Assembly (NCBI GenBank): GCA_001899145.1
Contig: MKVF01000017.1
Coordinates: 62,001-126,000 of the forward strand
Source of the DNA: Flavobacteriia bacterium 40-80
GTDB lineage: Bacteria > Bacteroidota > Bacteroidia > Flavobacteriales_D > Crocinitomicaceae
Length of the DNA: 64,000 bases
Direction: 5' to 3'
Positions 1 to 64,000 of the stretch are shown here, piece by piece. The first letter of the stretch is position 1. Every line of letters begins with the position of its first letter. The notes under the pieces were generated by a model. The model was not told the origin of the DNA. It worked only from the letters and a program-made list of their open reading frames with translations, and made no database searches. The position numbers and the translations under genes are program-made.

Positions 1-2
1 TT

Positions 3-740
3 ACGGCTAAGTTTAAAATTGCTGATGGGAAGCTGATGACACAGAAACCGATCAATGTTAAGATCGGAAATATCTCTACGGAAACAGAAGGATTTACAGC
101 TTTGGATCAGTCCATTGGCTATACGATGAAAATGAACATTCCTAAAGAAGAAATTCCGCAGGTAATTATTAAGAACATTGAGAAAGGGCTGGAAAAAGTG
201 AATGGGCTTGTTCCGCAGCTGAAGCTGGCAAATTTACCGGCCATCATTCCGGTAAATGTGAATATCGGTGGTACAGTGAAAAACCCGAAAATCACGACAG
301 ATATTGAAAACTCCATTAAAAAACTGACGGGTAATCTGAAAGAATCCGTAAAAGAAGCAGCGAAGGAAGTTTTCGAAAAAGCGAAAGACTCTGTAAAAAC
401 TGTTGTTACCAATAAGGTAAATGAAGTGAAAGAAGATGTAAGCGCAGAGATTCAAAAGAAAAAACAACAGATTCTGGATGAAGCGCAGAAACAGGCAAAT
501 ACAATAAAATCAGAAGCTAAAAAACAGGCAGATAATGTGCGTGCTGAGGGAGAAAAAGCTGCTCAGAAGCTGATCGATGAAGCAGGCTCTAACCCATTGA
601 AGAAGAAGGCTGCTGAAATTGCTGCCAAGAAAGTACGCGATGAAGCTAACTCGAAAGCAGACAAGCTGGAATCAGAAGCTAACGCAAAAGCGGATGGCAT
701 TATGAAAACAGCCAATGAAAAAGCTGCTGCAGTGAAATAA
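3..740 (+). CDS. AsmA-like protein, C-terminal part (5' end outside window)
   Basis: The reading frame is open from the left edge of the window, so the gene begins upstream. An internal ATG at 36 is not the real start, because the codons before it continue the same domain. The first 100 or so visible residues, with a segment about a gradient of internal beta strands and the phrase NIGGTVKNPKITTDI, look like the C-terminal domain of AsmA-type envelope proteins (AsmA/TamB-like proteins that sit in the periplasm and are linked to outer-membrane biogenesis). The last 130 residues are an alanine-, lysine- and glutamate-rich coiled coil with many EAKKQAD-like units. The gene ends just before a strong terminator. 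The family assignment is from overall resemblance only, since the N-terminal half is missing. Confidence 0.7.
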   Translation, partial: TAKFKIADGKLMTQKPINVKIGNISTETEGFTALDQSIGYTMKMNIPKEEIPQVIIKNIEKGLEKVNGLVPQLKLANLPAIIPVNVNIGGTVKNPKITTDIENSIKKLTGNLKESVKEAAKEVFEKAKDSVKTVVTNKVNEVKEDVSAEIQKKKQQILDEAQKQANTIKSEAKKQADNVRAEGEKAAQKLIDEAGSNPLKKKAAEIAAKKVRDEANSKADKLESEANAKADGIMKTANEKAAAVK

Positions 741-761
741 TAAAGACACATAGGAATAAAC

Positions 762-794
762 AAAAATCCCCGAAACGAAGTTTCGGGGATTTTT
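762..794 (+). terminator. Rho-independent terminator after the AsmA-like gene
   Basis: A perfect 15-bp stem (762-776 with 780-794) has a 3-nt loop and its outer pairs form A and T tracts on both sides. It could stop transcripts from either strand, which fits the convergent arrangement with rfbB. Confidence 0.9.
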
Positions 795-830
795 GTTTTA
801 AGGGAAAATTGATAATGCACTAAAATTAAA

Positions 831-915
831 TCTTATATCTTTTTCTAGTGTCTTATAGTCTAATGTCTAGTATCTAATATCTTGAGTCTAGTGTCTTAAT
901 AATATCTGTAGTCTT
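831..915. repeat. Degenerate 7-bp tandem repeat in intergenic gap
   Basis: About ten imperfect units beginning with TCT follow one another with a spacing of about 7 bp (for example TCTAGTG, TCTAATG, TCTAGTA, TCTAATA). The array fills the gap between the terminator and the end of rfbB. No open frame uses it. Similar arrays with other unit sequences lie near 9303, 14700 and 35275. Confidence 0.65.
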
Positions 916-923
916 TAATCCGA

Positions 924-1967
924 TTATTTCCCGTACATCTTCTCATAGTATTCCTGATATTCCCCGGATGTTACATTTTTCACCCATTCCTGATTTTCCA
1001 GGTACCAGTCAACGGTTTTGGAAAGGCCTTCTTCAAATGTAATAGAAGGTTTCCAGTTCAGTTCTGCTTCCAGTTTTTGTGCATCTATCGCGTAACGCAG
1101 ATCGTGCCCGGCACGGTCCTTTACAAACCGGATCAATTGTTTGCTTGTTCCTTCCGGCCGGTTTAATTTCTGATCCATCAGCTCACATAAGAAATGTACC
1201 AGCTCAATGTTTTTCCATTCATTCAAACCGCCGACATTGTAGGATTCACCGATTCTTCCGTTGTGGAAGATCGTATCGATCGCCGAAGCATGATCTTCTA
1301 CCCATAGCCAGTCACGGATGTTTTCACCTTTCCCGTAAACAGGAAGCTCTTTGTTGTTCAGGATATTTAGGATCATTAGCGGAATTAATTTCTCCGGGAA
1401 ATGATGGCTTCCATAATTGTTGGAACAATTTGACATTTTTACAGGAAGACCGTAAGTATGAAAGTAAGCATTCACAAAATGATCAGAAGAAGCTTTTGAT
1501 GCAGAATAAGGGCTTCTCGGGTCATAAGCGGTTGTCTCTTGGAACAAACCGTCTTCTCCTAAGCTTCCGTACACTTCATCCGTGGAAACATGATGAAAAA
1601 CATGATCTTTCCCGTCCTGCCATTCAGAGCGGGCAACTTCCAGTAAATTTAATGTTCCGATTACATTCGTCATGGCAAACTGCATCGGACCGTCAATAGA
1701 GCGATCGACATGAGATTCCGCTGCCAAATGGATAACATGCGTAATGTGGAAATTGTGAAATGCGTTCCGGACGTCCTCTATATTACAGATATCACCTTTT
1801 ACAAAATGATAATTAGATTCGTTTTCAATATCCTGAAGATTGTGAATGTTTCCCGCATAGGTCAGCTTGTCGAAATTGACAATTTTATAATCAGGATATT
1901 TCTTAACAAATCTGCGTACAACGTGTGAACCGATAAAACCGGCTCCTCCGGTAACCAAAATATTCAT
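924..1967 (-). CDS. rfbB: dTDP-glucose 4,6-dehydratase
   Basis: Converts dTDP-glucose to dTDP-4-keto-6-deoxyglucose, the second step of dTDP-rhamnose synthesis for surface polysaccharide. The 347-residue protein has the usual family length. It shows the NAD-binding GGAGFIG motif at residues 7-13, the catalytic Thr-Asp-Glu triad of this dehydratase at 129-131 (TDEVYG), and the YSASK active-site Tyr/Lys at 154 and 158. It starts 18 bp after the stop of ddl on the same strand, so the two are probably one transcript. The other rhamnose genes (rmlA, rmlC) are not in the window. An RmlD-like reductase lies 38 kb away and a polysaccharide flippase begins at the right edge, so the O-antigen genes are scattered or lie outside. 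Confidence 0.95.
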   Translation of the reverse strand: MNILVTGGAGFIGSHVVRRFVKKYPDYKIVNFDKLTYAGNIHNLQDIENESNYHFVKGDICNIEDVRNAFHNFHITHVIHLAAESHVDRSIDGPMQFAMTNVIGTLNLLEVARSEWQDGKDHVFHHVSTDEVYGSLGEDGLFQETTAYDPRSPYSASKASSDHFVNAYFHTYGLPVKMSNCSNNYGSHHFPEKLIPLMILNILNNKELPVYGKGENIRDWLWVEDHASAIDTIFHNGRIGESYNVGGLNEWKNIELVHFLCELMDQKLNRPEGTSKQLIRFVKDRAGHDLRYAIDAQKLEAELNWKPSITFEEGLSKTVDWYLENQEWVKNVTSGEYQEYYEKMYGK

Positions 1968-1985
1968 GTAGAATCTGTAAAATAA

Positions 1986-2954
1986 TTAGTAATTAAGCTC
2001 AAATTTAATGATTTCTCTCCAGAAATCCCTGATTTTTATTCCTTCATAAGCCAGCATCTGAGGAACAAGACTTGCCGGAGAAAAGCCGGGTGTAGTATTC
2101 ACTTCAATGACATACGGAATTCCGTCCACGACCATAAAATCAATCCTGGCGATAGAATGAAGGTTCAGCAGCTGATATATCTCTTTTGATACTTCCTGTA
2201 CCGTTTCTTTAATAGTGCCACTAACCCTCGCAGGTGTTATTTCCTTTGACTGTCCTAAATATTTCGCTTCATAATCGAAAAATTCATTGTCAGAAACAAT
2301 CTCTGTTAACGGTAGTGCTTTTATTCCTGTCGAAGTTCCGTAAACACCGCAGGTTACTTCCGTACCTTTCAGAAAACTTTCTATCACGACTGATTTTCCT
2401 TCTGCAAAAGCTTTTTCCAATGCCGGACGCAGCGCATCCATTGTATTTACTTTCGAAATTCCGAAAGAGGAACCGGAATCGGAAGGCTTTACAAAGCAGG
2501 GAAGCCCCAGCTCATCAATAATTTGCTGATCTGTAAACTGATTGACGGAGCGAAGAAATAATGATTTTGCCACTTTTATTCCGAAGTTTCTTAAAAACTG
2601 ATTGCAATACCATTTATCAAAAGACAAATGAGAAGCCAGTCCGCCGGAGTTGACGAACGGGATGTTCCGCATTTCTAAAAAAGCCTGGATCTTTCCGTTT
2701 TCCCCGGGATTTCCGTGAATGTAAATAATCGCTGCATCCGCTTTGATCTCTTCCGATCCTGTTTTAAATGACAGATCCCAGGGATTAACCGCATAACGCC
2801 CGCCGTTATAAACAGCTGTCCAGCTTTCCCGTGTCACTTCTACCAGAAAGGGCTCATATTCCTGCGGAAAATTATTCAGTATTGTGTCCGCACTTTTCAG
2901 TGATATTTCAAATTCAGAAGAGTATCCTCCGCAGATGATGGCGAATTTTTTCAT
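1986..2954 (-). CDS. ddl: D-alanine--D-alanine ligase
   Basis: Makes the D-Ala-D-Ala dipeptide for peptidoglycan in the cytoplasm, using ATP. The protein (322 residues from the ATG at 2954) begins KKFAIICGGYSSEFEISLKS, the typical Ddl N-terminus, followed by the ATP-grasp fold with KPSDSGSSFGISKV and the C-terminal metal-binding EVNTTPGFSPASLVPQM. A TTG two codons upstream (2960) is in frame but the ATG is preferred: a -7 box (TACATTTG) lies at 2975-2982 on this strand, giving a leader of about 17 nt. rfbB follows in the same direction. No mur genes are adjacent, unlike in many other phyla. Confidence 0.95.
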   Translation of the reverse strand: MKKFAIICGGYSSEFEISLKSADTILNNFPQEYEPFLVEVTRESWTAVYNGGRYAVNPWDLSFKTGSEEIKADAAIIYIHGNPGENGKIQAFLEMRNIPFVNSGGLASHLSFDKWYCNQFLRNFGIKVAKSLFLRSVNQFTDQQIIDELGLPCFVKPSDSGSSFGISKVNTMDALRPALEKAFAEGKSVVIESFLKGTEVTCGVYGTSTGIKALPLTEIVSDNEFFDYEAKYLGQSKEITPARVSGTIKETVQEVSKEIYQLLNLHSIARIDFMVVDGIPYVIEVNTTPGFSPASLVPQMLAYEGIKIRDFWREIIKFELNY

Positions 2955-2974
2955 GACCAAAATTTCTTACAGAA

Positions 2975-2982
2975 CAAATGTA
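2975..2982 (-). promoter_or_regulatory. Promoter -7 box of ddl
   Basis: On the minus strand the sequence reads TACATTTG, matching the Bacteroidota TAnnTTTG consensus. It lies 20 bp before the ddl ATG. No clear -33 element is seen. Confidence 0.55.
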
Positions 2983-3122
2983 AAGGATATTTATTGTTTA
3001 TGACAAGACAAAAAAAAGAATTGATTACATAGTTGTATTTCAGTTTTTCCAAAGTGATAACAGGTTTAATATAAATATGTAAATAAAATGAGAATTATTT
3101 TACAAAAATGAGAATAATTGTA

Positions 3123-3130
3123 TATTTTTG
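3123..3130 (+). promoter_or_regulatory. Candidate -7 box for the small gene at 3179
   Basis: TATTTTTG matches TAnnTTTG and sits 48 bp before the start codon. Two copies of an 11-bp direct repeat lie just upstream, at about 3087 and 3106. No good -33 element is visible. Confidence 0.35.
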
Positions 3131-3178
3131 AGAAAGGGTTGACGGCTCTCACGATTCTTTTACAATGAAGTGATTTTT

Positions 3179-3391
3179 ATGTTTGATTATACTTATTACT
3201 TTGTATTTAAACAATACGACTTGGATATGCCCGGTTATTTCCGGATTTTGGACCTCAGAGATATAAAAAATACGGACCTGATCCGTCTTATGGACGAGGA
3301 CAGGTTGTATGAAGATGACGAAGCATTAATAGCTGAAATTTCAGAAAAGTTCGATGTAGAAAAAGAGAAGATACAAATCCTGTTAACTTGA
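3179..3391 (+). CDS. Small acidic protein of unknown function
   Basis: A 70-residue protein starting at the ATG 3179 (a GTG at 3170 is also in frame). It is rich in aspartate, glutamate and tyrosine, begins FDYTYYFVFKQYD, and has no signal peptide or membrane segment. The second half (EDDEALIAEISEKFDVEKEK) should be helical. I do not recognise a family. A -7-like box, TATTTTTG, lies at 3123-3130, and the sequence AAAATGAGAAT occurs twice just upstream (about 3087 and 3106), which may be an operator. The gene stands alone between the divergent ddl operon and the OmpA-like gene. Its codon use resembles its neighbours, so it is probably real, but this is not certain. Confidence 0.55.
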   Translation: MFDYTYYFVFKQYDLDMPGYFRILDLRDIKNTDLIRLMDEDRLYEDDEALIAEISEKFDVEKEKIQILLT

Positions 3392-3454
3392 ACGAAAGTA
3401 GCTTATATTCAGTTAAAAAGATTACCTTAGCACTGATTTTTAATTATAACCATT

Positions 3455-4963
3455 ATGAATATGAAAGCTATTTTGGTGCTTAACTTTTTGGTTGCATCTT
3501 TCTTTGCAGTTTCTCAGAAAGAAGCGGACATCTGGTATTTCGGAAGAAATGCAGGCGTTGACTTTTCATCCGGAAAGGCGGTTGCGCTTACAGATGGCCT
3601 GCTGGATACGGAAGAAGGCTGCGCTGTTATATCGGATGCAAACGGAAAAATGCTGTTTTATACGGATGGAATAACGGTTTGGAACAACAAGCATGAAAAA
3701 ATGCCGAATGGTTCCGGCCTGAAAGGTGATCCTTCCTCTACGTCTTCCGGTGTGGCGATTCCGAAACCAAAAGTGAAGAATATTTATTATTTGTTTTCTG
3801 TTGCCGCGACAGCAAAAGAAGACGGACTGACTTATTCAGTTATTGACATGACTCTGAACAATGGTCTGGGAGATATTGTCGATACACTTAAAAATATTCC
3901 GCTGCACACACCGATTACCGAAAAGCTGACCGCTGTTGCACATCGTAACGGCAAAGACGTTTGGGTAATCGCGCATAAATGGAAAAGCGATGAATTCCTT
4001 GCTTACCTTGTAACCGATAAAGGAATAATAGCCACTCCAGTAATTTCAAAAGCTGGTTCGATACATGAGGGAGGAAGTCTGAACACACAGGGATATATGA
4101 AATCCAATCCGGATGGAAGTAATATCGCGCTGGCCCTAGAAGAAACGCACGAGCTGGAAATTTTTGACTTTGACAACGCGACAGGAACAGTGAGCAACCC
4201 GATTAATATTAAAGTAGGAGCGGGAACTTATCCTTATGGGATTGAGTTTTCGCCGGATGGTTCTGTTTTGTATGTTTCCGCTGCCGGAAAAGGAGAAATC
4301 CACCAGATTAATTTACAGGCGGGCTCTAACGAAGCGATCCAGGCTTCCATGACAAAAATAGGCCAGTCCGAAAATAAAGAGTGGATCGGTGCATTGCAGA
4401 TCGCTAATGATGGTAAAATCTACTTTCCGATTTATCAGACATCTTATCTCGGAGTGATTCACGAACCGAATAAGCTGGGTACGGAATGTAAATACGAAAA
4501 CAATTATGTAGGTCTGCAGGAAAAGAAATCTTCATTGGGCCTTCCGACGTTCCTTCAGAATTTCTTTACACAGGAAGTAAAGTCCGAGATTACTTATTTT
4601 AATCCGACAAAGGTAATTTATGACAAGGCGATCGTGTTGAATAACATTACGTTTGAATTTGCAAAATTTACGCTGAAAGCATCATCGTACCCTGAACTGG
4701 ATAAAGTTGTTACAATGATGAAAAACAATCCTTCAGCAAAGATACTGCTGATCGGTCACACAGATAATATCGGAAATAAATCGGCAAATCTCACACTTTC
4801 CTCAAACCGTGCGAATGCAGTGAAAGAATACCTTGTCAGCAAAGGGATCGGTCAGGACAGGATTACCTGCGAAGGAAAAGGTAGCGGGCAGCCGGTAACG
4901 AATAATGACACGGAAGAAGGAAGACAAACCAACAGAAGAGTAGAATTTATATTGAAAAAATAA
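3455..4963 (+). CDS. Beta-propeller/OmpA-domain envelope protein
   Basis: A 502-residue exported protein. A short signal peptide ends at about residue 19 (ASFFAVSQ), there is a middle domain of about 350 residues with repeated blades of the WD40-like/PD40 type (for example FSPDGSVLYVSAAGKGEIHQ), and a C-terminal OmpA peptidoglycan-binding domain starts at about residue 395 (ILLIGHTDNIGNKSANLTLS, then NRRVEFILKK at the end). OmpA domains hold the protein to the cell wall, and the propeller probably binds a partner in the periplasm or outer membrane. The architecture is common in Bacteroidota. A second ATG at 3461 is possible. The next gene faces it with 34 bp between the stop codons. Confidence 0.85.
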   Translation: MNMKAILVLNFLVASFFAVSQKEADIWYFGRNAGVDFSSGKAVALTDGLLDTEEGCAVISDANGKMLFYTDGITVWNNKHEKMPNGSGLKGDPSSTSSGVAIPKPKVKNIYYLFSVAATAKEDGLTYSVIDMTLNNGLGDIVDTLKNIPLHTPITEKLTAVAHRNGKDVWVIAHKWKSDEFLAYLVTDKGIIATPVISKAGSIHEGGSLNTQGYMKSNPDGSNIALALEETHELEIFDFDNATGTVSNPINIKVGAGTYPYGIEFSPDGSVLYVSAAGKGEIHQINLQAGSNEAIQASMTKIGQSENKEWIGALQIANDGKIYFPIYQTSYLGVIHEPNKLGTECKYENNYVGLQEKKSSLGLPTFLQNFFTQEVKSEITYFNPTKVIYDKAIVLNNITFEFAKFTLKASSYPELDKVVTMMKNNPSAKILLIGHTDNIGNKSANLTLSSNRANAVKEYLVSKGIGQDRITCEGKGSGQPVTNNDTEEGRQTNRRVEFILKK

Positions 4964-4997
4964 TAAGCCAATTGAATCAGGAGGGTTTCGTGCGGGG

Positions 4998-7900
4998 TTA
5001 AAAAAACGCCCGCACTTCCATTCCGCCTGTATGAATGATCTTGTTGCCTTCCGTTTTTCTGGCGCTGTATTGAATAGAGAGCTGTAAGTTCTTGGAAATA
5101 GAATGCTGATAACCTGCGGACCAGGTAAAGTTGTTTCCCGCTTTTAAAGATTCCAGCATTTCGTAGCCCAGAGAGGAGTTAGATTCTCCGTTAAATTTAA
5201 TTTTCACATAAGCAAAAGCTGCCTGGAAGCTTCCTTTTTCGGAACGGTTGTATTTTACTTTCATTCCGTATTCCTGGATGACAGCCTTCTCTGAAGTGAC
5301 ATTCAGCTTCGAAGAAATCCTGGTTTCATACGTCAGACGGAAAGAAGTCGATGGCTGGTAGCTCAAGGACGGTTTGACCATATAGTAATCATAGTCGTAA
5401 TTTCTGCCGGTGGTATAATCCGCTTCAACACTTTTATTTCCTCTCTGGAAAACTCCTTCCAGGTTGAAAATACGCTTGATGTTCAGGTGAAAGTTGAACT
5501 CATGCGAGACGTTTGTCCGTGCGTCAAAGCCATTAGCCAGCAGCGATTTGCTCCGGATATCCTGAAAGGTATATTCACATCCGAAAACAGAATTGGTTCG
5601 GTTGAAATAAAAGGAGTTCCGGATGGTTGAATTCGTGGAGACTAACGACGTATCTCTTACTTCTGTGGCAAACGGATTAAACGATGTCTGGTCCATCTGG
5701 TTCGTTTTCCTGTAAATACGGAAACGCGCCTGATCCGAAAAACGGCTCAGCAGCTTTTTAATTCCTTTCTTGTTGTTCCAGATCCGTTCCGGGCGAAGAG
5801 TAACAGTTTGGTTAAACTCGTTGGAATAGGTACGGGTATATTCATTGCTTCTCACATAAACACGTATGTAAGAAGCCTGATCCTGATACTGCGCGATCTC
5901 GAATTCGTTCAGGTCTTTTACGCCGTCACCGTTGTAATCAACCCATGTGTAAACTCCCTGTCCGTCGGCAACTTTTATATACTGGAACAATTGCTTTTGT
6001 TCCAGTCCGCTTCCCACTTCGTAAAACGTATTCCAGGTAAAAGCACTTTTGAACAATTTGATCTCATAATCTAAACGCCCCAGAAGCGTATTTTCGGGAG
6101 TTTGAGAGGTGAGTAGTGTGTCCTCAATTTTCAGCTGGCGGTAATTCAAAATAATGTTCAATCGCTGATTTTTCACACTGTTCATCAAAAATTCCGTACC
6201 GAAATTCTGTGCTTTTGTAAGAGAAGTCAGCTCTGTAAGATTGGAAATCTGATCGTAGCGTTCCCTGAAAAACAAACGATAAGAATTTTTGCCCGTATCA
6301 GCGCTGGAAATATATGCTTCATAGTCAAAGAACTGATAACTGTTTGATTTCAATCCGGAAGAATCACGGAAAAGATTCCGTTCGTACTCATCTTTTATTC
6401 CGAATTTTAAAAATTTTACACTTTGGGAAAGATCTATTTTGTGGCGCAAAAATTCGGAATTATAATCCGTGGCCTTACTTTTCAGGTAGCTCGCTTCATA
6501 GAAAGCATCAAAACCTTTTTGACGCCATTTTCCACCGATTGCACCTTTCATTCCCGAATAGTCATTCCCGATACTGTATTGCGAGCCGTTGATCAGGAAG
6601 TTTCCGTTTCGGATATGCCGGAAATCCGCCTGGACGGAAGATAAAATTTCATTTCCCTTGTATCCTCTGTTTCGTGTATTCCAGTCACGGTCATATTCCA
6701 CGGAACGGTAATTTTCGATATATTGAAAATTGCGGTGCAGGGCTTCAAATTCCCCTTTTGTTTCCAGTTGCCATTTTGGAATGGAATCCTTCGATAAGCC
6801 GAATTTCCCGATGATCCTTGATTTATTGCTGTATCCCTGATCGTCTTTGCTGTCCAATTTTGAAAATGTATTCAAGTCATTATTGGTGTAAGCCAGTTCC
6901 GTAAATGCTTCCAGGTTTTTGGTGAGCTTATAGCTCGCTCCCGCGCTGACCATCTGCCGTTTTTTCGGAGTTACAACCACACGTTTTGCCTGGTAATCTC
7001 CCTGCGGAACGCTATTTAAAGGAGCAACCCATTCATAAACTTTTCCGAGTGCGGTATAGCTCTTCAGAATGTAATCCCCTTTATTTGCTCCGACGAATGT
7101 AAATGTAGCGCTGAATACAGCTTCCGCAGGAATGACGGAATACACCAGGACACTGTCATAACCCAGAGTATCTGTCAGCCGGTACATATTCTGATTTTCC
7201 ATAAAGCCGACAGAATCTATGCTGGAAATGTAAGCCTCTGAGAGATTATCACCGATGGTGGAAAGAAAGTATTTCTGTTCCGGTGTAAGGGATTGCTGAA
7301 CTGTTTGATTTTTTGCATCTTGTTCAGAGTAAACATTCATCCAGAAATTGAGCTTTTTTCCTTCGTAAAAAGTCGATGCCTGAAAAAGAGAACGGGCATA
7401 ATTCTGGTCGGAATACTGAAATTCGACAACAATACGTTTATCTTTTGTAATCAGGTTTCTGGAAGTAAACGTAACCTCTGCGGTATTGTAGTTAATGACG
7501 TAGTCAAATTCCTGTCCCCGTTCCAGCAAACGACCGTCAATATAGACTTTTTCTGTTCCTGAAAGAATAATGATGAAAGATTCGTTTTCTGCTCCGGTCA
7601 GCCGGTATGGTCCCTGATTTCCTTCGACTCCCTGGATGATCTGCCGGTTGAACTTTCCTTTGGAAAATGCGCCGCCGCCCTGGATCAGCCATTTGTTCTG
7701 ATTTTTATCTCTCCAGTTGTATTCGCCGTAAATTCCCTGTCCCCGCTTATTGAAATTCATGAAATATCCCTGCGGGCGTTTCAGCCAGAAATCTCCTGCA
7801 ATGACTTTGAATTCATCATTGAAAACCTGGATAAAGATCCGGTCAAATTCCTGCAGCTTGTTCGTATTCCCATCCGCCTGGATCGGAATGTTCGCATCGG

Positions 7901-8429
7901 AAATGGAAGCCAGTATTTTGAGGTTGGGAGCCAATTCCCCTGAAAGTTCCAGGTTCATAGTGGAATTGATAGACATATCCTGGTTATTTCCGAAGGAAAC
8001 ACCTCTGGAGATGCTTCCGCTTTTTTTCAGGCTCGTAGTACCGAACAGATCGTAGTCCGTTGTTGTGGCCTGGGAAAGATAATGTTCCATATTCCCTTTA
8101 CGCTCCTCAAAGATGAGATTGGTATCCCGTCGCTGGACCGTCGCAGAGAAATTGACAGGGAAAACCCTGTACTCCAACTTTATTTGCTGGTTGCAGCTGT
8201 TTTTAAAACGAATGGTGCCCTTTGTAAGATTTAATTCATAATCTTCCCAGGTGAGCTGCTTGTCCCCGCAAAAAGCTTTAAAAGTATTCGGATAGATGGT
8301 GAACGTATCAATCTGTATTTCCTCGTTGGGAACAGCAGTAACCATTTTTTCCCGAAATGAAGTTTCCTGTGCATTTACCTGGTAAACACAAAAAAAGAGC
8401 CCGCAGAACAGAAAAAAAGCGTTTTTCAT
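4998..8429 (-). CDS. Large SprA-like outer-membrane beta-barrel protein
   Basis: An 1143-residue protein with a signal peptide ending in VNAQ at about residue 21. The N-terminal 350 residues carry motifs also found in the gliding and T9SS translocon protein SprA: a block resembling ISRGVSFGNNQDMSINS, then VYIDGRLLERGQEFDYVINY followed by a strand-turn-strand that ends in VEFQYSDQNY. The rest is made of alternating aromatic strands typical of a large beta-barrel. A calcium-loop-like DYNGDGVKDLNEFE lies near residue 870. It ends in FF, a common last residue for barrel insertion. At 1143 residues it is about half the size of SprA, so it is a relative and not SprA itself. It stands alone as a single-gene unit. 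Its function is unknown; a surface channel or a barrel for export is inferred. Confidence 0.75.
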   Translation of the reverse strand: MKNAFFLFCGLFFCVYQVNAQETSFREKMVTAVPNEEIQIDTFTIYPNTFKAFCGDKQLTWEDYELNLTKGTIRFKNSCNQQIKLEYRVFPVNFSATVQRRDTNLIFEERKGNMEHYLSQATTTDYDLFGTTSLKKSGSISRGVSFGNNQDMSINSTMNLELSGELAPNLKILASISDANIPIQADGNTNKLQEFDRIFIQVFNDEFKVIAGDFWLKRPQGYFMNFNKRGQGIYGEYNWRDKNQNKWLIQGGGAFSKGKFNRQIIQGVEGNQGPYRLTGAENESFIIILSGTEKVYIDGRLLERGQEFDYVINYNTAEVTFTSRNLITKDKRIVVEFQYSDQNYARSLFQASTFYEGKKLNFWMNVYSEQDAKNQTVQQSLTPEQKYFLSTIGDNLSEAYISSIDSVGFMENQNMYRLTDTLGYDSVLVYSVIPAEAVFSATFTFVGANKGDYILKSYTALGKVYEWVAPLNSVPQGDYQAKRVVVTPKKRQMVSAGASYKLTKNLEAFTELAYTNNDLNTFSKLDSKDDQGYSNKSRIIGKFGLSKDSIPKWQLETKGEFEALHRNFQYIENYRSVEYDRDWNTRNRGYKGNEILSSVQADFRHIRNGNFLINGSQYSIGNDYSGMKGAIGGKWRQKGFDAFYEASYLKSKATDYNSEFLRHKIDLSQSVKFLKFGIKDEYERNLFRDSSGLKSNSYQFFDYEAYISSADTGKNSYRLFFRERYDQISNLTELTSLTKAQNFGTEFLMNSVKNQRLNIILNYRQLKIEDTLLTSQTPENTLLGRLDYEIKLFKSAFTWNTFYEVGSGLEQKQLFQYIKVADGQGVYTWVDYNGDGVKDLNEFEIAQYQDQASYIRVYVRSNEYTRTYSNEFNQTVTLRPERIWNNKKGIKKLLSRFSDQARFRIYRKTNQMDQTSFNPFATEVRDTSLVSTNSTIRNSFYFNRTNSVFGCEYTFQDIRSKSLLANGFDARTNVSHEFNFHLNIKRIFNLEGVFQRGNKSVEADYTTGRNYDYDYYMVKPSLSYQPSTSFRLTYETRISSKLNVTSEKAVIQEYGMKVKYNRSEKGSFQAAFAYVKIKFNGESNSSLGYEMLESLKAGNNFTWSAGYQHSISKNLQLSIQYSARKTEGNKIIHTGGMEVRAFF

Positions 8430-8514
8430 CTAGTTGTTTATCAAAACGAAGATATTGGAAATAAAGTGTATCTTGAAAGAGTTTCTTTATCTTTAAAACC
8501 AAAATTCAAAAATA

Positions 8515-9303
8515 ATGAACTTACAGCTTACAAATAAGACGGCAGTTGTCTGCGGAAGTACGCAGGGGATTGGAAAATGTGCTGCAATTGAGATGGCGAA
8601 AAACGGTGCGAACATTGTATTAGTTGCCAGAAATGAAGAGAAATTAAAAGAGCTGGCTACTGCTCTGGATGTTTCCAAAGGCCAGAAACATTCGTGGCTG
8701 GTTGCTGATTTTTCGCAGCCGGAGCAACTTGCTGGAGTTCTTGATAAATATGTTCAAAATGGCGGAAATGCGCATATTCTGGTGAACAATACCGGAGGTC
8801 CGAAAGGAGGTCCGATCATTGATGCCACAGTAGAAGAATTTACCGCTGCATTCACACAACATCTGATCTGCAATCATATTCTGGTTCAGAAATTGGTTCC
8901 TTTGATGAAAGAAAACCAGTACGGGAGAATCATCAATGTTATTTCGACTTCTGTTAAGCAGCCTTTAAGCGGTCTTGGTGTGTCAAATACCATTCGCGGA
9001 GCAGTAGCGAACTGGAGCAAAACGCTGGCAAATGAATTGGGTCAGTTTAATATCACGGTAAACAATGTGTTGCCGGGAGCGACAAATACGGAACGTTTGA
9101 AATCGATCGCATCCGTGAAGTCAGAAAAAACAGGTCATTCGGTAGATTATATCTTTGATGAAATGGCAAATGAAGTTCCGATGAAACGCATTGCCCAGCC
9201 GGAAGAAGTCGCAAATGCGATTGCTTTTCTTGCATCCGAAGCCGCTGGTTATATCAATGGAATTAATGTTCCTGTTGACGGAGGAAGGACGAAGAATTTA
9301 TAG
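8515..9303 (+). CDS. Atypical SDR-family protein (FabG-like, active site replaced)
   Basis: A 262-residue Rossmann-fold protein of the short-chain dehydrogenase family. The cofactor motif GSTQGIG is at residues 15-21 and NNTGGP takes the place of the usual NNAG. The catalytic serine region reads INVIST, but the usual YxxxK is replaced by SxxxR (VSNTIRGAV), so it cannot use the standard proton relay. A known subgroup of FabG-like proteins carries the same SNxxR pattern, and its members are found in several phyla; their reaction is not settled. The C-terminus (YINGINVPVDGGRTKNL) is normal for the family. It could be a reductase with altered chemistry or a non-catalytic binding protein. The gene appears to be a single unit. 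Confidence 0.85.
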   Translation: MNLQLTNKTAVVCGSTQGIGKCAAIEMAKNGANIVLVARNEEKLKELATALDVSKGQKHSWLVADFSQPEQLAGVLDKYVQNGGNAHILVNNTGGPKGGPIIDATVEEFTAAFTQHLICNHILVQKLVPLMKENQYGRIINVISTSVKQPLSGLGVSNTIRGAVANWSKTLANELGQFNITVNNVLPGATNTERLKSIASVKSEKTGHSVDYIFDEMANEVPMKRIAQPEEVANAIAFLASEAAGYINGINVPVDGGRTKNL

Positions 9304-9351
9304 GAAATATTGGAAGATTGAGAAAATTGGAAAATTGAGCAGATTGGTAGT
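9303..9351. repeat. Degenerate 8-9 bp tandem repeat in intergenic gap
   Basis: Five or six imperfect units of the type GGAAGATT, GGAAAATT, GAGCAGATT follow each other directly after the SDR stop codon. It is non-coding and belongs to the same class of arrays as those near 831, 14700 and 35275, but the unit is different. Confidence 0.6.
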
Positions 9352-9385
9352 TTTGACTCCTTTCAGAATACTCTCGGAAAATATG

Positions 9386-9393
9386 TATATTTG
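9386..9393 (+). promoter_or_regulatory. Promoter -7 box of the RidA-family gene
   Basis: TATATTTG is a perfect TAnnTTTG box, 18 bp before the ATG at 9412. It excludes the upstream in-frame ATG at 9391, which lies inside the box. Confidence 0.7.
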
Positions 9394-9411
9394 CATTTCA
9401 AAACAAAAATA

Positions 9412-9846
9412 ATGGCAGAAAGTTCATCCATTTCTACTAATAAAGCGCCGAAACCGGTAGGTTTGTATCCTCATGCTAAACGTGTTGGTAATCTATTGTT
9501 TTTATCAGGTGTAGGGCCTCGTGTGGCGGGTTCTGATGAAAGTGATTCCGGCGTTCCGGGATTAAAGCTGGACAAAAACGGTAATTTTCTGGAATTTGAT
9601 TTCGAAGCGCAGTGCAGAAGTGTGTTTGATAATGTTCGTGTGATCTTGGAAGAATCCGGCTCCGATTGGAGCAAATTAGTGGATGTGACCGTTTTCCTGG
9701 TAAATATGAAGCGTGATTTTCACACCTATAACCGTGTTTATGCAGAGTATTTTAAAGATAATCAACCGTGCAGAACAACAGTTGAGATCAATTCCTTACC
9801 AACACCGATTGCCATTGAGTTAAAATGTATTGCAACAATTGATTAA
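9412..9846 (+). CDS. RidA/YjgF family deaminase, like 2-aminomuconate deaminase
   Basis: A 144-residue RidA-fold protein. It has the family strand LLFLSGVGPR and the substrate-binding arginine in QPCRTTVEINSLPTP near residue 124, followed by the conserved C-terminal IELKCIATI. RidA proteins hydrolyse reactive imines or enamines; this longer subtype, with an insertion around GSDESDSGVPGLKLDKNGN, resembles 2-aminomuconate deaminase of kynurenine breakdown. No other tryptophan-degradation gene lies nearby, so a general imine deaminase role is equally possible. The start at 9412 is chosen because a -7 box covers the upstream ATG at 9391. The TPR gene begins 7 bp after the stop. Confidence 0.85.
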   Translation: MAESSSISTNKAPKPVGLYPHAKRVGNLLFLSGVGPRVAGSDESDSGVPGLKLDKNGNFLEFDFEAQCRSVFDNVRVILEESGSDWSKLVDVTVFLVNMKRDFHTYNRVYAEYFKDNQPCRTTVEINSLPTPIAIELKCIATID

Positions 9847-9853
9847 ATAAATT

Positions 9854-10435
9854 ATGATAGGTTTTATTATTAGATGTACCCTTGCAGCAGCAGCGCTTTT
9901 AGCTGACGTATTGTTGTTTGCGAGTGGTTATTGGGGATGGGGAATTGTGATGATCCTGGTGTCTGCGATTATTATTTTGAGTTTCTTCCGAAATGAGAAC
10001 ATGATTCTGGCGATGAACCAGATGCGTGTGGGAAATCAGGAAAAAGCGAAAAAATACATCAACAAGATTACACATCCGCAGTTTTTGCCTAAAAAACAGC
10101 ATGCTTATGTGATTTACCTTCAGGCAATGTTTAATTCACAGGACTGGGGATTCTCCAGAACTGAGACACAGCTGAGAAAAGCATTGCAAATGGGACTTCG
10201 TCAGGAACAGGATCAGGCAATGTGTAAAATGCACCTTGCAGGGATCTGCGCACAGACAGGAAGAACAAACGAATCCAAGATTTTATTGCAGGAAGCTAAA
10301 AAGCTGGATAAGAACAATTTGTTCAAAGAGCAGATCAGCACCATGACCAAGCAGCTTTCAATGGTGGGAAATAAGAACCAGATGCGTATGGCGATGATGC
10401 ACAAAGGCCGTGTGAAAACGCCTCGTGCAAAATAA
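9854..10435 (+). CDS. Membrane-anchored TPR protein
   Basis: A 193-residue protein with two predicted membrane helices at residues 3-23 and 27-46, followed by a cytoplasmic or periplasmic helical region with tetratricopeptide-like pairs (EKAKKYINKI, TETQLRKALQMGLRQEQDQA, NESKILLQEAKKLDKNN). The C-terminus is basic (HKGRVKTPRAK). TPR units mediate protein binding and no enzyme domain is present. The stop codon is immediately followed by the ATG of the methyltransferase gene, so the two are translated from one message, together with the RidA-family gene upstream. The function is not known. Confidence 0.7.
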   Translation: MIGFIIRCTLAAAALLADVLLFASGYWGWGIVMILVSAIIILSFFRNENMILAMNQMRVGNQEKAKKYINKITHPQFLPKKQHAYVIYLQAMFNSQDWGFSRTETQLRKALQMGLRQEQDQAMCKMHLAGICAQTGRTNESKILLQEAKKLDKNNLFKEQISTMTKQLSMVGNKNQMRMAMMHKGRVKTPRAK

Positions 10436-11284
10436 ATGAAGCTGTATGCAGAAGGCTGGAACGATTATGAGCTGATCGATGCCGGCGGCGGAAAAAAGTT
10501 GGAACGCTTTGGAGAGATCATCACTATCCGACCGGAAGTGCAGGCGTATTTTCCCAGCGTATTTCCGTTGAAGGACTGGCAGAAAAAAGCCCATTTTGAA
10601 TTTGTTGAAACAGGGAAGAATAAAGGTGACTGGAAAGCATTAAAACAACTTCCCGTATCATATAAATGGGCAATCACCTATGAATCGCTGGTTATTAACC
10701 TGGAGTTGACAAAATTTAAGCATGTCGGAATCTTTCCGGAACAGAATATCAACTGGCAATTTATTCATGAACATCTGGAAGAAAGACATAACTTTCTTAA
10801 TCTCTTCGCTTATACGGGAGTCGCATCATTAGTTGCGTCAGCAGCCGGAGCTACAGCTGTTCATGTAGATGCGGTGAAGCAACTGGTAACCTGGTCAAAA
10901 GAGAATATGATCTCTTCTGGTTTGGACGATATTAAATGGGTGGTGGAAGATGCGCTTAAATTCGCGCAGCGGGAAGTGAAACGGGGAAATAAATACAATG
11001 GTATCATCATGGATCCGCCTGCTTTCGGCTTGGGAGCCAAAGGCGAAAAATGGATCCTGGACGAGAAATTACCTTTATTGCTGGAGACCGCTTCACAATT
11101 ATTAGCACCGGGAGGCTTTCTGGTTGTTAATACTTATTCACAGAAGATCGATCTTAAAAAGCTGGGAGAGCTGGCAGCAAACTATTTCTCTCCGTCAGAA
11201 ATGTCCGTTTCCGAATTATGGATGAAAACAACTACAGAAAAAAAACTGTATTACGGAAATTTACTGCGGGTGGAAAAAGGGTAA
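10436..11284 (+). CDS. Class I SAM methyltransferase, RlmI/RlmK-like
   Basis: A 282-residue protein. The first 90 residues form a small N-terminal domain, and the Rossmann methyltransferase domain follows, with motif I FAYTGVASLVASAAGA, the acidic ribose-binding end HVDAVKQ, and the catalytic MDPPAFGLG. The DPPxFG form is typical of enzymes that methylate cytosine C5 or guanine N2/N7 in 23S rRNA (RlmI, RlmK/L). It lacks a PUA domain and is shorter than RlmI, so the exact target is open. It starts directly after the TPR stop, and its stop codon touches the stop codon of convergent pdxJ with no base between. Confidence 0.8.
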   Translation: MKLYAEGWNDYELIDAGGGKKLERFGEIITIRPEVQAYFPSVFPLKDWQKKAHFEFVETGKNKGDWKALKQLPVSYKWAITYESLVINLELTKFKHVGIFPEQNINWQFIHEHLEERHNFLNLFAYTGVASLVASAAGATAVHVDAVKQLVTWSKENMISSGLDDIKWVVEDALKFAQREVKRGNKYNGIIMDPPAFGLGAKGEKWILDEKLPLLLETASQLLAPGGFLVVNTYSQKIDLKKLGELAANYFSPSEMSVSELWMKTTTEKKLYYGNLLRVEKG

Positions 11285-12004
11285 TTATTCCTGCAATAAT
11301 AGCTTGTATCTCTGAATCGTATTTTCCAGACCTAAATAAAGCGCATCGGAAATTAAAGCGTGCCCGATAGATACTTCCGCTAAATGTGGAATGTTTTGCT
11401 TGAAGTATCTCAGGTTTTCAAGAGATAAATCATGTCCTGCGTTAATTCCCAAACCTGATGTATGCGCCAGCTCCGCTGCTTTGACGTACGGAGCGATTGC
11501 CTTTTCTCTGTCTGAGGTGTATTCTTCCGCATAAGGACCGGTATAGAATTCAATATGGTCTGTTCCGGTTTCTTTGGCGTATTTAATCAGCTCTAAATCC
11601 GTTTCAATGAAAATGGAAGTACGGACACCCAGCTTTTTGATTCTGGAAATGATGGATTTCAGCTCGTTCAAACGGGTTTTTGTGTCCCATCCGGCATTGG
11701 AAGTTAACACATTCGGCGGATCAGGCACCAGTGTCGCTTGCGCAGGGCGCAGCTCTTCGATAATTTTCAGAAAACGCTCATCGGGATACCCTTCAATATT
11801 AAATTCAGTCGTGACTACTTTATGCAGATCGTATGTATCTTTTGTAGTGATATGCCGTTCATCGGGGCGCGGATGTATCGTGATGCCGTCCGCACCAAAA
11901 CGTTCACAGTCAATGGCCGCCTGAACCACATTCGGAGTATTTCCGCCTCGTGCGTTTCGGATGGTGGCAATTTTATTGATGTTGACGCTGAGCTTTGTTG
12001 ACAT
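11285..12004 (-). CDS. pdxJ: Pyridoxine 5'-phosphate synthase
   Basis: Condenses 1-deoxyxylulose 5-phosphate with 3-amino-2-oxopropyl phosphate, the last ring-forming step of the DXP-dependent vitamin B6 pathway. The protein has 239 residues, the standard length. Family motifs are [12 protein letters not shown] near the N-terminus, [16 protein letters not shown], the [14 protein letters not shown] phosphate loop and [15 protein letters not shown] -7 box (TACATTTG on this strand) at 12024-12031 gives a leader of about 13-15 nt. The gene is not next to other pdx genes. It ends back to back with the methyltransferase gene, so the two convergent transcripts must overlap or stop inside coding sequence. 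Confidence 0.96.
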
Positions 12005-12023
12005 AACTGAAAAATAAGAGGAA

Positions 12024-12031
12024 CAAATGTA
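12024..12031 (-). promoter_or_regulatory. Promoter -7 box of pdxJ
   Basis: Minus-strand TACATTTG, a full match to TAnnTTTG, 19 bp before the pdxJ ATG. No clear -33 element. Confidence 0.55.
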
Positions 12032-12230
12032 TGAAATTCTGTTTTCATGAAAGTGAATCTAGAGATTTAGATTTTAAATTGTTGATCTCACTAAACAAAA
12101 ACACATCAAAATTGTTTATTACGATAAACAAAATTCAGATTCTACCATGAGCTATTTCCGATTCATTAAAAGATATCCGACAGAATTTCAGGCAGGAAAA
12201 TAAAGATATCATTCAATGGAAATAAATTAC

Positions 12231-12238
12231 TAATTTTC
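12231..12238 (+). promoter_or_regulatory. Candidate -7 box 4 nt before the CBS-ACT gene
   Basis: TAATTTTC resembles TAnnTTTG with one mismatch and ends 4 nt before the ATG at 12243. The same spacing is seen at purK and the EamA gene, which suggests a leaderless transcript. Confidence 0.35.
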
Positions 12239-12242
12239 CACC

Positions 12243-12905
12243 ATGATTGCTAAAGATTTGATTACGGAAGAGATTCCTCCGTTGAAGCACACGGATACAG
12301 GAGAAGTTGCTTTGCGGTGGATGGAAGAATTTAAGGTAAGCCATCTCCCGGTTCTGAAGAACGGAAACTTTGTCGGAGTAGTATCTGAAACGGATATTTT
12401 CGATCGTCTGGATGTGGAAGAAACACTGGATAAATTATTCGAGCACCTGCCGCGCCCGTATGTATTGGAAAACGCTCATATCTATGAAGTGCTTTATACT
12501 GTAGCTACACAGAAAATAACGGTGGTTCCGGTACTGGCTGCTGATGAAACATATCTGGGATGTACCAGTATTCATCACCTGATGCAATTGATAGCTAATA
12601 CGGGAAGCATTAAAGAGCAGGGAGGTATTATCGTGCTGGAAGTCAACAGACATGATTATTCGTTAGCGCAGATTGCACAGATTGTAGAAAGTAATGGTGC
12701 CAAGATCCTGAGCACTTACATCACTTCATCACCTGATTCGACAAAAATCGATGTGACAATTAAGATCAATCAGGTTGAATTAGACCGAATTATTCGTACC
12801 TTTGAACGCTACGAATATAAAATCAACGCTTCATTCCAAAAGAGCTTATTCGCTGAAGATATGCAGCTCCGTTATGAGGCCCTGATGAATTATTTGAATT
12901 TATAA
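12243..12905 (+). CDS. CBS-pair protein with C-terminal ACT-like domain
   Basis: A 220-residue cytoplasmic protein. Two CBS motifs form one Bateman module (residues 1-60 with SHLPVLKNGNFVGVVSETDI, and 70-125 with ITVVPVLAADETYLGCTSI). The last 80 residues (IIVLEVNRHDYSLAQIAQIV, then TKIDVTIKIN) look like an ACT-type regulatory fold. Bateman modules bind adenine nucleotides and ACT domains bind small metabolites, so it is probably a sensor. NAD kinase starts 1 bp after its stop codon. A link between adenylate or NAD level and NadK is suggested by this coupling but is not proven. Confidence 0.85.
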   Translation: MIAKDLITEEIPPLKHTDTGEVALRWMEEFKVSHLPVLKNGNFVGVVSETDIFDRLDVEETLDKLFEHLPRPYVLENAHIYEVLYTVATQKITVVPVLAADETYLGCTSIHHLMQLIANTGSIKEQGGIIVLEVNRHDYSLAQIAQIVESNGAKILSTYITSSPDSTKIDVTIKINQVELDRIIRTFERYEYKINASFQKSLFAEDMQLRYEALMNYLNL

Positions 12906-12906
12906 A

Positions 12907-13788
12907 ATGAACATTGCTGTTTACGGTAAAAAAATAACCTCGAAAGAAGATTTTTGTGATTTTGATGAAATTTTCAGGATCATCTTCGATTTTGGCTGGA
13001 CACCGGTCATCGAAGAAACATTGAAAAAAGATCTGTCAAAGAGAAATACCGTTTACGAGCAATTTGCATCATTCAGTTCCCACCGTGATTTTTCTTCCGG
13101 TATAGATTGCGCGCTGAGCATTGGCGGCGACGGGACGTTCATAAAAACAGTGAGCTATGTCCGGGATTCCAATGTGCCGGTTATCGGTATAAACCTTGGA
13201 AGGCTGGGTTTCCTGGCAAATATTAATCGCCACCAGATTATCCAGTCCTTTCAGCTGTTACAGGAAAAAAAATACACCCATCAGGAACGGACGCTCATCT
13301 GTGTCGAGACGGAAAAAAAATTGTTCGGTGATGAGAATTTCGCATTGAATGAAGTAACGCTTCACCGAAAGGATACCGCCTCTATGATCACTGTTTATAC
13401 AGAGCTGAACAATGAATACCTAAATGCATACTGGGCAGATGGCTTGATCGTATCAACACCTTCCGGTTCCACGGCTTATAACCTGAGCTGCGGAGGCCCG
13501 ATTGTTGTTCCGAGCTGTGAAGTCCACATATTAACACCTATCGCCGCACACAACCTAAATGTAAGACCAATGGTCGTTCCGGATAACCTTCCGATTAAAT
13601 TGAAAATCAGTGGAAGAGCACGGAATTATCTGGTGAGTCTGGATTCCAGTACAAAGAGTATAAAAAACGGTGAAGAGATCATCGTGAAAAAAGCTCCGTT
13701 TACTATTCGGATGATTGAGTTTGAGAATAGTACATTCCTGGAAACCATACGTAATAAGATGCTTTGGGGATTAGATAAACGAAATTGA
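12907..13788 (+). CDS. nadK: NAD kinase
   Basis: Phosphorylates NAD to NADP in the cytoplasm. The 293-residue protein has the hallmark GGDGT motif at about residue 74 (ALSIGGDGTFIKTV), the conserved NEVTLHR and the STPSGSTAYNLSCGGPIV block that binds NAD, and the C-terminal HNLNVRPMVVPD. It is coupled to the CBS-ACT gene upstream (1 bp gap) and to an OmpA-like gene downstream (GTG 1 bp after the stop). The upstream CBS-ACT protein could be its regulator. Confidence 0.97.
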   Translation: MNIAVYGKKITSKEDFCDFDEIFRIIFDFGWTPVIEETLKKDLSKRNTVYEQFASFSSHRDFSSGIDCALSIGGDGTFIKTVSYVRDSNVPVIGINLGRLGFLANINRHQIIQSFQLLQEKKYTHQERTLICVETEKKLFGDENFALNEVTLHRKDTASMITVYTELNNEYLNAYWADGLIVSTPSGSTAYNLSCGGPIVVPSCEVHILTPIAAHNLNVRPMVVPDNLPIKLKISGRARNYLVSLDSSTKSIKNGEEIIVKKAPFTIRMIEFENSTFLETIRNKMLWGLDKRN

Positions 13789-13789
13789 A

Positions 13790-14605
13790 GTGGCAAAAAA
13801 AATAACCTTATTTACTGTACTTTTTTTAATCATACCATTATTCTCTTATTCACAAAATTGTAAGGAATACCGCCTGAATTATGGTTATAATCAGATCCAG
13901 CCGGAAGGGAATTCTCTGATTGCTTTCAGAGATTTTGTCAAAACATCTTTAAAAGATTCTCTTTCGAAGATTGTAGTGCAGGTATATTCGGATTCTGTCG
14001 GCGGAGAAGCAAGTAACTTGAAGATCGGCCGGATGCGATTTGAGATAGTGGAAAAAATCTTACGTCAGGAACTGGAAAATCTCCCGCAGATTGTTCTTGA
14101 AAATTACACGAGCAGCTTGCAAAAGCAGTTGAAGCTAAGCAATGACAATGCCCGTTTTATGCAGATTACATTTTATGAGGCAGAAAAAAAGCAGGAAGCG
14201 AAGATCCCGCAGGAAGTAACAGTTCCGCCTGCCAAGAGTTTTAAGATCAGGGAAAAAAAGGAAAAGAAAAAAGATTATAAAGGGGAAACGATCGTTACAT
14301 CCATTTTCTTTATCGGAGATAAAAGTAAGTACCTGGCAGACCCGACAGCAGAATTGAAAAACATCTGCGATATTTATAAGAATCAGCCTTCGCTCCGGTT
14401 GAGAATCAGCGGTCATGTCTGCTGTGAAAACAGGAAAGCACTTTCTAAAAAAAGAGCAAAACGTGTTTACAAAGATCTGATCCGTATGGGAATCCCAAAA
14501 GAAAAAATGTCTTTTACGGGATACGGGAATAAACGGCCTTTAGTAGAAGAAGTGGATGAAAAATCAAGGCAGAAAAACCGACGCGTAGAGGTTGAATTTT
14601 TTTGA
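13790..14605 (+). CDS. Exported protein with two OmpA-like domains
   Basis: A 271-residue protein starting with GTG, 1 bp after the nadK stop. The signal peptide ends near residue 21 (LFSYSQ). A first domain (about 30-120) has the layout of an OmpA domain (IVVQVYSDSVGGEASNLKIG) but lacks the usual GHTD; a highly charged linker with many Lys/Glu follows (about 125-160); the second domain (about 165-271) is a clearer OmpA fold (LRLRISGHVCCENRKALSKK, ending QKNRRVEVEFF). The usual Asp after GH is replaced by VCCE, so meso-DAP binding may be weakened. It is probably periplasmic. The unusual partner (nadK) suggests only co-transcription and not a shared pathway. Confidence 0.8.
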   Translation: MAKKITLFTVLFLIIPLFSYSQNCKEYRLNYGYNQIQPEGNSLIAFRDFVKTSLKDSLSKIVVQVYSDSVGGEASNLKIGRMRFEIVEKILRQELENLPQIVLENYTSSLQKQLKLSNDNARFMQITFYEAEKKQEAKIPQEVTVPPAKSFKIREKKEKKKDYKGETIVTSIFFIGDKSKYLADPTAELKNICDIYKNQPSLRLRISGHVCCENRKALSKKRAKRVYKDLIRMGIPKEKMSFTGYGNKRPLVEEVDEKSRQKNRRVEVEFF

Positions 14606-14650
14606 TGTGATAACCCCGGAACTCATAATTTATATTCCCGGTGATGAAGA

Positions 14651-14750
14651 TTGAAGTGCTAAAGTCCTGGATACTCCATTTTTATCTTTTTTTCTTTCAC
14701 CATACTGTCGTAAAGTCCTAAAATCCTGACATCCTAAAGTCAACGGATTT
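14651..14750. repeat. Degenerate ~8-bp tandem repeat in intergenic gap
   Basis: Units such as TAAAGTCC, TAAAATCC, TGACATCC and TAAAGTCA follow each other (about 14710-14744), and a decayed copy of the same motif (CTAAAGTCC) lies at about 14659. The array lies between the OmpA-like gene and the PASTA promoter. Confidence 0.55.
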
Positions 14751-14754
14751 TTCT

Positions 14755-14762
14755 TATATTTG
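14755..14762 (+). promoter_or_regulatory. Promoter -7 box of the PASTA gene
   Basis: TATATTTG, a perfect TAnnTTTG box, ends 22 bp before the ATG at 14785. No convincing -33 element. Confidence 0.65.
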
Positions 14763-14784
14763 CGTATTTTAGAAGCATTAACGA

Positions 14785-15582
14785 ATGAAGTTTTTCAGCA
14801 ATCTATTTAAGTTCATCTGTTCTAGGCAATTCCTGATCAATCTGGGATTGTTGTTCATGGTCTATCTTGTTGTGGTGATTGTAACGGTCTATTATCTTGA
14901 TTCGAAAACTAATCACGGGCAAAAGATAGAAGTTCCGAATTACCTGGGAAAAAATATCAGGCAGGTGACTTCCGCGCTGGATGCATTGAATCTGGAGTAT
15001 GAAGTGGTGGATTCTATTTATGCCCCTGAAAAACCGGAAGGTACGATTCTTTATCAGGATCCTTTACCGACAAACGAATCGGATGTTTATGTGAAAGAAG
15101 GCAGAAAAATTCACTTCCGGGTTTCCAAAAAATCCCGATTGATGGAGGTGCCGTTAATGGTTGACCGCTCAGAGCGCTATGCTGTAAGTGTTTTAAAAAA
15201 CATGGGATTGAAAGCATCCGTGTCTTACCAGCCTTCTGTGGAAGCTGCCGGAGCTGTGCTGCAGCAAAAATTTAAAAACAAAGACATGAAAACAGGAGAT
15301 AAGGTTCCTGTTGGCTCAACAATTTATATTGTCGTTGGCCAGGGATATTCCACGTCTGTGACAGCAATCCCCGATTTAAACTGTCTGACAATAAATCAGG
15401 TGAAAGACCGTTTACTCAATTATTCCGGATTGAGCGTGTATGAAAATTATGTGAATTGCAGGACTAAAGAAGATTCTTTGAGAGCAAAAGTAGTTTTTCA
15501 GAATCCTGCTTACGTAGAAGGGGAGATGATTCCCGGAAATTCGGGTATTTCAATTACTCTGGATGTTAATGGTTGTAATTAA
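14785..15582 (+). CDS. Membrane-anchored PASTA-domain protein
   Basis: A 265-residue protein with one membrane helix (about residues 18-38) and three extracytoplasmic PASTA repeats: IEVPNYLGKNIRQVTSALDA at 47-115, MEVPLMVDRSERYAVSVLKN at 117-190 and AIPDLNCLTINQVKDRLLNY at 195-262. PASTA domains bind peptidoglycan fragments or beta-lactams. In many bacteria they sit on Ser/Thr kinases or class A PBPs; here there is no kinase domain and only a 17-residue cytoplasmic tail. Stand-alone PASTA proteins are usual in Bacteroidota, often near ddl. The stop codon overlaps the ATG of the following T9SS cargo gene, so the two are translationally coupled. Confidence 0.88.
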   Translation: MKFFSNLFKFICSRQFLINLGLLFMVYLVVVIVTVYYLDSKTNHGQKIEVPNYLGKNIRQVTSALDALNLEYEVVDSIYAPEKPEGTILYQDPLPTNESDVYVKEGRKIHFRVSKKSRLMEVPLMVDRSERYAVSVLKNMGLKASVSYQPSVEAAGAVLQQKFKNKDMKTGDKVPVGSTIYIVVGQGYSTSVTAIPDLNCLTINQVKDRLLNYSGLSVYENYVNCRTKEDSLRAKVVFQNPAYVEGEMIPGNSGISITLDVNGCN

Positions 15583-17837
15583 TGATTGAAATGAATTTTA
15601 GAAGATTATTTTCTGCCCTGATTGTCAGTATGCTTTCATTTGCTGCTTTTTCGCAGGAATATATTGCGCCAATGTTATATAATCCTTTGCTATACAAAGG
15701 GCAAAACGAAGTGTTGAAGATTACTCCGAATACGTTTGACTCCACATTCATCTACACTACGGATACACTGAAGCTCACATTGAGCAATCAGATTATCGAT
15801 GATTTTTCAACGCATCGCTTTCAGAAGTACATTCCGGATTTTAGTGATCCGACAGTGACATCCGAGAAGTATTATAAGCTGATGGATAAGAACGGTGTTA
15901 ATCCGCTTCCTGCAACAGCGAGATATCACAATCAGATTACGGTGAAAAGGATTGTTAATGTCGCGGAAAATTCAATTACTGTTGAGCCTTTAACTCCTGA
16001 TACAATTCGTTACAGTGATTTGTCTTCCTATCCTCCGGTCTATTCGGAAGTGTATGTCTATCCTCCTTATGATCTGTTAGATACAGTAGATTATCCCAAT
16101 CCTGTAGATACGATTTTCATGACGGCTGTTTTCTACATACAGGATTCCGCAACGCAGTTTTTCGCGCTGTCAATTGATTCGAATGCGATCTGGAAAGACA
16201 ACTTTGTATATCATAACTATACAATGGCAAAAGATCCGTGGACGCTGGGTGTTGCGACCTTTGACGGATTGGATGAAAACGGCTATCCTTATCTGATCAA
16301 TTCCACAGTGACCGACTGGGCGGATGTGCTGCATTCCAAGCCGATAGACATGACCGCTATCGCCCCTACGAACGAAGTTTATCTGAGCTTCCTGTTTCAA
16401 CGGGAAGGATTTGGAGATGCACCTGAAACGTCTGATTCTTTGATTTTACAATTTTATTCTCCATCGAATAACCAATGGTTCAGAATGTGGGGAACGAATG
16501 GCGGAACGGTTAGTGATTTTAAGAAAGTACATATTAAGATTAGTGATCCTGCTTTTTTTGAAAACGGATTTCAGTTTCGTTTTATGAACTACGGTCGTTT
16601 GGCGGGAAGCCTGGACCATTTCCATTTGGACTATGTGCATCTGAGAGCCGGTTCAGGCCCTGCTGATACATTATTTAAAGATTTCGCTTTTGTTTATCCG
16701 ATCAATTCATTTTTGAAGGAATATACAGCTGTTCCATGGGATCATTACAAAAATAATCCTGTGGATAAGATGAGCGATTCTGTGAAATTTGTGGTAAGAA
16801 ACGGAAGTAATATTACTGAAAACAGCCAGAGCGGAACGGCCTGGGTAGAATATAATAACACTACTGAAGGAAGCTTTGTACTTTCTGATTATGAATTGAC
16901 AGATCATGATCCGGCTACCAACTACGCACCTCTGACAACATTTGTAAGCTATCATGATTTTTCCGGAGGATACCGTTTTGATGAAACAAAATCTGGCGAC
17001 CAGCAGACGTTTAAGCTTCGTGGAACGGCAAGTGTGCCTTTTTCTCAATTGACGATCAATGATTCAACATTTGGCTATCAGGTGTTCAGTAATTATTATG
17101 CTTATGATGACGGATCAGCAGAACAGGCTTACGGAATTAACGGAGCTCAGGCAATGCTGGCCTATCAGTTTACTCCTTACGAAGCAGACTCCGTAATTGG
17201 TGTTTCCATGTGTTTTGTACCTACGGTAACAGATGTGACGTCTAAATTATTCTTACTGACGATCTGGAACGATAATAACGGAAAACCGGGATCAAAGATC
17301 TATGAAGATGATTATTTCTTCCCGAGAAGCCCTATTTATGGCTATGGTTACAACGCCTTTATCAATTATTATCTGAAAGATACAGTTAAAATCCCTGTTA
17401 ACGGGAAATTCTACATTGGCTGGAGGCAGATTGATGATGCCAAGCTATGTATCGGACTGGACAGAAATATCAATAATCAGGATAAGATTTTTTACACGAT
17501 CAATAACGGAGCTATGTGGCTGAATACTTCTTATGAAGGAAGCCTTCTTATCCGCCCGATTTTTTCTACTGCTCTGGATGCTACTTTGGGAGTGAAGAAA
17601 ACAGTTCCGGCTGAAAAATACGAATTCGGAGCATATCCGAATCCGGTATCTGATATTCTGAATATTACAACAACTCATCCCGCTTATGACGGTGCTGATT
17701 TGTTCGGTATGAACGGCCAGCTATTGAGATCTTTTACAAAAGAAGAGCTGACAATTAATATCTCCGGTATTAACAGTGGCATTTACTTGTTGAGAGACAA
17801 ACAAACAGGAACTGTAATAAAAATTGTAAAACAATAA
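15582..17837 (+). CDS. T9SS-secreted protein with type A sorting domain
   Basis: A 751-residue exported protein. The signal peptide ends SFAAFSQ at about residue 25. The C-terminal 75 residues are a classic type A sorting tail (YPNPVSDILNI, then LFGMNGQLLRS and INSGIYLLRDKQTGTVIKIV), which sends the protein through the type IX secretion system to the cell surface. The body is made of beta-rich segments and I see no catalytic motif; one region around residue 220-330 resembles a jelly-roll or concanavalin-like fold (weak). The start at 15582 overlaps the PASTA stop by 1 bp; a second ATG at 15591 gives a cleaner signal peptide. It is the PASTA gene's operon partner, followed by ribF 6 bp later. 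Confidence 0.85.
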   Translation: MIEMNFRRLFSALIVSMLSFAAFSQEYIAPMLYNPLLYKGQNEVLKITPNTFDSTFIYTTDTLKLTLSNQIIDDFSTHRFQKYIPDFSDPTVTSEKYYKLMDKNGVNPLPATARYHNQITVKRIVNVAENSITVEPLTPDTIRYSDLSSYPPVYSEVYVYPPYDLLDTVDYPNPVDTIFMTAVFYIQDSATQFFALSIDSNAIWKDNFVYHNYTMAKDPWTLGVATFDGLDENGYPYLINSTVTDWADVLHSKPIDMTAIAPTNEVYLSFLFQREGFGDAPETSDSLILQFYSPSNNQWFRMWGTNGGTVSDFKKVHIKISDPAFFENGFQFRFMNYGRLAGSLDHFHLDYVHLRAGSGPADTLFKDFAFVYPINSFLKEYTAVPWDHYKNNPVDKMSDSVKFVVRNGSNITENSQSGTAWVEYNNTTEGSFVLSDYELTDHDPATNYAPLTTFVSYHDFSGGYRFDETKSGDQQTFKLRGTASVPFSQLTINDSTFGYQVFSNYYAYDDGSAEQAYGINGAQAMLAYQFTPYEADSVIGVSMCFVPTVTDVTSKLFLLTIWNDNNGKPGSKIYEDDYFFPRSPIYGYGYNAFINYYLKDTVKIPVNGKFYIGWRQIDDAKLCIGLDRNINNQDKIFYTINNGAMWLNTSYEGSLLIRPIFSTALDATLGVKKTVPAEKYEFGAYPNPVSDILNITTTHPAYDGADLFGMNGQLLRSFTKEELTINISGINSGIYLLRDKQTGTVIKIVKQ

Positions 17838-17843
17838 TTCGAG

Positions 17844-18788
17844 GTGAGAGTTTATACCAATTTTGACGAATTAGGTGAAATTAAAAACCCGGTTTTGACA
17901 ATTGGAACCTTTGACGGCGTTCATGTAGGCCACCAGAAGATAATTGAAAGAATTAAATCAGAGGCGGAAAAAACAGGAGGAGAAACGGTATTGTTTACTT
18001 TCTTTCCGCATCCCAGATTGGTTCTGAATCCTGCTGATAATTCCCTCCGGATGATTCAGACACTGGAAGAGAAAAAAGCGAACCTGGAACGTTTAGGTTT
18101 GGATCACCTGATTATCTTTCCATTCACAAAAGAATTTGCAAATGTTGCGGCAGAAGATTTTATCCGTGACTTTCTTGTAGATAAGCTGCATGTAAAGACA
18201 ATAGTTGTAGGGTATGATCATCAGTTTGGCAGAAACCGGCAGGGAAATTTAAAATTCCTCCAACAGTACAGCAAAGAATTTGGCTATAAGGTCATAGAGC
18301 TGCCTGCAGAGGAAATTGATGAAGTAAATGTATCTTCCACAAAAATCCGCCAGGCTATTTTATCAGGAGATATTGAGACTGCAAATGCCTATCTCAATGA
18401 GAGCTTTTCTTTAACAGGAAAGGTGGTGAAAGGCCGGCAGCTGGGCCGGACGATCGGCTGCCCGACAGCAAATATTGAAGTTTCTGATCCGTTAAAGATC
18501 ATTCCTGCAATCGGAATTTATGCGGTAAACGTTCTTCTTGATAACGGTGAAATGTATCATGGAATGATGAGCATAGGAAAGAATCCCACAGTGACAGATG
18601 ACCAGTCGATCAAGCTGGAAGTGAATCTGTTTGATTTTGAAGGAGATTTATACGGACGGACGATTACGGTACACTTCTTGAAATACCTGCGAAACGAATT
18701 AAAATTTGATTCGCTGGACGAATTAATAAAACAATTAGATGAAGACCGAAAAGCTTCTATGGATTATTTTTCTGCTCTTGACGTTTAA
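17844..18788 (+). CDS. ribF: Bifunctional riboflavin kinase/FAD synthetase
   Basis: Turns riboflavin into FMN and then FAD. A 314-residue protein with the GTG start at 17844. The nucleotidyltransferase half opens with GTFDGVHVGHQK at about residue 23 and the kinase half has GRQLGRTIGCPTANIE at about 203 and the C-terminal DLYGRTITVHFLKYLRNE. Its length and order are standard. The gene lies in the same direction and 6 bp after the T9SS cargo gene; its last 50 bp overlap the start of an LRR gene in another frame. Confidence 0.96.
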   Translation: MRVYTNFDELGEIKNPVLTIGTFDGVHVGHQKIIERIKSEAEKTGGETVLFTFFPHPRLVLNPADNSLRMIQTLEEKKANLERLGLDHLIIFPFTKEFANVAAEDFIRDFLVDKLHVKTIVVGYDHQFGRNRQGNLKFLQQYSKEFGYKVIELPAEEIDEVNVSSTKIRQAILSGDIETANAYLNESFSLTGKVVKGRQLGRTIGCPTANIEVSDPLKIIPAIGIYAVNVLLDNGEMYHGMMSIGKNPTVTDDQSIKLEVNLFDFEGDLYGRTITVHFLKYLRNELKFDSLDELIKQLDEDRKASMDYFSALDV

Positions 18789-19320
18789 TCTTTTTTCTCA
18801 GGAAGAAGAAAAGACGTTCACTTGGGAAGAAGCACAGCAAACAGATCCTTTGCTGGTAACCCGGTTAAGCCTGCGTAAAATGAAGCTTACAGAGCTTCCT
18901 GAAGAATTGAAAAAATATAAAAACCTTCAGCTGTTAGATCTCAGCAAAAACCGTTTAAAAGAATTACCGCTTTACTTCATTGAGTTTGATTCATTACGCA
19001 TCCTCAAAATAGAACAGAATAAAATGCCCCAGTTTCCTATAGCTGTTTGCCAGCTTATCCGCCTGGAAGAACTGTGGGCTTATGATAACTACTTTACCGG
19101 AATGCCCAACTGTATTGGGCATCTTAAACATTTACGGATCATTGACCTTTCCGATAACCTGATCGAGAGCCTTCCGGAAGAGCTGACACAGTTGCCCAAG
19201 CTGGAAAAATTACTGCTGAACGGTATGACACTCAACAAATATTTCCAGAAAAGCTGGAGCGAAAAGCTCCCGAAAGTTAAGATCGAATTCGGGCAGCCTT
19301 GTGACTGTATGAGCCACTGA
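18739..19320 (+). CDS. Exported leucine-rich-repeat protein
   Basis: A 193-residue protein. It begins with a clear signal peptide (LLWIIFLLLTFNLFSQ, cleavage near residue 21), followed by a short acidic segment and about five LRR units of the form LxxLxLSxNxLxxLP (for example LQLLDLSKNRLKELPLYF and LRIIDLSDNLIESLPEEL). Such proteins bind other proteins in the periplasm or at the surface. The first 50 bp, coding the signal peptide, lie inside the end of ribF in another frame. This is unusually long for an overlap but the good signal peptide supports this start. The C-terminus carries a CDCMSH cluster that may bind metal. It converges with the permease gene, 6 bp apart. Confidence 0.85.
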   Translation: MKTEKLLWIIFLLLTFNLFSQEEEKTFTWEEAQQTDPLLVTRLSLRKMKLTELPEELKKYKNLQLLDLSKNRLKELPLYFIEFDSLRILKIEQNKMPQFPIAVCQLIRLEELWAYDNYFTGMPNCIGHLKHLRIIDLSDNLIESLPEELTQLPKLEKLLLNGMTLNKYFQKSWSEKLPKVKIEFGQPCDCMSH

Positions 19321-19326
19321 GGTTGA

Positions 19327-21042
19327 TCAATTAAACTTGATACTTTTTACCGGAGAGATTTTTGCTACAAATCGCGAAGGAATAAGCAGAGCAACGATAC
19401 AGATTACCAGGGTGGCAATATTTAATAAGATAATGTGTAGTACATTCAGCTGGATCGGAACAGCATCCAGATAATAGACTTCAGGATTCAGACGGATCAG
19501 ATGGAATTTTTCCTGGAGAAATGCAAGTCCCACACCGATAATATTTCCCCAGATCAGCGCGCGTACGATTAGAAAAGCCGCCTGAATAATAAATGTTTTC
19601 TGGATCAGCCAGTTGTTTGCACCCATTGCCTTCATCAGCCCGATAAAGTTAGTACGTACAAGAATCATTACCAATAGGGCAGAGCTCATATTAATGATCC
19701 CGATGAAAACCATCAGAATTAAAATAATCCATACATTGATGTCCAGGAAGCTCAGCCAGTTGAAAATATCAGACTGATTGTCCAGAATACTTGAAATACC
19801 GATTTCCTGAGATAGTTCAGGAGAAACCAGAATCTCTTTTCTCAGGCTTTCCACTTCCGGTTGAATACTGTTGAAATCATTATAAACCAGTTCGTAACCG
19901 CTGATGAACTGATGAGCATTGCCCACGCCGTCTGTAAACCGGAATGTAAATTGATTGCCCTGCTCATCTGTGATGAAATAATGTAATCCTGTTTCATCCA
20001 GAAATTCCTTTTTCACCGTTCCGTCTCCATTTTTGGCAAGTGGGAAATGCCCCGGAACTTTGCGGTTCACTTTTACTGTCAGCTGTGCGGAATCAACGTA
20101 TTTTATTTCTTCGGAAAAGTTGGCCAGAGATTGCTCACCCACACGTACCTGGATAACCGTATCCGTTTCCGGGAAAAAGTAAAAACCTTTGTAATTTCCG
20201 TTTTGGCCGTTCCAGCTGAAACGGGGAAATCCGTTTCCTCCGGTAACTTCCGCTTTTAAAACCAGATTTCCCTGTACTAAGGAATCGTCCATTCGTAAAG
20301 CTACCTGGATTCCCCAGTCATTTAGTTTTTGGATGTTGCGGATGTCGGAAATGATCATTTTTTTATCCAGATCTTCAAATCCGGTATTGTAAATACCTGC
20401 AACAGTATAAATCTTTTTGACCGGCTTGTTTTTTACAAAATAAGCGCGAAGCACATCTCCGACTTTATATCCTAAATCAGTAGCGATCCGCTTGGAAATG
20501 AGTACTTCTTCCGAGATCGTGCCACTCTTGAAAGAAGGAATTTTGCCTTCAGTTAAATGCTGCTTAAAAAAGGAAAGATCATAATCACCGTCAACACCTT
20601 TGAATACAACACCCTGAATTTCTTTTTTATCAGTTGCCGTATTTTCCGCTTGTAGAATCCCCGCTTTGTAAGCCACGCCGTCCACACGCTTCAGCTTCGG
20701 AGATTGGAATAACATTTGGTATTTGATATCTTTGTGAACAGGAGTAGATTCCATGATGGAATTTTCGCCTAGTTTTGTGATAACCGCGTGTGCGCCAAAA
20801 CCGACAACTTTATTCCGTACTTCCTGCTGAAAACCAATCACAACACTGATGGTGATGAGGTTTACGATCAGGGCAAGGGCGATGGTAATCACTGCTATTT
20901 GTACAATGGGACGGGAAACAGTTTTTCCGTTCGACTCTTTTTTTAATAATTTGCGTGCTATGAAATACGGCGTTTTCAATTTGTCAGAATATTCGTTACG
21001 AAAATACACAAAGCTTTTGGTGTTCAAAAGCATTTTATCCAT
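19327..21042 (-). CDS. LolC/LolE-FtsX type ABC transporter permease
   Basis: A large membrane protein with one N-terminal helix (IVQIAVITIALALIVNLITISVV), a long extracytoplasmic domain of about 300 residues and three C-terminal helices (VWIILILMVFIGIINMSSAL; AAFLIVRALIWGNIIGVGLA; VLHIILLNIATLVICIVALL). This layout is that of the lipoprotein-release permeases LolC/E and other MacB/FtsX-like proteins, which work with an ATPase (LolD type) that is not adjacent here. The domain head PYFIARKLLKKES matches the family start. Start: the ATG at 21042 is used; a TTG at 20979 would begin KTPYFIARKLL and avoid overlap with the divergent gene. Upstream residues up to 21351 are antisense to the neighbour and are not believed. 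Confidence 0.8.
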   Translation of the reverse strand: MDKMLLNTKSFVYFRNEYSDKLKTPYFIARKLLKKESNGKTVSRPIVQIAVITIALALIVNLITISVVIGFQQEVRNKVVGFGAHAVITKLGENSIMESTPVHKDIKYQMLFQSPKLKRVDGVAYKAGILQAENTATDKKEIQGVVFKGVDGDYDLSFFKQHLTEGKIPSFKSGTISEEVLISKRIATDLGYKVGDVLRAYFVKNKPVKKIYTVAGIYNTGFEDLDKKMIISDIRNIQKLNDWGIQVALRMDDSLVQGNLVLKAEVTGGNGFPRFSWNGQNGNYKGFYFFPETDTVIQVRVGEQSLANFSEEIKYVDSAQLTVKVNRKVPGHFPLAKNGDGTVKKEFLDETGLHYFITDEQGNQFTFRFTDGVGNAHQFISGYELVYNDFNSIQPEVESLRKEILVSPELSQEIGISSILDNQSDIFNWLSFLDINVWIILILMVFIGIINMSSALLVMILVRTNFIGLMKAMGANNWLIQKTFIIQAAFLIVRALIWGNIIGVGLAFLQEKFHLIRLNPEVYYLDAVPIQLNVLHIILLNIATLVICIVALLIPSRFVAKISPVKSIKFN

Positions 21043-22216
21043 ATTGTTTGTTTCTTGCGCTTCTGCCGGTTCTCCGATTGATGAGGAACGAGTATTAGCC
21101 GGTTCTGGAAAGCAGGTTTTACGCTTGGGAAATGAGCGGATGGAGCTGTATCTGCCATTGCTGAAAGGAAAGAAAACAGGATTGGTTGGGAACCAGTCTT
21201 CAATCGTTGGAAAGACACATCTGGCAGATACTTTGTTAGCAAGTGGAATTAACATTACAGCAGTATTTTCTCCTGAGCACGGTTTTCGCGGAGATGCCGA
21301 TGCCGGCGAATCTGTCAAAAGCGGAAAAGATGCAAAAACAGGTTTACCCATCTATTCACTTTACGGAAATAATAAAAAACCTTCTGCGGAACAACTGAAA
21401 GGAATTGAAGTGATGTTATTTGACATTCAGGATGTCGGCGTCCGCTTTTATACTTATATCTCCACACTACATTACGTGATGGAAGCATGTGCCGAAAATG
21501 GTATCTCTTTGATCGTCTTAGATAAGCCGAATCCTAACGGCCATTATGTGGATGGCCCTCTTCGTGAAGAAAAATGGAAATCGTTTGTAGGAATGCACCC
21601 TGTACCGATTGTTCACGGAATGACCATCGGGGAATACGCACAAATGATCAATGGGGAAAAATGGCTGACAAATGGTATTCAATGTGATCTGAAAGTGATT
21701 GCCTGTGAAAATTATACACATACCACACCTTACCGTTTGCCGGTTGCTCCAAGTCCGAATTTGCGTTCTATGGCATCGATTTACCTTTATCCGAGCTTAT
21801 GTTTATTCGAAGGGACTTCCGTTAGTGTAGGGCGGGGCACAAAAATGCCTTTTGAAGTATATGGTCATCCGGATTTTCCAAAAACGAATTTTTCATTTAC
21901 GCCGGTTTCAGGTTCCGGAGCAAAAGATCCGTTATGGAAAGATAAAGTGTGCAATGGCTATTTGCTTAGTAAAGATTCTACAGCGTTAGATCAGCATCAT
22001 TTCCATCTTTCTTATTTAATTATTGCGAAAAATAATCTTGAAAAGGCAGGTGTTCCTTTTATCACTTCGGCTAATTTCTTTGATAAATTAGCAGGCACCT
22101 CTTCTTTAAGAGAACAGCTGCTGGCCGGGAAATCCGAAACGGAAATTCGTGAAAGCTGGAAAGAAGGACTGGAAAATTTTAAAAAAGTCCGGGCAAAGTA
22201 TTTGATTTATGAGTAA
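21020..22216 (+). CDS. Exo-beta-N-acetylmuramidase (NamZ/DUF1343 family, GH171), lipoprotein
   Basis: A DUF1343 (YbbC/NamZ) protein. In Bacillus subtilis NamZ removes terminal N-acetylmuramic acid from peptidoglycan fragments, and that activity is expected here. Family motifs are GLVGNQSSIV, FSPEHGFRGDAD, LFDIQDVGVRFYTYISTL, LDKPNPNG, PVAPSPNLRSM and LFEGTSVSVGRGT. The N-terminus, read from the GTG at 21020, is a short lipoprotein signal (ILFVSC, lipid Cys at about 13), so it is probably anchored at the outer membrane. Upstream in-frame ATG codons from 20849 run antisense through the permease gene and lack a signal, so they are rejected. It overlaps the start of the permease by up to 23 bp in a divergent sense. 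The WG-repeat gene follows at 10 bp. Confidence 0.88.
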   Translation: MFKSILSILFVSCASAGSPIDEERVLAGSGKQVLRLGNERMELYLPLLKGKKTGLVGNQSSIVGKTHLADTLLASGINITAVFSPEHGFRGDADAGESVKSGKDAKTGLPIYSLYGNNKKPSAEQLKGIEVMLFDIQDVGVRFYTYISTLHYVMEACAENGISLIVLDKPNPNGHYVDGPLREEKWKSFVGMHPVPIVHGMTIGEYAQMINGEKWLTNGIQCDLKVIACENYTHTTPYRLPVAPSPNLRSMASIYLYPSLCLFEGTSVSVGRGTKMPFEVYGHPDFPKTNFSFTPVSGSGAKDPLWKDKVCNGYLLSKDSTALDQHHFHLSYLIIAKNNLEKAGVPFITSANFFDKLAGTSSLREQLLAGKSETEIRESWKEGLENFKKVRAKYLIYE

Positions 22217-22226
22217 ATAACCGATT

Positions 22227-23594
22227 ATGAAAAATAAATGGATCTTATTCTTTTTTCTGAACTTTTCATCTGTGCTTTTCAGCCAGTCTGAAATCTGTTT
22301 CTTCTATAAAAGTGAATTCAGTAAATTAATAAAAGACGGAAATTTAAAAGAAGCACTTTCTGTTTATAATAATCTGATTTACGTCTGCGGAGAGAAAGAA
22401 ATCCAGCCACAGATGAATGATCAGTTGCTGAAGCTGGCGGAGAATAAGAAAGTTTTATTGACTGAGACGTATGACGGAACGTTTCACTACTTTTTTAAAT
22501 CCGGAACCGAAAATGCCTTTTATGCCAAAAGCTTTTTTGCGGGAGATACCTCTCTGTTAGCAGAAGTTCCCGCATTAAAAAAGCATTATCAGAAATATGC
22601 AGATTTTTTGGCAGCATTGCATTTGAAAGGTTTTGATAATGAATACATCGAAGTATTTGAGGAACATGGGTTGATCTGTGTCAGAAATAAGGAAGAAGTA
22701 AGATATCTGGTGGATTATAAAATGAATAAGGTTATAAACGAACCTTTTGTTTCGTTTCTGCCTTTAACAAATGATTTGATTTTTTGCGTAGCGGTGACGG
22801 ATAATGAAGTGGCGACGTTGTACTCATTGTCACAGAGAAAATTTATTACTCCGGTGACAAGCCCTGCAATCCAAATTTTACAGACAGGTGAATTTACCGG
22901 CCTGGCTTCCTATTTGTCAGAAAATAAAAAATATAAAATCTGTGATTTTTCAGGAAAAGTACATTTGGAAGAGCTGGACACAGTCATTTTTTATCCTGAA
23001 GAGCGAAAAATAGTAATCAGGACGAATCAGGGTTTTCGTCTATTAAATCCACAGTTGAAACCCCAGATAGATTTTTCGAAAGAGATTATTCCGCTAAATA
23101 TAGGAACAAAGCTATTCTGGTATGCAAAACAATCGGATAATATAAAAACCGTTTACGATAATAACTGTCATCCTGTTATTTCTTCTCCGCAATTTACGGA
23201 TATCATCCCTGCAAAAGAGAATTATGTTGCTGCTGCAAAGGGTGGAAAGTACGGTATTCTGGAACTGGATACGCAAAAAGAAGTTATTCCCTTTGAATAT
23301 CTGGATGTTATTTTTATTACGGAAACTGTTTTCGCGCTCCGAACGCCCAAATACTGGGAATTCGTGGATGAACAGTACAATGAGATTGGCGGTATCGATA
23401 ATTTGAAAATCCGTCCGTTAAACACCGAAGGAAAAATTTATATCCAATCGGAAGAGAAAGGTAAGATCGCCGTGTATGATCTTACCGGGAAAAAGATATT
23501 ACAGCCGCTTTACGACTCCGTGAGTTATGATCATTCGATGAAACGATTCACTGTTGTTCAAAACGGAAAAGAAAGCTTTGTGGAGGTAGAGTGA
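22227..23594 (+). CDS. Exported WG-repeat protein
   Basis: A 455-residue protein with a signal peptide (LFFFLNFSSVLFSQ, cleavage near 20). The N-terminal 100 residues look helical. The rest is a beta-rich repeat region; at least two units fit the WG-repeat type (KGGKYGILELDTQKEVIPFE near 325, and KGKIAVYDLTGKKILQPLYD near 420). WG repeats are of unknown detailed function and are common in Bacteroidota exported proteins. It may be in one transcript with the muramidase gene 10 bp upstream and the small membrane protein 6 bp downstream, which hints at a cell-wall-related job, though this is inference. Confidence 0.75.
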   Translation: MKNKWILFFFLNFSSVLFSQSEICFFYKSEFSKLIKDGNLKEALSVYNNLIYVCGEKEIQPQMNDQLLKLAENKKVLLTETYDGTFHYFFKSGTENAFYAKSFFAGDTSLLAEVPALKKHYQKYADFLAALHLKGFDNEYIEVFEEHGLICVRNKEEVRYLVDYKMNKVINEPFVSFLPLTNDLIFCVAVTDNEVATLYSLSQRKFITPVTSPAIQILQTGEFTGLASYLSENKKYKICDFSGKVHLEELDTVIFYPEERKIVIRTNQGFRLLNPQLKPQIDFSKEIIPLNIGTKLFWYAKQSDNIKTVYDNNCHPVISSPQFTDIIPAKENYVAAAKGGKYGILELDTQKEVIPFEYLDVIFITETVFALRTPKYWEFVDEQYNEIGGIDNLKIRPLNTEGKIYIQSEEKGKIAVYDLTGKKILQPLYDSVSYDHSMKRFTVVQNGKESFVEVE

Positions 23595-23600
23595 TTCTTA

Positions 23601-23891
23601 ATGAAGAAGGTTTTATATACTTTGGCTTTATTGTTTGCACTTACTATCATTTGTTATGGAGTGTTAGGGATAATTGGAACAAGTGTTTCATATAAATTTG
23701 AAATTGAAGATCCCACAGTGGAAATTAACATTCGGAATTTAGATCCGGTAGATCAAAAAATAGCTTATATACGACTTACTGACAGAAAGAAACAACTGCG
23801 CATGCAGGAAGTAAAATTATCTGTCTTAACTATCATAGGAATTATAACTTTTATTTTATTGATAGTTAAAAGGAAACAAATTTTCAGGTAA
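23601..23891 (+). CDS. Small two-helix membrane protein
   Basis: A 96-residue protein with an N-terminal hydrophobic helix (about 3-24), an extracytoplasmic middle (FEIEDPTVEINIRNLDPVDQ) and a second helix (about 72-90, VLTIIGIITFILLIV) ending in KRKQIFR. No family recognised. It follows the WG-repeat gene by 6 bp in the same direction, and the next gene (purE) faces it after 33 bp, with a weak hairpin between. Codon use looks like that of its neighbours. Confidence 0.65.
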   Translation: MKKVLYTLALLFALTIICYGVLGIIGTSVSYKFEIEDPTVEINIRNLDPVDQKIAYIRLTDRKKQLRMQEVKLSVLTIIGIITFILLIVKRKQIFR

Positions 23892-23899
23892 TTTATTTC

Positions 23900-23926
23900 C
23901 TTAAATCCGGTATCATTTAAGATTTT
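23900..23926. terminator. Weak bidirectional terminator between two convergent genes
   Basis: A 7-bp stem (CTTAAAT at 23900-23906 with 23915-23921) and an 8-nt loop, followed by ATTTT. AT-rich, so probably weak. It is the only hairpin in the 33-bp gap between the small membrane gene and purE. Confidence 0.35.
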
Positions 23927-24404
23927 ACACTTTCAAATCCTTTCCACTTTCTAAAACAGCCTGTTTTAATTCTTCCATATAGGCAGAAAGCTTTTCCAGC
24001 AAAGCAGGCTCACCGGCAGCAATTATTTTTGCTGCAAGGATCCCCGCATTTTTCGCTGCATTCAACGCAACTGTGGCAACCGGAATTCCGCTCGGCATTT
24101 GCAATATGGATAATATGCTGTCCCATCCGTCAATCGAATTGCTTGATTTAACAGGGACACCGATCACGGGAAGCGGAGTTAAAGATGCGGTCATTCCTGG
24201 AAGGTGCGCTGCTCCTCCTGCTCCGGCAATGATTACTTTGATACCACGTTTATGGGCATTTTTAGCATATTCTACCATTAATTCCGGTGTCCGGTGAGCA
24301 GAAACCACATTGATTTCATACGAAACACCGAATTTTTCAAGAATTTCAGCTGCGTCTTTCATGATTGGAAGATCTGATTTGCTTCCCATTATAATTCCTA
24401 CCAT
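23925..24404 (-). CDS. purE: N5-carboxyaminoimidazole ribonucleotide mutase
   Basis: Moves the carboxyl group from N5-CAIR to CAIR in purine synthesis, directly after PurK. The 159-residue protein is a typical class I Pur[13 protein letters not shown] near the N-terminus, [10 protein letters not shown] and [11 protein letters not shown] with the substrate-binding residues, then [10 protein letters not shown] and [12 protein letters not shown]. It is the last gene of the purK-(nuclease)-purE set; the nuclease gene ends 73 bp before it. A box TAACTTTA about 15 bp before its start resembles a -7 element with one mismatch and could give it its own transcript. Confidence 0.97.
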
Positions 24405-24477
24405 AATTGTTTGAAAGTTTAAAGTTACATTTCTGATTTTATCACTGTTATGCCACAGCTGTTATTTCAGTTTATTT

Positions 24478-25470
24478 TTATTCGTTGATTAACAATTTCA
24501 GTTCTTCTTTACTTGGTAGTACAGTTTTATACCTGCTTGCAAAGATATACTCATTGTTTTCAGGTAATGTATATTCTACTACAGCTTCGCTCTTGTTTTG
24601 ACAAAGTACAATCCCTATGGTTTTATTTTCATCTTTCAATTTAACTTCCCGGTCATAATAGTTCACATACATTTGCATTTGTCCAAGGTCTTGATGTTTT
24701 AGTTCTCCAATTTTCAGGTCAATCAGTACAAAGCATTTCAGAAGCCGGTTGTAAAAAACTAAATCTATCCAAAAATGCTTATCATCAAAAGAAATTCTTT
24801 TTTGACGGGCTACGAAAGTAAATCCGTTTCCAAGTTCTAATAAAAAATGTTCAAGTCTGTCAATTAGTTTTTGCTCTAATTGATTTTCCGAGTAGGCAGA
24901 ATGTTCAGGCAAACCTAAAAACTCTAAAATATAAGGATCTTTCCCTGCATCTTTAGGTTTTTCAACGATTAAACCTTTTTCAGAAAGTTCTTTTATCTTT
25001 TCTTTATCTCTGCTTAGAACAAGACGAGTATATAATGCAGAATCATATTGTCGTTCTAATTCTCGTATGCTCCAATTATTCTTTACGGCTTCTATTTCAT
25101 AGAACCTGCGTTCATTTTCACTATTAATACGCATTAGTTTTAAGTAATGCGACCAACTTAATTTGAAGTCGACAGACACTGTCTGCTGTTTTTGATATAT
25201 CAGATAAAAGTTTCTCATTTGCTGAATATTAGTAACTGAAAAACCTTTCCCAAACTCACGAGTTAGCGTTTTAGAGAGTTCTTGTAAAAGTTTTGTACCA
25301 TATTCAGCTCTGTCTTTTCCATTTTGTTCTTCCTCTACAATCATTCTTCCTATTTCAAAATAGGTATGTACCATTGTTTGATTAATGGAACGAATGACAC
25401 TATTCCTCGCCAATTGCAGCAAATCAACAATTTGTGAAAAGAATTTTGTATTTGAAAGTTTATCTGTCAT
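24478..25470 (-). CDS. DUF1016/YhcG-type PD-(D/E)XK nuclease domain protein
   Basis: A 330-residue protein with the two parts of the YhcG/DUF1016 family: an N-terminal helical domain (about 1-150, TYFEIGRMIVEEEQNGKDRA and GFSVTNIQQMRNFYLIY) and a C-terminal PD-(D/E)XK nuclease domain (about 190-320). The nuclease residues are visible in WIDLVFYNRLLKCFVLIDLK (Asp, then Asp-x-Lys) and QMQMYVNYYDRE with the usual Gln-x-x-x-Tyr. The family is often found near restriction-modification and other accessory genes, and its role is not settled. Here it sits between purK (22 bp) and purE (73 bp). By eye it is AT-richer than purE and purK, so a horizontal insertion is likely. No partner gene is next to it. 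Confidence 0.85.
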   Translation of the reverse strand: MTDKLSNTKFFSQIVDLLQLARNSVIRSINQTMVHTYFEIGRMIVEEEQNGKDRAEYGTKLLQELSKTLTREFGKGFSVTNIQQMRNFYLIYQKQQTVSVDFKLSWSHYLKLMRINSENERRFYEIEAVKNNWSIRELERQYDSALYTRLVLSRDKEKIKELSEKGLIVEKPKDAGKDPYILEFLGLPEHSAYSENQLEQKLIDRLEHFLLELGNGFTFVARQKRISFDDKHFWIDLVFYNRLLKCFVLIDLKIGELKHQDLGQMQMYVNYYDREVKLKDENKTIGIVLCQNKSEAVVEYTLPENNEYIFASRYKTVLPSKEELKLLINE

Positions 25471-25492
25471 TAGCTATGGAATATGAAAATAG

Positions 25493-26638
25493 TCAACTCT
25501 CCACTCTTATCGTTTCTTTTACTTTCAGTCCCAAAGCCTTTACTGTTTCCAGATTTTCTCCTGCAATGGTAATGTGTCCCATTTTACGGAACGATTTGGT
25601 TTTTGCTTTACCGTAGATATGTGTATGAACACCTTCCCAGCTCATGATTTCTTCCAGATTCCTGTAAACTGCTTTTCCTTCAAAGCCTTCCTCACCCAGA
25701 AGGTTGATCATCACACCTGCCTGAATGATTTTCGTGCTTCCCAACGGTAAATTCAGAATGCTTCGCATGTGCTGCTCGAATTGTGAAGTAATATTACACT
25801 CAATTGTATGGTGACCGCTGTTGTGTGGCCGCGGTGCGATTTCGTTAATTAACAGCTCCTCCTCTTTTGTCAGGAAAAACTCCACAGCAAGTAAACCTAC
25901 CATGTCCAATTTCTCAATGACTTGCTTTGCTAATTCCTGGGCTTTGTTTTCGATTTCCTCAGAAACGGAAGCCGGAGCGAACAAAAACTCAACAAGATTA
26001 GCTTTCGGATTGAATTCACATTCTACTGTCGGGAAAGATTTTATTTCCCCCTTTTCATTTCTTGCGACAATAACAGCCAGCTCTTTTTGGAAATCTACCA
26101 TTTTTTCAAGCACACTTGGTACTTCAAATGCTGTTTCAATGTCCGTTTCCGTTCTTAATGGTGTCACGCCTTTTCCGTCGTAGCCTCCTTTCCGCATTTT
26201 CATCATGAAAGGAAACTCAGAAATATATTTTTTGACATCTTCTTTATTCTCTGTGAGATAGAAAGGAGCTGTCGGGAGCCGTTGGTCACGGTAAAATTGC
26301 TTTTGAAGGCCTTTGTCCTGGATCAGCCGGAGTACCCGTGGCTGTGGAAATACTTTTTTTCCTTCCTTTTCCAGTTGTTCCAGCGCTTCAATATTGACAT
26401 GCTCAATCTCCACAGTAATCACATCTTTGTCCTTTCCGAACTGATAGACAGTATCGTAATCCTGAAGAGAGCCAGCTGTGAAACCATGTGCGTAATGTGA
26501 GCAGGGAGCTGCCGGATCAGGATCGAGGCAATAAACATATACATTGTAATTTATAGCTTCCTGAATGAGCATTCGCCCTAATTGGCCGCCGCCTAAAACG
26601 CCTAAACGAAAATCTTCACCGTACCATTTTGTTTGCAT
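25493..26638 (-). CDS. purK: N5-carboxyaminoimidazole ribonucleotide synthase
   Basis: Uses ATP and bicarbonate to make N5-CAIR from AIR in purine synthesis. 381 residues from the ATG at 26638. The ATP-grasp protein opens with RLGVLGGGQLGRMLIQEAIN, has MKMRKGGYDGKGV for nucleotide binding and EIAPRPHNSGHHTIECNITS near the active site. Codons further upstream up to 26860 are in frame but read through the promoter; TATCTTTG, a -7 box, lies at 26643-26650 and ends only 4 nt before the ATG, so the mRNA may be leaderless. The purine partner purE lies two genes downstream. Confidence 0.96.
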   Translation of the reverse strand: MQTKWYGEDFRLGVLGGGQLGRMLIQEAINYNVYVYCLDPDPAAPCSHYAHGFTAGSLQDYDTVYQFGKDKDVITVEIEHVNIEALEQLEKEGKKVFPQPRVLRLIQDKGLQKQFYRDQRLPTAPFYLTENKEDVKKYISEFPFMMKMRKGGYDGKGVTPLRTETDIETAFEVPSVLEKMVDFQKELAVIVARNEKGEIKSFPTVECEFNPKANLVEFLFAPASVSEEIENKAQELAKQVIEKLDMVGLLAVEFFLTKEEELLINEIAPRPHNSGHHTIECNITSQFEQHMRSILNLPLGSTKIIQAGVMINLLGEEGFEGKAVYRNLEEIMSWEGVHTHIYGKAKTKSFRKMGHITIAGENLETVKALGLKVKETIRVES

Positions 26639-26642
26639 GCTG

Positions 26643-26650
26643 CAAAGATA
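26643..26650 (-). promoter_or_regulatory. Promoter -7 box of purK, 4 nt before the ATG
   Basis: Minus-strand TATCTTTG matches TAnnTTTG fully, followed by CAGC and then ATG. With the usual distance the transcript would begin at or next to the A of the start codon. Confidence 0.6.
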
Positions 26651-26824
26651 ATGATACGGGTTGTGCTTTGCTAATACCGGAATAAAAATTCTGGAAAAAG
26701 TAAGATTATATCTGTTTGATACTTTGTAAATAAGCAGAATTACCAGAGAGATAGTCCGGATGAGATTTAAATTTTGATATTCATTTGTTTTGAGAAATTC
26801 CGCAAAAAATCCATTAAAAAAAAC

Positions 26825-26832
26825 TACTTTTG
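26825..26832 (+). promoter_or_regulatory. Promoter -7 box of the transketolase operon
   Basis: TACTTTTG matches TAnnTTTG. It ends 17 bp before the ATG at 26850 and rules out the in-frame ATG at 26790. Confidence 0.6.
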
Positions 26833-26849
26833 AACCAAAAATATTGAGA

Positions 26850-27692
26850 ATGGAGACCACAGAATTAAAAAGGATAGCATCACAAGTCAGGAGAGATATT
26901 GTTAGAATGGTTGCAGATGTGAATTCCGGACATCCCGGAGGTTCGCTTGGCTGCGCTGATTTTTTGACCTTGCTTTATTTTGATGTGATGAAGCACAATC
27001 CTAAAAATTTTACAATGGATGGTGTGAATGAAGATCTATTCTTTTTGTCTAATGGTCATATTTCTCCTGTATTGTACAGCGTTTTAGCAAGATCGGGATA
27101 TTTTCCGGTTTCGGAACTTTCTACTTTCAGAAAGCTGAATTCCCGTTTACAAGGGCACCCGAGCCCTGCTAAAAATCTGGAAGGTGTGCGTATAGCTTCC
27201 GGTTCTCTGGGACAAGGCTTGTCAGTTGCTTTAGGTGCGGCACAGACGAAAAAATTAAACGGAGACGAAACTCTGGTTTATTCCCTTCACGGTGACGGAG
27301 AGCTGCAGGAAGGGCAGATCTGGGAAGCAGCAATGTACGCGGCAGCTAAAAATGTAGATAACATTATTTCAACAATTGATTATAACGGCCGTCAGATTGA
27401 TGGCGATGTGGAAGATGTCCTTTCACTTGGAAATCTTCGTGCCAAATGGGAAGCATTCGACTGGCTGGTGTTGGAAATGGACGGGCATGATTTTGATAAC
27501 ATGAAGGCGGTATTGGCAGAGGCGAAAGCAAAAACAGGAAATGGCAAGCCAATTGTTATAATTATGAAAACAGAAATGGGACAAGGTGTCGATTACATGG
27601 TCGGAACCCATAAATGGCACGGTTCTGCACCGAATGCAGAGCAGCTGGAAGCAGCCTTGAAACAATTAGAGAAAACATTAGACGATTATTAA
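26850..27692 (+). CDS. Transketolase, N-terminal subunit
   Basis: The thiamine-diphosphate-binding half of a split transketolase of the pentose phosphate pathway. 280 residues from the ATG at 26850. It contains VNSGHPGGSLGCADFLTLLY near the N-terminus and GDGELQEGQIWEA, the ThDP/metal motif, followed at the usual distance by the Asn in STIDYNGRQ. The C-terminal half of the enzyme is encoded at 29058. In related bacteria the two subunit genes are normally adjacent; here a gene for an exported VWA protein lies between them with 1-2 bp gaps. The upstream ATG at 26790 is rejected because it lies before the -7 box at 26825. Confidence 0.94.
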   Translation: METTELKRIASQVRRDIVRMVADVNSGHPGGSLGCADFLTLLYFDVMKHNPKNFTMDGVNEDLFFLSNGHISPVLYSVLARSGYFPVSELSTFRKLNSRLQGHPSPAKNLEGVRIASGSLGQGLSVALGAAQTKKLNGDETLVYSLHGDGELQEGQIWEAAMYAAAKNVDNIISTIDYNGRQIDGDVEDVLSLGNLRAKWEAFDWLVLEMDGHDFDNMKAVLAEAKAKTGNGKPIVIIMKTEMGQGVDYMVGTHKWHGSAPNAEQLEAALKQLEKTLDDY

Positions 27693-27693
27693 A

Positions 27694-29055
27694 GTGCAAT
27701 TGAAGAGGTTCGTATTTACGTTGTTGCTTTTGCTGACCGGACTTGGTGAAGTTTCGGCTCAGGAAGGAATGACACGTATCTTGTTTGTGCTGGACGCATC
27801 CAACAGCATGAATGCGCTTTGGGACGGACAAACACGTATCTCTGCTGCAAAAGAGCTGCTGTTAAAAAGCATGGACAGCATTAAGGATATTCCGAACCTG
27901 GAAATGGCTTTACGGGTGTACGGTCACCAGTCAATTGTAACACCTACATTTCAGGATTGTAACGATACGAAGCTGGAAGTGCCGTTCGGACCTAATAATT
28001 TCGGAGAAATCCGGGGAAAGCTGAACCGCATTCAGGCAAAAGGCACTACACCGATCGCCCGTTCATTAGAAGCGGCAGCTTCGGATTTTCCGTCCTCTAC
28101 ATCTAAAAATATCATCATTTTGATAACAGATGGCCTGGAGGCTTGTGATGATGATCCATGTGTGATCGCTAAAAAGCTGAAAGACAAAAATATCAATGTT
28201 ACACCTTTTGTAATCGGGTTGGGCTTGGATTTGTCTTATCTTGAAAAGTTCCGATGTATCGGGGAATATTCGGAGGCAGAAAGTAAATACCAGTTCAAGC
28301 TGGCATTGGAAAATATCCTCCATAAAGCGATTAATGACTGCACGGTAGAGATCGACCTCAATGATAGTTATAAAAAGCCGACAGAAACAGATGTGTCGGT
28401 ATTTATGTATGAAGCCGGGACTAAAAAACTTAAATATTCATTTATACATACCCTGAATGAAAAAGGGAATCCGGATACCTTAAAGCTGGATCCGAATGTG
28501 CGTTATGATATCGAAGTATTTACGATTCCTCCCGTTTACAAGAAAAATGTGACGGTCCGTAAAAATATGCACAATATCATTCCGGTTGATGCACCACAAG
28601 GCTTTGTAAAAATAAGTAGCTCGACGGCAACCAAATCCCTGTTTATTCCCTCAAGAATCGCGACACTTGACAATAAAACACTGAATGTGCAGCATCTGGG
28701 AGCAACGGACAAATACATTGTCGGAACATACCTTCTGGAGATCCTGACCTTACCAAGAATTACCAAAACGATTACGGTAGAACAGTCCAAAACGACTACC
28801 ATTGATATTGCCGCTCCCGGCTATTTATCCTATCGTTTTAATGAGCTGGCAGCAGCGCAGCTTTTTGTGCAGAACGATAAAAATGAATGGGAGTGGGTGG
28901 TCAATCTGAATACAGCTTCCAAAGACGGTCAACTACAGCTGCAGCCGGGAAACTATAAGCTGGTTTATCGCTATAAAAAGAATAAAAAGACCGAATTTGC
29001 AGGTCAGAAAGAATTTAAAATCAATTCGAATAAATCGATTTCATTATCCTTATAA
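27694..29055 (+). CDS. Exported VWA-domain protein between the transketolase genes
   Basis: A 453-residue protein starting with GTG, 1 bp after the transketolase stop. The signal peptide ends GEVSAQ near residue 23. A von Willebrand factor A domain follows (about 30-215) with the MIDAS metal site visible as LDASNSM, GTTPIARSL and ITDGLEAC. The C-terminal 230 residues are beta-rich with no recognised domain. VWA domains bind proteins through a metal ion, so a periplasmic or surface binding role is likely. It makes no sense as a part of transketolase. Tight coupling to both cytoplasmic subunits (1 and 2 bp) suggests shared expression only. Confidence 0.85.
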   Translation: MQLKRFVFTLLLLLTGLGEVSAQEGMTRILFVLDASNSMNALWDGQTRISAAKELLLKSMDSIKDIPNLEMALRVYGHQSIVTPTFQDCNDTKLEVPFGPNNFGEIRGKLNRIQAKGTTPIARSLEAAASDFPSSTSKNIIILITDGLEACDDDPCVIAKKLKDKNINVTPFVIGLGLDLSYLEKFRCIGEYSEAESKYQFKLALENILHKAINDCTVEIDLNDSYKKPTETDVSVFMYEAGTKKLKYSFIHTLNEKGNPDTLKLDPNVRYDIEVFTIPPVYKKNVTVRKNMHNIIPVDAPQGFVKISSSTATKSLFIPSRIATLDNKTLNVQHLGATDKYIVGTYLLEILTLPRITKTITVEQSKTTTIDIAAPGYLSYRFNELAAAQLFVQNDKNEWEWVVNLNTASKDGQLQLQPGNYKLVYRYKKNKKTEFAGQKEFKINSNKSISLSL

Positions 29056-29057
29056 AC

Positions 29058-30014
29058 ATGAAAGAATTTGAAATTTACGGAAACAAAGACACACGCTCCG
29101 GATTTGGAGAAGGTTTAAGAATCCTTGGTGAAAAAAATCCGAACGTGGTAGGTCTTTGTGCTGACCTGACCGGATCATTAAAAATGGACGCTTTTCAGAA
29201 AAATCATCCTGAGCGCTTTTTTCAGGTTGGAATTGCGGAAGCGAATATGATCGGCCTGGCGGCTGGAATGACGATCGGCGGAAAAATTCCGTTTACAGGA
29301 ACATTTGCCAACTTCTCGACCAGCCGTGTATATGACCAGATCCGTCAGTCGGTAGCGTATTCAAATAAAAATGTGAAAATCTGTGCTTCCCATGCCGGTT
29401 TGACGTTGGGAGAAGACGGTGCGACACATCAGGTACTGGAAGATATCGGAATGATGAAAATGCTTCCGAATATGACTGTTATTGTTCCTTGTGATTACGA
29501 GCAAACAAAACAGGCAACGATTGCGATTGCAGATTACGAAGGACCTGTTTATCTGCGTTTCGGTCGTCCGGTAATGCCGATCTTTACACCTGAAAACGCA
29601 AATTTTCAAATCGGAAAAGCGGATGTCCTGACAGAAGGTAAAGATGTGACAATTATCGCCTGCGGACATTTGGTATGGAAATCTATTGAAGCAGCGAAAC
29701 AACTTGCAGAGCAAGGGATTTCCGCAGAGGTGATCAATATGCACACGATTAAACCTTTGGACGAAGCCGCGATTTTAAAATCACTTGCAAAAACGCGTTG
29801 TGTAGTCACTGCGGAAGAACACATGGTGAATGGCGGGCTAGGTGAATCTGTTTCCAAAGTAATTGTTACAAATGATCTGGTGCCTCAGGAATTTGTTGCC
29901 GTAAATGATAAATTTGGTGAATCAGGGCCTCCTATGGAACTGATGACAAAATACGGGATTGATACTGCTAATGTGGTGGAAGCCGCTAAAAAGGTAATTT
30001 CGAGAAAAGCATAA
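29058..30014 (+). CDS. Transketolase, C-terminal subunit
   Basis: The pyrimidine-binding and C-terminal half of the split transketolase; it supplies the catalytic glutamate in VGIAEANMIGLAAGM. The 318-residue protein also shows CASHAGLTLGEDGATHQVLE, PCDYEQTK and a C-terminal part with EEHMVNGGLGESVSKVI. It resembles the C-terminal half of dxs too, but the gene pair with the N-terminal subunit identifies it as transketolase. The start lies 2 bp after the VWA stop codon, and a strong terminator follows, so the three genes form one operon. Confidence 0.94.
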   Translation: MKEFEIYGNKDTRSGFGEGLRILGEKNPNVVGLCADLTGSLKMDAFQKNHPERFFQVGIAEANMIGLAAGMTIGGKIPFTGTFANFSTSRVYDQIRQSVAYSNKNVKICASHAGLTLGEDGATHQVLEDIGMMKMLPNMTVIVPCDYEQTKQATIAIADYEGPVYLRFGRPVMPIFTPENANFQIGKADVLTEGKDVTIIACGHLVWKSIEAAKQLAEQGISAEVINMHTIKPLDEAAILKSLAKTRCVVTAEEHMVNGGLGESVSKVIVTNDLVPQEFVAVNDKFGESGPPMELMTKYGIDTANVVEAAKKVISRKA

Positions 30015-30023
30015 ATATAGCAG

Positions 30024-30064
30024 ACCCAGGAATCGTTAATCAATAACGGTTCCTGGGTTTTCTT
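30024..30064 (+). terminator. Rho-independent terminator of the transketolase operon
   Basis: A 15-bp stem (30024-30038 with 30044-30058) has one G-U pair and a 5-nt loop, followed by a T-rich tract. Confidence 0.92.
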
Positions 30065-30111
30065 AAAACTGGTTGACAGTTTTCTTACAATATAAAACTA
30101 CTTATGAAAAT

Positions 30112-31446
30112 ATGAAAAGTATAACACTACTATTTCTTGCCCCTTTTTTTCTTTTTGCCCAAACCCGGATTGCTATTGTAGGCGGAGGAATGGCAGGTGT
30201 TTCCGCTTTGTATCATTTGCAGGAATACGATAAAGAAGCAAAAATCACATTATTTGAAAAAGAAGCTGTTTTAGGAGGAAATGCGACAACCGTTGCAATA
30301 AAAAACACAAAAGGAGAAATTTGTACGGTAGATGCCGGCCCGCAGTATTTTGCAGATCAGGCGTGGGAAGATTACCTGGACTTCATTGAAAAAACAATCG
30401 GGAAGGAAGAAATAAAATATGAATCGGTTGGTGGCTCATTAGTGATCCGGCAGGTGTATGAAGAAAATGCGATTATCGCAACACCTTTGAATGGAAAAAT
30501 GCGAGGAGAGAAGCTGGGGAATCTGCTTAAATTTAAGAAATTAAACGAGGAAGCGCACAGACTGTACAAAGAAGCAGATAAACATTCCGGTCTTACAATT
30601 GAAGCATGGGTGGCTTCACTGAACTTTGATGAGGATTACAAGCAGCAAATCGTTTATCCGTTTCTGGGATCATCGCTTGGTGTGAGTGTCCATGATATCC
30701 GTAAAATGTCCGCTGTGGATATTGTGAAGCTGTTTGCTTTCAGAAAGCCAAAAATGAGCGATAAGTTCCACATCATGCAGGAAGGTATGGGAACGATCAT
30801 CCAGAAGATTGGAGCGTCGGTTAAGAATCCGAATGTTACGATTCATACGAGCGCCCTGGTACATGATGTGCTGCTGAAGGAAAATACGTATTTGGTAACG
30901 TACCACAAAAACGGAAAATCCGTCACGGAAGAATTTGATTTTGTGATTATGGCGGTTCATGCGAATACAGCGGCTAAAATTCTTGCGTCTGACCTGGCTT
31001 TCAAATCGATTTCCAACACTTTGAAAACCTTTCCTTATTTTGAGGCTAAAATCGTGATTCATAATGACGATTCTTTTGTACATCACAAAAAGCCGGCATT
31101 CCTGAATATTTTTACAGACAAAGAGCACAATATTGTCAGCTCAACGATGAATCTGGACCTTATTTCTCCCCGTTTGAAAGGAATTTACAAGAGCTGGATG
31201 AACACGGAAGATGCTGAAAAGGTAAGAAAGCAGAACAAGCTGCTGTATGAAACCGTTTTTTATCATCCGATGATTACGGTGGAATTTGTGGAAAATTTAA
31301 AAATATTGCACCATCAAATTGATAACTTTGCTCCTAACTTTTGTATCATCGGAGGCTGGTCGGAAGGGTTGGAGACACAAAACAGCGCAGTACTTTCCGG
31401 TAAAAGAGCTTTGGAGATTTACAAGAGGTTTAAACAACAGCATTAG
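30112..31446 (+). CDS. Exported flavoprotein of the amine-oxidase/phytoene-desaturase type
   Basis: A 444-residue protein. The N-terminal stretch SITLLFLAPFFLFAQT (residues 3-18) looks like a signal peptide, followed at once by the Rossmann motif IAIVGGGMAGVSALYHL (FAD-binding GxGxxG) and LGGNATTV. The C-terminal part ends with ILHHQIDNFAPNFCIIGGWS, the second FAD contact. The family oxidises amines or carotenoid-like carbon chains. A flavoprotein with a Sec-type signal is unusual because FAD is normally loaded in the cytoplasm. The ATG at 30112 gives the signal; an ATG at 30073 has 13 extra residues with no sense. The aminotransferase gene starts 4 bp after the stop. Confidence 0.8.
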   Translation: MKSITLLFLAPFFLFAQTRIAIVGGGMAGVSALYHLQEYDKEAKITLFEKEAVLGGNATTVAIKNTKGEICTVDAGPQYFADQAWEDYLDFIEKTIGKEEIKYESVGGSLVIRQVYEENAIIATPLNGKMRGEKLGNLLKFKKLNEEAHRLYKEADKHSGLTIEAWVASLNFDEDYKQQIVYPFLGSSLGVSVHDIRKMSAVDIVKLFAFRKPKMSDKFHIMQEGMGTIIQKIGASVKNPNVTIHTSALVHDVLLKENTYLVTYHKNGKSVTEEFDFVIMAVHANTAAKILASDLAFKSISNTLKTFPYFEAKIVIHNDDSFVHHKKPAFLNIFTDKEHNIVSSTMNLDLISPRLKGIYKSWMNTEDAEKVRKQNKLLYETVFYHPMITVEFVENLKILHHQIDNFAPNFCIIGGWSEGLETQNSAVLSGKRALEIYKRFKQQH

Positions 31447-31450
31447 CGGA

Positions 31451-32641
31451 ATGAACCATCAGGAAATTTTTCTCAGTAAGCTTGGCCAGACCAATCAGAC
31501 ACCTTATCTGATTGAGGTTGAACGTGCCGAAGGCTTGTATATTTATGACAAAAAAGGGAAAGCATACATGGATATGATCTCCGGAGTTGGTGTGAATAAT
31601 ATCGGGAACAGGCATCCGAAAGTGGTACAGGCAATAAAAGAGCAAACCGACAAATATTTGCATTGTATGGTCTGGGGAGAATATATCCAGCAGTCCAATA
31701 TTGATTTTGCGGAAAAACTGACCGCCTTATTACCGAAAAGCCTGAATTGTGTTTATCCTGTGAATTCAGGAACGGAAGCAAACGAAGCCGCTTTAAAGCT
31801 CGCCAAACGCGTTACGGGAAGAACCGAGCTGGTTTCGTTCAGAGGATCTTACCATGGAAGCACGCATGGTTCTATGAGTGTTTCAGGAAATGAAGCCAAG
31901 AAAATGCCGTTCAGGCCTTTATTGCCGGATGTGCGGTTTTTAAGACATAATAATATTGATGATTTAGTCCAGATTACAGAGAAAACTGCCGGAGTAATTC
32001 TTGAAACCATACAGGGAGATGCGGGAGTTCGTGAATCATCTGAACAATTTCTGCAAGCCTTACGCAAGCGATGTGATGAGACAGGTGCACAGCTGATCTT
32101 TGATGAAATACAATGCGGAATGGGGCGTGCAGGAAAAGTTTTTGCATTTGAACGATCCGGAATCGTTCCTGATATTCTAACCTTAGGAAAAGCGTTGGGC
32201 GGCGGATTACCAATCGGGGCGGTTGTTTCATCTAAAGAAAAATTGTGGGAATTTACCTACAATCCGATGCTGGGACACATCACCACTTTTGGAGGACATC
32301 CGCTGATTACGGCCTCTGCAGCGGCATTTCTGGATGTGCTGTCAACTGAAATTGATTTTGATGAAGTGGAACGCCTGGGCGCGCTGCTTGAAAAGATAAT
32401 TGCTTCCGATCATGAAATAAAGGAAGTACGCCGTGCCGGAATGATGTTTGCCTTTGATATGGAATCATTTGAGAGAGTGGAGAGAGTCGTGAAACGCTGT
32501 CTGGAATACGGAGTGATAAGCTTCTGGTTTTTGTCTCATCCTTATTCTTTTCGTCTTTCCCCACCGATTAACATTACAGAAGCAGAAATCGTTAAGGCCG
32601 GAGAAATCATCCTGAGGAGTATCGCTGAAACAAGACAGTAA
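31451..32641 (+). CDS. Class III PLP-dependent aminotransferase
   Basis: A 396-residue enzyme of the acetylornithine/GABA aminotransferase family. It has PVNSGTEANEAALKLAKR (phosphate-binding region), SFRGSYHGST, LIFDEIQCGMGRAGK with the PLP-contacting Asp, and the lysine in ILTLGKALGGGLPIGAVV that forms the Schiff base. The substrate is not decided by sequence. It follows the flavoprotein by 4 bp in the same direction, so the two may act on one amine metabolite. In-frame codons before the ATG at 31451 overlap the flavoprotein gene and are rejected. Confidence 0.9.
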   Translation: MNHQEIFLSKLGQTNQTPYLIEVERAEGLYIYDKKGKAYMDMISGVGVNNIGNRHPKVVQAIKEQTDKYLHCMVWGEYIQQSNIDFAEKLTALLPKSLNCVYPVNSGTEANEAALKLAKRVTGRTELVSFRGSYHGSTHGSMSVSGNEAKKMPFRPLLPDVRFLRHNNIDDLVQITEKTAGVILETIQGDAGVRESSEQFLQALRKRCDETGAQLIFDEIQCGMGRAGKVFAFERSGIVPDILTLGKALGGGLPIGAVVSSKEKLWEFTYNPMLGHITTFGGHPLITASAAAFLDVLSTEIDFDEVERLGALLEKIIASDHEIKEVRRAGMMFAFDMESFERVERVVKRCLEYGVISFWFLSHPYSFRLSPPINITEAEIVKAGEIILRSIAETRQ

Positions 32642-32694
32642 TTTCTTAAAGATACGATAGGTATTATTTAACCCCCGGAATCGTTTCAATTTTT

Positions 32695-32702
32695 TATTTT
32701 TG
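32695..32702 (+). promoter_or_regulatory. Promoter -7 box of the DUF983-mtnA operon
   Basis: TATTTTTG, matching TAnnTTTG, ends 16 bp before the TTG start codon at 32719. No clear -33 element. Confidence 0.55.
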
Positions 32703-32718
32703 CATAAAAATTATAGAG

Positions 32719-33108
32719 TTGAGACATAAAGTTTACAGTGTGTTCAAAGGAAAATGCCCTGAATGCCTTCAGGGAGATGTGTTTCAGTATAAACATACCT
32801 ATGATCTGAAGAATTTTGATAAAATGTATGCACATTGTCCGCACTGCGGGACAAAATATGAAAAAGAAACAGGTTATTGGTACGGAGCAATGTATGTAAG
32901 CTACGGGATGACTGTCGCATTTTCAGTAGCAGCTTTTGTTTCGGCCTTCTTATTATCCTCACTTTTTAACTGGAAAATTCCACTGTTTGGCTATTTCGCC
33001 ATCATTTGCATTACGATAACTTTATTGATTCCGGTCACATTCAGAGGCAGCCGGCTGATCTGGATGAATCTTTTTTCCGCTTACGATCCTGATAAGGCAA
33101 CTAAATAA
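32719..33108 (+). CDS. DUF983 membrane protein with zinc-ribbon cysteines
   Basis: A 129-residue protein starting with TTG. Two CxxC pairs (CPEC near residue 13 and CPHC near 40) should bind zinc in the cytoplasm; two membrane helices follow (about 58-78 and 84-104). This is the DUF983 layout of unknown function, widespread in Bacteroidota. The TTG is 17 bp after a perfect -7 box, and no ATG fits the domain start better. It is the first gene of a tight run: thioredoxin-fold gene (2 bp gap), mtnC (26 bp overlap) and mtnA (1 bp overlap). Confidence 0.85.
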   Translation: MRHKVYSVFKGKCPECLQGDVFQYKHTYDLKNFDKMYAHCPHCGTKYEKETGYWYGAMYVSYGMTVAFSVAAFVSAFLLSSLFNWKIPLFGYFAIICITITLLIPVTFRGSRLIWMNLFSAYDPDKATK

Positions 33109-33110
33109 TT

Positions 33111-33440
33111 ATGGAAACGATTAATCAGCAAATCGCATCAGATGAATTGAGCCTGTTGTACTTTTACACCAATTGGCATTTACCTTCCAAACAGATTCTG
33201 GAAGAGCAGCTGACCTTGCAGAATAACGATTTTAAAATTATCCCGGTCAATGCCGATCAGCAGCACGAGTTGGTCAGCAGATTTAAAATTATAGGAATTC
33301 CTTCCTTCCTTGTTTTTCAAAACGGAGAAATTGTAATCAGACATAGCGGAATGCCGGAAGAAAGCACTGTTTTACCCTGGCTGAAAAAGGAAGCAGAGAA
33401 CGCAAAACTAAAAAATGAACAATCTGATAATGAATTATAA
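33111..33440 (+). CDS. Thioredoxin-fold protein without active-site cysteines
   Basis: A 109-residue protein. The fold is seen in LLYFYTNWHLPSKQILEEQL, FKIIPVNADQQHELVSRFKI and the cis-proline segment IGIPSFLVFQNGEIV. In thioredoxin the active site reads WCGPCK; here it reads WHLPSK, so both cysteines are replaced (His and Ser) while the Trp, Pro and Lys remain. There is no cysteine in the protein, so it cannot do disulfide exchange. It may serve as a binding or scaffold protein. It sits 2 bp after DUF983 and its last 26 bp overlap mtnC. Confidence 0.85.
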   Translation: METINQQIASDELSLLYFYTNWHLPSKQILEEQLTLQNNDFKIIPVNADQQHELVSRFKIIGIPSFLVFQNGEIVIRHSGMPEESTVLPWLKKEAENAKLKNEQSDNEL

Positions 33441-34125
33441 TAACGTAAAATATATTTTAACAGACATTGAAGGAACGACCACTTCCATTTCTTTTGTATT
33501 TGAAGTGTTATTTCCTTATTTCCGTAATAACATTCAACGGCTGGAAGCCCTTAAGGATACTGAAGCAGTGAAAGAGGTATTTGAACAGACAAAAGATTTA
33601 GTTAAACAGGAAGGAAAAGAAGTTGAAACATTTCAGGATTTCATCACTGTTTTACAGGAATGGAGCCTGGCAGATAAAAAAGTGACTCCTTTAAAGACTG
33701 TTCAGGGGCTGATCTGGAAGATTGCTTATGAAAAGGGAGAAGTGAAAGGACACGTTTACCCGGATGTGCTTCCGTGCTTTGAAGCGTGGAAAAACGCAGG
33801 TCTGAATATCGGAATTTTCTCCTCCGGCTCTGTGGAAGCGCAGATTTTATTATTTAAATACAGCACTTCAGGAGACCTGACAAAATACCTTTCTGATTAC
33901 TTTGATACAAAAACAGGAATGAAGCGGGATCCTGAAACGTACAGAATAATCGCAGAAAAGCTAAAGGTAAATCCCTCGGAAATTCTGTTCCTTTCAGATA
34001 TAAAAGAAGAATTAGAAGCAGCTGATGTAAACGGATACCAGACATGCCAGTTGATCCGCGAAAACAGCAAAGCTTCGTGGAAATATGCTGTTAAAGATTT
34101 TAAAGAACTTGAAATAAACCAATAA
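33415..34125 (+). CDS. mtnC: Acireductone synthase (2,3-diketo-5-methylthiopentyl-1-phosphate enolase/phosphatase)
   Basis: A HAD-family enzyme that enolises and dephosphorylates the methionine-salvage intermediate. About 230 residues; the ATG at 33415 is used, but the ATG at 33430 (NYNNVKYILTDIEGTTT) is nearer the usual start. The HAD motifs are ILTDIEGTTTSIS (nucleophile Asp, with Glu-Gly in place of the usual spacing), IFSSGSVEAQ and LFLSDIKEELEAA. It overlaps the thioredoxin-fold gene by 26 bp, and its stop codon overlaps the mtnA start. The other salvage genes (mtnB, mtnD, mtnK) are not in the window. Confidence 0.93.
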   Translation: MNNLIMNYNNVKYILTDIEGTTTSISFVFEVLFPYFRNNIQRLEALKDTEAVKEVFEQTKDLVKQEGKEVETFQDFITVLQEWSLADKKVTPLKTVQGLIWKIAYEKGEVKGHVYPDVLPCFEAWKNAGLNIGIFSSGSVEAQILLFKYSTSGDLTKYLSDYFDTKTGMKRDPETYRIIAEKLKVNPSEILFLSDIKEELEAADVNGYQTCQLIRENSKASWKYAVKDFKELEINQ

Positions 34126-35207
34126 TGAGTAAATTCAGAACTATCTGGACGACAGATGACCGTTATGTAGAAGTAATTGACCAACGCTTGTTGCCGCACG
34201 AGCTGGTTATTGTTAAGCTGACAACCTATCAGCAGGCAGTAGAAGCCATAAAAAGCATGATTGTCCGTGGTGCGCCGCTTATCGGAGCAACTGCTGCTTA
34301 CGGGGTTTATCTGGCAGTTCGTGAAATGATTGAAAAAGAGCTGAATCCCGATTATCTGGATACTGCATTTTCAGAATTAAGAGCTTCCCGCCCGACAGCG
34401 GTCAATTTATTCTGGGCACTTGATAAAATGCAGGATGCCCTGGATAATGCGGATAATTTTTTGCAGACAGCCTGGGAAATGGCCGGGCAAATTGTAGAGG
34501 ACGATGTAGAGACCTGCCGTATGATTGGCGTTCACGGTTTACCGATTATCGAAGCGCTTTCCAAAAAGAAAAACGGAGAAGTTGTAAATATTCTGACACA
34601 CTGTAATGCAGGAATGCTGGGTTGTATTGAATGGGGAACCATTACATCACCAATTTATCAGGCAGCAGAGAAAGGAATCAAAGTACATGTGTGGGTAGAT
34701 GAAACACGCCCGAGAAACCAGGGAGCAAATTTAACGTGTTATGAATTGACAAAACACGGTATAGATCATACACTGATTGTTGATAATACCGGAGGACACC
34801 TGATGCAACATGGTTTGGTTGATATGGTAATTGTGGGCACAGACAGAACAACCCGTAACGGAGATGTTGCTAATAAAATCGGGACTTACCTGAAAGCGCT
34901 GGCAGCAAAAGACAACAACGTGCCGTTTTACGTTGCACTTCCTTCCACCACACTGGATACAACGATCAAAGATGGTTTAAAAGAAATTCCGATCGAAGAG
35001 CGCAACCAGGAGGAAGTGAAGTATGTCGTTGGGAAATCAGCTTCCGGAAAAGTAGAACCTGTACTGATCTGTCCGGATACAACAAAAGCTGTTAATTACG
35101 GATTTGATGTGACACCGGCAAGGCTGGTAACAAAGCTGATCACTGAACGAGGTGTTTGTGATGCTTCTGAAGAAGGAATTTTAAGTCTTTTCCCTGAAAG
35201 GCAATAA
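34125..35207 (+). CDS. mtnA: 5-methylthioribose-1-phosphate isomerase
   Basis: Converts methylthioribose-1-phosphate to methylthioribulose-1-phosphate in methionine salvage. 360 residues, the usual length. Motifs are IVRGAPLIGATAAYG, THCNAGMLGCIEWGT with the catalytic Cys, WVDETRPRNQGANLTCYEL and GTDRTTRNGDVANKIGTY with the catalytic Asp. Eukaryotic eIF2B-alpha is a homolog but the Cys and Asp support an isomerase. The ATG overlaps the mtnC stop by 1 bp and a terminator follows. Confidence 0.95.
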   Translation: MSKFRTIWTTDDRYVEVIDQRLLPHELVIVKLTTYQQAVEAIKSMIVRGAPLIGATAAYGVYLAVREMIEKELNPDYLDTAFSELRASRPTAVNLFWALDKMQDALDNADNFLQTAWEMAGQIVEDDVETCRMIGVHGLPIIEALSKKKNGEVVNILTHCNAGMLGCIEWGTITSPIYQAAEKGIKVHVWVDETRPRNQGANLTCYELTKHGIDHTLIVDNTGGHLMQHGLVDMVIVGTDRTTRNGDVANKIGTYLKALAAKDNNVPFYVALPSTTLDTTIKDGLKEIPIEERNQEEVKYVVGKSASGKVEPVLICPDTTKAVNYGFDVTPARLVTKLITERGVCDASEEGILSLFPERQ

Positions 35208-35225
35208 GAAACTCTCTTAAAAAAG

Positions 35226-35260
35226 AAATCCCGAAATAGCTCATTTCGGGATTTTTTCTT
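35226..35260 (+). terminator. Rho-independent terminator after mtnA
   Basis: A perfect 12-bp stem (35226-35237 with 35243-35254) has a 5-nt loop, followed by T tracts on the plus strand and A tracts upstream, so it may work in both directions. Confidence 0.92.
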
Positions 35261-35269
35261 TATCAGTCT

Positions 35270-35330
35270 TAATTTTTCTAATATTCTAATCTGCTAAAAT
35301 TCTGGCTTCTGGTCTTCTTTATTCTGTATT
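35270..35330. repeat. Degenerate 7-8 bp tandem repeat in intergenic gap
   Basis: Units of about 7-8 bp beginning with TCT or TGCT (TCTAATAT, TCTAATC, TCTGGCT, TCTGGTC) run between the mtnA terminator and the stop of the adhesin gene. Fourth array of this class in the window. Confidence 0.55.
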
Positions 35331-38007
35331 ACTTTCTGACAATCGTAATAAATCCTTGTCTTAATTCCTCTCCGTAGGTCAGCTTATAGAAATAGACACC
35401 ATCTGCCAACTCGCTTCCGCTGGACATATCCTTCCCTTCAAAAACAGGTCCGGCAGATTCCTGCTCCCAGACCTTATTTCCCCATCGGTTGAAAATCTCA
35501 ATTTTAAACGGAAGACAGGAAGTGAAATAAACGTTCATATCCAGCACATCATTTTTTCCGTCATTGTTAGGAGTTATGATATTCGGGAAATCCGCCACGA
35601 GAGGAGTGAACTGTCCCAGAATGGTCATTGTAATAACTGATGCCGGGCTCGGACATCCGTTCACCTCTATATATACCGAATAATTTCCTTCGTTTTCTTC
35701 TGTTGCCTTGATCGTGTTTTCTCTGTTGTTGCTGGTGAAATTTTGAGGTCCCGTCCAGTAATAAGTTGCTCCGCCGATTGCATTTGCACTGAAGATAAAA
35801 TCATCTCCCGGGCATTCGATCGGTGAATTGGAAGTAATGATTGGTGCATTCGGGAAAGCATAGACAGTTACCGGTTTTACAATTGTATCCTTACATCCAT
35901 TTACACTCGTAACAACTAAAGTAACAGACTGATTGCCGCTGTTTGGATAGGAAGTGCCTGGATTATCTGCTGTGCTGGTTTGCCCGTTTCCGAAATTCCA
36001 TTCAGAAGTAAGTGTGGTATTATCGGCAATCGTGCTTGTGTTCTGAAATGCAATATTTTCTCCGGGACATGCCGAAGTATAATTGAAATCCGCTACAGGC
36101 AGCACGTTTACATTTACCACTTTTACGACCGTATCCTTACAGTTATCAGGAGTGGTAACGATCAGTGTTACATTGTTTCCGTTAGGACTTGGAAAAGTCA
36201 CCTGAGGACTGGTTTGAGTGCTTGTCTGCCCGTTTCCGAGGTTCCAGCTGGAAGACAAGGTGGAATTGTCGGGCGTTGTACTTGTATTTTGCAGCGTGAT
36301 CTGAGCATTTACATCACAGCTGGTATTGTAAGTGAAATCTGCTACAGGCTGTGCGAAAACACCTACAGGTTGAGCAATAGTATCTTTACATCCGTAAGGA
36401 GAAGAAACAATCAATGTCACAGTAGAAGTTCCAAACCCCGTAAATGTATTTTGCGGACTGGAAATAGTGCTTGTCTGCCCGTTTCCGAAATTCCAGAAAG
36501 ACGTTAAGGTTGAATTATCCCCGATAGTGCTTCCGTTGGTAAAATTAACGATAGTATTGGCCTGACAACCTGCGTTATGTGTAAAGACGGCTACAGGCTT
36601 GTCATTTACATTTACCGTTACCGTGTCTTTTACCTGGCAATTATACCGGTCTTTAGTTGTTACAACATATTTGGTCGTGTCCATCGGAGCAACTGTCTGA
36701 GAAGTTTGCGAAGGGCCGTTATCCCAGGTATATGTATAAGGAGCTGATCCCAGTATAGTTGATGTAACACCTATTGAAGTGCTTTGTTCCTGGCAAAGCG
36801 TTATAGGAGCTGTCACATTGGTAACCGGGCATAAATTTACTTCTATAATAGATTTTGAACCGGAGCTCGTACAGGAAAGGTCATTCCATGTTCCGGGATT
36901 AGCTCCTGTCGGATAGATCTGAACACAGTCTTCATTTCCTGACTGGTTCGGTTCTCCGGGAGCCCAGTTAGTATAGGTAACCGGAGATTGATCGTACCAT
37001 ACAAATGTTCCTTCCACCTGCTCGTCGTTCAATCCGATCCAGATAACTCCTGTCTGATTTAACCGCACCAGCTCATCCAGGATACATTGATTTTCTGCTG
37101 CGGACTGAATAGAGATCAGATTAGCCCCCAGCGTTTGTGCGAAAGCTTGTGCGGCACTTCCCGTCATAGTCTGAGGATTCAGGAAATACATGGAGCAGTC
37201 ATCCCAGCAGCCTTGCAGCTCAATGCAGCCGGCATTGGAAAAAGCTGTCCGGATCATATCCATATCACAGGTAAAATCAGGATCTATACAGCCGTTCGGA
37301 TTATTTCCGGGATCGCATACACAATCGTCAAAGATATCCAGGATACCATCGTTGTCAATATCTCCGTTGTTGGGAGTATTGGAATTTGCAACCATTAACA
37401 GGCCGTAAGGATTGGACGTTGGCGGATTTGAACCGTTTGGCGTATTGTACACGAGAATGTCAATATGATTTGTACCGACCAGCCATGGACCGTTAATAGT
37501 AATGTTCAATTGTGAACCGGCAGCATAACCGCCTCCGGATATTCCGAGCGGAACGTCATTAAGGAATACATTAGTGATAGAGTTATCAACATACCCTGAA
37601 AAAGACAGCGTATAAGTTCCGGCTTGTGTAACGCTGACTCCGTTACAATCAGAAGGTAAATTTAATGTAAGCCTAAAAAAACGATAACCGTCAGCAGTAT
37701 TATTGGCACAATTGGCATCATTTCCCGTGATCCAGTTCGCATTATTCATAGGTGGAGCCAACGTAGAAGGGTTAACCCATGCATTCGGAGCACAGTTATT
37801 ATTAATCAATGCCGGCGTATATGTTGCGCCACTCGTGGTCGTGGGCTGTGTTGAATACCATTGAGAACATGTCCATACGGGATCGTTTGTTCCCACAGCT
37901 CCCTGCCCTGTTGATAGGGTAGTGGGATTAGGGAACATTTGGGAAAATACGTTCAGACTAAGTAAAGAAAAAGTTATAATGTTGACGAATAGTTTAATTG
38001 TTTTCAT
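35329..38007 (-). CDS. Lectin-PKD surface adhesin with T9SS type B (CHU_C) sorting domain
   Basis: An 892-residue secreted protein. In order: signal peptide ending LNVFSQ at about 23; a beta-rich binding-type domain at about 35-215; a thrombospondin-3-like calcium loop (DIDNDGILDIFDD, about 220-245); a C-type lectin domain at about 255-385 with the sugar/calcium motifs EPN (APGEPNQSGNED) and WND (GTWNDLSC); an Ig-like region at 390-475; three PKD repeats of about 82 residues each with WNFGNGQTS; and a C-terminal gliding-motility-associated tail (ITPNNDGKNDV, FNRWGNKVWEQ, ADGVYFYKLTYG). EPN predicts mannose-type binding. The start at 38007 is chosen because the -7 box at 38029-38036 would overlap the upstream ATG at 38031. 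Mono-cistronic. Confidence 0.9.
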   Translation of the reverse strand: MKTIKLFVNIITFSLLSLNVFSQMFPNPTTLSTGQGAVGTNDPVWTCSQWYSTQPTTTSGATYTPALINNNCAPNAWVNPSTLAPPMNNANWITGNDANCANNTADGYRFFRLTLNLPSDCNGVSVTQAGTYTLSFSGYVDNSITNVFLNDVPLGISGGGYAAGSQLNITINGPWLVGTNHIDILVYNTPNGSNPPTSNPYGLLMVANSNTPNNGDIDNDGILDIFDDCVCDPGNNPNGCIDPDFTCDMDMIRTAFSNAGCIELQGCWDDCSMYFLNPQTMTGSAAQAFAQTLGANLISIQSAAENQCILDELVRLNQTGVIWIGLNDEQVEGTFVWYDQSPVTYTNWAPGEPNQSGNEDCVQIYPTGANPGTWNDLSCTSSGSKSIIEVNLCPVTNVTAPITLCQEQSTSIGVTSTILGSAPYTYTWDNGPSQTSQTVAPMDTTKYVVTTKDRYNCQVKDTVTVNVNDKPVAVFTHNAGCQANTIVNFTNGSTIGDNSTLTSFWNFGNGQTSTISSPQNTFTGFGTSTVTLIVSSPYGCKDTIAQPVGVFAQPVADFTYNTSCDVNAQITLQNTSTTPDNSTLSSSWNLGNGQTSTQTSPQVTFPSPNGNNVTLIVTTPDNCKDTVVKVVNVNVLPVADFNYTSACPGENIAFQNTSTIADNTTLTSEWNFGNGQTSTADNPGTSYPNSGNQSVTLVVTSVNGCKDTIVKPVTVYAFPNAPIITSNSPIECPGDDFIFSANAIGGATYYWTGPQNFTSNNRENTIKATEENEGNYSVYIEVNGCPSPASVITMTILGQFTPLVADFPNIITPNNDGKNDVLDMNVYFTSCLPFKIEIFNRWGNKVWEQESAGPVFEGKDMSSGSELADGVYFYKLTYGEELRQGFITIVRK

Positions 38008-38028
38008 AAGAACGATAAAAATACATGA

Positions 38029-38036
38029 CAAAGGTA
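38029..38036 (-). promoter_or_regulatory. Promoter -7 box of the adhesin gene
   Basis: Minus-strand TACCTTTG, a full match to TAnnTTTG, 21 bp before the ATG at 38007. The upstream ATG at 38031 lies inside it. Confidence 0.6.
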
Positions 38037-38102
38037 AAAAATACTTATGGTTGAAACCACGTTTTTTGTTAACTTATAAAAGATAAATATTCATTTATAA
38101 GT

Positions 38103-39287
38103 ATGAAAGAGAAAACTTTGCACGATTGGTGGAAAAGTAAAAATATTGACTTCAGGACAGCTCCGTTTTTTGAAAATGACCTTCAGGTCATTGATTTCGG
38201 GATTTACAACACGCATGAGAATGGCCCTGACTTTTTTGATGCGAAGGTCAGAATGGGAACAATTACCTGGTGCGGAACGGTGGAAATTCATGTGTGCTCT
38301 TCCGATTGGGATAAGCATGGACATCAGTTTGACAGCGCATACAATAATGTAATTCTGCATGTGGTGCTGAAGAAAGATAAAGAAGTCTATAACTCCAGAG
38401 GAGAGAAAATACTCACAATTGAGATACAGCCTTTTAACCTGAACGATAGGCTTCCGGAATCACAAATTCCCTGTGCAGGATTAATACACGGTTGCAGCCG
38501 GTTATCAGTAATCAGTGAAATGGAACACTCACTGCTCAATAGGCTGGATAGAAAAACGAGCGCGATTCATTCACGGCAGCATATTTATCACCTTGATCCG
38601 GAAGCGGTATTTGGGATGCTATTGTTCAGATCGTTTGGAAATAAGATCAATCAGTGGTATTTCGAGCAGTTGTTTATCGCTGCTTATCCTTTCCTGAACC
38701 GGTCAAGAGGGCATGAAACAGTTTTGATCTTTGGCTTATCCGGTCTGGAAATGCCGGCTGATATAACCGAAGAATGGAACTATCTGAAATTAAAATTTCA
38801 AATAGTGCAGACTACGGAAATTCAATGGAAATCAAAAGGATTCTTTTCAGGGTCTTCCCCAAAAAAACGGATAATACAGCTTATAACAATGTATCAGTAT
38901 TTAAAGGAGCTGGACTGGTTGTGGTTACGAGCAGAGGATTGGATAACAATTAAGAAAATGATAGTGAAAACCAAGATTTTGTCAGGGAATCAGTTTGATT
39001 TGATACTGATAAATGCAATTGCTTTATTCTATTGGTGGTATGCGGAATACTCGGGGAACACAGAATTTAAACATAAAGCGACTGATCTCCTGCTTTCACT
39101 GCCTCCGGAAAAAAATGCCATTACCCGCTATTGGGAAAATCTCGGGATTAACAGCCAAAACGCATTTGATTCACAGGCATTGTTGGAATTAAAAAATCAA
39201 AAATGTACTTTTACAAAATGTTTAGAGTGTAAGATCGGACAGCAATTTTATGAACATAACGAAAGAATTACGAAGCCTGGTAGTTAA
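38103..39287 (+). CDS. DUF2851 family protein
   Basis: A 394-residue cytoplasmic protein of a family found mainly in Bacteroidota, with no known function. The N-terminal third carries the family signature NGPDFFDAKVRMGT, VEIHVCSSDWDKHGHQ and AYNNVILHVVLKKD, with acidic and histidine residues that look like a metal or nuclease-type site. The C-terminal half is helical and ends with CTFTKCLECKIG, a cysteine cluster. It overlaps the start of the PspC-domain gene by 38 bp. The two are next to each other in other Bacteroidota, as far as I recall. Confidence 0.9.
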   Translation: MKEKTLHDWWKSKNIDFRTAPFFENDLQVIDFGIYNTHENGPDFFDAKVRMGTITWCGTVEIHVCSSDWDKHGHQFDSAYNNVILHVVLKKDKEVYNSRGEKILTIEIQPFNLNDRLPESQIPCAGLIHGCSRLSVISEMEHSLLNRLDRKTSAIHSRQHIYHLDPEAVFGMLLFRSFGNKINQWYFEQLFIAAYPFLNRSRGHETVLIFGLSGLEMPADITEEWNYLKLKFQIVQTTEIQWKSKGFFSGSSPKKRIIQLITMYQYLKELDWLWLRAEDWITIKKMIVKTKILSGNQFDLILINAIALFYWWYAEYSGNTEFKHKATDLLLSLPPEKNAITRYWENLGINSQNAFDSQALLELKNQKCTFTKCLECKIGQQFYEHNERITKPGS

Positions 39288-39516
39288 GATTAATTTCTTT
39301 TTTGAATTAAAATCTTATGGTGTCTGCAGCTGGATCGCCCGTAAATTCGGAGTGGACATTTCAAAAGTCCGTTTAGGATTTATCTACGCTTCATTTGTTA
39401 CGCTCGGATCGCCGTTGCTCCTTTATTTACCAATGGCATGGATCTTAGAAAATAAACATTTATTCAAATTCCAGAAAAGAAAGAGCGCTTCCATCTGGGA
39501 AATTTATTTAGACTGA
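39250..39516 (+). CDS. PspC-domain membrane protein
   Basis: An 88-residue protein. The PspC domain shows GVCSWIARKFGVDISKVRLG (residues 24-43) followed by one membrane hairpin (about 44-66). PspC proteins sense membrane stress in the phage-shock response in some bacteria, but in Bacteroidota the role is open; no pspA is nearby. The first 38 bp lie inside the end of DUF2851 and the stop overlaps the ATG of the next gene, so the three genes are translated together. Confidence 0.8.
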   Translation: MNITKELRSLVVKINFFFELKSYGVCSWIARKFGVDISKVRLGFIYASFVTLGSPLLLYLPMAWILENKHLFKFQKRKSASIWEIYLD

Positions 39517-40403
39517 TGAGAATACTTATTACCGGCTCAAACGGTTTGCTGGGGCAGAAGATTGTAAAGCAATGCCTGAAGAATAAAATTGAATTTATTG
39601 CCACTTCGAAAGGAGGAAACAGAAATTCCGATTGCCCTGATGACCGTTATGTTTCCATGGATATTTGCAATAAACCGGAAATAAACAACGTATTTCAGGC
39701 TGTTTATCCGACACATGTGATTCATACGGCAGCAATAACAAATGTTGATTATTGCGAGTTGAACCCCGAAGAATGCCGGGAAGTGAACATTCAGGCAACT
39801 CGGTATCTTTTTGAAGCAGCAAAGCAATATCAGGCACATTTTGAATTACTTTCCACCGATTTTGTCTTTGACGGAGAAAAAGGAATGTACAAAGAAACGG
39901 ATGATGTTCATCCCCTAAGTGTATATGCCGCTTCAAAAGTGGATGCGGAAAAGGTCTTGCTGAAAAGTGACTATAAAAACTGGTCAATTGCCAGAACAAT
40001 TATTGTTTACGGCACAGCAAATAATTTGTCCCGTTCCAATATCGTTTTATGGGCAATAGATGCTCTTCAGAAACAGCAGCCAATGAATATTATTGATGAC
40101 CAGTTCCGTATGCCTACCTGGGCGGACGATCTGGCATGGGGCTGCCTGGAAATCTGCAGGAGAAACAAAACCGGTATTTTCCACCTTTGCGGACCGGAGC
40201 TGCTTTCCATCTATCAGATTGTGGAACGCGTTGCCGGTTACCTGAACGCATCAATGGATCATGTAAAAATGATTGATTCTTCTACACTGAATCAGCCTGC
40301 AAAACGTCCGCCACGTACAGGGTTTGACCTCTCAAAATCCCGAAAAGAGCTGAATTATAACCCTAAAACAATTGAAGAAACACTGAAAGAGCTGACAGAT
40401 TGA
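39516..40403 (+). CDS. RmlD-like NAD-dependent sugar reductase (extended SDR)
   Basis: A 295-residue extended SDR. It has ILITGSNGLLGQKIV at the N-terminus (GxxGxxG), HTAAITNVDYCELNPE, LLSTDFVFDGEKGMYKETD, and the catalytic YAASKVDAEK (Tyr and Lys). This matches dTDP-4-dehydrorhamnose reductase (RmlD) and methionine-adenosyltransferase beta-like relatives. The dTDP-sugar context is missing here, so the substrate is not certain; rfbB lies 38 kb away. Its ATG overlaps the PspC stop by 1 bp. Confidence 0.85.
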   Translation: MRILITGSNGLLGQKIVKQCLKNKIEFIATSKGGNRNSDCPDDRYVSMDICNKPEINNVFQAVYPTHVIHTAAITNVDYCELNPEECREVNIQATRYLFEAAKQYQAHFELLSTDFVFDGEKGMYKETDDVHPLSVYAASKVDAEKVLLKSDYKNWSIARTIIVYGTANNLSRSNIVLWAIDALQKQQPMNIIDDQFRMPTWADDLAWGCLEICRRNKTGIFHLCGPELLSIYQIVERVAGYLNASMDHVKMIDSSTLNQPAKRPPRTGFDLSKSRKELNYNPKTIEETLKELTD

Positions 40404-40477
40404 ATTAAGAATATTTTTACAATTTAAAAAACTTCTCTTATTTTAGGGCTCATTTATTGAAAATACAAAACGAAACT

Positions 40478-42118
40478 ATGGCAAATATCTGGCGAAAAAA
40501 ATCCATATCCTCCTTATTAGCGGAAGCTAATGAAACAACGGGTCTGAAACGGTCTTTAAGCTCAGCATCTTTGGTTGGTCTGGGAATAGGAGCGATCATA
40601 GGAGCTGGTTTGTTTTCCCTGACGGGTATTGCAGCAGCTGACCATGCCGGGCCGGCCGTAACACTGTCTTTTGTTTTAGCAGCTTTGGGATGCGGTTTTG
40701 CCGGATTATGCTATGCGGAATTTGCCTCTATGATTCCGATTGCCGGTAGTGCTTACACTTACTCCTATGCGACAATGGGAGAATTTATGGCCTGGATCAT
40801 CGGTTGGGATCTGGTATTGGAATATGCTTTAGGAGCTGCCACTGTCGGAGTGAGCTGGGCCGGCTATTTCAATAAGTTGCTTCATCAGTATGGTTGCGAT
40901 TTGCCGGTTGAATTTACGAAATCCTTTGCTGAAGGAGGAATGATAAACCTGCCTGCGATTGTGATTGTAGTTCTTCTTTCACTGCTCCTGATAAGAGGGA
41001 CAAAAGAGTCGGCAGTGATCAATAATATCCTGGTAATTGTTAAAGTAGCTGTTGTCTTACTGTTTATCTTCCTTGGATGGGGGTATATTAATGAAGCGTA
41101 TCATCAGCCGTTTATTCCGGAATACGTTCCTGCGCATACAGATCCGGAAACGGGAAAACATGTGGACAGCTTTGGTGGTTTTCCGGGAATTGCTGCCGGA
41201 GCAGCCATGGTGTTTTTTGCTTTTATCGGATTTGATGCAGTCTCCACTGCGGCACAAGAAGCTAAAAACCCTCAGAAGGGAATGCCGATCGGAATTTTAG
41301 GTTCATTGCTGATCTGTACTTTGTTATACGTGCTATTCTCCTATGTAATGACAGGATTGGTTCCGTACACTGCTTTTAAAGGAGATGCTTCCCCTGCAGC
41401 GACGGCCTTCGCAGTTACACCTTATAGTTTTCTGCAGACCGGTCTGATCATAGCGATTTTAGCGGGCTATACCTCTGTGATATTAGTCATGTTGATGGGA
41501 CAGAGCCGTGTCTTTTATTCAATGAGCAAGGACGGCTTATTACCAAAATTCTTTTCAGAAGTACACAGGAAATTCTCAACACCCTGGAAAACCAATTTGT
41601 TTTTCATGGTGTTTGTGAGCCTATTCGCGGGCTTCGTTCCGGTAACGGATCTGGGGCACATGGTGAGCATTGGTACTTTACTGGCATTTTCACTGGTATG
41701 TATCGGGATTTTGATTATGAGAAAAAAAATGCCGGATGCACCCAGAGCATTTAAGACACCTTTAGTTCCATTCGTTCCGGTAGCAGGTATTATTGTTTGT
41801 GGTTACTTAATGATTTCCCTTCCGTTGGAAAGCTGGAACCGTTTAATTATCTGGATGATGCTGGGCTTTGATATTTATGTTTTTTACGGCGTTAAAAAAA
41901 GCATTCTGTCTGCAACAAAGGAGGTAAGAAGCAGTAAAGCACTTTACTGGTCTTCCCTGTTGCTTGCGGTTGTTCTGATACTGATTTCTTATATACATTA
42001 TATTAATATTAAATCACCATCCGGAACGGATAAAGGATTATTAACAGGATTCGTTGTTTTTTCACTGATCCATATCGTAATTTATCTTTTTGTATTACTA
42101 AAGAATAAGGATAAATAA
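40478..42118 (+). CDS. APC-family amino acid permease
   Basis: A 546-residue membrane protein with 12 or more helices. The first helix has the family signature GLGIGAIIGAGLFSLTG, followed by CYAEFASMIPIAGSAYTYSY. It is a cationic-type (CAT-like) amino acid transporter in its overall resemblance. The ATG at 40478 (ANIWRKKSISSLLAEANE) is typical of these proteins in Bacteroidota; a TTG at 40457 is in frame but less likely. The helix-hairpin-helix gene starts 10 bp later in the same direction. The substrate is not decided by sequence. Confidence 0.92.
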   Translation: MANIWRKKSISSLLAEANETTGLKRSLSSASLVGLGIGAIIGAGLFSLTGIAAADHAGPAVTLSFVLAALGCGFAGLCYAEFASMIPIAGSAYTYSYATMGEFMAWIIGWDLVLEYALGAATVGVSWAGYFNKLLHQYGCDLPVEFTKSFAEGGMINLPAIVIVVLLSLLLIRGTKESAVINNILVIVKVAVVLLFIFLGWGYINEAYHQPFIPEYVPAHTDPETGKHVDSFGGFPGIAAGAAMVFFAFIGFDAVSTAAQEAKNPQKGMPIGILGSLLICTLLYVLFSYVMTGLVPYTAFKGDASPAATAFAVTPYSFLQTGLIIAILAGYTSVILVMLMGQSRVFYSMSKDGLLPKFFSEVHRKFSTPWKTNLFFMVFVSLFAGFVPVTDLGHMVSIGTLLAFSLVCIGILIMRKKMPDAPRAFKTPLVPFVPVAGIIVCGYLMISLPLESWNRLIIWMMLGFDIYVFYGVKKSILSATKEVRSSKALYWSSLLLAVVLILISYIHYINIKSPSGTDKGLLTGFVVFSLIHIVIYLFVLLKNKDK

Positions 42119-42128
42119 AGCCGGAGCC

Positions 42129-42995
42129 ATGGATAATTTTTCCAAAAGGTCAAGGCGTGCAATTATTTTGTTTACCCTGTGTTTTTTGGTAATTGTTTTA
42201 ATTCCGAGGATTTATTATTATTTCAAGTCACCTGGAAGTTTCTCTCTTTCTCAGAGAATAAAAGAATTGCCGGAGGAGGAGCAGAAAGAAATAAAGAGAC
42301 GAATCAGCTATTATCATAACCAGAGTAAAAAACAGAAGAACAAGCATAAATTCAGCCCTCCGGCTTCTAAATTTAACCCGAACGAATATTTAAGGGAAGA
42401 CTGGATGGCACTGGGATTATCCGAAAAACAGGCGCAAACGATTATCAATTTCAACAGATTTGGTTTCTATTCTGTGGAAGACATGCAGAAATGCTTTATT
42501 TTTCAGAATGAAGATTTTTTTGATCTGATTGCTGATTCTCTTGTATTTCCTTCAAAGAGTAAGAGAAGCTCAGATAAATCATTCGGGTCTGGCTTGGCAG
42601 TGGATCTAAACAGAGCGTCAAAAGAAGAATTAAAGCAACTGAAAGGAATCGGAGATTATTTTGCAGATAAGATTATCAGCTACCGTGAACGGTTGGGTGG
42701 ATTTATTGATGTGAATCAGCTGCTGGAAATTTCTAAATTTGATGCGGAAAAGCTAAAGCTGATCAAACCCTATTTGCTGATTAATAAAAATGATATTAAT
42801 AAGATCGACCTGAATGCGGTGGATGTAAAAACATTGAAAAGCCATCCGTATGTGAACGACTGGAATCTGGCAAATTCCATTGTGAAAATGCGCCGGCAAA
42901 AAGAGAGATACACTTCGGTCGAAGAAATTAAAGAGTCCGTTTTAATGACAGATTCTGTTTACAAAAAACTGGAGCCATATTTAATAACAAAATAG
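42129..42995 (+). CDS. Membrane-anchored helix-hairpin-helix protein (ComEA-like)
   Basis: A 288-residue protein with one N-terminal membrane helix (about 11-31, IILFTLCFLVIVLIPRIYYY), a basic linker rich in Lys, and three helix-hairpin-helix units: ALGLSEKQAQTIINFNRFG near 95, VDLNRASKEELKQLKGIGD near 158, and IDLNAVDVKTLKSHPYVN near 226. The second has the strongest DNA-binding hairpin (LKGIGDYFADKI). ComEA uses such a domain to bind incoming DNA in the periplasm; this protein could do the same, but with three copies it is larger than ComEA. No other competence genes are visible. Confidence 0.85.
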   Translation: MDNFSKRSRRAIILFTLCFLVIVLIPRIYYYFKSPGSFSLSQRIKELPEEEQKEIKRRISYYHNQSKKQKNKHKFSPPASKFNPNEYLREDWMALGLSEKQAQTIINFNRFGFYSVEDMQKCFIFQNEDFFDLIADSLVFPSKSKRSSDKSFGSGLAVDLNRASKEELKQLKGIGDYFADKIISYRERLGGFIDVNQLLEISKFDAEKLKLIKPYLLINKNDINKIDLNAVDVKTLKSHPYVNDWNLANSIVKMRRQKERYTSVEEIKESVLMTDSVYKKLEPYLITK

Positions 42996-42998
42996 AAA

Positions 42999-43532
42999 AT
43001 GCAGTCATTAGAAGAAAAAGTAAAATCGGCTATCAGGGATGTGGTTGATTTTCCGAAACCGGGAATTATTTTTAAAGACATTACTCCCATTATGATGAAC
43101 CCGGAACTGTCCAATGAAATATTAAATCATCTGGCAGAGTATTACCGTGAGCAAAAGATTGATAAGATCGCCGGGATTGAAAGCCGGGGATTTTTATTCG
43201 GTTACGCGCTTGCCATGAAATTGAACAAGCCTTTTGTTCTGATTCGTAAAAAAGGAAAGCTTCCCTATAACAAAATAGCATTTGCCTATGATCTGGAATA
43301 CGGAAGCGCAGAGATTGAAATGCATACAGATGCCGTATTTGACGGAGAAAAAGTATTGATACATGATGACCTGCTTGCTACCGGTGGATCGGCTGCAGCT
43401 GCCGCAATGCTGATTGAAAAAAGCGGTGGAAAAATAGCCGGATTTAACTTTTTGGTGAACCTTAAATTTTTAAAGGGTGACGAAAAATTAAAAACGATTA
43501 CCGAAAATATTTATAATTTAGTAGCCTATTAA
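42999..43532 (+). CDS. apt: Adenine phosphoribosyltransferase
   Basis: Salvages adenine to AMP with PRPP. 177 residues. Family motifs are DFPKPGIIFKDITPIM at the N-terminus, GIESRGFLFG, VLIRKKGKLPY and the PRPP loop VLIHDDLLATGGSAAAA. The gene starts 3 bp after the helix-hairpin-helix stop and ends 27 bp before the acyl-CoA dehydrogenase ATG. With purE and purK in the same window the purine supply is doubly represented, but they are far apart. Confidence 0.97.
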   Translation: MQSLEEKVKSAIRDVVDFPKPGIIFKDITPIMMNPELSNEILNHLAEYYREQKIDKIAGIESRGFLFGYALAMKLNKPFVLIRKKGKLPYNKIAFAYDLEYGSAEIEMHTDAVFDGEKVLIHDDLLATGGSAAAAAMLIEKSGGKIAGFNFLVNLKFLKGDEKLKTITENIYNLVAY

Positions 43533-43559
43533 TTATTGTTTACCCTTAATCTGTTAATA

Positions 43560-44699
43560 ATGAACTTTGCAAGAAGTGAAAATCAAGAGATGATCGCGAA
43601 AATGGTGCGCGATTTTGCCGAAAAAGAAATCAGGCCCCACTTTATGGAGTGGGACGAAACACAGGAATTCCCTGTTCACGTTTTCAAAAAATTAGGAGAA
43701 TTAGGACTAATGGGAGTTTTTATTCCTGAAGAATACGGCGGTTCAGGTTTTGGTTATGAAGAATATATTGTTGTTGTTTCTGAAATAGCTAAAGTGTGTG
43801 GTTCAATCGGATTATCCGTTGCCGCTCATAACTCTTTGTGTACCGGACATATCTACTACCACGGTTCTGAAGAACAAAAGAAAAAATACCTTCCGAAATT
43901 AGCGACAGGAGAGTGGATCGGTGCCTGGGGATTGACAGAAACAGGAACAGGATCTGATGCAGGAGGAATGAGAACAACAGCCGTAAAAGACGGTGATTTC
44001 TACGTTTTGAACGGTTCAAAAAACTTTATTACTCACGGAAAATCAGGTGATGTGGCAGTAGTAATCGCAAGAACCGGCGAGCTGGGAGATTCAAAAGGAA
44101 TGTCTGCATTTATCGTTGAGAAAGGTACACCTGGTTTTTCTGCCGGAAAAAAGGAAAATAAGTTGGGAATGCGTGCATCTGAAACATGTGAATTAATTTT
44201 TGATAACTGCAGAATTCCTGCAGAAAACCTAATCGGAGAAGTAGGAAGAGGTTTCCCGCAGGCAATGCAGATTCTGGACGGAGGCCGTATTTCTATCGGA
44301 GCATTAGCACTTGGAATTGCAAAAGGAGCTTATGAATCAGCTATAAAATATTCAAAAGAACGCGAGCAATTCGGAAAACCGATCGCTCATCACCAGGCAA
44401 TCGGATTCAAGCTGGCAGATATGGCAACAAAAATTGAAGCCGCTGAATTGTTATTGTACCAGTCAGCTTATTTGAAAAACAATAAACTGCCGATGACAAA
44501 AGAATCTGCGATAGCTAAATATTATGCTTCTGAAATCGCATGCGAAGTAGCTAATGATGCTGTTCAGATTTTCGGAGGATACGGTTATACAAAAGATTTT
44601 CCAGCCGAGAAATTTTATCGAGATGCGAAGCTTTGTACGATCGGAGAAGGTACTTCGGAAATTCAAAAATTAGTTATCTCAAGAGAAATTTTGAAATAA
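43560..44699 (+). CDS. Acyl-CoA dehydrogenase (short/medium-chain type)
   Basis: A 379-residue FAD enzyme of fatty acid or branched-chain amino acid breakdown. The FAD/substrate signatures are [17 protein letters not shown] and, near the C-terminus, [19 protein letters not shown]. The catalytic glutamate is expected in [12 protein letters not shown]. The ATG at 43560 ([20 protein letters not shown]) gives the normal start; an ATG at 43536 adds eight residues that do not fit. The chain-length specificity cannot be told by eye. No other beta-oxidation gene is adjacent. Confidence 0.95.
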
Positions 44700-44701
44700 T
44701 C

Positions 44702-44732
44702 TTTGTTAATAAAAAAAATACGTTTACATTTG
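44702..44732 (+). promoter_or_regulatory. Full Bacteroidota promoter of rpsU
   Basis: TTTG at 44702-44705, a 19-bp spacer, then TACATTTG at 44725-44732. Both parts match the consensus. It starts right after the acyl-CoA dehydrogenase stop. The rpsU leader is about 40 nt, AT-rich and without a Shine-Dalgarno sequence. Confidence 0.8.
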
Positions 44733-44776
44733 CATTCCCAAAATTAAAAATAACAGAATTTAAATAATAAAAAAAT

Positions 44777-44968
44777 ATGTTGATTATTCCAGTAAAAGAA
44801 GGAGAGAACATCGAAAGAGCTCTTAAGAAGTACAAGAAGAAATTCGATAAAACGAATGTCATGAAGGAACTAAGAAGTAGAAAAGAATTTGTGAAGCCTT
44901 CAGTTATCAATCGTCAACAGAAGATTAAAGCTGCATACAGACAAAAAATGCAGATTGAGAATGCATAA
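44777..44968 (+). CDS. rpsU: Ribosomal protein bS21
   Basis: A 63-residue basic protein with the S21 signature (PVKEGENIERALKKYKKKF and VMKELRSRKEF). It binds the small subunit near the 3' end of 16S rRNA, and in Flavobacteriia bS21 is thought to help hide the anti-Shine-Dalgarno sequence. Its promoter is clear. The order rpsU-xerC-hpf is shared by many Bacteroidota. A terminator-like hairpin that also holds the xerC start lies 26 bp downstream. Confidence 0.97.
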   Translation: MLIIPVKEGENIERALKKYKKKFDKTNVMKELRSRKEFVKPSVINRQQKIKAAYRQKMQIENA

Positions 44969-44994
44969 TGTAACTTTAAAAGTTATTCATACGT

Positions 44995-45024
44995 AAAGGA
45001 GTCAATATGACTCCTTTTTTTATT
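44995..45024 (+). terminator. Terminator-like hairpin that contains the xerC start codon
   Basis: A perfect 10-bp stem (44995-45004 with 45008-45017) has a 3-nt loop and is followed by T residues up to 45021 and a T-rich stretch. The left arm contains AAAGGAG, a Shine-Dalgarno-like sequence 5 bp before the xerC ATG at 45007, and the right arm encodes the first residues of XerC. It may terminate most rpsU transcripts or block xerC translation. Confidence 0.8.
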
Positions 45025-45888
45025 TCTGATTTTTTAAATTACCTGAAGGTTGAGAAGCGCTATTCCGACCATACGGTTATTGCTTATCAGGGAGATTTGC
45101 AGGAATTTTTTGAATTCATCCAGCCGGTTGCAATTGTTGAGGCTACCCATCAGCTGATCAGATCCTTCATTTATTTTCTGAAAGAAAAGAATCTGGAGAA
45201 TACAACGATCAACAGAAAGATTTCTTCCCTGCGTGCCTTTTATAAATGGCTGGAAAAAAGAAACGAGATCAAGATCAATCCATTGTCGAAAACAATGCTG
45301 TTAAAACAGCCGAAACGATTACCGGCTTTTGTTCATGAAACGGACGTTAAAGAACAGAAGATAGAAAATATTTTTGAGAATTCCGGTTTTGAGAATTTAC
45401 GGGACCGCCTGATGTTTGAGCTTTTTTATCAGACAGGAATGCGTCTTTCCGAGCTGATAGAATTAAAGGTTGCGGACATTCAAGGAGCTTCTGTCCGGAT
45501 ACTGGGGAAACGAAATAAAGAAAGAATTGTCCCTGTTTCTCCTGATCTGCTCAGCCTGATAAATCAGTACATTAAGGAAAGAGAAAAACTGGAGGTAAAG
45601 TCTTCTTGTTTATTATTAAAAAATGACGGGAATAAATTATATACAAAACTTGTTTATAGAAAAATAAATTATTACCTTGGGATACTGACAAACGTAGAGA
45701 AAAAAAGTCCTCATGTTCTCCGGCATACATTTGCAACACACCTGCTGAATAATGGCGCGGGAATTGAAGCTATAAAATCGTTGTTAGGGCATTCAGACCT
45801 GAGAGCTACCCAGGTTTATACCCACAACACGTTTGGACAGTTAAAGAACATTTATTCACAAGCCCATCCGAGAGGGCGTAAAATTTAA
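45007..45888 (+). CDS. xerC: Tyrosine recombinase XerC
   Basis: Resolves chromosome dimers at dif, together with XerD. 293 residues. The N-terminal SAM-like core-binding domain begins FLNYLKVEKRYSDHTVIAYQ. The catalytic set is complete: Arg in TGMRLSELIEL, Lys in ILGKRNKERI, HVLRH (His and Arg), GHSDLRAT and the nucleophile in QVYTH. The ATG at 45007 lies inside a terminator-like hairpin with a Shine-Dalgarno-like AAAGGAG; no better start is seen downstream without losing the conserved N-terminus. The gene follows rpsU and precedes hpf by 4 bp. Confidence 0.95.
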   Translation: MTPFFISDFLNYLKVEKRYSDHTVIAYQGDLQEFFEFIQPVAIVEATHQLIRSFIYFLKEKNLENTTINRKISSLRAFYKWLEKRNEIKINPLSKTMLLKQPKRLPAFVHETDVKEQKIENIFENSGFENLRDRLMFELFYQTGMRLSELIELKVADIQGASVRILGKRNKERIVPVSPDLLSLINQYIKEREKLEVKSSCLLLKNDGNKLYTKLVYRKINYYLGILTNVEKKSPHVLRHTFATHLLNNGAGIEAIKSLLGHSDLRATQVYTHNTFGQLKNIYSQAHPRGRKI

Positions 45889-45892
45889 GGCT

Positions 45893-46189
45893 ATGGAAAT
45901 TAAAACAAATGCGGTAAACTTCTCAGTTGACAAGAAATTGGTGGAACATATCAATGAAAAAGTTTCTAAGCTTAATTTATTTTTTGATCAGATTATTTCA
46001 AGTGAAGTTTTTTTAAGAGTAGATAAAAGTTCCGAAAAAGAAAATAAATATGCCGGAATTAAAATAGCTATTCCCGGATCTGAGTTGTTTGCGGAAAAGC
46101 AGTGTAAGTCCTTTGAAGAAGCAGTAGATCTTACAACGGAAGCGTTGAGAAAACAAATCATCAAGCATAAAGAAAAAGTTAAAAATTAA
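45893..46189 (+). CDS. hpf: Ribosome hibernation-promoting factor, short form
   Basis: A 98-residue protein of the HPF/RaiA family that binds the small subunit and inactivates ribosomes in stationary phase. Visible parts are NFSVDKKLVEHINEKVSKLN at the start and FAEKQCKSFEEAVDLTTEAL near the end. The length is that of short HPF, without the C-terminal dimerisation domain. It starts 4 bp after the xerC stop and ends before a terminator at about 46214. Confidence 0.93.
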   Translation: MEIKTNAVNFSVDKKLVEHINEKVSKLNLFFDQIISSEVFLRVDKSSEKENKYAGIKIAIPGSELFAEKQCKSFEEAVDLTTEALRKQIIKHKEKVKN

Positions 46190-46213
46190 AAATAGTTATA
46201 ATTCAAACCATTA

Positions 46214-46250
46214 TAAGGCGTATTTCAGGATGCGCCTTTATTTTTTTTAA
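46214..46250 (+). terminator. Terminator after hpf
   Basis: AAGGCG at 46215-46220 pairs with CGCCTT at 46233-46238, with a 12-nt loop, followed by a tract of T. It separates hpf from the tRNA operon. Confidence 0.75.
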
Positions 46251-46268
46251 AAAATCTGACAGGAGGTA

Positions 46269-46298
46269 TTGCAGGAATAAAAAAAGATATTACCTTTG
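46269..46298 (+). promoter_or_regulatory. Promoter of the tRNA-tuf operon
   Basis: TTG at 46269-46271, a 19-bp spacer and TACCTTTG at 46291-46298, the full Bacteroidota consensus. The first tRNA starts 65 bp later. Confidence 0.8.
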
Positions 46299-46362
46299 CA
46301 TCACCTTATTCGAAAACAAGTTCTTTTCAAGTAATAAGTACCAACATTAATTGTTGAATTTT

Positions 46363-46436
46363 GCCGGTGTAGCTCAGTTGGCTAGAGCAGCTGATTTGTA
46401 ATCAGCAGGTCGGGGGTTCGAGTCCCTCCACCGGCT
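46363..46436 (+). tRNA. tRNA-Thr (TGT)
   Basis: A cloverleaf with acceptor GCCGGTG paired to CACCGGC, D-arm with AGCTCAG, anticodon stem GCTGA/TCAGC with loop TTTGTAA (anticodon TGT), and T-arm GTTCGAG. CCA is not encoded. First of four tRNAs before tuf, as at thrU in E. coli. Confidence 0.97.
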
Positions 46437-46455
46437 CAACATTAATTTAATGTTC

Positions 46456-46537
46456 GGGGATGTCGCATAGTGGCTATTGCAGCAGACTGTAAATCTGTCA
46501 CCTTAAGGTATCGTTGGTTCGAGTCCATCCATCCCCA
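46456..46537 (+). tRNA. tRNA-Tyr (GTA)
   Basis: An 82-nt class II tRNA with a long variable arm. The acceptor GGGGATG pairs with CATCCCC; the anticodon loop CTGTAAA gives GTA; T-arm GTTCGAG. CCA is not encoded. Corresponds to tyrU of E. coli. Confidence 0.97.
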
Positions 46538-46550
46538 CAGAACACTATAA

Positions 46551-46623
46551 GCGGGAGTAGCTCAGTTGGTAGAGCGTCAGCCTTCCAAGCTGAGGGTCGC
46601 GAGTTCGAGTCTCGTCTCCCGCT
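46551..46623 (+). tRNA. tRNA-Gly (TCC)
   Basis: The acceptor GCGGGAG pairs with CTCCCGC; anticodon stem TCAGC/GCTGA with loop CTTCCAA gives TCC; T-arm GTTCGAG. Corresponds to glyT of E. coli. Confidence 0.97.
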
Positions 46624-46641
46624 CAAAATTTTAAAGTGGAT

Positions 46642-46713
46642 GCCGGTGTAGCTCAGGGGTAGAGTACTTCCTTGGTAAGGAAGGGGTCACGAGTTCAAAT
46701 CTCGTCATTGGCT
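46642..46713 (+). tRNA. tRNA-Thr (GGT)
   Basis: The acceptor GCCGGTG pairs with CATTGGC with two G-U pairs; anticodon stem CTTCC/GGAAG with loop TTGGTAA gives GGT; the T-loop is TTCAAAT. Corresponds to thrT of E. coli. tuf follows 87 bp later. Confidence 0.95.
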
Positions 46714-46725
46714 CTAAAGAGGGTA

Positions 46726-46754
46726 TTCATCCATTTTTATGGGTGAAATTTTGT
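46726..46754 (+). promoter_or_regulatory. Hairpin between tRNA-Thr and tuf
   Basis: A 9-bp stem (46726-46734 with 46739-46747, one G-U pair) with a loop of four T and the sequence ATTTTG after it. It may be a processing site or an attenuator between the tRNAs and tuf. Confidence 0.5.
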
Positions 46755-46800
46755 ATATATAAAAAGAAAGGTAATTAATAACTAAGTAACAAAAAAGGTA

Positions 46801-47988
46801 ATGGCTAAGGAAAATTTTAATCGTTCCAAACCGCACGTTAACATCGGTACTATCGGTCACGTGGATCATGGAAAAACTACTTTGACTGCTGCGATCTCTA
46901 AAGTATTGTCTGATAAAGGTCTTGCGCAAGCGCGTGATTTCTCTTCTATTGATAACGCTCCTGAAGAAAAAGAACGTGGTATCACAATCAACACTTCTCA
47001 CATTGAGTATGAAACAGCTAACCGTCACTATGCACACGTTGACTGTCCGGGTCACGCGGATTACGTGAAAAACATGGTTACAGGTGCTGCTCAGATGGAC
47101 GGTGCTATCTTGGTAGTTGCTGCTACAGATGGTCCGATGCCGCAAACTCGTGAGCACATCCTTTTAGGTCGCCAGGTAGGTGTTCCTAGAATTGTTGTGT
47201 TTATGAACAAAGTTGACATGGTGGACGATCCTGAGTTATTGGAGCTTGTTGAGATGGAAATCCGTGAATTGTTATCATTCTACAGCTATGATGGTGATAA
47301 CGCTCCGGTTATCCAGGGATCTGCTTTAGGTGCGTTGAACGGTGAAGCACAATGGGTTTCTAAAGTTGAGGAATTAATGGATGCAGTTGATGCTTACATT
47401 GAGTTACCTCCACGTGATGTTGATAAACCATTCTTGATGCCGGTTGAAGACGTGTTTACAATTACAGGTCGTGGAACTGTAGCAACAGGTCGTATTGAAA
47501 CAGGAGTAATCAACTCTGGTGATCCGGTTGAGATTTTAGGTATGGGTGATGTTAAATTGACATCTACTGTTACCGGGGTGGAAATGTTCCGTAAAATCTT
47601 GGATAGAGGAGAAGCTGGTGACAACGTAGGTTTATTGCTTCGTGGTATTGAAAAATCTCAGATCAAACGTGGTATGGTTATCTGTAAACCAGGTTCTACT
47701 AAACCGCATAAAGAATTTAAAGCTGAGATCTATGTATTGAAAAAAGAAGAAGGTGGACGTCACACTCCATTCCATAACAGATACCGTCCTCAGTTCTATT
47801 TCCGTACAACTGACGTAACAGGTGAGATCTTGTTAACAGACGGACGTGAAATGGTTATGCCTGGTGATAACGTTTCAATTACAGTTAAATTGATCGTTCC
47901 TGTAGCGATGGACAAAGGTTTACGTTTCGCTATCCGTGAAGGTGGTAGAACAGTAGGTGCCGGTCAGGTTACAGAAATCGTTGAATAA
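46801..47988 (+). CDS. tuf: Elongation factor Tu
   Basis: Delivers aminoacyl-tRNA to the ribosome. 395 residues, with [13 protein letters not shown] (P-loop) at 19-31, the switch II motif DCPGHADYV and the guanine-specific NKVDM. It ends [14 protein letters not shown]. Codon use is strongly biased toward a few codons, as expected for a very highly expressed gene. It lies in the tRNA-Thr-Tyr-Gly-Thr-tuf operon and is followed by a terminator just before tRNA-Trp. Confidence 0.98.
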
Positions 47989-48007
47989 TAATTATTCTTA
48001 CAATAGG

Positions 48008-48035
48008 AAAGGGGAATTTTAGGATTCCCCTTTTT
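48008..48035 (+). terminator. Terminator after tuf, next to tRNA-Trp
   Basis: A stem AGGGGAAT-type (48008-48017 with 48024-48034) has a 6-nt loop and TTTTT at its end. The tRNA-Trp 5' end is 3 bp later, so read-through or a separate promoter inside tuf is needed for the next genes. Confidence 0.75.
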
Positions 48036-48037
48036 AT

Positions 48038-48110
48038 ACGGGCGTAGCTCAGCTGGTAGAGTAGTGGTCTCCAAAACCATTGGTCGTGGGTTCGAATCCT
48101 ACCGCCCGTG
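48038..48110 (+). tRNA. tRNA-Trp (CCA)
   Basis: The acceptor ACGGGCG pairs with CGCCCGT, discriminator G; the anticodon loop CTCCAAA gives CCA; T-arm GTTCGAA. A tRNA-Trp at this place before secE is common in bacteria. Confidence 0.96.
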
Positions 48111-48126
48111 CAAAAAACATTAGGAC

Positions 48127-48357
48127 GTGTCTAAATTCAAGAAATATATTGACGATACAATTCATGAGATGGTTCATAACGTATCGTGGCCGACATGGCA
48201 GGAACTGCAGAATAACACTATCTTAGTTGTTGTAGCCTCTTTGATATTCTCACTGCTTATTTTTATAATGGACTACCTTGTAGGTATATCTTCAAATCCG
48301 GACAGCCTTTGGAGCGGACTTATGGGCTTTGTTTATAACTTTTTTATTTCTAAGTAA
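48127..48357 (+). CDS. secE: Preprotein translocase subunit SecE
   Basis: The small membrane subunit of the SecYEG channel. 76 residues with a GTG start. An amphipathic helix (KYIDDTIHEMVHNVSWPTWQ) precedes one membrane helix (about 31-52). The gene starts 16 bp after tRNA-Trp and 3 bp separate it from nusG. rpmG, often found here in other phyla, is absent. Confidence 0.93.
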   Translation: MSKFKKYIDDTIHEMVHNVSWPTWQELQNNTILVVVASLIFSLLIFIMDYLVGISSNPDSLWSGLMGFVYNFFISK

Positions 48358-48360
48358 AAG

Positions 48361-48912
48361 ATGGCAGATATAAGCAGAAAATGGTATGTAATTCGTTCTG
48401 TAAGCGGAAAGGAAAAAAAAGTCAAGGAATATCTTGAGCTGGAAGTTTCCCGTCTGAAATTAGACGATTATGTCGCTCAGGTTTTAATCCCGACAGAAAA
48501 AGTCTTTCAGATCCGTAATGGAAAAAAGATAAGTAAAGAGAAAGTTTATTTGCCCGGTTATGTATTAGTGGAAGCTGCTCTTGTAGGAGAAGTGGAACAC
48601 GTAATCAAAGGTATTCCGAATGTTATTGGCTTTCTCGGAACGGAGAAAGGAGGAGATCCTACTCCTATGAGAATGACAGAGGTAAACCGCTTGTTAGGAA
48701 AAGTGGATGAGCTGGCTTCAACTGAAGAAGAAATGAAAATTCCTTTTGTCGTTGGAGAGCCGGTTAAAGTAATTGATGGTCCTTTCAATAATTTCTCAGG
48801 TGTGATTGAAGAAATCAATGAAGAGAAAAAGAAATTGAAAGTGATGGTGAAAATTTTCGGAAGAAAGAACTTGCTGGAGCTAAGCTACATGCAGGTAGAA
48901 AAAGAAATATAA
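48361..48912 (+). CDS. nusG: Transcription termination/antitermination protein NusG
   Basis: Binds RNA polymerase and couples transcription to translation or Rho. 183 residues. The NGN domain opens KWYVIRSVSGKEKKVKEYLE and contains YLPGYVLVEA; the KOW domain near 130 reads EPVKVIDGPFNNFSGVIEEI. The gene follows secE by 3 bp. A 77-bp gap with a possible hairpin separates it from rplK. Confidence 0.97.
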   Translation: MADISRKWYVIRSVSGKEKKVKEYLELEVSRLKLDDYVAQVLIPTEKVFQIRNGKKISKEKVYLPGYVLVEAALVGEVEHVIKGIPNVIGFLGTEKGGDPTPMRMTEVNRLLGKVDELASTEEEMKIPFVVGEPVKVIDGPFNNFSGVIEEINEEKKKLKVMVKIFGRKNLLELSYMQVEKEI

Positions 48913-48924
48913 TTTGCAATAACC

Positions 48925-48974
48925 GTAGCAGCAGAACAATTGATAAGCTTCCCTTTTGTCTGCGTTATGACTAC
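48925..48974 (+). promoter_or_regulatory. Possible leader hairpin before rplK
   Basis: GCAGAACAA at 48931-48939 can pair with TTGTCTGC at 48956-48963 with one bulged base, and GTAG at 48925-48928 with CTAC at 48971-48974. In other bacteria L1 represses the rplK-rplA mRNA through a structure in this place. I cannot show the L1 motif itself. Confidence 0.3.
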
Positions 48975-48989
48975 ATAAAATAAAGTAAA

Positions 48990-49436
48990 ATGGCTAAAGA
49001 AGTAGCAGCGTTAATTAAACTTCAGATCAAAGGTGGCCAGGCAAATCCAGCACCTCCTGTAGGTCCCGCTTTAGGGGCGAAAGGGGTAAATATCATGGAG
49101 TTCTGTAAGCAGTACAATGCCAGAACCCAAGATAAACCGGGTAAAGTTTTGCCTTGTGTTATCACTGTTTATAGTGATAAATCTTTTGATTTTGTAATTA
49201 AAACTCCTCCAGCAGCAACTCAGATCATGGAGTTAGCTAAATTGAAAAAGGGTTCATCAACACCGAACAAAACTAAAGTAGGCAGCCTTACCTGGGATCA
49301 GGTTAAGACTATTGCTGAAGATAAGATGCCGGATTTGAACTGCTTTACAATCGATGCAGCAATGACTATGGTAGCTGGTACTGCGAGAAGTATGGGTGTA
49401 ACTGTTAAAGGTGGTGATGCACCTGCAACTAAATAA
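48990..49436 (+). CDS. rplK: Ribosomal protein uL11
   Basis: 148 residues, a little longer than the usual 141-142 at the C-terminus. It shows [20 protein letters not shown] and [19 protein letters not shown], the rRNA-binding C-terminal domain and [11 protein letters not shown] near the end. It builds the stalk base of the large subunit with rplJ and rplL products. rplA follows 10 bp later. Confidence 0.98.
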
Positions 49437-49446
49437 GTGTTGAATC

Positions 49447-50142
49447 ATGGGAAGAATATCTAAAAAAAGAAAAGAAGTTTTAGCCAAGGTAGATTTGACT
49501 AAAGCTTACTCCATTGAGGAAGCATGCACTTTAGTAAAGGACATCACAACAACTAAATTTGACGCATCAGTTGATATCAGTGTTCGTTTAGGTGTGGATC
49601 CTCGTAAAGCGAATCAAATGGTTCGTGGTACGGTTGCTCTGCCTCACGGTACAGGTAAAGATGTTAAAGTTTTGGTTTTATGTACTCCTGACAAGGAAGC
49701 AGAAGCTAAAGAAGCTGGAGCGGACTATGTTGGTCTTGACGATTATATCGAAAAGATCAAAGGCGGCTGGACAGATGTTGATGTAATTATTACTATGCCT
49801 TCAGTAATGGGTAAAGTAGGAGCTCTTGGTCGTATTTTAGGACCTAGAAACCTTATGCCGAATCCTAAAACAGGTACAGTAACCATGGAAATCGGGAAAG
49901 CAGTTTCAGAAGTGAAAGCTGGTAAGATTGATTTCAAAGTTGACAAGTATGGTAATATCCATTCTGCAATTGGCAAAGTTAGTTTTGAAGGCGAAAAGAT
50001 TAAAGACAACGCTCTTGAATTGATTCAGGCTTTAATCAAACTGAAACCGTCAGCAGCAAAAGGAACTTACATCAAAACTGTTTACATCAGTTCTACAATG
50101 AGTCCAAGTATTAACATTGATGCTAAATCAATCACGGCTTAA
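49447..50142 (+). CDS. rplA: Ribosomal protein uL1
   Basis: 231 residues. Motifs are [54 protein letters not shown] and, near the end, [19 protein letters not shown]. It forms the mobile L1 stalk and probably also represses its own mRNA. It follows rplK by 10 bp and precedes rplJ by 12 bp. Confidence 0.98.
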
Positions 50143-50154
50143 AAACTTACAGAA

Positions 50155-50676
50155 ATGACTAAAGAAGAAAAAGCGCAGTATATTGATGATTTAGCACAAG
50201 AATTATCTCAGTCAAATATTTTTTATTTGGCGGATACTTCTGAGTTAACTGTAGATGTGATCAACCAGCTTAGAAGAAGATGCTTTAATGCGAACATTAA
50301 ATTACGTTCAGTAAAAAATACATTGTTGGCTAAAGCATTTGATAAAGTTGATGGTAAAGATTTCTCCGAACTGAATAAAGTTTTGAGCGGTCAGACATCT
50401 ATTATGTTTGCTGAAGTAGGTAATTTACCTGCAAAAATCATCAAAGAATTCCGTAAGAAAAGCGAAAGACCTGTTTTAAAAGCAGCTTATGTTGAAGAAG
50501 CAGTTTTTATTGGAGACAACCAGTTAGATACTTTAGTAGCTATTAAATCGAAAGAAGAGCTACTTGGGGATATCATTGGATTGTTACAATCTCCTGCTAA
50601 AAACGTTGTTTCCGCTCTTAAAGGTCAGGGTGGCAAAATTGCTGGAATTCTTAAAACGCTCGAAGAAAGAGCATAA
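50155..50676 (+). CDS. rplJ: Ribosomal protein uL10
   Basis: 173 residues, with SNIFYLADTSELTVDVINQL, LRRRCFNANIKLRSVKNTLL and the C-terminal helix VVSALKGQGGKIAGILKTLE that holds L7/L12 dimers. Only 12 bp separate it from rplA, so there is no room for the large L10 leader known from other bacteria. rplL starts 44 bp after its stop. Confidence 0.97.
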   Translation: MTKEEKAQYIDDLAQELSQSNIFYLADTSELTVDVINQLRRRCFNANIKLRSVKNTLLAKAFDKVDGKDFSELNKVLSGQTSIMFAEVGNLPAKIIKEFRKKSERPVLKAAYVEEAVFIGDNQLDTLVAIKSKEELLGDIIGLLQSPAKNVVSALKGQGGKIAGILKTLEERA

Positions 50677-50720
50677 TTAATTAAAAATTATTATTAATAA
50701 CCCTTTTAAATTTAAATAAA

Positions 50721-51098
50721 ATGGCTGATTTAAAACAAATCGCAGAAACATTAGTTAACTTGACAGTTAAAGAAGTAAACGAGTTAGCAACTATCTTGAA
50801 AGACGAATATGGTATTGAGCCTGCTGCTGCTGCTCCGGTAATGGTTGCTGGTGGTGGTGCTGGTGCTGGTGAAGCTGCTGCTGAGCAAACTGAATTTACA
50901 GTTATATTGAAAAGTGGTGGAGCTAACAAGTTAGCAGTTGTTAAATTAGTGAAAGAATTGACTGGTCAGGGATTGAAAGAATCTAAAGACTTAGTTGATG
51001 GTGCTCCTTCTACGTTGAAAGAAAACGTATCTAAAGATGAGGCTGAAGGTCTTAAAAAATCTTTAGAAGAAGCTGGTGCTGAAGTAGAAGTTAAATAA
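50721..51098 (+). CDS. rplL: Ribosomal protein bL12
   Basis: 125 residues. N-terminal dimer helix ([20 protein letters not shown]), an alanine- and glycine-rich hinge (about 35-55), and the C-terminal domain with [20 protein letters not shown] and [20 protein letters not shown]. Codon use is strongly biased, as for tuf. A long hairpin follows before rpoB. Confidence 0.98.
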
Positions 51099-51112
51099 TT
51101 TCGATATTTTCA

Positions 51113-51151
51113 AGGAATCTAGGCGTCCCGAAAGTCGGGGTGCCTATTCCT
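51113..51151 (+). promoter_or_regulatory. Long hairpin between rplL and rpoB (attenuator or RNase III site)
   Basis: Arms AGGAAT/ATTCCT, AGGC/GCCT and CCCGA/TCGGG are separated only by a 2-nt bulge and two G-U pairs, with a 3-nt loop. There is no T tract. In E. coli the same place holds an attenuator and an RNase III site that set the ratio of ribosomal protein to polymerase. Confidence 0.8.
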
Positions 51152-51203
51152 ATTTATAATATATAGTGCGTAAAAGTCTTTGTTTTATTAAAATCTTTTA
51201 GCC

Positions 51204-54200
51204 TTGGCAACAAATAGCAAAACAAACGAAAGAATAAATTTTGCGTCAAGCAAAAAACAATTTGATTATCCTGATTTTCTGGATATTCAATTAAAATCTT
51301 TTCAGGAGTTTTTCCAATTGGAAACAACACCGGAAAACCGAAATCGTGAAGGTCTATATAAGGTATTTTCCGAGAATTTCCCAATTACAGACACCAGAAA
51401 TCAGTTCGTATTGGAGTTTCAGGATTATTTTATTGATCCTCCAAGATATACTATTGAAGAGTGTATAGAGAGAGGATTGACATACAGTGTACCATTAAAG
51501 GCTAAATTAAAACTTTACTGTACAGATCCTGAACATGAGGATTTTGAAACTATTGTTCAAGATGTGTATCTGGGTACAATTCCTTATATGACTCCGAAAG
51601 GTTCTTTTGTTATCAATGGAGCTGAAAGAGTTATTGTATCGCAGTTGCATCGTTCACCGGGTGTGTTCTTCGGACAGTCCAGACACGCTAATGGTACGAA
51701 ATTATACTCCGCGAGGATTATCCCTTTTAAAGGATCGTGGATTGAATTCGCTACAGACATTAATAATGTCATGTATGCTTATATTGACCGTAAGAAAAAA
51801 TTACCTGTGACTACTCTTTTCCGCGCGATTGGGTATGAATCAGATAAAGATATTTTGGAAATCTTTGGTTTAGCTGACGAAGAAAAAGCGACTAAAGCTA
51901 ATTTGAAAAAATTGGTAGGCCGTACGTTAGCTGCCCGTGTTCTGAAAACGTGGGTAGAAGATTTCGTTGACGAAGATACAGGAGAAGTTGTATCTATTGA
52001 ACGTAATGAAGTATTGCTGGATCGTGAGAATGTCCTTGAAGAAGGTCATATTGATCTGATTCTTGATGCAGGAGTGAAAAATATCATCCTTCATAAAGAA
52101 GATGTCTCTTCCAGTGATTATGCAATTATTTACAATACGCTGCAAAAAGATACCTCCAACTCTGAAAAAGAAGCGATTGAGCATATTTACAGACAATTAA
52201 GAAATGCTGAGCCGCCTGATTATGAAACGGCAAAAAGCGTATTTGAAAAATTGTTTTTCTCTGATGCCCGTTATGATTTAGGAGAGGTAGGACGTTTCCG
52301 TATCAATAAAAAATTGAATTTAGATGAGTCTGAAGAGTCAAGAGTATTGACAAAAACAGATATCATCAGTATCATTAAATATCTGATTGAGCTGATTAAC
52401 TCAAAAGCAGATGTTGATGATATTGACCACTTATCCAACAGACGTGTAAGAACCGTTGGAGAGCAGTTATATGCACAGTTCGGAGTTGGTCTTGCGAGAA
52501 TGGCAAGAACAATTCGTGAGCGTATGAATGTTCGTGACAACGAGGTATTTACTCCGATTGATTTGATTAATGCGAAGACATTATCTTCTGTAATTAATTC
52601 TTTCTTTGGAACAAACCAGTTGTCTCAGTTTATGGATCAGACGAATCCGCTTTCTGAGGTTACTCACAAACGAAGATTGTCTGCTCTGGGGCCAGGCGGT
52701 TTGTCAAGAGAACGTGCAGGTTTCGAGGTTCGTGACGTTCACTATACGCACTACGGACGTTTGTGTACTATTGAAACACCTGAAGGACCGAATATCGGTC
52801 TGATTTCTTCCTTGTGCGTATTTGCGAAAGTAAATAAGCTTGGTTTTATCGAGACTCCTTACCGACAAGTAACGGAAGGACGTGTTCATATTGAAGAAGA
52901 ACCGATTTATCTTACGGCAGAGGAAGAAGATCAGAAAATGATCGCACAATCGAATGCGCCAGTTGATGAAAAAGGAAATTTATCCGGTCAGATTGTTAAG
53001 GCGCGTCTTGAAGGTGATTTCCCGGTAGTTCCGCCAAAAGAAATTAACCTGATGGATGTCGGAACAAATCAGATTGCTTCGATTGCGGCTTCTTTAATTC
53101 CGTTCCTTGAGCACGATGATGCCAACCGTGCATTGATGGGATCAAACATGCAGCGTCAGGCAGTTCCGTTATTGAAACCGACAGCTCCGATTGTAGGAAC
53201 CGGAATTGAAAGACTGGTTGCCAGAGATTCCCGTGTATTAATCAATGCTGAAGGTTCAGGTGTGATTGAATACGTGGATGCAAATGAAATTAAGATCCGT
53301 TACGACTGGACTGAAAATGATAAGCTGGTAAGCTTTGACAATGAGCTTAAGACATATACATTAACGAAATACCAGAAAACCAACCAAAGTACGACAATTA
53401 ACCTGAAGCCGATTGTGAAAAAAGGTGACAGAGTAGAAAAAGGTCAGGTGCTTTGTGAAGGTTATGCGACTCAGGAAGGAGAGCTGGCTTTAGGTCAGAA
53501 CCTTAAAGTGGCATTCATGCCGTGGAAAGGATTTAACTTTGAGGATGCGATCGTAATCTCTGAGAAAGTAGTTCGTGATGATATCTTTACTTCAATTCAC
53601 ATTGATGAGTACTCTCTGGAAGTCAGAGATACGCGCCGTGGAATGGAAGAATTAACTTCAGACATTCCTAACGTGAGTGAGGAAGCGACTAAAGATCTGG
53701 ATGAAAACGGTATGATCCGTATCGGTGCTGAAATCAAGGAAGGAGACATTCTGATCGGTAAGATTACTCCGAAAGGAGAAACAGATCCTTCTCCGGAAGA
53801 GAAACTGTTAAGAGCGATCTTTGGTGACAAAGCAGGTGATGTTAAAGATGCGTCACTGAAAGCCGGCCCATCTTTGAGAGGAGTTGTTGTGGACAAAAAA
53901 TTGTTCTCAAGATCTGTTAAAGACAGAAAAACGAAAGCTCAAGATAAGCCGTTGCTGGAAGCAATTGATGCTGAATACGAAAAAGACCTCGCTTTACTGA
54001 AAGATCAGTTAGTTGAAAAATTATTACAGATCTTAGGAGAGCACAAATCTGCCGGAATCTTCAACAATTACAAAGAAGAGATCATTAAGAAAGGTTCTAA
54101 GTTTACAGCTAAAAACTTATTGGTTGTTGATTATAACGTTATTAATCCATTGAACTGGACTTCCGAAGAGGAAATCAATACACTGGTTAGCCGTGTAATT

Positions 54201-55016
54201 CACAATTTCAATATTAAGGCAAATGACTTATTAGGTACATACAAACGCAAGAAATTCCATATTTCTGTTGGAGATGATTTACCATCCGGAATTATGAAAC
54301 TGGCGAAAGTTTATGTAGCTAAAAAGCGTAAGCTGAAAGTAGGAGATAAAATGGCAGGGCGCCACGGTAACAAAGGTATTGTTGCAAATATTGTCCGTGT
54401 TGAAGATATGCCGTTCCTGGAAGACGGTACACCTGTTGATATTGTATTGAATCCACTTGGGGTACCTTCCCGTATGAACTTAGGTCAGATTTATGAAACC
54501 GTGCTGGGTTGGGCAGGAGAAAAACTGGGAGTAAAATTTGCTACTCCGATTTTTGATGGCGCATCCCCGGATGAGATTAATGATTTCACAGACAAAGCAG
54601 GAGTTCCGAGATCAGGAAAAACCTATTTATATGACGGAGGTACTGGAGATCGTTTCCACCAGCCGGCAACTGTGGGTATTATCTATATGCTGAAATTATC
54701 CCACATGGTAGATGATAAGATGCATGCCCGTTCTATCGGTCCGTACTCATTGATTACGCAGCAACCGTTAGGAGGTAAGGCACAGTTCGGAGGCCAGCGT
54801 TTCGGTGAGATGGAGGTATGGGCATTGGAAGCGTATGGTGCGTCCAATATCCTTCAGGAAATCTTGACGATCAAATCAGATGACGTTGTGGGAAGAGCGA
54901 AAGCTTACGAAGCAATTGTTAAAGGAGATAATATTCCTGAACCGGGAATCCCTGAATCATTTAACGTATTGTTACATGAGCTGAGAGGATTGTGTTTGAA
55001 TGTATCTTTAGAGTAA
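51204..55016 (+). CDS. rpoB: RNA polymerase beta subunit
   Basis: 1270 residues. The start is TTG at 51204: an in-frame stop lies at 51189 and the encoded [19 protein letters not shown] is the typical Bacteroidota N-terminus. Key regions include [20 protein letters not shown] (rifampicin pocket), [36 protein letters not shown] and [20 protein letters not shown] near the end. The His in THKRR and Ser at LSALGPGG are the wild-type forms, so no obvious resistance change is seen. rpoC follows 30 bp later. Confidence 0.99.
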
Positions 55017-55046
55017 TTTTTGTTGAATTAGAACAATCTAAATAGA

Positions 55047-58000
55047 ATGGCTTTTAGAAAAGACACACCAAAAAATAAAAGTAACTTCAATAAAATAGTT
55101 ATTTCATTGGCTTCTCCTGAAGTAATTCTTGAGCAGTCAAGTGGTGAAGTATTGAAACCGGAAACGATTAACTATCGTACGTACAAGCCGGAAAGAGACG
55201 GTTTGTTTTGTGAACGTATCTTCGGTCCTGTGAAGGATTACGAATGCCACTGTGGTAAATACAAAAGAATCCGATACAAAGGAATCGTTTGTGACCGTTG
55301 CGGTGTTGAAGTTACGGAGAAAAAAGTACGTCGTGAGCGTATGGGGCACATCTCTTTGGTGGTTCCTGTAGCACACATCTGGTATTTCAGATCGCTGCCA
55401 AACAAAATCGGTTACCTTTTAGGCTTGCCGACTAAGAAATTGGATCAGATCATCTATTATGAAAGATATGTGGTAATCCAGCCGGGAGTAGCCGCAAGTC
55501 ATAAAGATGGTTCTCAGATTTCTTACCTGGATTTCCTTACGGAAGAAGAATATCTTGATATTCTGGATGCTTTGCCGAAGGAAAACCAGTACCTGGAAGA
55601 TTCAGATCCGAATAAATTCATCGCTAAGATGGGAGCGGAAGCACTACACGATTTGCTGAAACGCCTGGACTTGGACGCTTTGTCTTATGACCTGCGCCAC
55701 AGAGCAAATAATGAAACTTCTGTTCAGCGTAAGAATGAAGCATTAAAACGCCTTCAGGTAGTTGAATCCATGCGGGAATCTAAAAACCGTTTAGGAAACA
55801 ATCCTGAATGGATGATTGTAAAAGTTGTTCCCGTTATTCCACCTGAATTACGTCCGTTAGTTCCGCTGGACGGAGGACGATTCGCAACATCGGATTTGAA
55901 TGACCTTTACCGTCGTGTAATTATCAGAAACAACCGTTTGAAACGATTGATCGAAATCAAGGCTCCGGAAGTGATTCTGCGTAATGAAAAACGTATGTTA
56001 CAGGAAGCGGTGGATTCATTATTTGATAACTCACGTAAAGCTTCTGCTGTAAAAACAGAATCTAATCGCCCATTAAAATCATTATCTGACTCATTAAAAG
56101 GTAAACAGGGACGTTTCCGTCAGAACCTGTTAGGGAAACGTGTGGACTATTCCGCTCGTTCGGTAATTGTTGTCGGCCCTAACCTGAAGCTGCACGAATG
56201 TGGTTTACCAAAAGATATGGCTGCTGAGCTTTATAAGCCGTTTATCATTCGTAAGATGATTGAGCGTGGTATTGTAAAAACAGTAAAATCAGCTAAGAAA
56301 ATTGTTGACAGAAAAGAGCCGGTAGTTTGGGATATCCTTGAAAATATTTTGAAAGGACACCCGGTACTGCTTAACCGTGCTCCTACGCTCCACCGTTTGG
56401 GGATTCAGGCATTCCAGCCTAAATTGATTGAAGGTAAGGCAATTCGTCTTCACCCGTTGGTAACAACAGCCTTCAATGCCGACTTTGACGGTGACCAGAT
56501 GGCGGTGCATTTACCATTAGGTAATGCAGCTATTTTAGAAGCGCAGTTGCTGATGCTTGCATCACATAATATTATGAACCCTGCGAATGGAGCGCCAATC
56601 GCGGTTCCTTCTCAGGACATGGTGTTAGGTCTTTATTATATCACAAAAGGCCGTGTTTCTGACGAAACAAGAAAAATTAAAGGTGAAAACGGAATTTTCT
56701 ACTCTCCGGAAGAGGTGATTATTGCGTATAACGAAAATAAGCTGGATTTACACGCACACATCAAGGTTAAAACGTATGACCTGGATGAAAACGGTGAATC
56801 TGTTCTTAAAATGATAGATACAACTTGCGGACGTGTTTTATTCAATGAATTCGTTCCGAGAGAAGTAGGATATATCAACGACGTATTAACCAAAAAAGCG
56901 CTGCGTGATATTATCGGTCATGTACTGAAAATATCAGGAACTGCTAAAACTGCTAAATTCCTTGATGATATCAAAGACTTAGGTTATCAGATGGCGTTCA
57001 GAGGAGGTTTGTCTTTCAATCTGGATGATATTATCGTTCCGAAAGAGAAAGATGAATTGATCAAAAGAGCAGAGGAGGATGTTGAAGAAGTGATGAATCA
57101 CTACGGAATGGGACTTATCACCAACAACGAACGTTATAACCAGATCATTGACATCTGGACACATACGAACTCCAAGCTGACAAATACGCTGATGGATCAG
57201 CTGAAAAATGACAATCAGGGATTCAACTCTATTTACATGATGTACGACTCAGGAGCTCGTGGATCTAAAGAGCAGATTCGTCAGTTGTCAGGTATGCGTG
57301 GTTTGATGGCGAAACCTCAAAAATCAGGTGCTACAGCACAGGAAATTATTGAAAACCCGATCCTTTCCAACTTTAAAGAAGGACTGTCGATCCTGGAGTA
57401 CTTTATTTCTACGCACGGTGCCCGTAAAGGTTTGGCGGATACAGCGTTGAAGACGGCCGATGCAGGTTACCTGACACGTCGTCTGGTGGATGTTTCCCAG
57501 GACGTAATCATCAATAAAGAAGATTGTGGTACTTTGAGAGGGCTTGTAGCTACATCATTGAAGAAAAATGATGAAATTGTTGAGCCGTTGAAAGACAGAA
57601 TCGTTGGTAGAACGACAGTGAATGACATTTTGCATCCGGATACAAATGAGCTGATTTTGTCAAGTGGTGAGCTAATTACAGAGCCGATTGCTGATAAAAT
57701 TGAAAAAGCAGGTATTGAAGAAGTGGAAATCCGCTCCGTACTTACTTGTGAGATGAGAAGAGGAGTATGTTCGAAATGTTACGGAGTTAACTTATCTACT
57801 CATCGCTTGGCACAGGAAGGAGACGCAGTAGGTGTTGTGGCTGCACAATCAATCGGTGAGCCGGGAACACAGTTGACGCTGCGTACGTTCCACGTCGGTG
57901 GTACAGCATCTAACACAACTGATATAAGTGACCTGAAAGCCAAAGTAAACGGTCGTCTGGAACTTGAGGAATTAAGAACTATCAAGACGGACGAAGGAAA

Positions 58001-59318
58001 AGTAATCGTGGTGGGACGTTCAGGTGAAGCAAGAATCCTTGATCCGAATACAGGAGCTATTTTAATGCAGGCAAACATTCCTTACGGTTCCGAATTGTTT
58101 ATTACTGAAAGCGGAACGATCAATCGTGGTGATGTTATTGCGAAATGGGACCCGTATAATGCGGTGATCGTTTCTGAAGCAACAGGTAAAATCGTATTTG
58201 AAAGCATCGTTGAAGGTATTACATACCGTCAGGAGGTGGATGAGCAGACAGGATTTACTGAAAAAGTAATTATTGAAACCAAAGATAAGAAACGTAACCC
58301 GGCGATTCAGGTTGTGGATGTTAAATCAGGTGAGATCTTAAGAGAATATTCTGTTCCGGTTGATGCACATATCTCAGTGAATGACGGAGATAAAATCAAT
58401 GCAGGTACGGTAATCGTTAAAATCCCGCGTGTTTCAGGAAAAACAGGGGATATCACCGGAGGTTTACCACGTGTAACGGAATTATTCGAAGCGCGTAATC
58501 CTTCTAACCCGGCTGTTGTTTCCGAGATTGACGGTGTTGTTGAATTAGGAAAAACGAAGAGAGGAAACAGAGAAGTTACAGTGACTTCTAAAACAGGAGA
58601 GCTTAAGAAATATCTGGTTCCGACTGCAAAACATATCCTGGTTCAGGAAAATGACTTTGTAAGAGCAGGACAGCCGTTGTCAGATGGTGCGATTACTCCG
58701 AATGATATTTTAAATATTGAAGGACCAACTAAAGTTCAGGAATATATCGTGAATGAAATCCAGGAGGTTTACCGTTTACAAGGTGTGAAGATCAACGATA
58801 AACATTTTGAGGTAATTGTGCGTCAGATGATGTTGAAAGTAGAGATTGTTGATCCGGGAGATACTCGTTTCCTTGAAGGTCAGATCGCTCATAAAGCAGA
58901 CTTTATGGAGGAGAATGACAGAATTTACGGAATGAAATACATTGTTGACGCGGGAGATTCAACGGAGTTGAAGCCAGGTCAGATTGTTACTGCACGTAAA
59001 TTAAGAGATGAAAACTCAAGATTGAAGCGTGAAGATAAAAAAGTGGCTGAATCCAGAGATGCAATCCCTGCGACTTCAACACCTATTCTTCAGGGAATTA
59101 CCCGTGCATCGTTACAAACTCAGTCGTTTATTTCTGCGGCATCGTTCCAGGAAACAACGAAAGTATTGAACGAAGCAGCAATTTCCGGTAAAGAAGATTT
59201 CCTACTCGGATTGAAAGAAAATGTGATCGTAGGACATTTGATTCCTGCAGGTACAGGAACAAGAAAATTCCAGAACGTAATCGTTGCGTCGAAGGAAGAT
59301 ATGGATACGATTAATTAA
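55047..59318 (+). CDS. rpoC: RNA polymerase beta' subunit
   Basis: 1423 residues. Visible elements: the N-terminal zinc site [40 protein letters not shown], the active-site loop [35 protein letters not shown], and the trigger loop region followed by [13 protein letters not shown] and [16 protein letters not shown]. The C-terminal third includes the inserted domain (SI3-like barrel-sandwich folds) usual for the phylum. A strong terminator follows. Confidence 0.99.
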
Positions 59319-59342
59319 TCCTTTCATCAGATTATAATACTG

Positions 59343-59376
59343 AAACCCGTTTGAGTAATCTCAAACGGGTTTTTTA
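59343..59376 (+). terminator. Rho-independent terminator after rpoC
   Basis: A perfect 13-bp stem (59343-59355 with 59360-59372) has the 4-nt loop TAAT, followed by a T tract. It closes the tuf-rpoC block. Confidence 0.95.
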
Positions 59377-59475
59377 TGTCCGGAATTTTTTGATATAAGT
59401 TCCGGTTCTATAGCTGCTAATCAGAAATAGCAATAATCTCCTATCCCGGGATTTATATGATAATTAAGAAGATAT

Positions 59476-60372
59476 TTATCGGGAAACTTTTGATTTTCTG
59501 TTGATCAGGTAAACCGCAATAATACCTAAGATTCCCCCGATGACAGTGTGCATTTTTATTTGTTCTCCTAAAAGGAGAAAAGAAGAAAGCGCTGCTGTAA
59601 ATGGAACTATAAAAATAAAGCTGCTGGCTTTTTCCGCACCGATTTTTGCAGTCGCGTAAAAATATAAAGTAGTTGCCAGAGATGTGGTGATAACACTTGA
59701 GAAGAACATATTCCCCCAGAATTTTAGTTCCGTAGAGTGCATCAGAGAATTGATCTTACCAAAATCATTGAACGGAAGAATGAAAATAAGTGTCACGAGG
59801 TACATCCACCATGAAAAAGCAAAAGATGAACCGTATTTTGAGGAAGTTGAAGTGAACTTACTGAGAACAGACCATATCACCGCACAAAGCAGAAAATAAA
59901 TATTTCCGGGCGCTTCAAATATACTTTTATTTTCCCATATTTTTAATAGACATAATCCTGCAAGAATTCCGAAGATAAGCCCTGCCAGCTCGTTGGAAGA
60001 AGGCCTTTTCCAGCTGAGAAGTATGCCTATTGTATAAGCTATAACAGGATTAAGCGTAGTGACTAAAATGCCTCCTGCTCCCGGGCTTCCGTGCTGCAGT
60101 CCTGCAAGAAAAGTATAATTATACATTGCCATTAAAGCACCGGATATAATTACAAAAGGTATTGCTTTACGACTGATCAGGAGCTTGTCTTTTAAGAATA
60201 CCAGGATGAAAAATAAGCTGATGACCACAAACAGATAACGAAAGAAACCTAAATCAAAAGCTGATCCGTAAGATGATAGCGTTCCGTTGGCAGGCCAGCT
60301 GATTCCCCAGGTAATCATGCTTATAATCATTGTAATTGTCAGCGTTGCCTTATTTAAGTTATTTTCTTTCAT
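59476..60372 (-). CDS. EamA-family transporter (DMT superfamily)
   Basis: A 298-residue membrane protein with about ten helices in two EamA halves (the first from LTITMIISMITWGISWPANG, the second from NIYFLLCAVIWSVLSKFTST). It ends IMFNRKS-like basic residues inside the cell. Such proteins export or import small metabolites; the substrate is not decided by sequence. It lies on the opposite strand between rpoC and DUF3467, which are neighbours in many other Bacteroidota, so it is probably an insertion. A -7 box at 60377-60384 is 4 nt before the ATG. Confidence 0.85.
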   Translation of the reverse strand: MKENNLNKATLTITMIISMITWGISWPANGTLSSYGSAFDLGFFRYLFVVISLFFILVFLKDKLLISRKAIPFVIISGALMAMYNYTFLAGLQHGSPGAGGILVTTLNPVIAYTIGILLSWKRPSSNELAGLIFGILAGLCLLKIWENKSIFEAPGNIYFLLCAVIWSVLSKFTSTSSKYGSSFAFSWWMYLVTLIFILPFNDFGKINSLMHSTELKFWGNMFFSSVITTSLATTLYFYATAKIGAEKASSFIFIVPFTAALSSFLLLGEQIKMHTVIGGILGIIAVYLINRKSKVSR

Positions 60373-60376
60373 GATG

Positions 60377-60384
60377 CAAAAGTA
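60377..60384 (-). promoter_or_regulatory. Promoter -7 box of the EamA gene, 4 nt before the ATG
   Basis: Minus-strand TACTTTTG, then CATC and the ATG. A full TAnnTTTG match with the same spacing as purK; possible leaderless start. Confidence 0.55.
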
Positions 60385-60558
60385 TTAAAAGTTCATTCTT
60401 CAGGTTCGCTGACAAAATTTATTTAAGAGTGTTGAAATGCTTTTAACAGTTACTTTAAAGACAGAAGGAACAGGCTGATCCTTCTTCCCCGTTAATAAAA
60501 ACGGGAAATTACAGCCAGTTTTGGATTCGTTTTTTTATTTTCGTATAAAATTGATTTT

Positions 60559-60870
60559 ATGGAAGAGCAAAATACAGAGGGCCATTTGAACATTGAATTA
60601 AATGAAGAAACGGCCACAGGTGTATATTCAAATCTTGCGGTTATTACACATTCGAACGGTGAATTTGTGACTGACTTTGTACAAATGATGCCGGGAATGC
60701 CAAAAGCGCTGGTGCGGTCAAGAGTTATTATGAATGCGCAGAATGCAAAAAAGCTGATGAGAGCACTAATTGAGAACGTAAAGAAATACGAGCAAACATT
60801 CGGAGTGATAGAAGAAGATAATTACAATCTGCCTCCGATGAATTTTGGTAATCCATCGACTAAAGCATAA
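60559..60870 (+). CDS. DUF3467 protein
   Basis: A 103-residue cytoplasmic protein of the DUF3467 family (GVYSNLAVITHSNGEFVTDF, then PKALVRSRVIMNAQNAKKLM). The family is found in Bacteroidota, usually just after rpoC, and its function is unknown. Here the EamA gene separates the two. It may be a polymerase-linked protein by context only. A -7-like box TATTTTCG (one mismatch) is at 60536-60543. Confidence 0.85.
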   Translation: MEEQNTEGHLNIELNEETATGVYSNLAVITHSNGEFVTDFVQMMPGMPKALVRSRVIMNAQNAKKLMRALIENVKKYEQTFGVIEEDNYNLPPMNFGNPSTKA

Positions 60871-60876
60871 AATTTG

Positions 60877-60884
60877 TATATTTG
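60877..60884 (+). promoter_or_regulatory. Promoter -7 box of the lipoprotein gene
   Basis: TATATTTG, a perfect TAnnTTTG match, lies just after the DUF3467 stop and ends 56 bp before the ATG at 60941. Confidence 0.6.
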
Positions 60885-60940
60885 ATTTAGATTTATACTT
60901 AGAAAAAGATAAAATTAATCTGAATTAAAATTAAAAGAAG

Positions 60941-61363
60941 ATGAAATTGAATAAATTGTTTTTGTTTGTCATCCTTACAACAGCTCTTGTTGTAGTATCT
61001 TGCGGTAAGAATACAGAACCTAAACGCTTTGAAAAAATTATTACGGAAGGATCCTGGAGAGTAGGTAAAGCCCAGTTTAACAAACAGAATAAAACAACTG
61101 TTTACAGTAACTATGTTTTCCACTTCATGCCTAATAAGGACATAAAAATTTACGGAGCTTCAGATACGATATCCGGAGCCTGGTCCAGAGGAAATGATAA
61201 GAAACCTTTGATTTTTTATATGAACTTTTCCCAGTCCTATCCGGCTTATATTCCTTTGGACGATGATTGGGAAGTAACTTACCTGACAAAGGACGAATTC
61301 AAGCTTTGGAGAAATGATAATAATGTTTCTGAGGACGAAATTATCTTCAGAAGAAAGGGCTGA
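60941..61363 (+). CDS. Small lipocalin-like lipoprotein
   Basis: A 140-residue protein. The signal peptide ends in a lipobox, LVVVSC (lipid Cys at residue 21), followed by GKNTEP, so it is probably outer-membrane-anchored. The mature part (EGSWRVGKAQFNKQNKT and YVFHFMPNKDIKIYG, DTISGAWSRGNDKKP) is beta-rich and resembles the lipocalin-like folds found in many Bacteroidota lipoproteins. The family is not identified. It has its own promoter and the next gene has another. Confidence 0.8.
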   Translation: MKLNKLFLFVILTTALVVVSCGKNTEPKRFEKIITEGSWRVGKAQFNKQNKTTVYSNYVFHFMPNKDIKIYGASDTISGAWSRGNDKKPLIFYMNFSQSYPAYIPLDDDWEVTYLTKDEFKLWRNDNNVSEDEIIFRRKG

Positions 61364-61377
61364 TAAGAAAACAATAT

Positions 61378-61385
61378 TATTTTTG
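61378..61385 (+). promoter_or_regulatory. Promoter -7 box of the coiled-coil/zapA operon
   Basis: TATTTTTG, a TAnnTTTG match, ends 15 bp before the ATG at 61401. Confidence 0.5.
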
Positions 61386-61400
61386 TAGAAAAATTACGCA

Positions 61401-61736
61401 ATGTCCGAAATCACGGAAGTTATTGAAAAGATAAGAGCAAAGTATTTTGAACTGCTTGATGTTAACAGCGTTCAGGAGAAAAGAATTGCTCTCTTACAAC
61501 AACAATTGCAGGAGAAGGAGGAAGCGGAGGAGCTGCTGCAGCGGCAAAAAGATTCTCTGGAAGGACAGATAGAGGTATTGCGTGAGGATAATTTTAAAAA
61601 TCAAGAAGTTCTGAAAGAACAGATAATTTCATTACAGGAACAATTAAGAACTCTTGGCAGCGTTGGAACGACAAACGTTGAAGAAATTGTAAGGGAAATA
61701 GACGACTGTATTAATCTTATAAAGAACAATTTATGA
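61401..61736 (+). CDS. Coiled-coil protein encoded next to zapA
   Basis: A 111-residue protein that is almost all coiled coil (residues 15-90, QLQEKEEAEELLQRQKDSLE and similar heptads), ending with EEIVREIDDCINLIKNNL. In Caulobacter a coiled-coil partner called ZauP is encoded with ZapA and works with it at the Z-ring; this could be an analogue, but sequence alone does not show it. The stop codon overlaps the ATG of zapA, so the two are co-translated. Confidence 0.75.
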   Translation: MSEITEVIEKIRAKYFELLDVNSVQEKRIALLQQQLQEKEEAEELLQRQKDSLEGQIEVLREDNFKNQEVLKEQIISLQEQLRTLGSVGTTNVEEIVREIDDCINLIKNNL

Positions 61737-62047
61737 GTAATAAGATATCAATCAAGGTAATAGTTGCCGGTCGTACTTATCCGCTCACTGTCATACAAGG
61801 TGAGGAGGAGAAAGTTTACAAAGCAGCAGATGATATCAATAAATCCATAAAGATGTTGCAGGAGAATTATGCAGTGAAAGATATGCAGGATTTATTAGCG
61901 ATGACAGCTTTGCAGCTGGCTACTAAATCTCCAAGAAACACTACTGTTGCTGCTCCGGGAAATACGGACGGTGAAGCTAATGAAAAATTAGCTGAAGTCG
62001 GTAAAAAACTGGACGAATTGCTCCGTCAGATCGAGCAGGGAGCTTAG
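61733..62047 (+). CDS. zapA: Cell division protein ZapA
   Basis: A 104-residue protein of the ZapA family that bundles FtsZ filaments. It has the N-terminal beta part ISIKVIVAGRTYPLTVIQGE and KAADDINKSIKMLQENYAVK, and a C-terminal helix that forms a dimer (EKLAEVGKKLDELLRQIEQG). The ATG overlaps the coiled-coil gene stop by 4 bp. A terminator-like hairpin follows before rny. Confidence 0.93.
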   Translation: MSNKISIKVIVAGRTYPLTVIQGEEEKVYKAADDINKSIKMLQENYAVKDMQDLLAMTALQLATKSPRNTTVAAPGNTDGEANEKLAEVGKKLDELLRQIEQGA

Positions 62048-62083
62048 GCAAATTACGCGATTAGTAGATTTTTTAATAACGGT

Positions 62084-62128
62084 TTCCCACATTTTTTCAA
62101 TTTCAATTGGAAAGAGTGGGATTTTTTT
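62084..62128 (+). terminator. Terminator-like hairpin between zapA and rny
   Basis: The stem (62085-62100 with 62106-62121) has outer TCCCAC/GTGGGA and inner CAAT/ATTG with several A-T and G-U pairs, a 4-nt loop and a run of seven T. rny starts only 14 bp after it, so its promoter must lie before or within the hairpin, or read-through feeds it. Confidence 0.8.
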
Positions 62129-62141
62129 ATAGTATAATTAT

Positions 62142-63680
62142 ATGGGAATAGAAATAATTTTAGGAGCTATTATAGGGATTGTGGCAGGAGGAGTTGCAGC
62201 TTACTTCATTCAGAATTCGCTTTTGACCAGGAAGAAAGATACGATTATCAAAGAAGCTGAGCTGGAAGCTGAAACCATCAAGAAAGATAAAATGCTTCAG
62301 GCAAAAGAAAAGTTTTTGAAGCTGAAAGAAGAGCATGAATCAGCGATTAAGGATCGTGAAAGAAAATTACAGTCTTCAGAAGACCGGTTTAGAGCGAAAG
62401 AAAAAAACCTGTCCGTAAAAACGGAAGAGGTGACGCGAAAAGAGAAAGATATCGAGAAGATTCAGCTGGATTATGAGCAAAAGCTACATGCAATAGAGGT
62501 TCGGAATCAGGAATTGGAAAAAATTCAGAATAAACGTGTGGCGGAGCTTTCCCGAATTAGCGGACTTTCTGTCGATGAAGCGAAGCAGGCAATTATGGAG
62601 GCGTTAAAAGACGAAGCCAGAACAAGCGCAATGGCTCATATTAAAGAGATCACGGAAGATGCCAAGTTGAACGCCACGAAAGAAGCGAAGAAAATTGTAA
62701 TCCAGACCATTCAGCGTGTAGCGACAGAACAGGCTGTTGAGAACTCTGTCTCCGTATTTAATATTGAGTCAGACGAGGTAAAAGGAAGAATCATTGGCCG
62801 TGAAGGCCGGAATATCCGTGCGATTGAAGCCGCAACAGGCGTGGAAATTATCGTTGACGACACCCCTGAAGCGATTATCCTCTCCTGTTTTGATCCGGTA
62901 AGAAGAGAGATCGCACGCTTGTCTTTGCACCAATTAGTTTCTGACGGACGTATCCACCCTGCGAGAATCGAAGAAGTGGTTACCAAGACACGCAAGGCAT
63001 TAGAAGAAGAAATTATAGAAACAGGAAAGCGGACTTGTATTGATTTGGGAATCCACGGATTACATCCTGAGCTGACAAGAATGGTCGGAAGAATGAAATA
63101 CCGTTCTTCTTACGGACAAAATCTGCTGCAACACTCCAGAGAAGTTGCGAATTTATGCGCGACAATGGCATCTGAGCTTGGATTGAATGTGAAACTTGCA
63201 AAAAGAGCCGGTTTGCTACACGATATAGGAAAAGTTCCGGATGATGAACCGGAATTGCCACACGCGATTTTAGGTATGAAGCTGGCGGAGAAATACGGTG
63301 AAAAACCGGATGTATGCAATGCGATCGGTGCTCACCATGATGAGATCGAAATGACCGCGATAATTTCACCGATTGTTCAGGTATGTGACGCTATTTCCGG
63401 AGCAAGGCCGGGAGCAAGACGTGAAGTTGTTGAATCATACATCAAACGTTTGAAAGAACTGGAAACATTGGCCCTGTCCTACGACGGAGTAAGTAATGCT
63501 TTTGCGATTCAGGCAGGGCGTGAGCTGCGTGTGATGGTAGAAAGCGAAAAAGTTTCAGATATAAGAGCAGATGAATTATCATTTGAAATTTCACAACGGA
63601 TTCAAAACGAAATGACTTATCCGGGACAAGTGAAAATTACGGTAATTCGTGAGAAACGCTCCATTAATTACGCGAAGTAA
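62142..63680 (+). CDS. rny: Ribonuclease Y
   Basis: A membrane-bound endoribonuclease that starts mRNA decay. 512 residues. One N-terminal membrane helix (about 5-25), a long coiled coil (25-190), the KH domain with [19 protein letters not shown] at about 214, and the HD domain at about 325-430 with HSREVANLC and [12 protein letters not shown] (His-Asp metal site). The domain order and length are standard. It follows zapA after a terminator-like hairpin, an order also found in other Bacteroidota. Confidence 0.97.
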
Positions 63681-63699
63681 ACCTTATTGAAATAGTGGG

Positions 63700-63727
63700 A
63701 TCCCCTTTCTTGATGGAAGGGGATTTT
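63700..63727 (+). terminator. Rho-independent terminator after rny
   Basis: A 10-bp stem (63700-63709 with 63715-63724, one G-U pair), a 5-nt loop and a short T tract. Confidence 0.85.
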
Positions 63728-63738
63728 CATTTTATTAC

Positions 63739-63746
63739 TATTTTTG
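63739..63746 (+). promoter_or_regulatory. Promoter -7 box of the flippase gene
   Basis: TATTTTTG, a full TAnnTTTG match, 6 nt before the ATG at 63753, so the leader is very short. Confidence 0.45.
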
Positions 63747-63752
63747 AAGATA

Positions 63753-64000
63753 ATGTTGAGTAAATTTAAAAATAATGATTTTGTAAAATCGGTCTCTGTG
63801 CTCATGACAGGCACGATTTTGTCACAGATTGTTAATTATGCTTTTACACCAATACTTTCCAGAATTTATACGGTAGAGGAAATGGCGGATTTAGGCCTTT
63901 ATCTTCGGATATCAGCCTTTATTGTCGGAATTGCGACAGCGAGGTTCGAAATGACATTACCTTTACCAAAAAATGATACACACTCTTTTCTTCTATATCG
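63753..64000 (+). CDS. Polysaccharide flippase, N-terminal part (runs off window)
   Basis: The first 82 codons of a membrane protein whose 3' end is outside the window. It opens with FVKSVSVLMTGTILSQIVNY and has FTPILSRIYTVEEMADLGLY and then ISAFIVGIATARFE, the first helices of the Wzx/RfbX (PST) family that moves lipid-linked sugar units across the inner membrane. It probably begins a polysaccharide gene cluster to the right. The start is the first ATG after a -7 box. Confidence 0.8.
   Translation, partial: MLSKFKNNDFVKSVSVLMTGTILSQIVNYAFTPILSRIYTVEEMADLGLYLRISAFIVGIATARFEMTLPLPKNDTHSFLLY

Follow-up and report, generated by a model that had tools for sequence, protein, structure and literature searches.

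ECF promoters combine an AAC-containing -35 box with a CGT -10 box; those of sigma-W and sigma-M in B. subtilis follow the form TGAAAC-N16-CGTA, with the C near -13. In E. coli, the terminator between rpsU and dnaG lets part of the transcripts through, and vmlR reportedly carries a terminator/attenuator that sequesters a Shine-Dalgarno (SD) sequence. For the Flavobacteriales, a study of bS21 reports strong SDs before rpsU in ~80 percent of members and ties the bS21 effect to very strong SDs, below -13 kcal/mol; its main text makes no mention of xerC or Crocinitom- (PMC9976891). In B. thetaiotaomicron, ~3.7 percent of 5' UTRs are shorter than 10 nt (PMC7366714). Our literature search on rpsU, xerC and terminator together returned nothing relevant, and we found no paper for an ECF consensus, the Crocinitomicaceae anti-SD or a link between rpsU and hpf.

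The window analyzed here is a stretch of 64,000 nucleotides from Flavobacteriia bacterium 40-80, and the features described below from the rpsU promoter to the terminator after hpf lie on its + strand. The rpsU gene for bS21 (44777-44968; TIGR00030 and PF01165, over cut-off) is followed by xerC, encoding a tyrosine recombinase (45007-45888), whose best NCBIfam match is TIGR02224 XerC, with an E-value of 8.8e-87, yet under the curated cut-off of that model. Only 4 nt past xerC lies hpf/yfiA (45893-46189), the gene of the ribosome hibernation-promoting factor. Since hpf overlaps xerC or sits at most 40 nt from it in 68 of 69 family loci, it is probably carried on the xerC message. The terminator after hpf (46215-46238) served us as a control for stem turnover. 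Four tRNA genes (Thr, Tyr, Gly, Thr; 46363-46714) separate hpf from an ORF (46801-47988) which, from its sequence, we take to be elongation-factor-Tu-like; an Rfam search gave matches to tRNAs only. Upstream of rpsU, a putative promoter of the housekeeping type consists of a TTTG -33-like box (44702-44705) and, judged from sequence context, the -7-like box TACATTTG (44725-44732), which matches TAnnTTTG (consensus TTTG / TAnnTTTG from PMC7366714). TAnnTTTG occurs at most 100 nt upstream of rpsU in 87/87 family loci, a count made without a shuffle control.

The junction between rpsU and xerC is occupied by a hairpin that starts 26 nt past the rpsU stop codon (44966-44968). It reads AAAGGAGTCA-ATA-TGACTCCTTT (44995-45017), followed by TTTT to 45021, and thus comprises a perfect 10-bp stem with four G-C pairs and a T7 tract at 45015-45021. 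Its predicted folding energy is -12.0 kcal/mol for the hairpin alone; for the surrounding 71 nt the fold z is -4.28, a value equaled in 0/200 shuffles. The left arm opens with the SD-like AAAGGAG (44995-45001), and the xerC ATG (45007-45009) falls in the loop and right arm. The features on which the initial annotation was built, i.e., stem, T tract, AAAGGAG arm and ATG at the loop, are all confirmed in the sequence. Its further remark that the hairpin resembles the rpsU terminator also holds, given the fold score and the maintenance of the structure in relatives with compensated stem changes, and on sequence and fold the best reading of 44995-45021 is an ordinary intrinsic terminator of rpsU with a 10-bp stem, ATA loop and T7 tract. 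A XerC start further downstream, raised there as an objection, finds no support: as there is no other in-frame ATG, GTG or TTG before the conserved N-terminus, 45007 is the only ordinary xerC start. Directly past the T tract, where many relatives carry the xerC ATG, the window has an ATT codon (45022-45024).

Alignment of rpsU-xerC gaps in relatives, proposed earlier as a check on the hairpin, supports it broadly. The family sample (f1) held 200 genomes, 182 of them with rpsU, and 90 rpsU loci were read (the window's own, 29 from a search and 60 fetched). The genome of the window is the only species of its genus among the genomes compared; its named neighbors include Crocinitomicaceae, Fluviicola and other Flavobacteriales. 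A hairpin with a T tract follows rpsU in 87 of the 90 loci; none was called in L093 (contig end), L179 and L190 (loop too long for the script). In 36 loci, the window included, an in-frame ATG lies in the loop or right arm (class A), and four more have such an ATG plus a second one past the T tract (class AB). The xerC start is found only past the T tract in 31 loci (class B) and elsewhere in 14 (class C), while xerC was not found in two (class N). Overall, xerC adjoins the rpsU terminator in 71/85 classified loci. On a quick XerC tree, in which the XerC of the window forms a long branch with uncertain placement, the ATG position changed at least nine times (four of the changes forced by supported branches), so that the hairpin persists as the ATG shifts into the loop or out of it.

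The stem itself is conserved in a manner that points to pairing. Departures from the common left arm are compensated on the right one (AAGGGAG/CTCCCTT, AAGAGGAG/CTCCTCTT, AAAGAGTG/CACTCTTT and AAAGGAATA/TATTCCTTT), hence the pairing of the stem is under selection. GGAG is retained in the left arm of 67/71 loci of classes A, AB and B, as compared with 5/14 of class C. Among 51 genomes in which both structures are readable, GGAG occurs in 48 rpsU hairpins versus 11 hpf terminators and CGT stands 5' of 50 rpsU hairpins versus 0 hpf terminators; the four columns preceding the T tract carry 1.29-2.0 bits per column in the rpsU hairpin versus 0.25-0.92 in the hpf terminator. We observed no association between GGAG and the loop-ATG class on the tree, GGAG hardly differing across four supported independent pairs.

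We also considered whether the stem is just the one that terminators of this genome commonly have, and rejected the idea: the hpf terminator is far less conserved, and of 29 terminator-like hairpins in 279 kb of the genome (a count that leaves out six stretches chosen around known AAGGAG hairpins), only the rpsU-xerC one has AAGGAG in its left arm. Genome-wide, hairpins of the AAGGAG..CTCCTTTTTT type occur at seven places, xerC among them; four of the other six, read on one strand, showed no ORF above 50 aa starting inside. The claim that SDs are rare in this DNA stood in part: AAGGAG lies at -20 to -4 of a single ORF (xerC) out of 187 with at least 150 aa, but it is no rarer there than in the control stretch at -45 to -29, which also yields one. 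A whole-genome census of AAAGGAG-N4-9-ATG gave 107 places versus 77 for the reversed pattern, these being raw places not assigned to genes.

Between the rpsU stop codon and the hairpin we found two further conserved boxes. In the window these are GTAACTTT (44970-44977, with GTAAC at 44970-44974), a -35-like box, and CGT (44992-44994), a -10-like box, 17 nt past AAC here and 16 nt past it in most relatives. CGT is located no more than 8 nt 5' of the left arm in 70/71 loci with adjacent xerC versus 0/14 with the xerC start elsewhere. When these 70 loci are anchored on CGT, a second box appears 19 nt upstream, with an A in 70/70, inside AAC(A/T)TTT. The complete AAC-N16/17-CGT pair is present between the rpsU stop and the hairpin in 66 of the 71 adjacent loci, representing 15/16 genera, where base shuffles expect 0.14. 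The five exceptions are L088, with a 15-nt spacer, and L103, L188, L196 (all genus g7) and L181 (g6), which have no AAC at the right place. The rpsU stop position was rejected as a confounding factor: in L095 and L096 the boxes are fixed relative to the hairpin, though the stop lies ~45 nt further away.

The start codon is likewise set at a narrow distance from these boxes. Counted from the C of CGT, the class A ATG lies at offset 13 (9 loci), 14 (12), 15 (2), 16 (4), 17 (8) or 20 (1), thus at 13-17 in 35/36 class A and in 4/4 AB loci; the offset in the window is 15. In class B, offsets to the first in-frame ATG, where counted, are 28-40; with no start codon at the expected point, class B would have no leaderless start, which speaks against the promoter reading below.

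Loci in which xerC has left the terminator, or in which no hairpin was called, permit the boxes to be followed apart from the stem. We searched at most 100 nt before the xerC match in 16 loci (the 14 of class C, L179 and L190) and detected a box pair of some kind in 11, with 0.35 expected. GAAAC or TTAAC boxes precede xerC in the relocated L085, L091, L157, L184 and L193 and in the hairpin-less L179, the ATG being at offset 14 in L184 and 13 in the other five. In L107, also of class C, the boxes are present with the ATG at offset 27, while L190 turns out to be an ordinary locus with xerC adjacent and a long loop (44). Chance probably accounts for the matches in L149, L151 and L154 (offset 43), two of which lie inside a hairpin stem, and L137, L142, L146, L160 and L191 have no box pair within the searched 100 nt. 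Class C is therefore divided into five loci with boxes and an ATG at 13-14, L107 at 27, and eight with none or chance-like ones. The 20 nt preceding the ATG contain GGAG in 0/7 box-bearing loci (six relocated plus L179). Given the boxes at relocated loci and this absence of GGAG, xerC is accompanied on relocation by the box pair at its set distance from the ATG, and not by the SD-like arm. TAnnT(T)TG, quoted as a housekeeping-type promoter box in PMC7366714, occurs between rpsU and xerC in 8/14 class C versus 5/71 adjacent loci, the class C stretches being longer; the eight are L085 and seven loci without a well-placed box pair. The XerC tree, for which L085 and L191 were too short, indicates only two independent losses of rpsU-xerC adjacency, and L085 is likely a third independent relocation, its genus mates being class A. 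The number of independent events behind the test is hence small, although every single match is improbable. We also noted that L085, unlike its genus mates, has ~1.3 kb between rpsU and xerC, and that its rpsU terminator is without AAGGAG and CGT.

From these data we infer that an ECF-like promoter of xerC-hpf probably overlaps the rpsU terminator, with the xerC message starting at about the first codon. Its boxes would be G(A/T)AAC(A/T)TT and CGT(A/T)A, 16-17 nt apart and overlapping the rpsU 3' end, so ~55 bp would carry three signals, with the hairpin and T tract ending the rpsU message. Taking the C at -13 puts the predicted start at C+13, i.e., at 45005 (~+/-1), in the hairpin loop and 2 nt before the xerC ATG. 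The ATG lies at offset 13-14 in 21/36 class A loci and in all six relocated or hairpin-less loci listed above, and in five of these six C+13 coincides with the A of the ATG. The xerC mRNA would then be leaderless or have a leader of 1-4 nt, as against ~15-27 nt in class B relatives, and a start inside the loop would leave it with neither the SD-like arm, which lies upstream of the predicted start, nor the hairpin. The presence of the xerC ATG in a terminator loop would likewise follow from a -10 box, start point and ATG held at fixed distances with the rpsU terminator packed between them. The near-invariance of AAAGGAG counts against this reading, as a promoter plus any terminator would not account for it: as far as the sequences compared go, neither a terminator nor the relocated promoters would call for conservation this tight. 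The bases may be kept because they serve both the stem and the promoter stretch, or because they act as a weak SD in read-through RNA.

The same boxes recur at other genes. Among 40 genomes with MraZ we examined 30 family loci, the start being set in 26 (L308, L320, L322 and L326 were dropped). AAC-N16/17-CGT is found at most 160 nt upstream of mraZ in 14/26 loci, with ~0.6 expected, and the boxes lie at -96 to -101 in 13/26, the own genome (L324) among them. The mraZ upstream regions (L305-L334, own L324) also show, in many loci, AAGTTATCAACA and GTGGTAAAAAGTGG repeats behind CGT, the former presumably DnaA-box-like and the latter, as we assume, MraZ-box-like. Among the matches listed, 20 places picked by eye include three before gltX and four before mraZ, and 10/20 are outside long ORFs. 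In three genomes of genus g2 (L285-L287), a gene that is presumably gltX-like, to judge by its N-terminus, has a conserved GAAAC-N16-CGTT element ~67 nt upstream.

Genome-wide support for the boxes is mixed. In 52/60 genomes, the simple pattern GAAACNTT-N13/14-CGTT occurs less often than its reversed control, which counts against a promoter. A two-box score for which xerC from other genomes served as the training set, the window locus (L001) being left out, places the window xerC at the top of 301 own-genome ORF upstream regions (19.2; next 14.6), and none of the inside-gene controls reached 14.3. The ten best scorers lean toward hydrophobic N-termini, suggestive of export (7/10 vs 82/291, p 0.009; inside-gene control 3/10), a lean that fades at the top 30 (16/30 vs 13/30 in the inside-gene control).

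The initial annotation had suggested that the hairpin, with its SD-like AAAGGAG, could let the bS21 level set xerC expression. In full form, a true SD hidden in the hairpin would be bound by ribosomes without bS21, whose anti-SD is free, and translation of xerC (and hpf) from rpsU read-through RNA would rise, which we consider very improbable. It does draw on the near-invariance of GGAG (67/71) against the freely varying hpf terminator (11/51, matched genomes) and on the canonical anti-SD in family 16S tails (two genomes read; a search for the 16S tail in the own-genome assembly found no 16S match), and bS21-lacking ribosomes of F. johnsoniae favor strong SDs according to PMC9976891. Yet the SD would fall outside the predicted xerC mRNA, which starts downstream of AAAGGAG, and GGAG precedes the ATG in none of the seven box-keeping relocated or hairpin-less loci. 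Class B keeps GGAG equally well (28/31), with the ATG past the T tract and too far away for an SD, while in loop-ATG loci the spacing from GGAG to ATG is mostly 3 nt (21/39 counted). The SD:anti-SD energy is -8.6 kcal/mol in the window versus -19.9 for a Flavobacteriaceae-type rpsU SD under like scoring; class medians (A, AB, B) are -8.3 to -8.55 and the lowest single value is -12.5, computed with a program and tail length other than those of PMC9976891. Moreover, AGGAG, GGAGG and AAGGA are absent from -25 to -1 of rpsU (window: 44747-44776) in 86/87 family loci, L167 being the exception, so bS21 autoregulation by an SD should be absent or different in this family. The role of AAAGGAG as the SD of xerC was therefore abandoned.

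Two other explanations dispense with an ECF-like promoter. The boxes might form an RNA element or a transcription-factor site, for which it speaks that the simple pattern is not enriched genome-wide; we regard this as quite unlikely, as the two boxes are not palindromic, lie just upstream of starts at a fixed spacing with +/-1 freedom and are followed by the ATG where a start point would be expected, and as TAnnT(T)TG occurs in class C in 8/14 loci (seven without a well-placed pair) vs 5/71 adjacent ones. A plain attenuator, in which xerC has no promoter of its own and a leaky rpsU terminator sets a low level of xerC-hpf much like the one before dnaG in E. coli, would agree with the adjacency of xerC to the terminator in 71/85 classified loci and with the tight xerC-hpf arrangement (68/69), but it leaves unaccounted for the fixed-spacing boxes, their return at relocated xerC with the ATG at 13-14, and the mraZ boxes, and it too seems unlikely. 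The rival readings, that of the bS21-sensed SD included, are not fully exclusive of the promoter reading or of one another, and their likelihoods need not sum to one.

If an ECF-like promoter does overlap the terminator, the arrangement might act as a switch by transcription interference, an idea that we offer as doubtful speculation. Polymerases from a strong rpsU promoter would pause and terminate on the xerC-hpf promoter, so growth would keep xerC-hpf off; a drop in rpsU transcription, or a rise of an envelope/stress sigma factor, would clear the promoter and release a leaderless xerC-hpf message. HPF would then run inverse to ribosomal-protein transcription with no dedicated regulator needed. 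More broadly, a testable promoter map replaces the idea of bS21 sensing. If true, a conserved alternative promoter would link xerC (chromosome-dimer resolution), hpf (ribosome hibernation) and mraZ at the start of the division cluster in one family. Terminator, promoter and start codon could occupy common bases, and with bases so shared the conservation of an SD-like stretch in numerous genera need not mark a true SD. One short reporter could separate rpsU read-through, promoter occlusion and leaderless initiation.

In comparison with known systems, the putative xerC promoter resembles those of B. subtilis sigma-W and sigma-M in its GAAAC box, spacer of 16-17 nt, CGT and expected start at about C+13, and its boxes also occur before mraZ; it differs in overlapping a terminator and in its predicted start being nearly on the ATG. 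The hairpin shares with intrinsic (Rho-independent) terminators a GC-containing stem and T tract after rpsU, with compensated stem changes in relatives, but here the loop and right arm are also the start of the next gene and a -10-like box adjoins the left arm. As in vmlR-type attenuators, which are said to sequester the SD, one hairpin can terminate and hide an SD; here, however, the SD is predicted to lie outside the xerC transcript. With the strong-SD autoregulation of bS21/rpsU in Flavobacteriales, as described in PMC9976891, the locus has rpsU and a canonical anti-SD in common, whereas rpsU here is without an SD and the SD-like stretch, which is weaker, comes after rpsU and inside its terminator.
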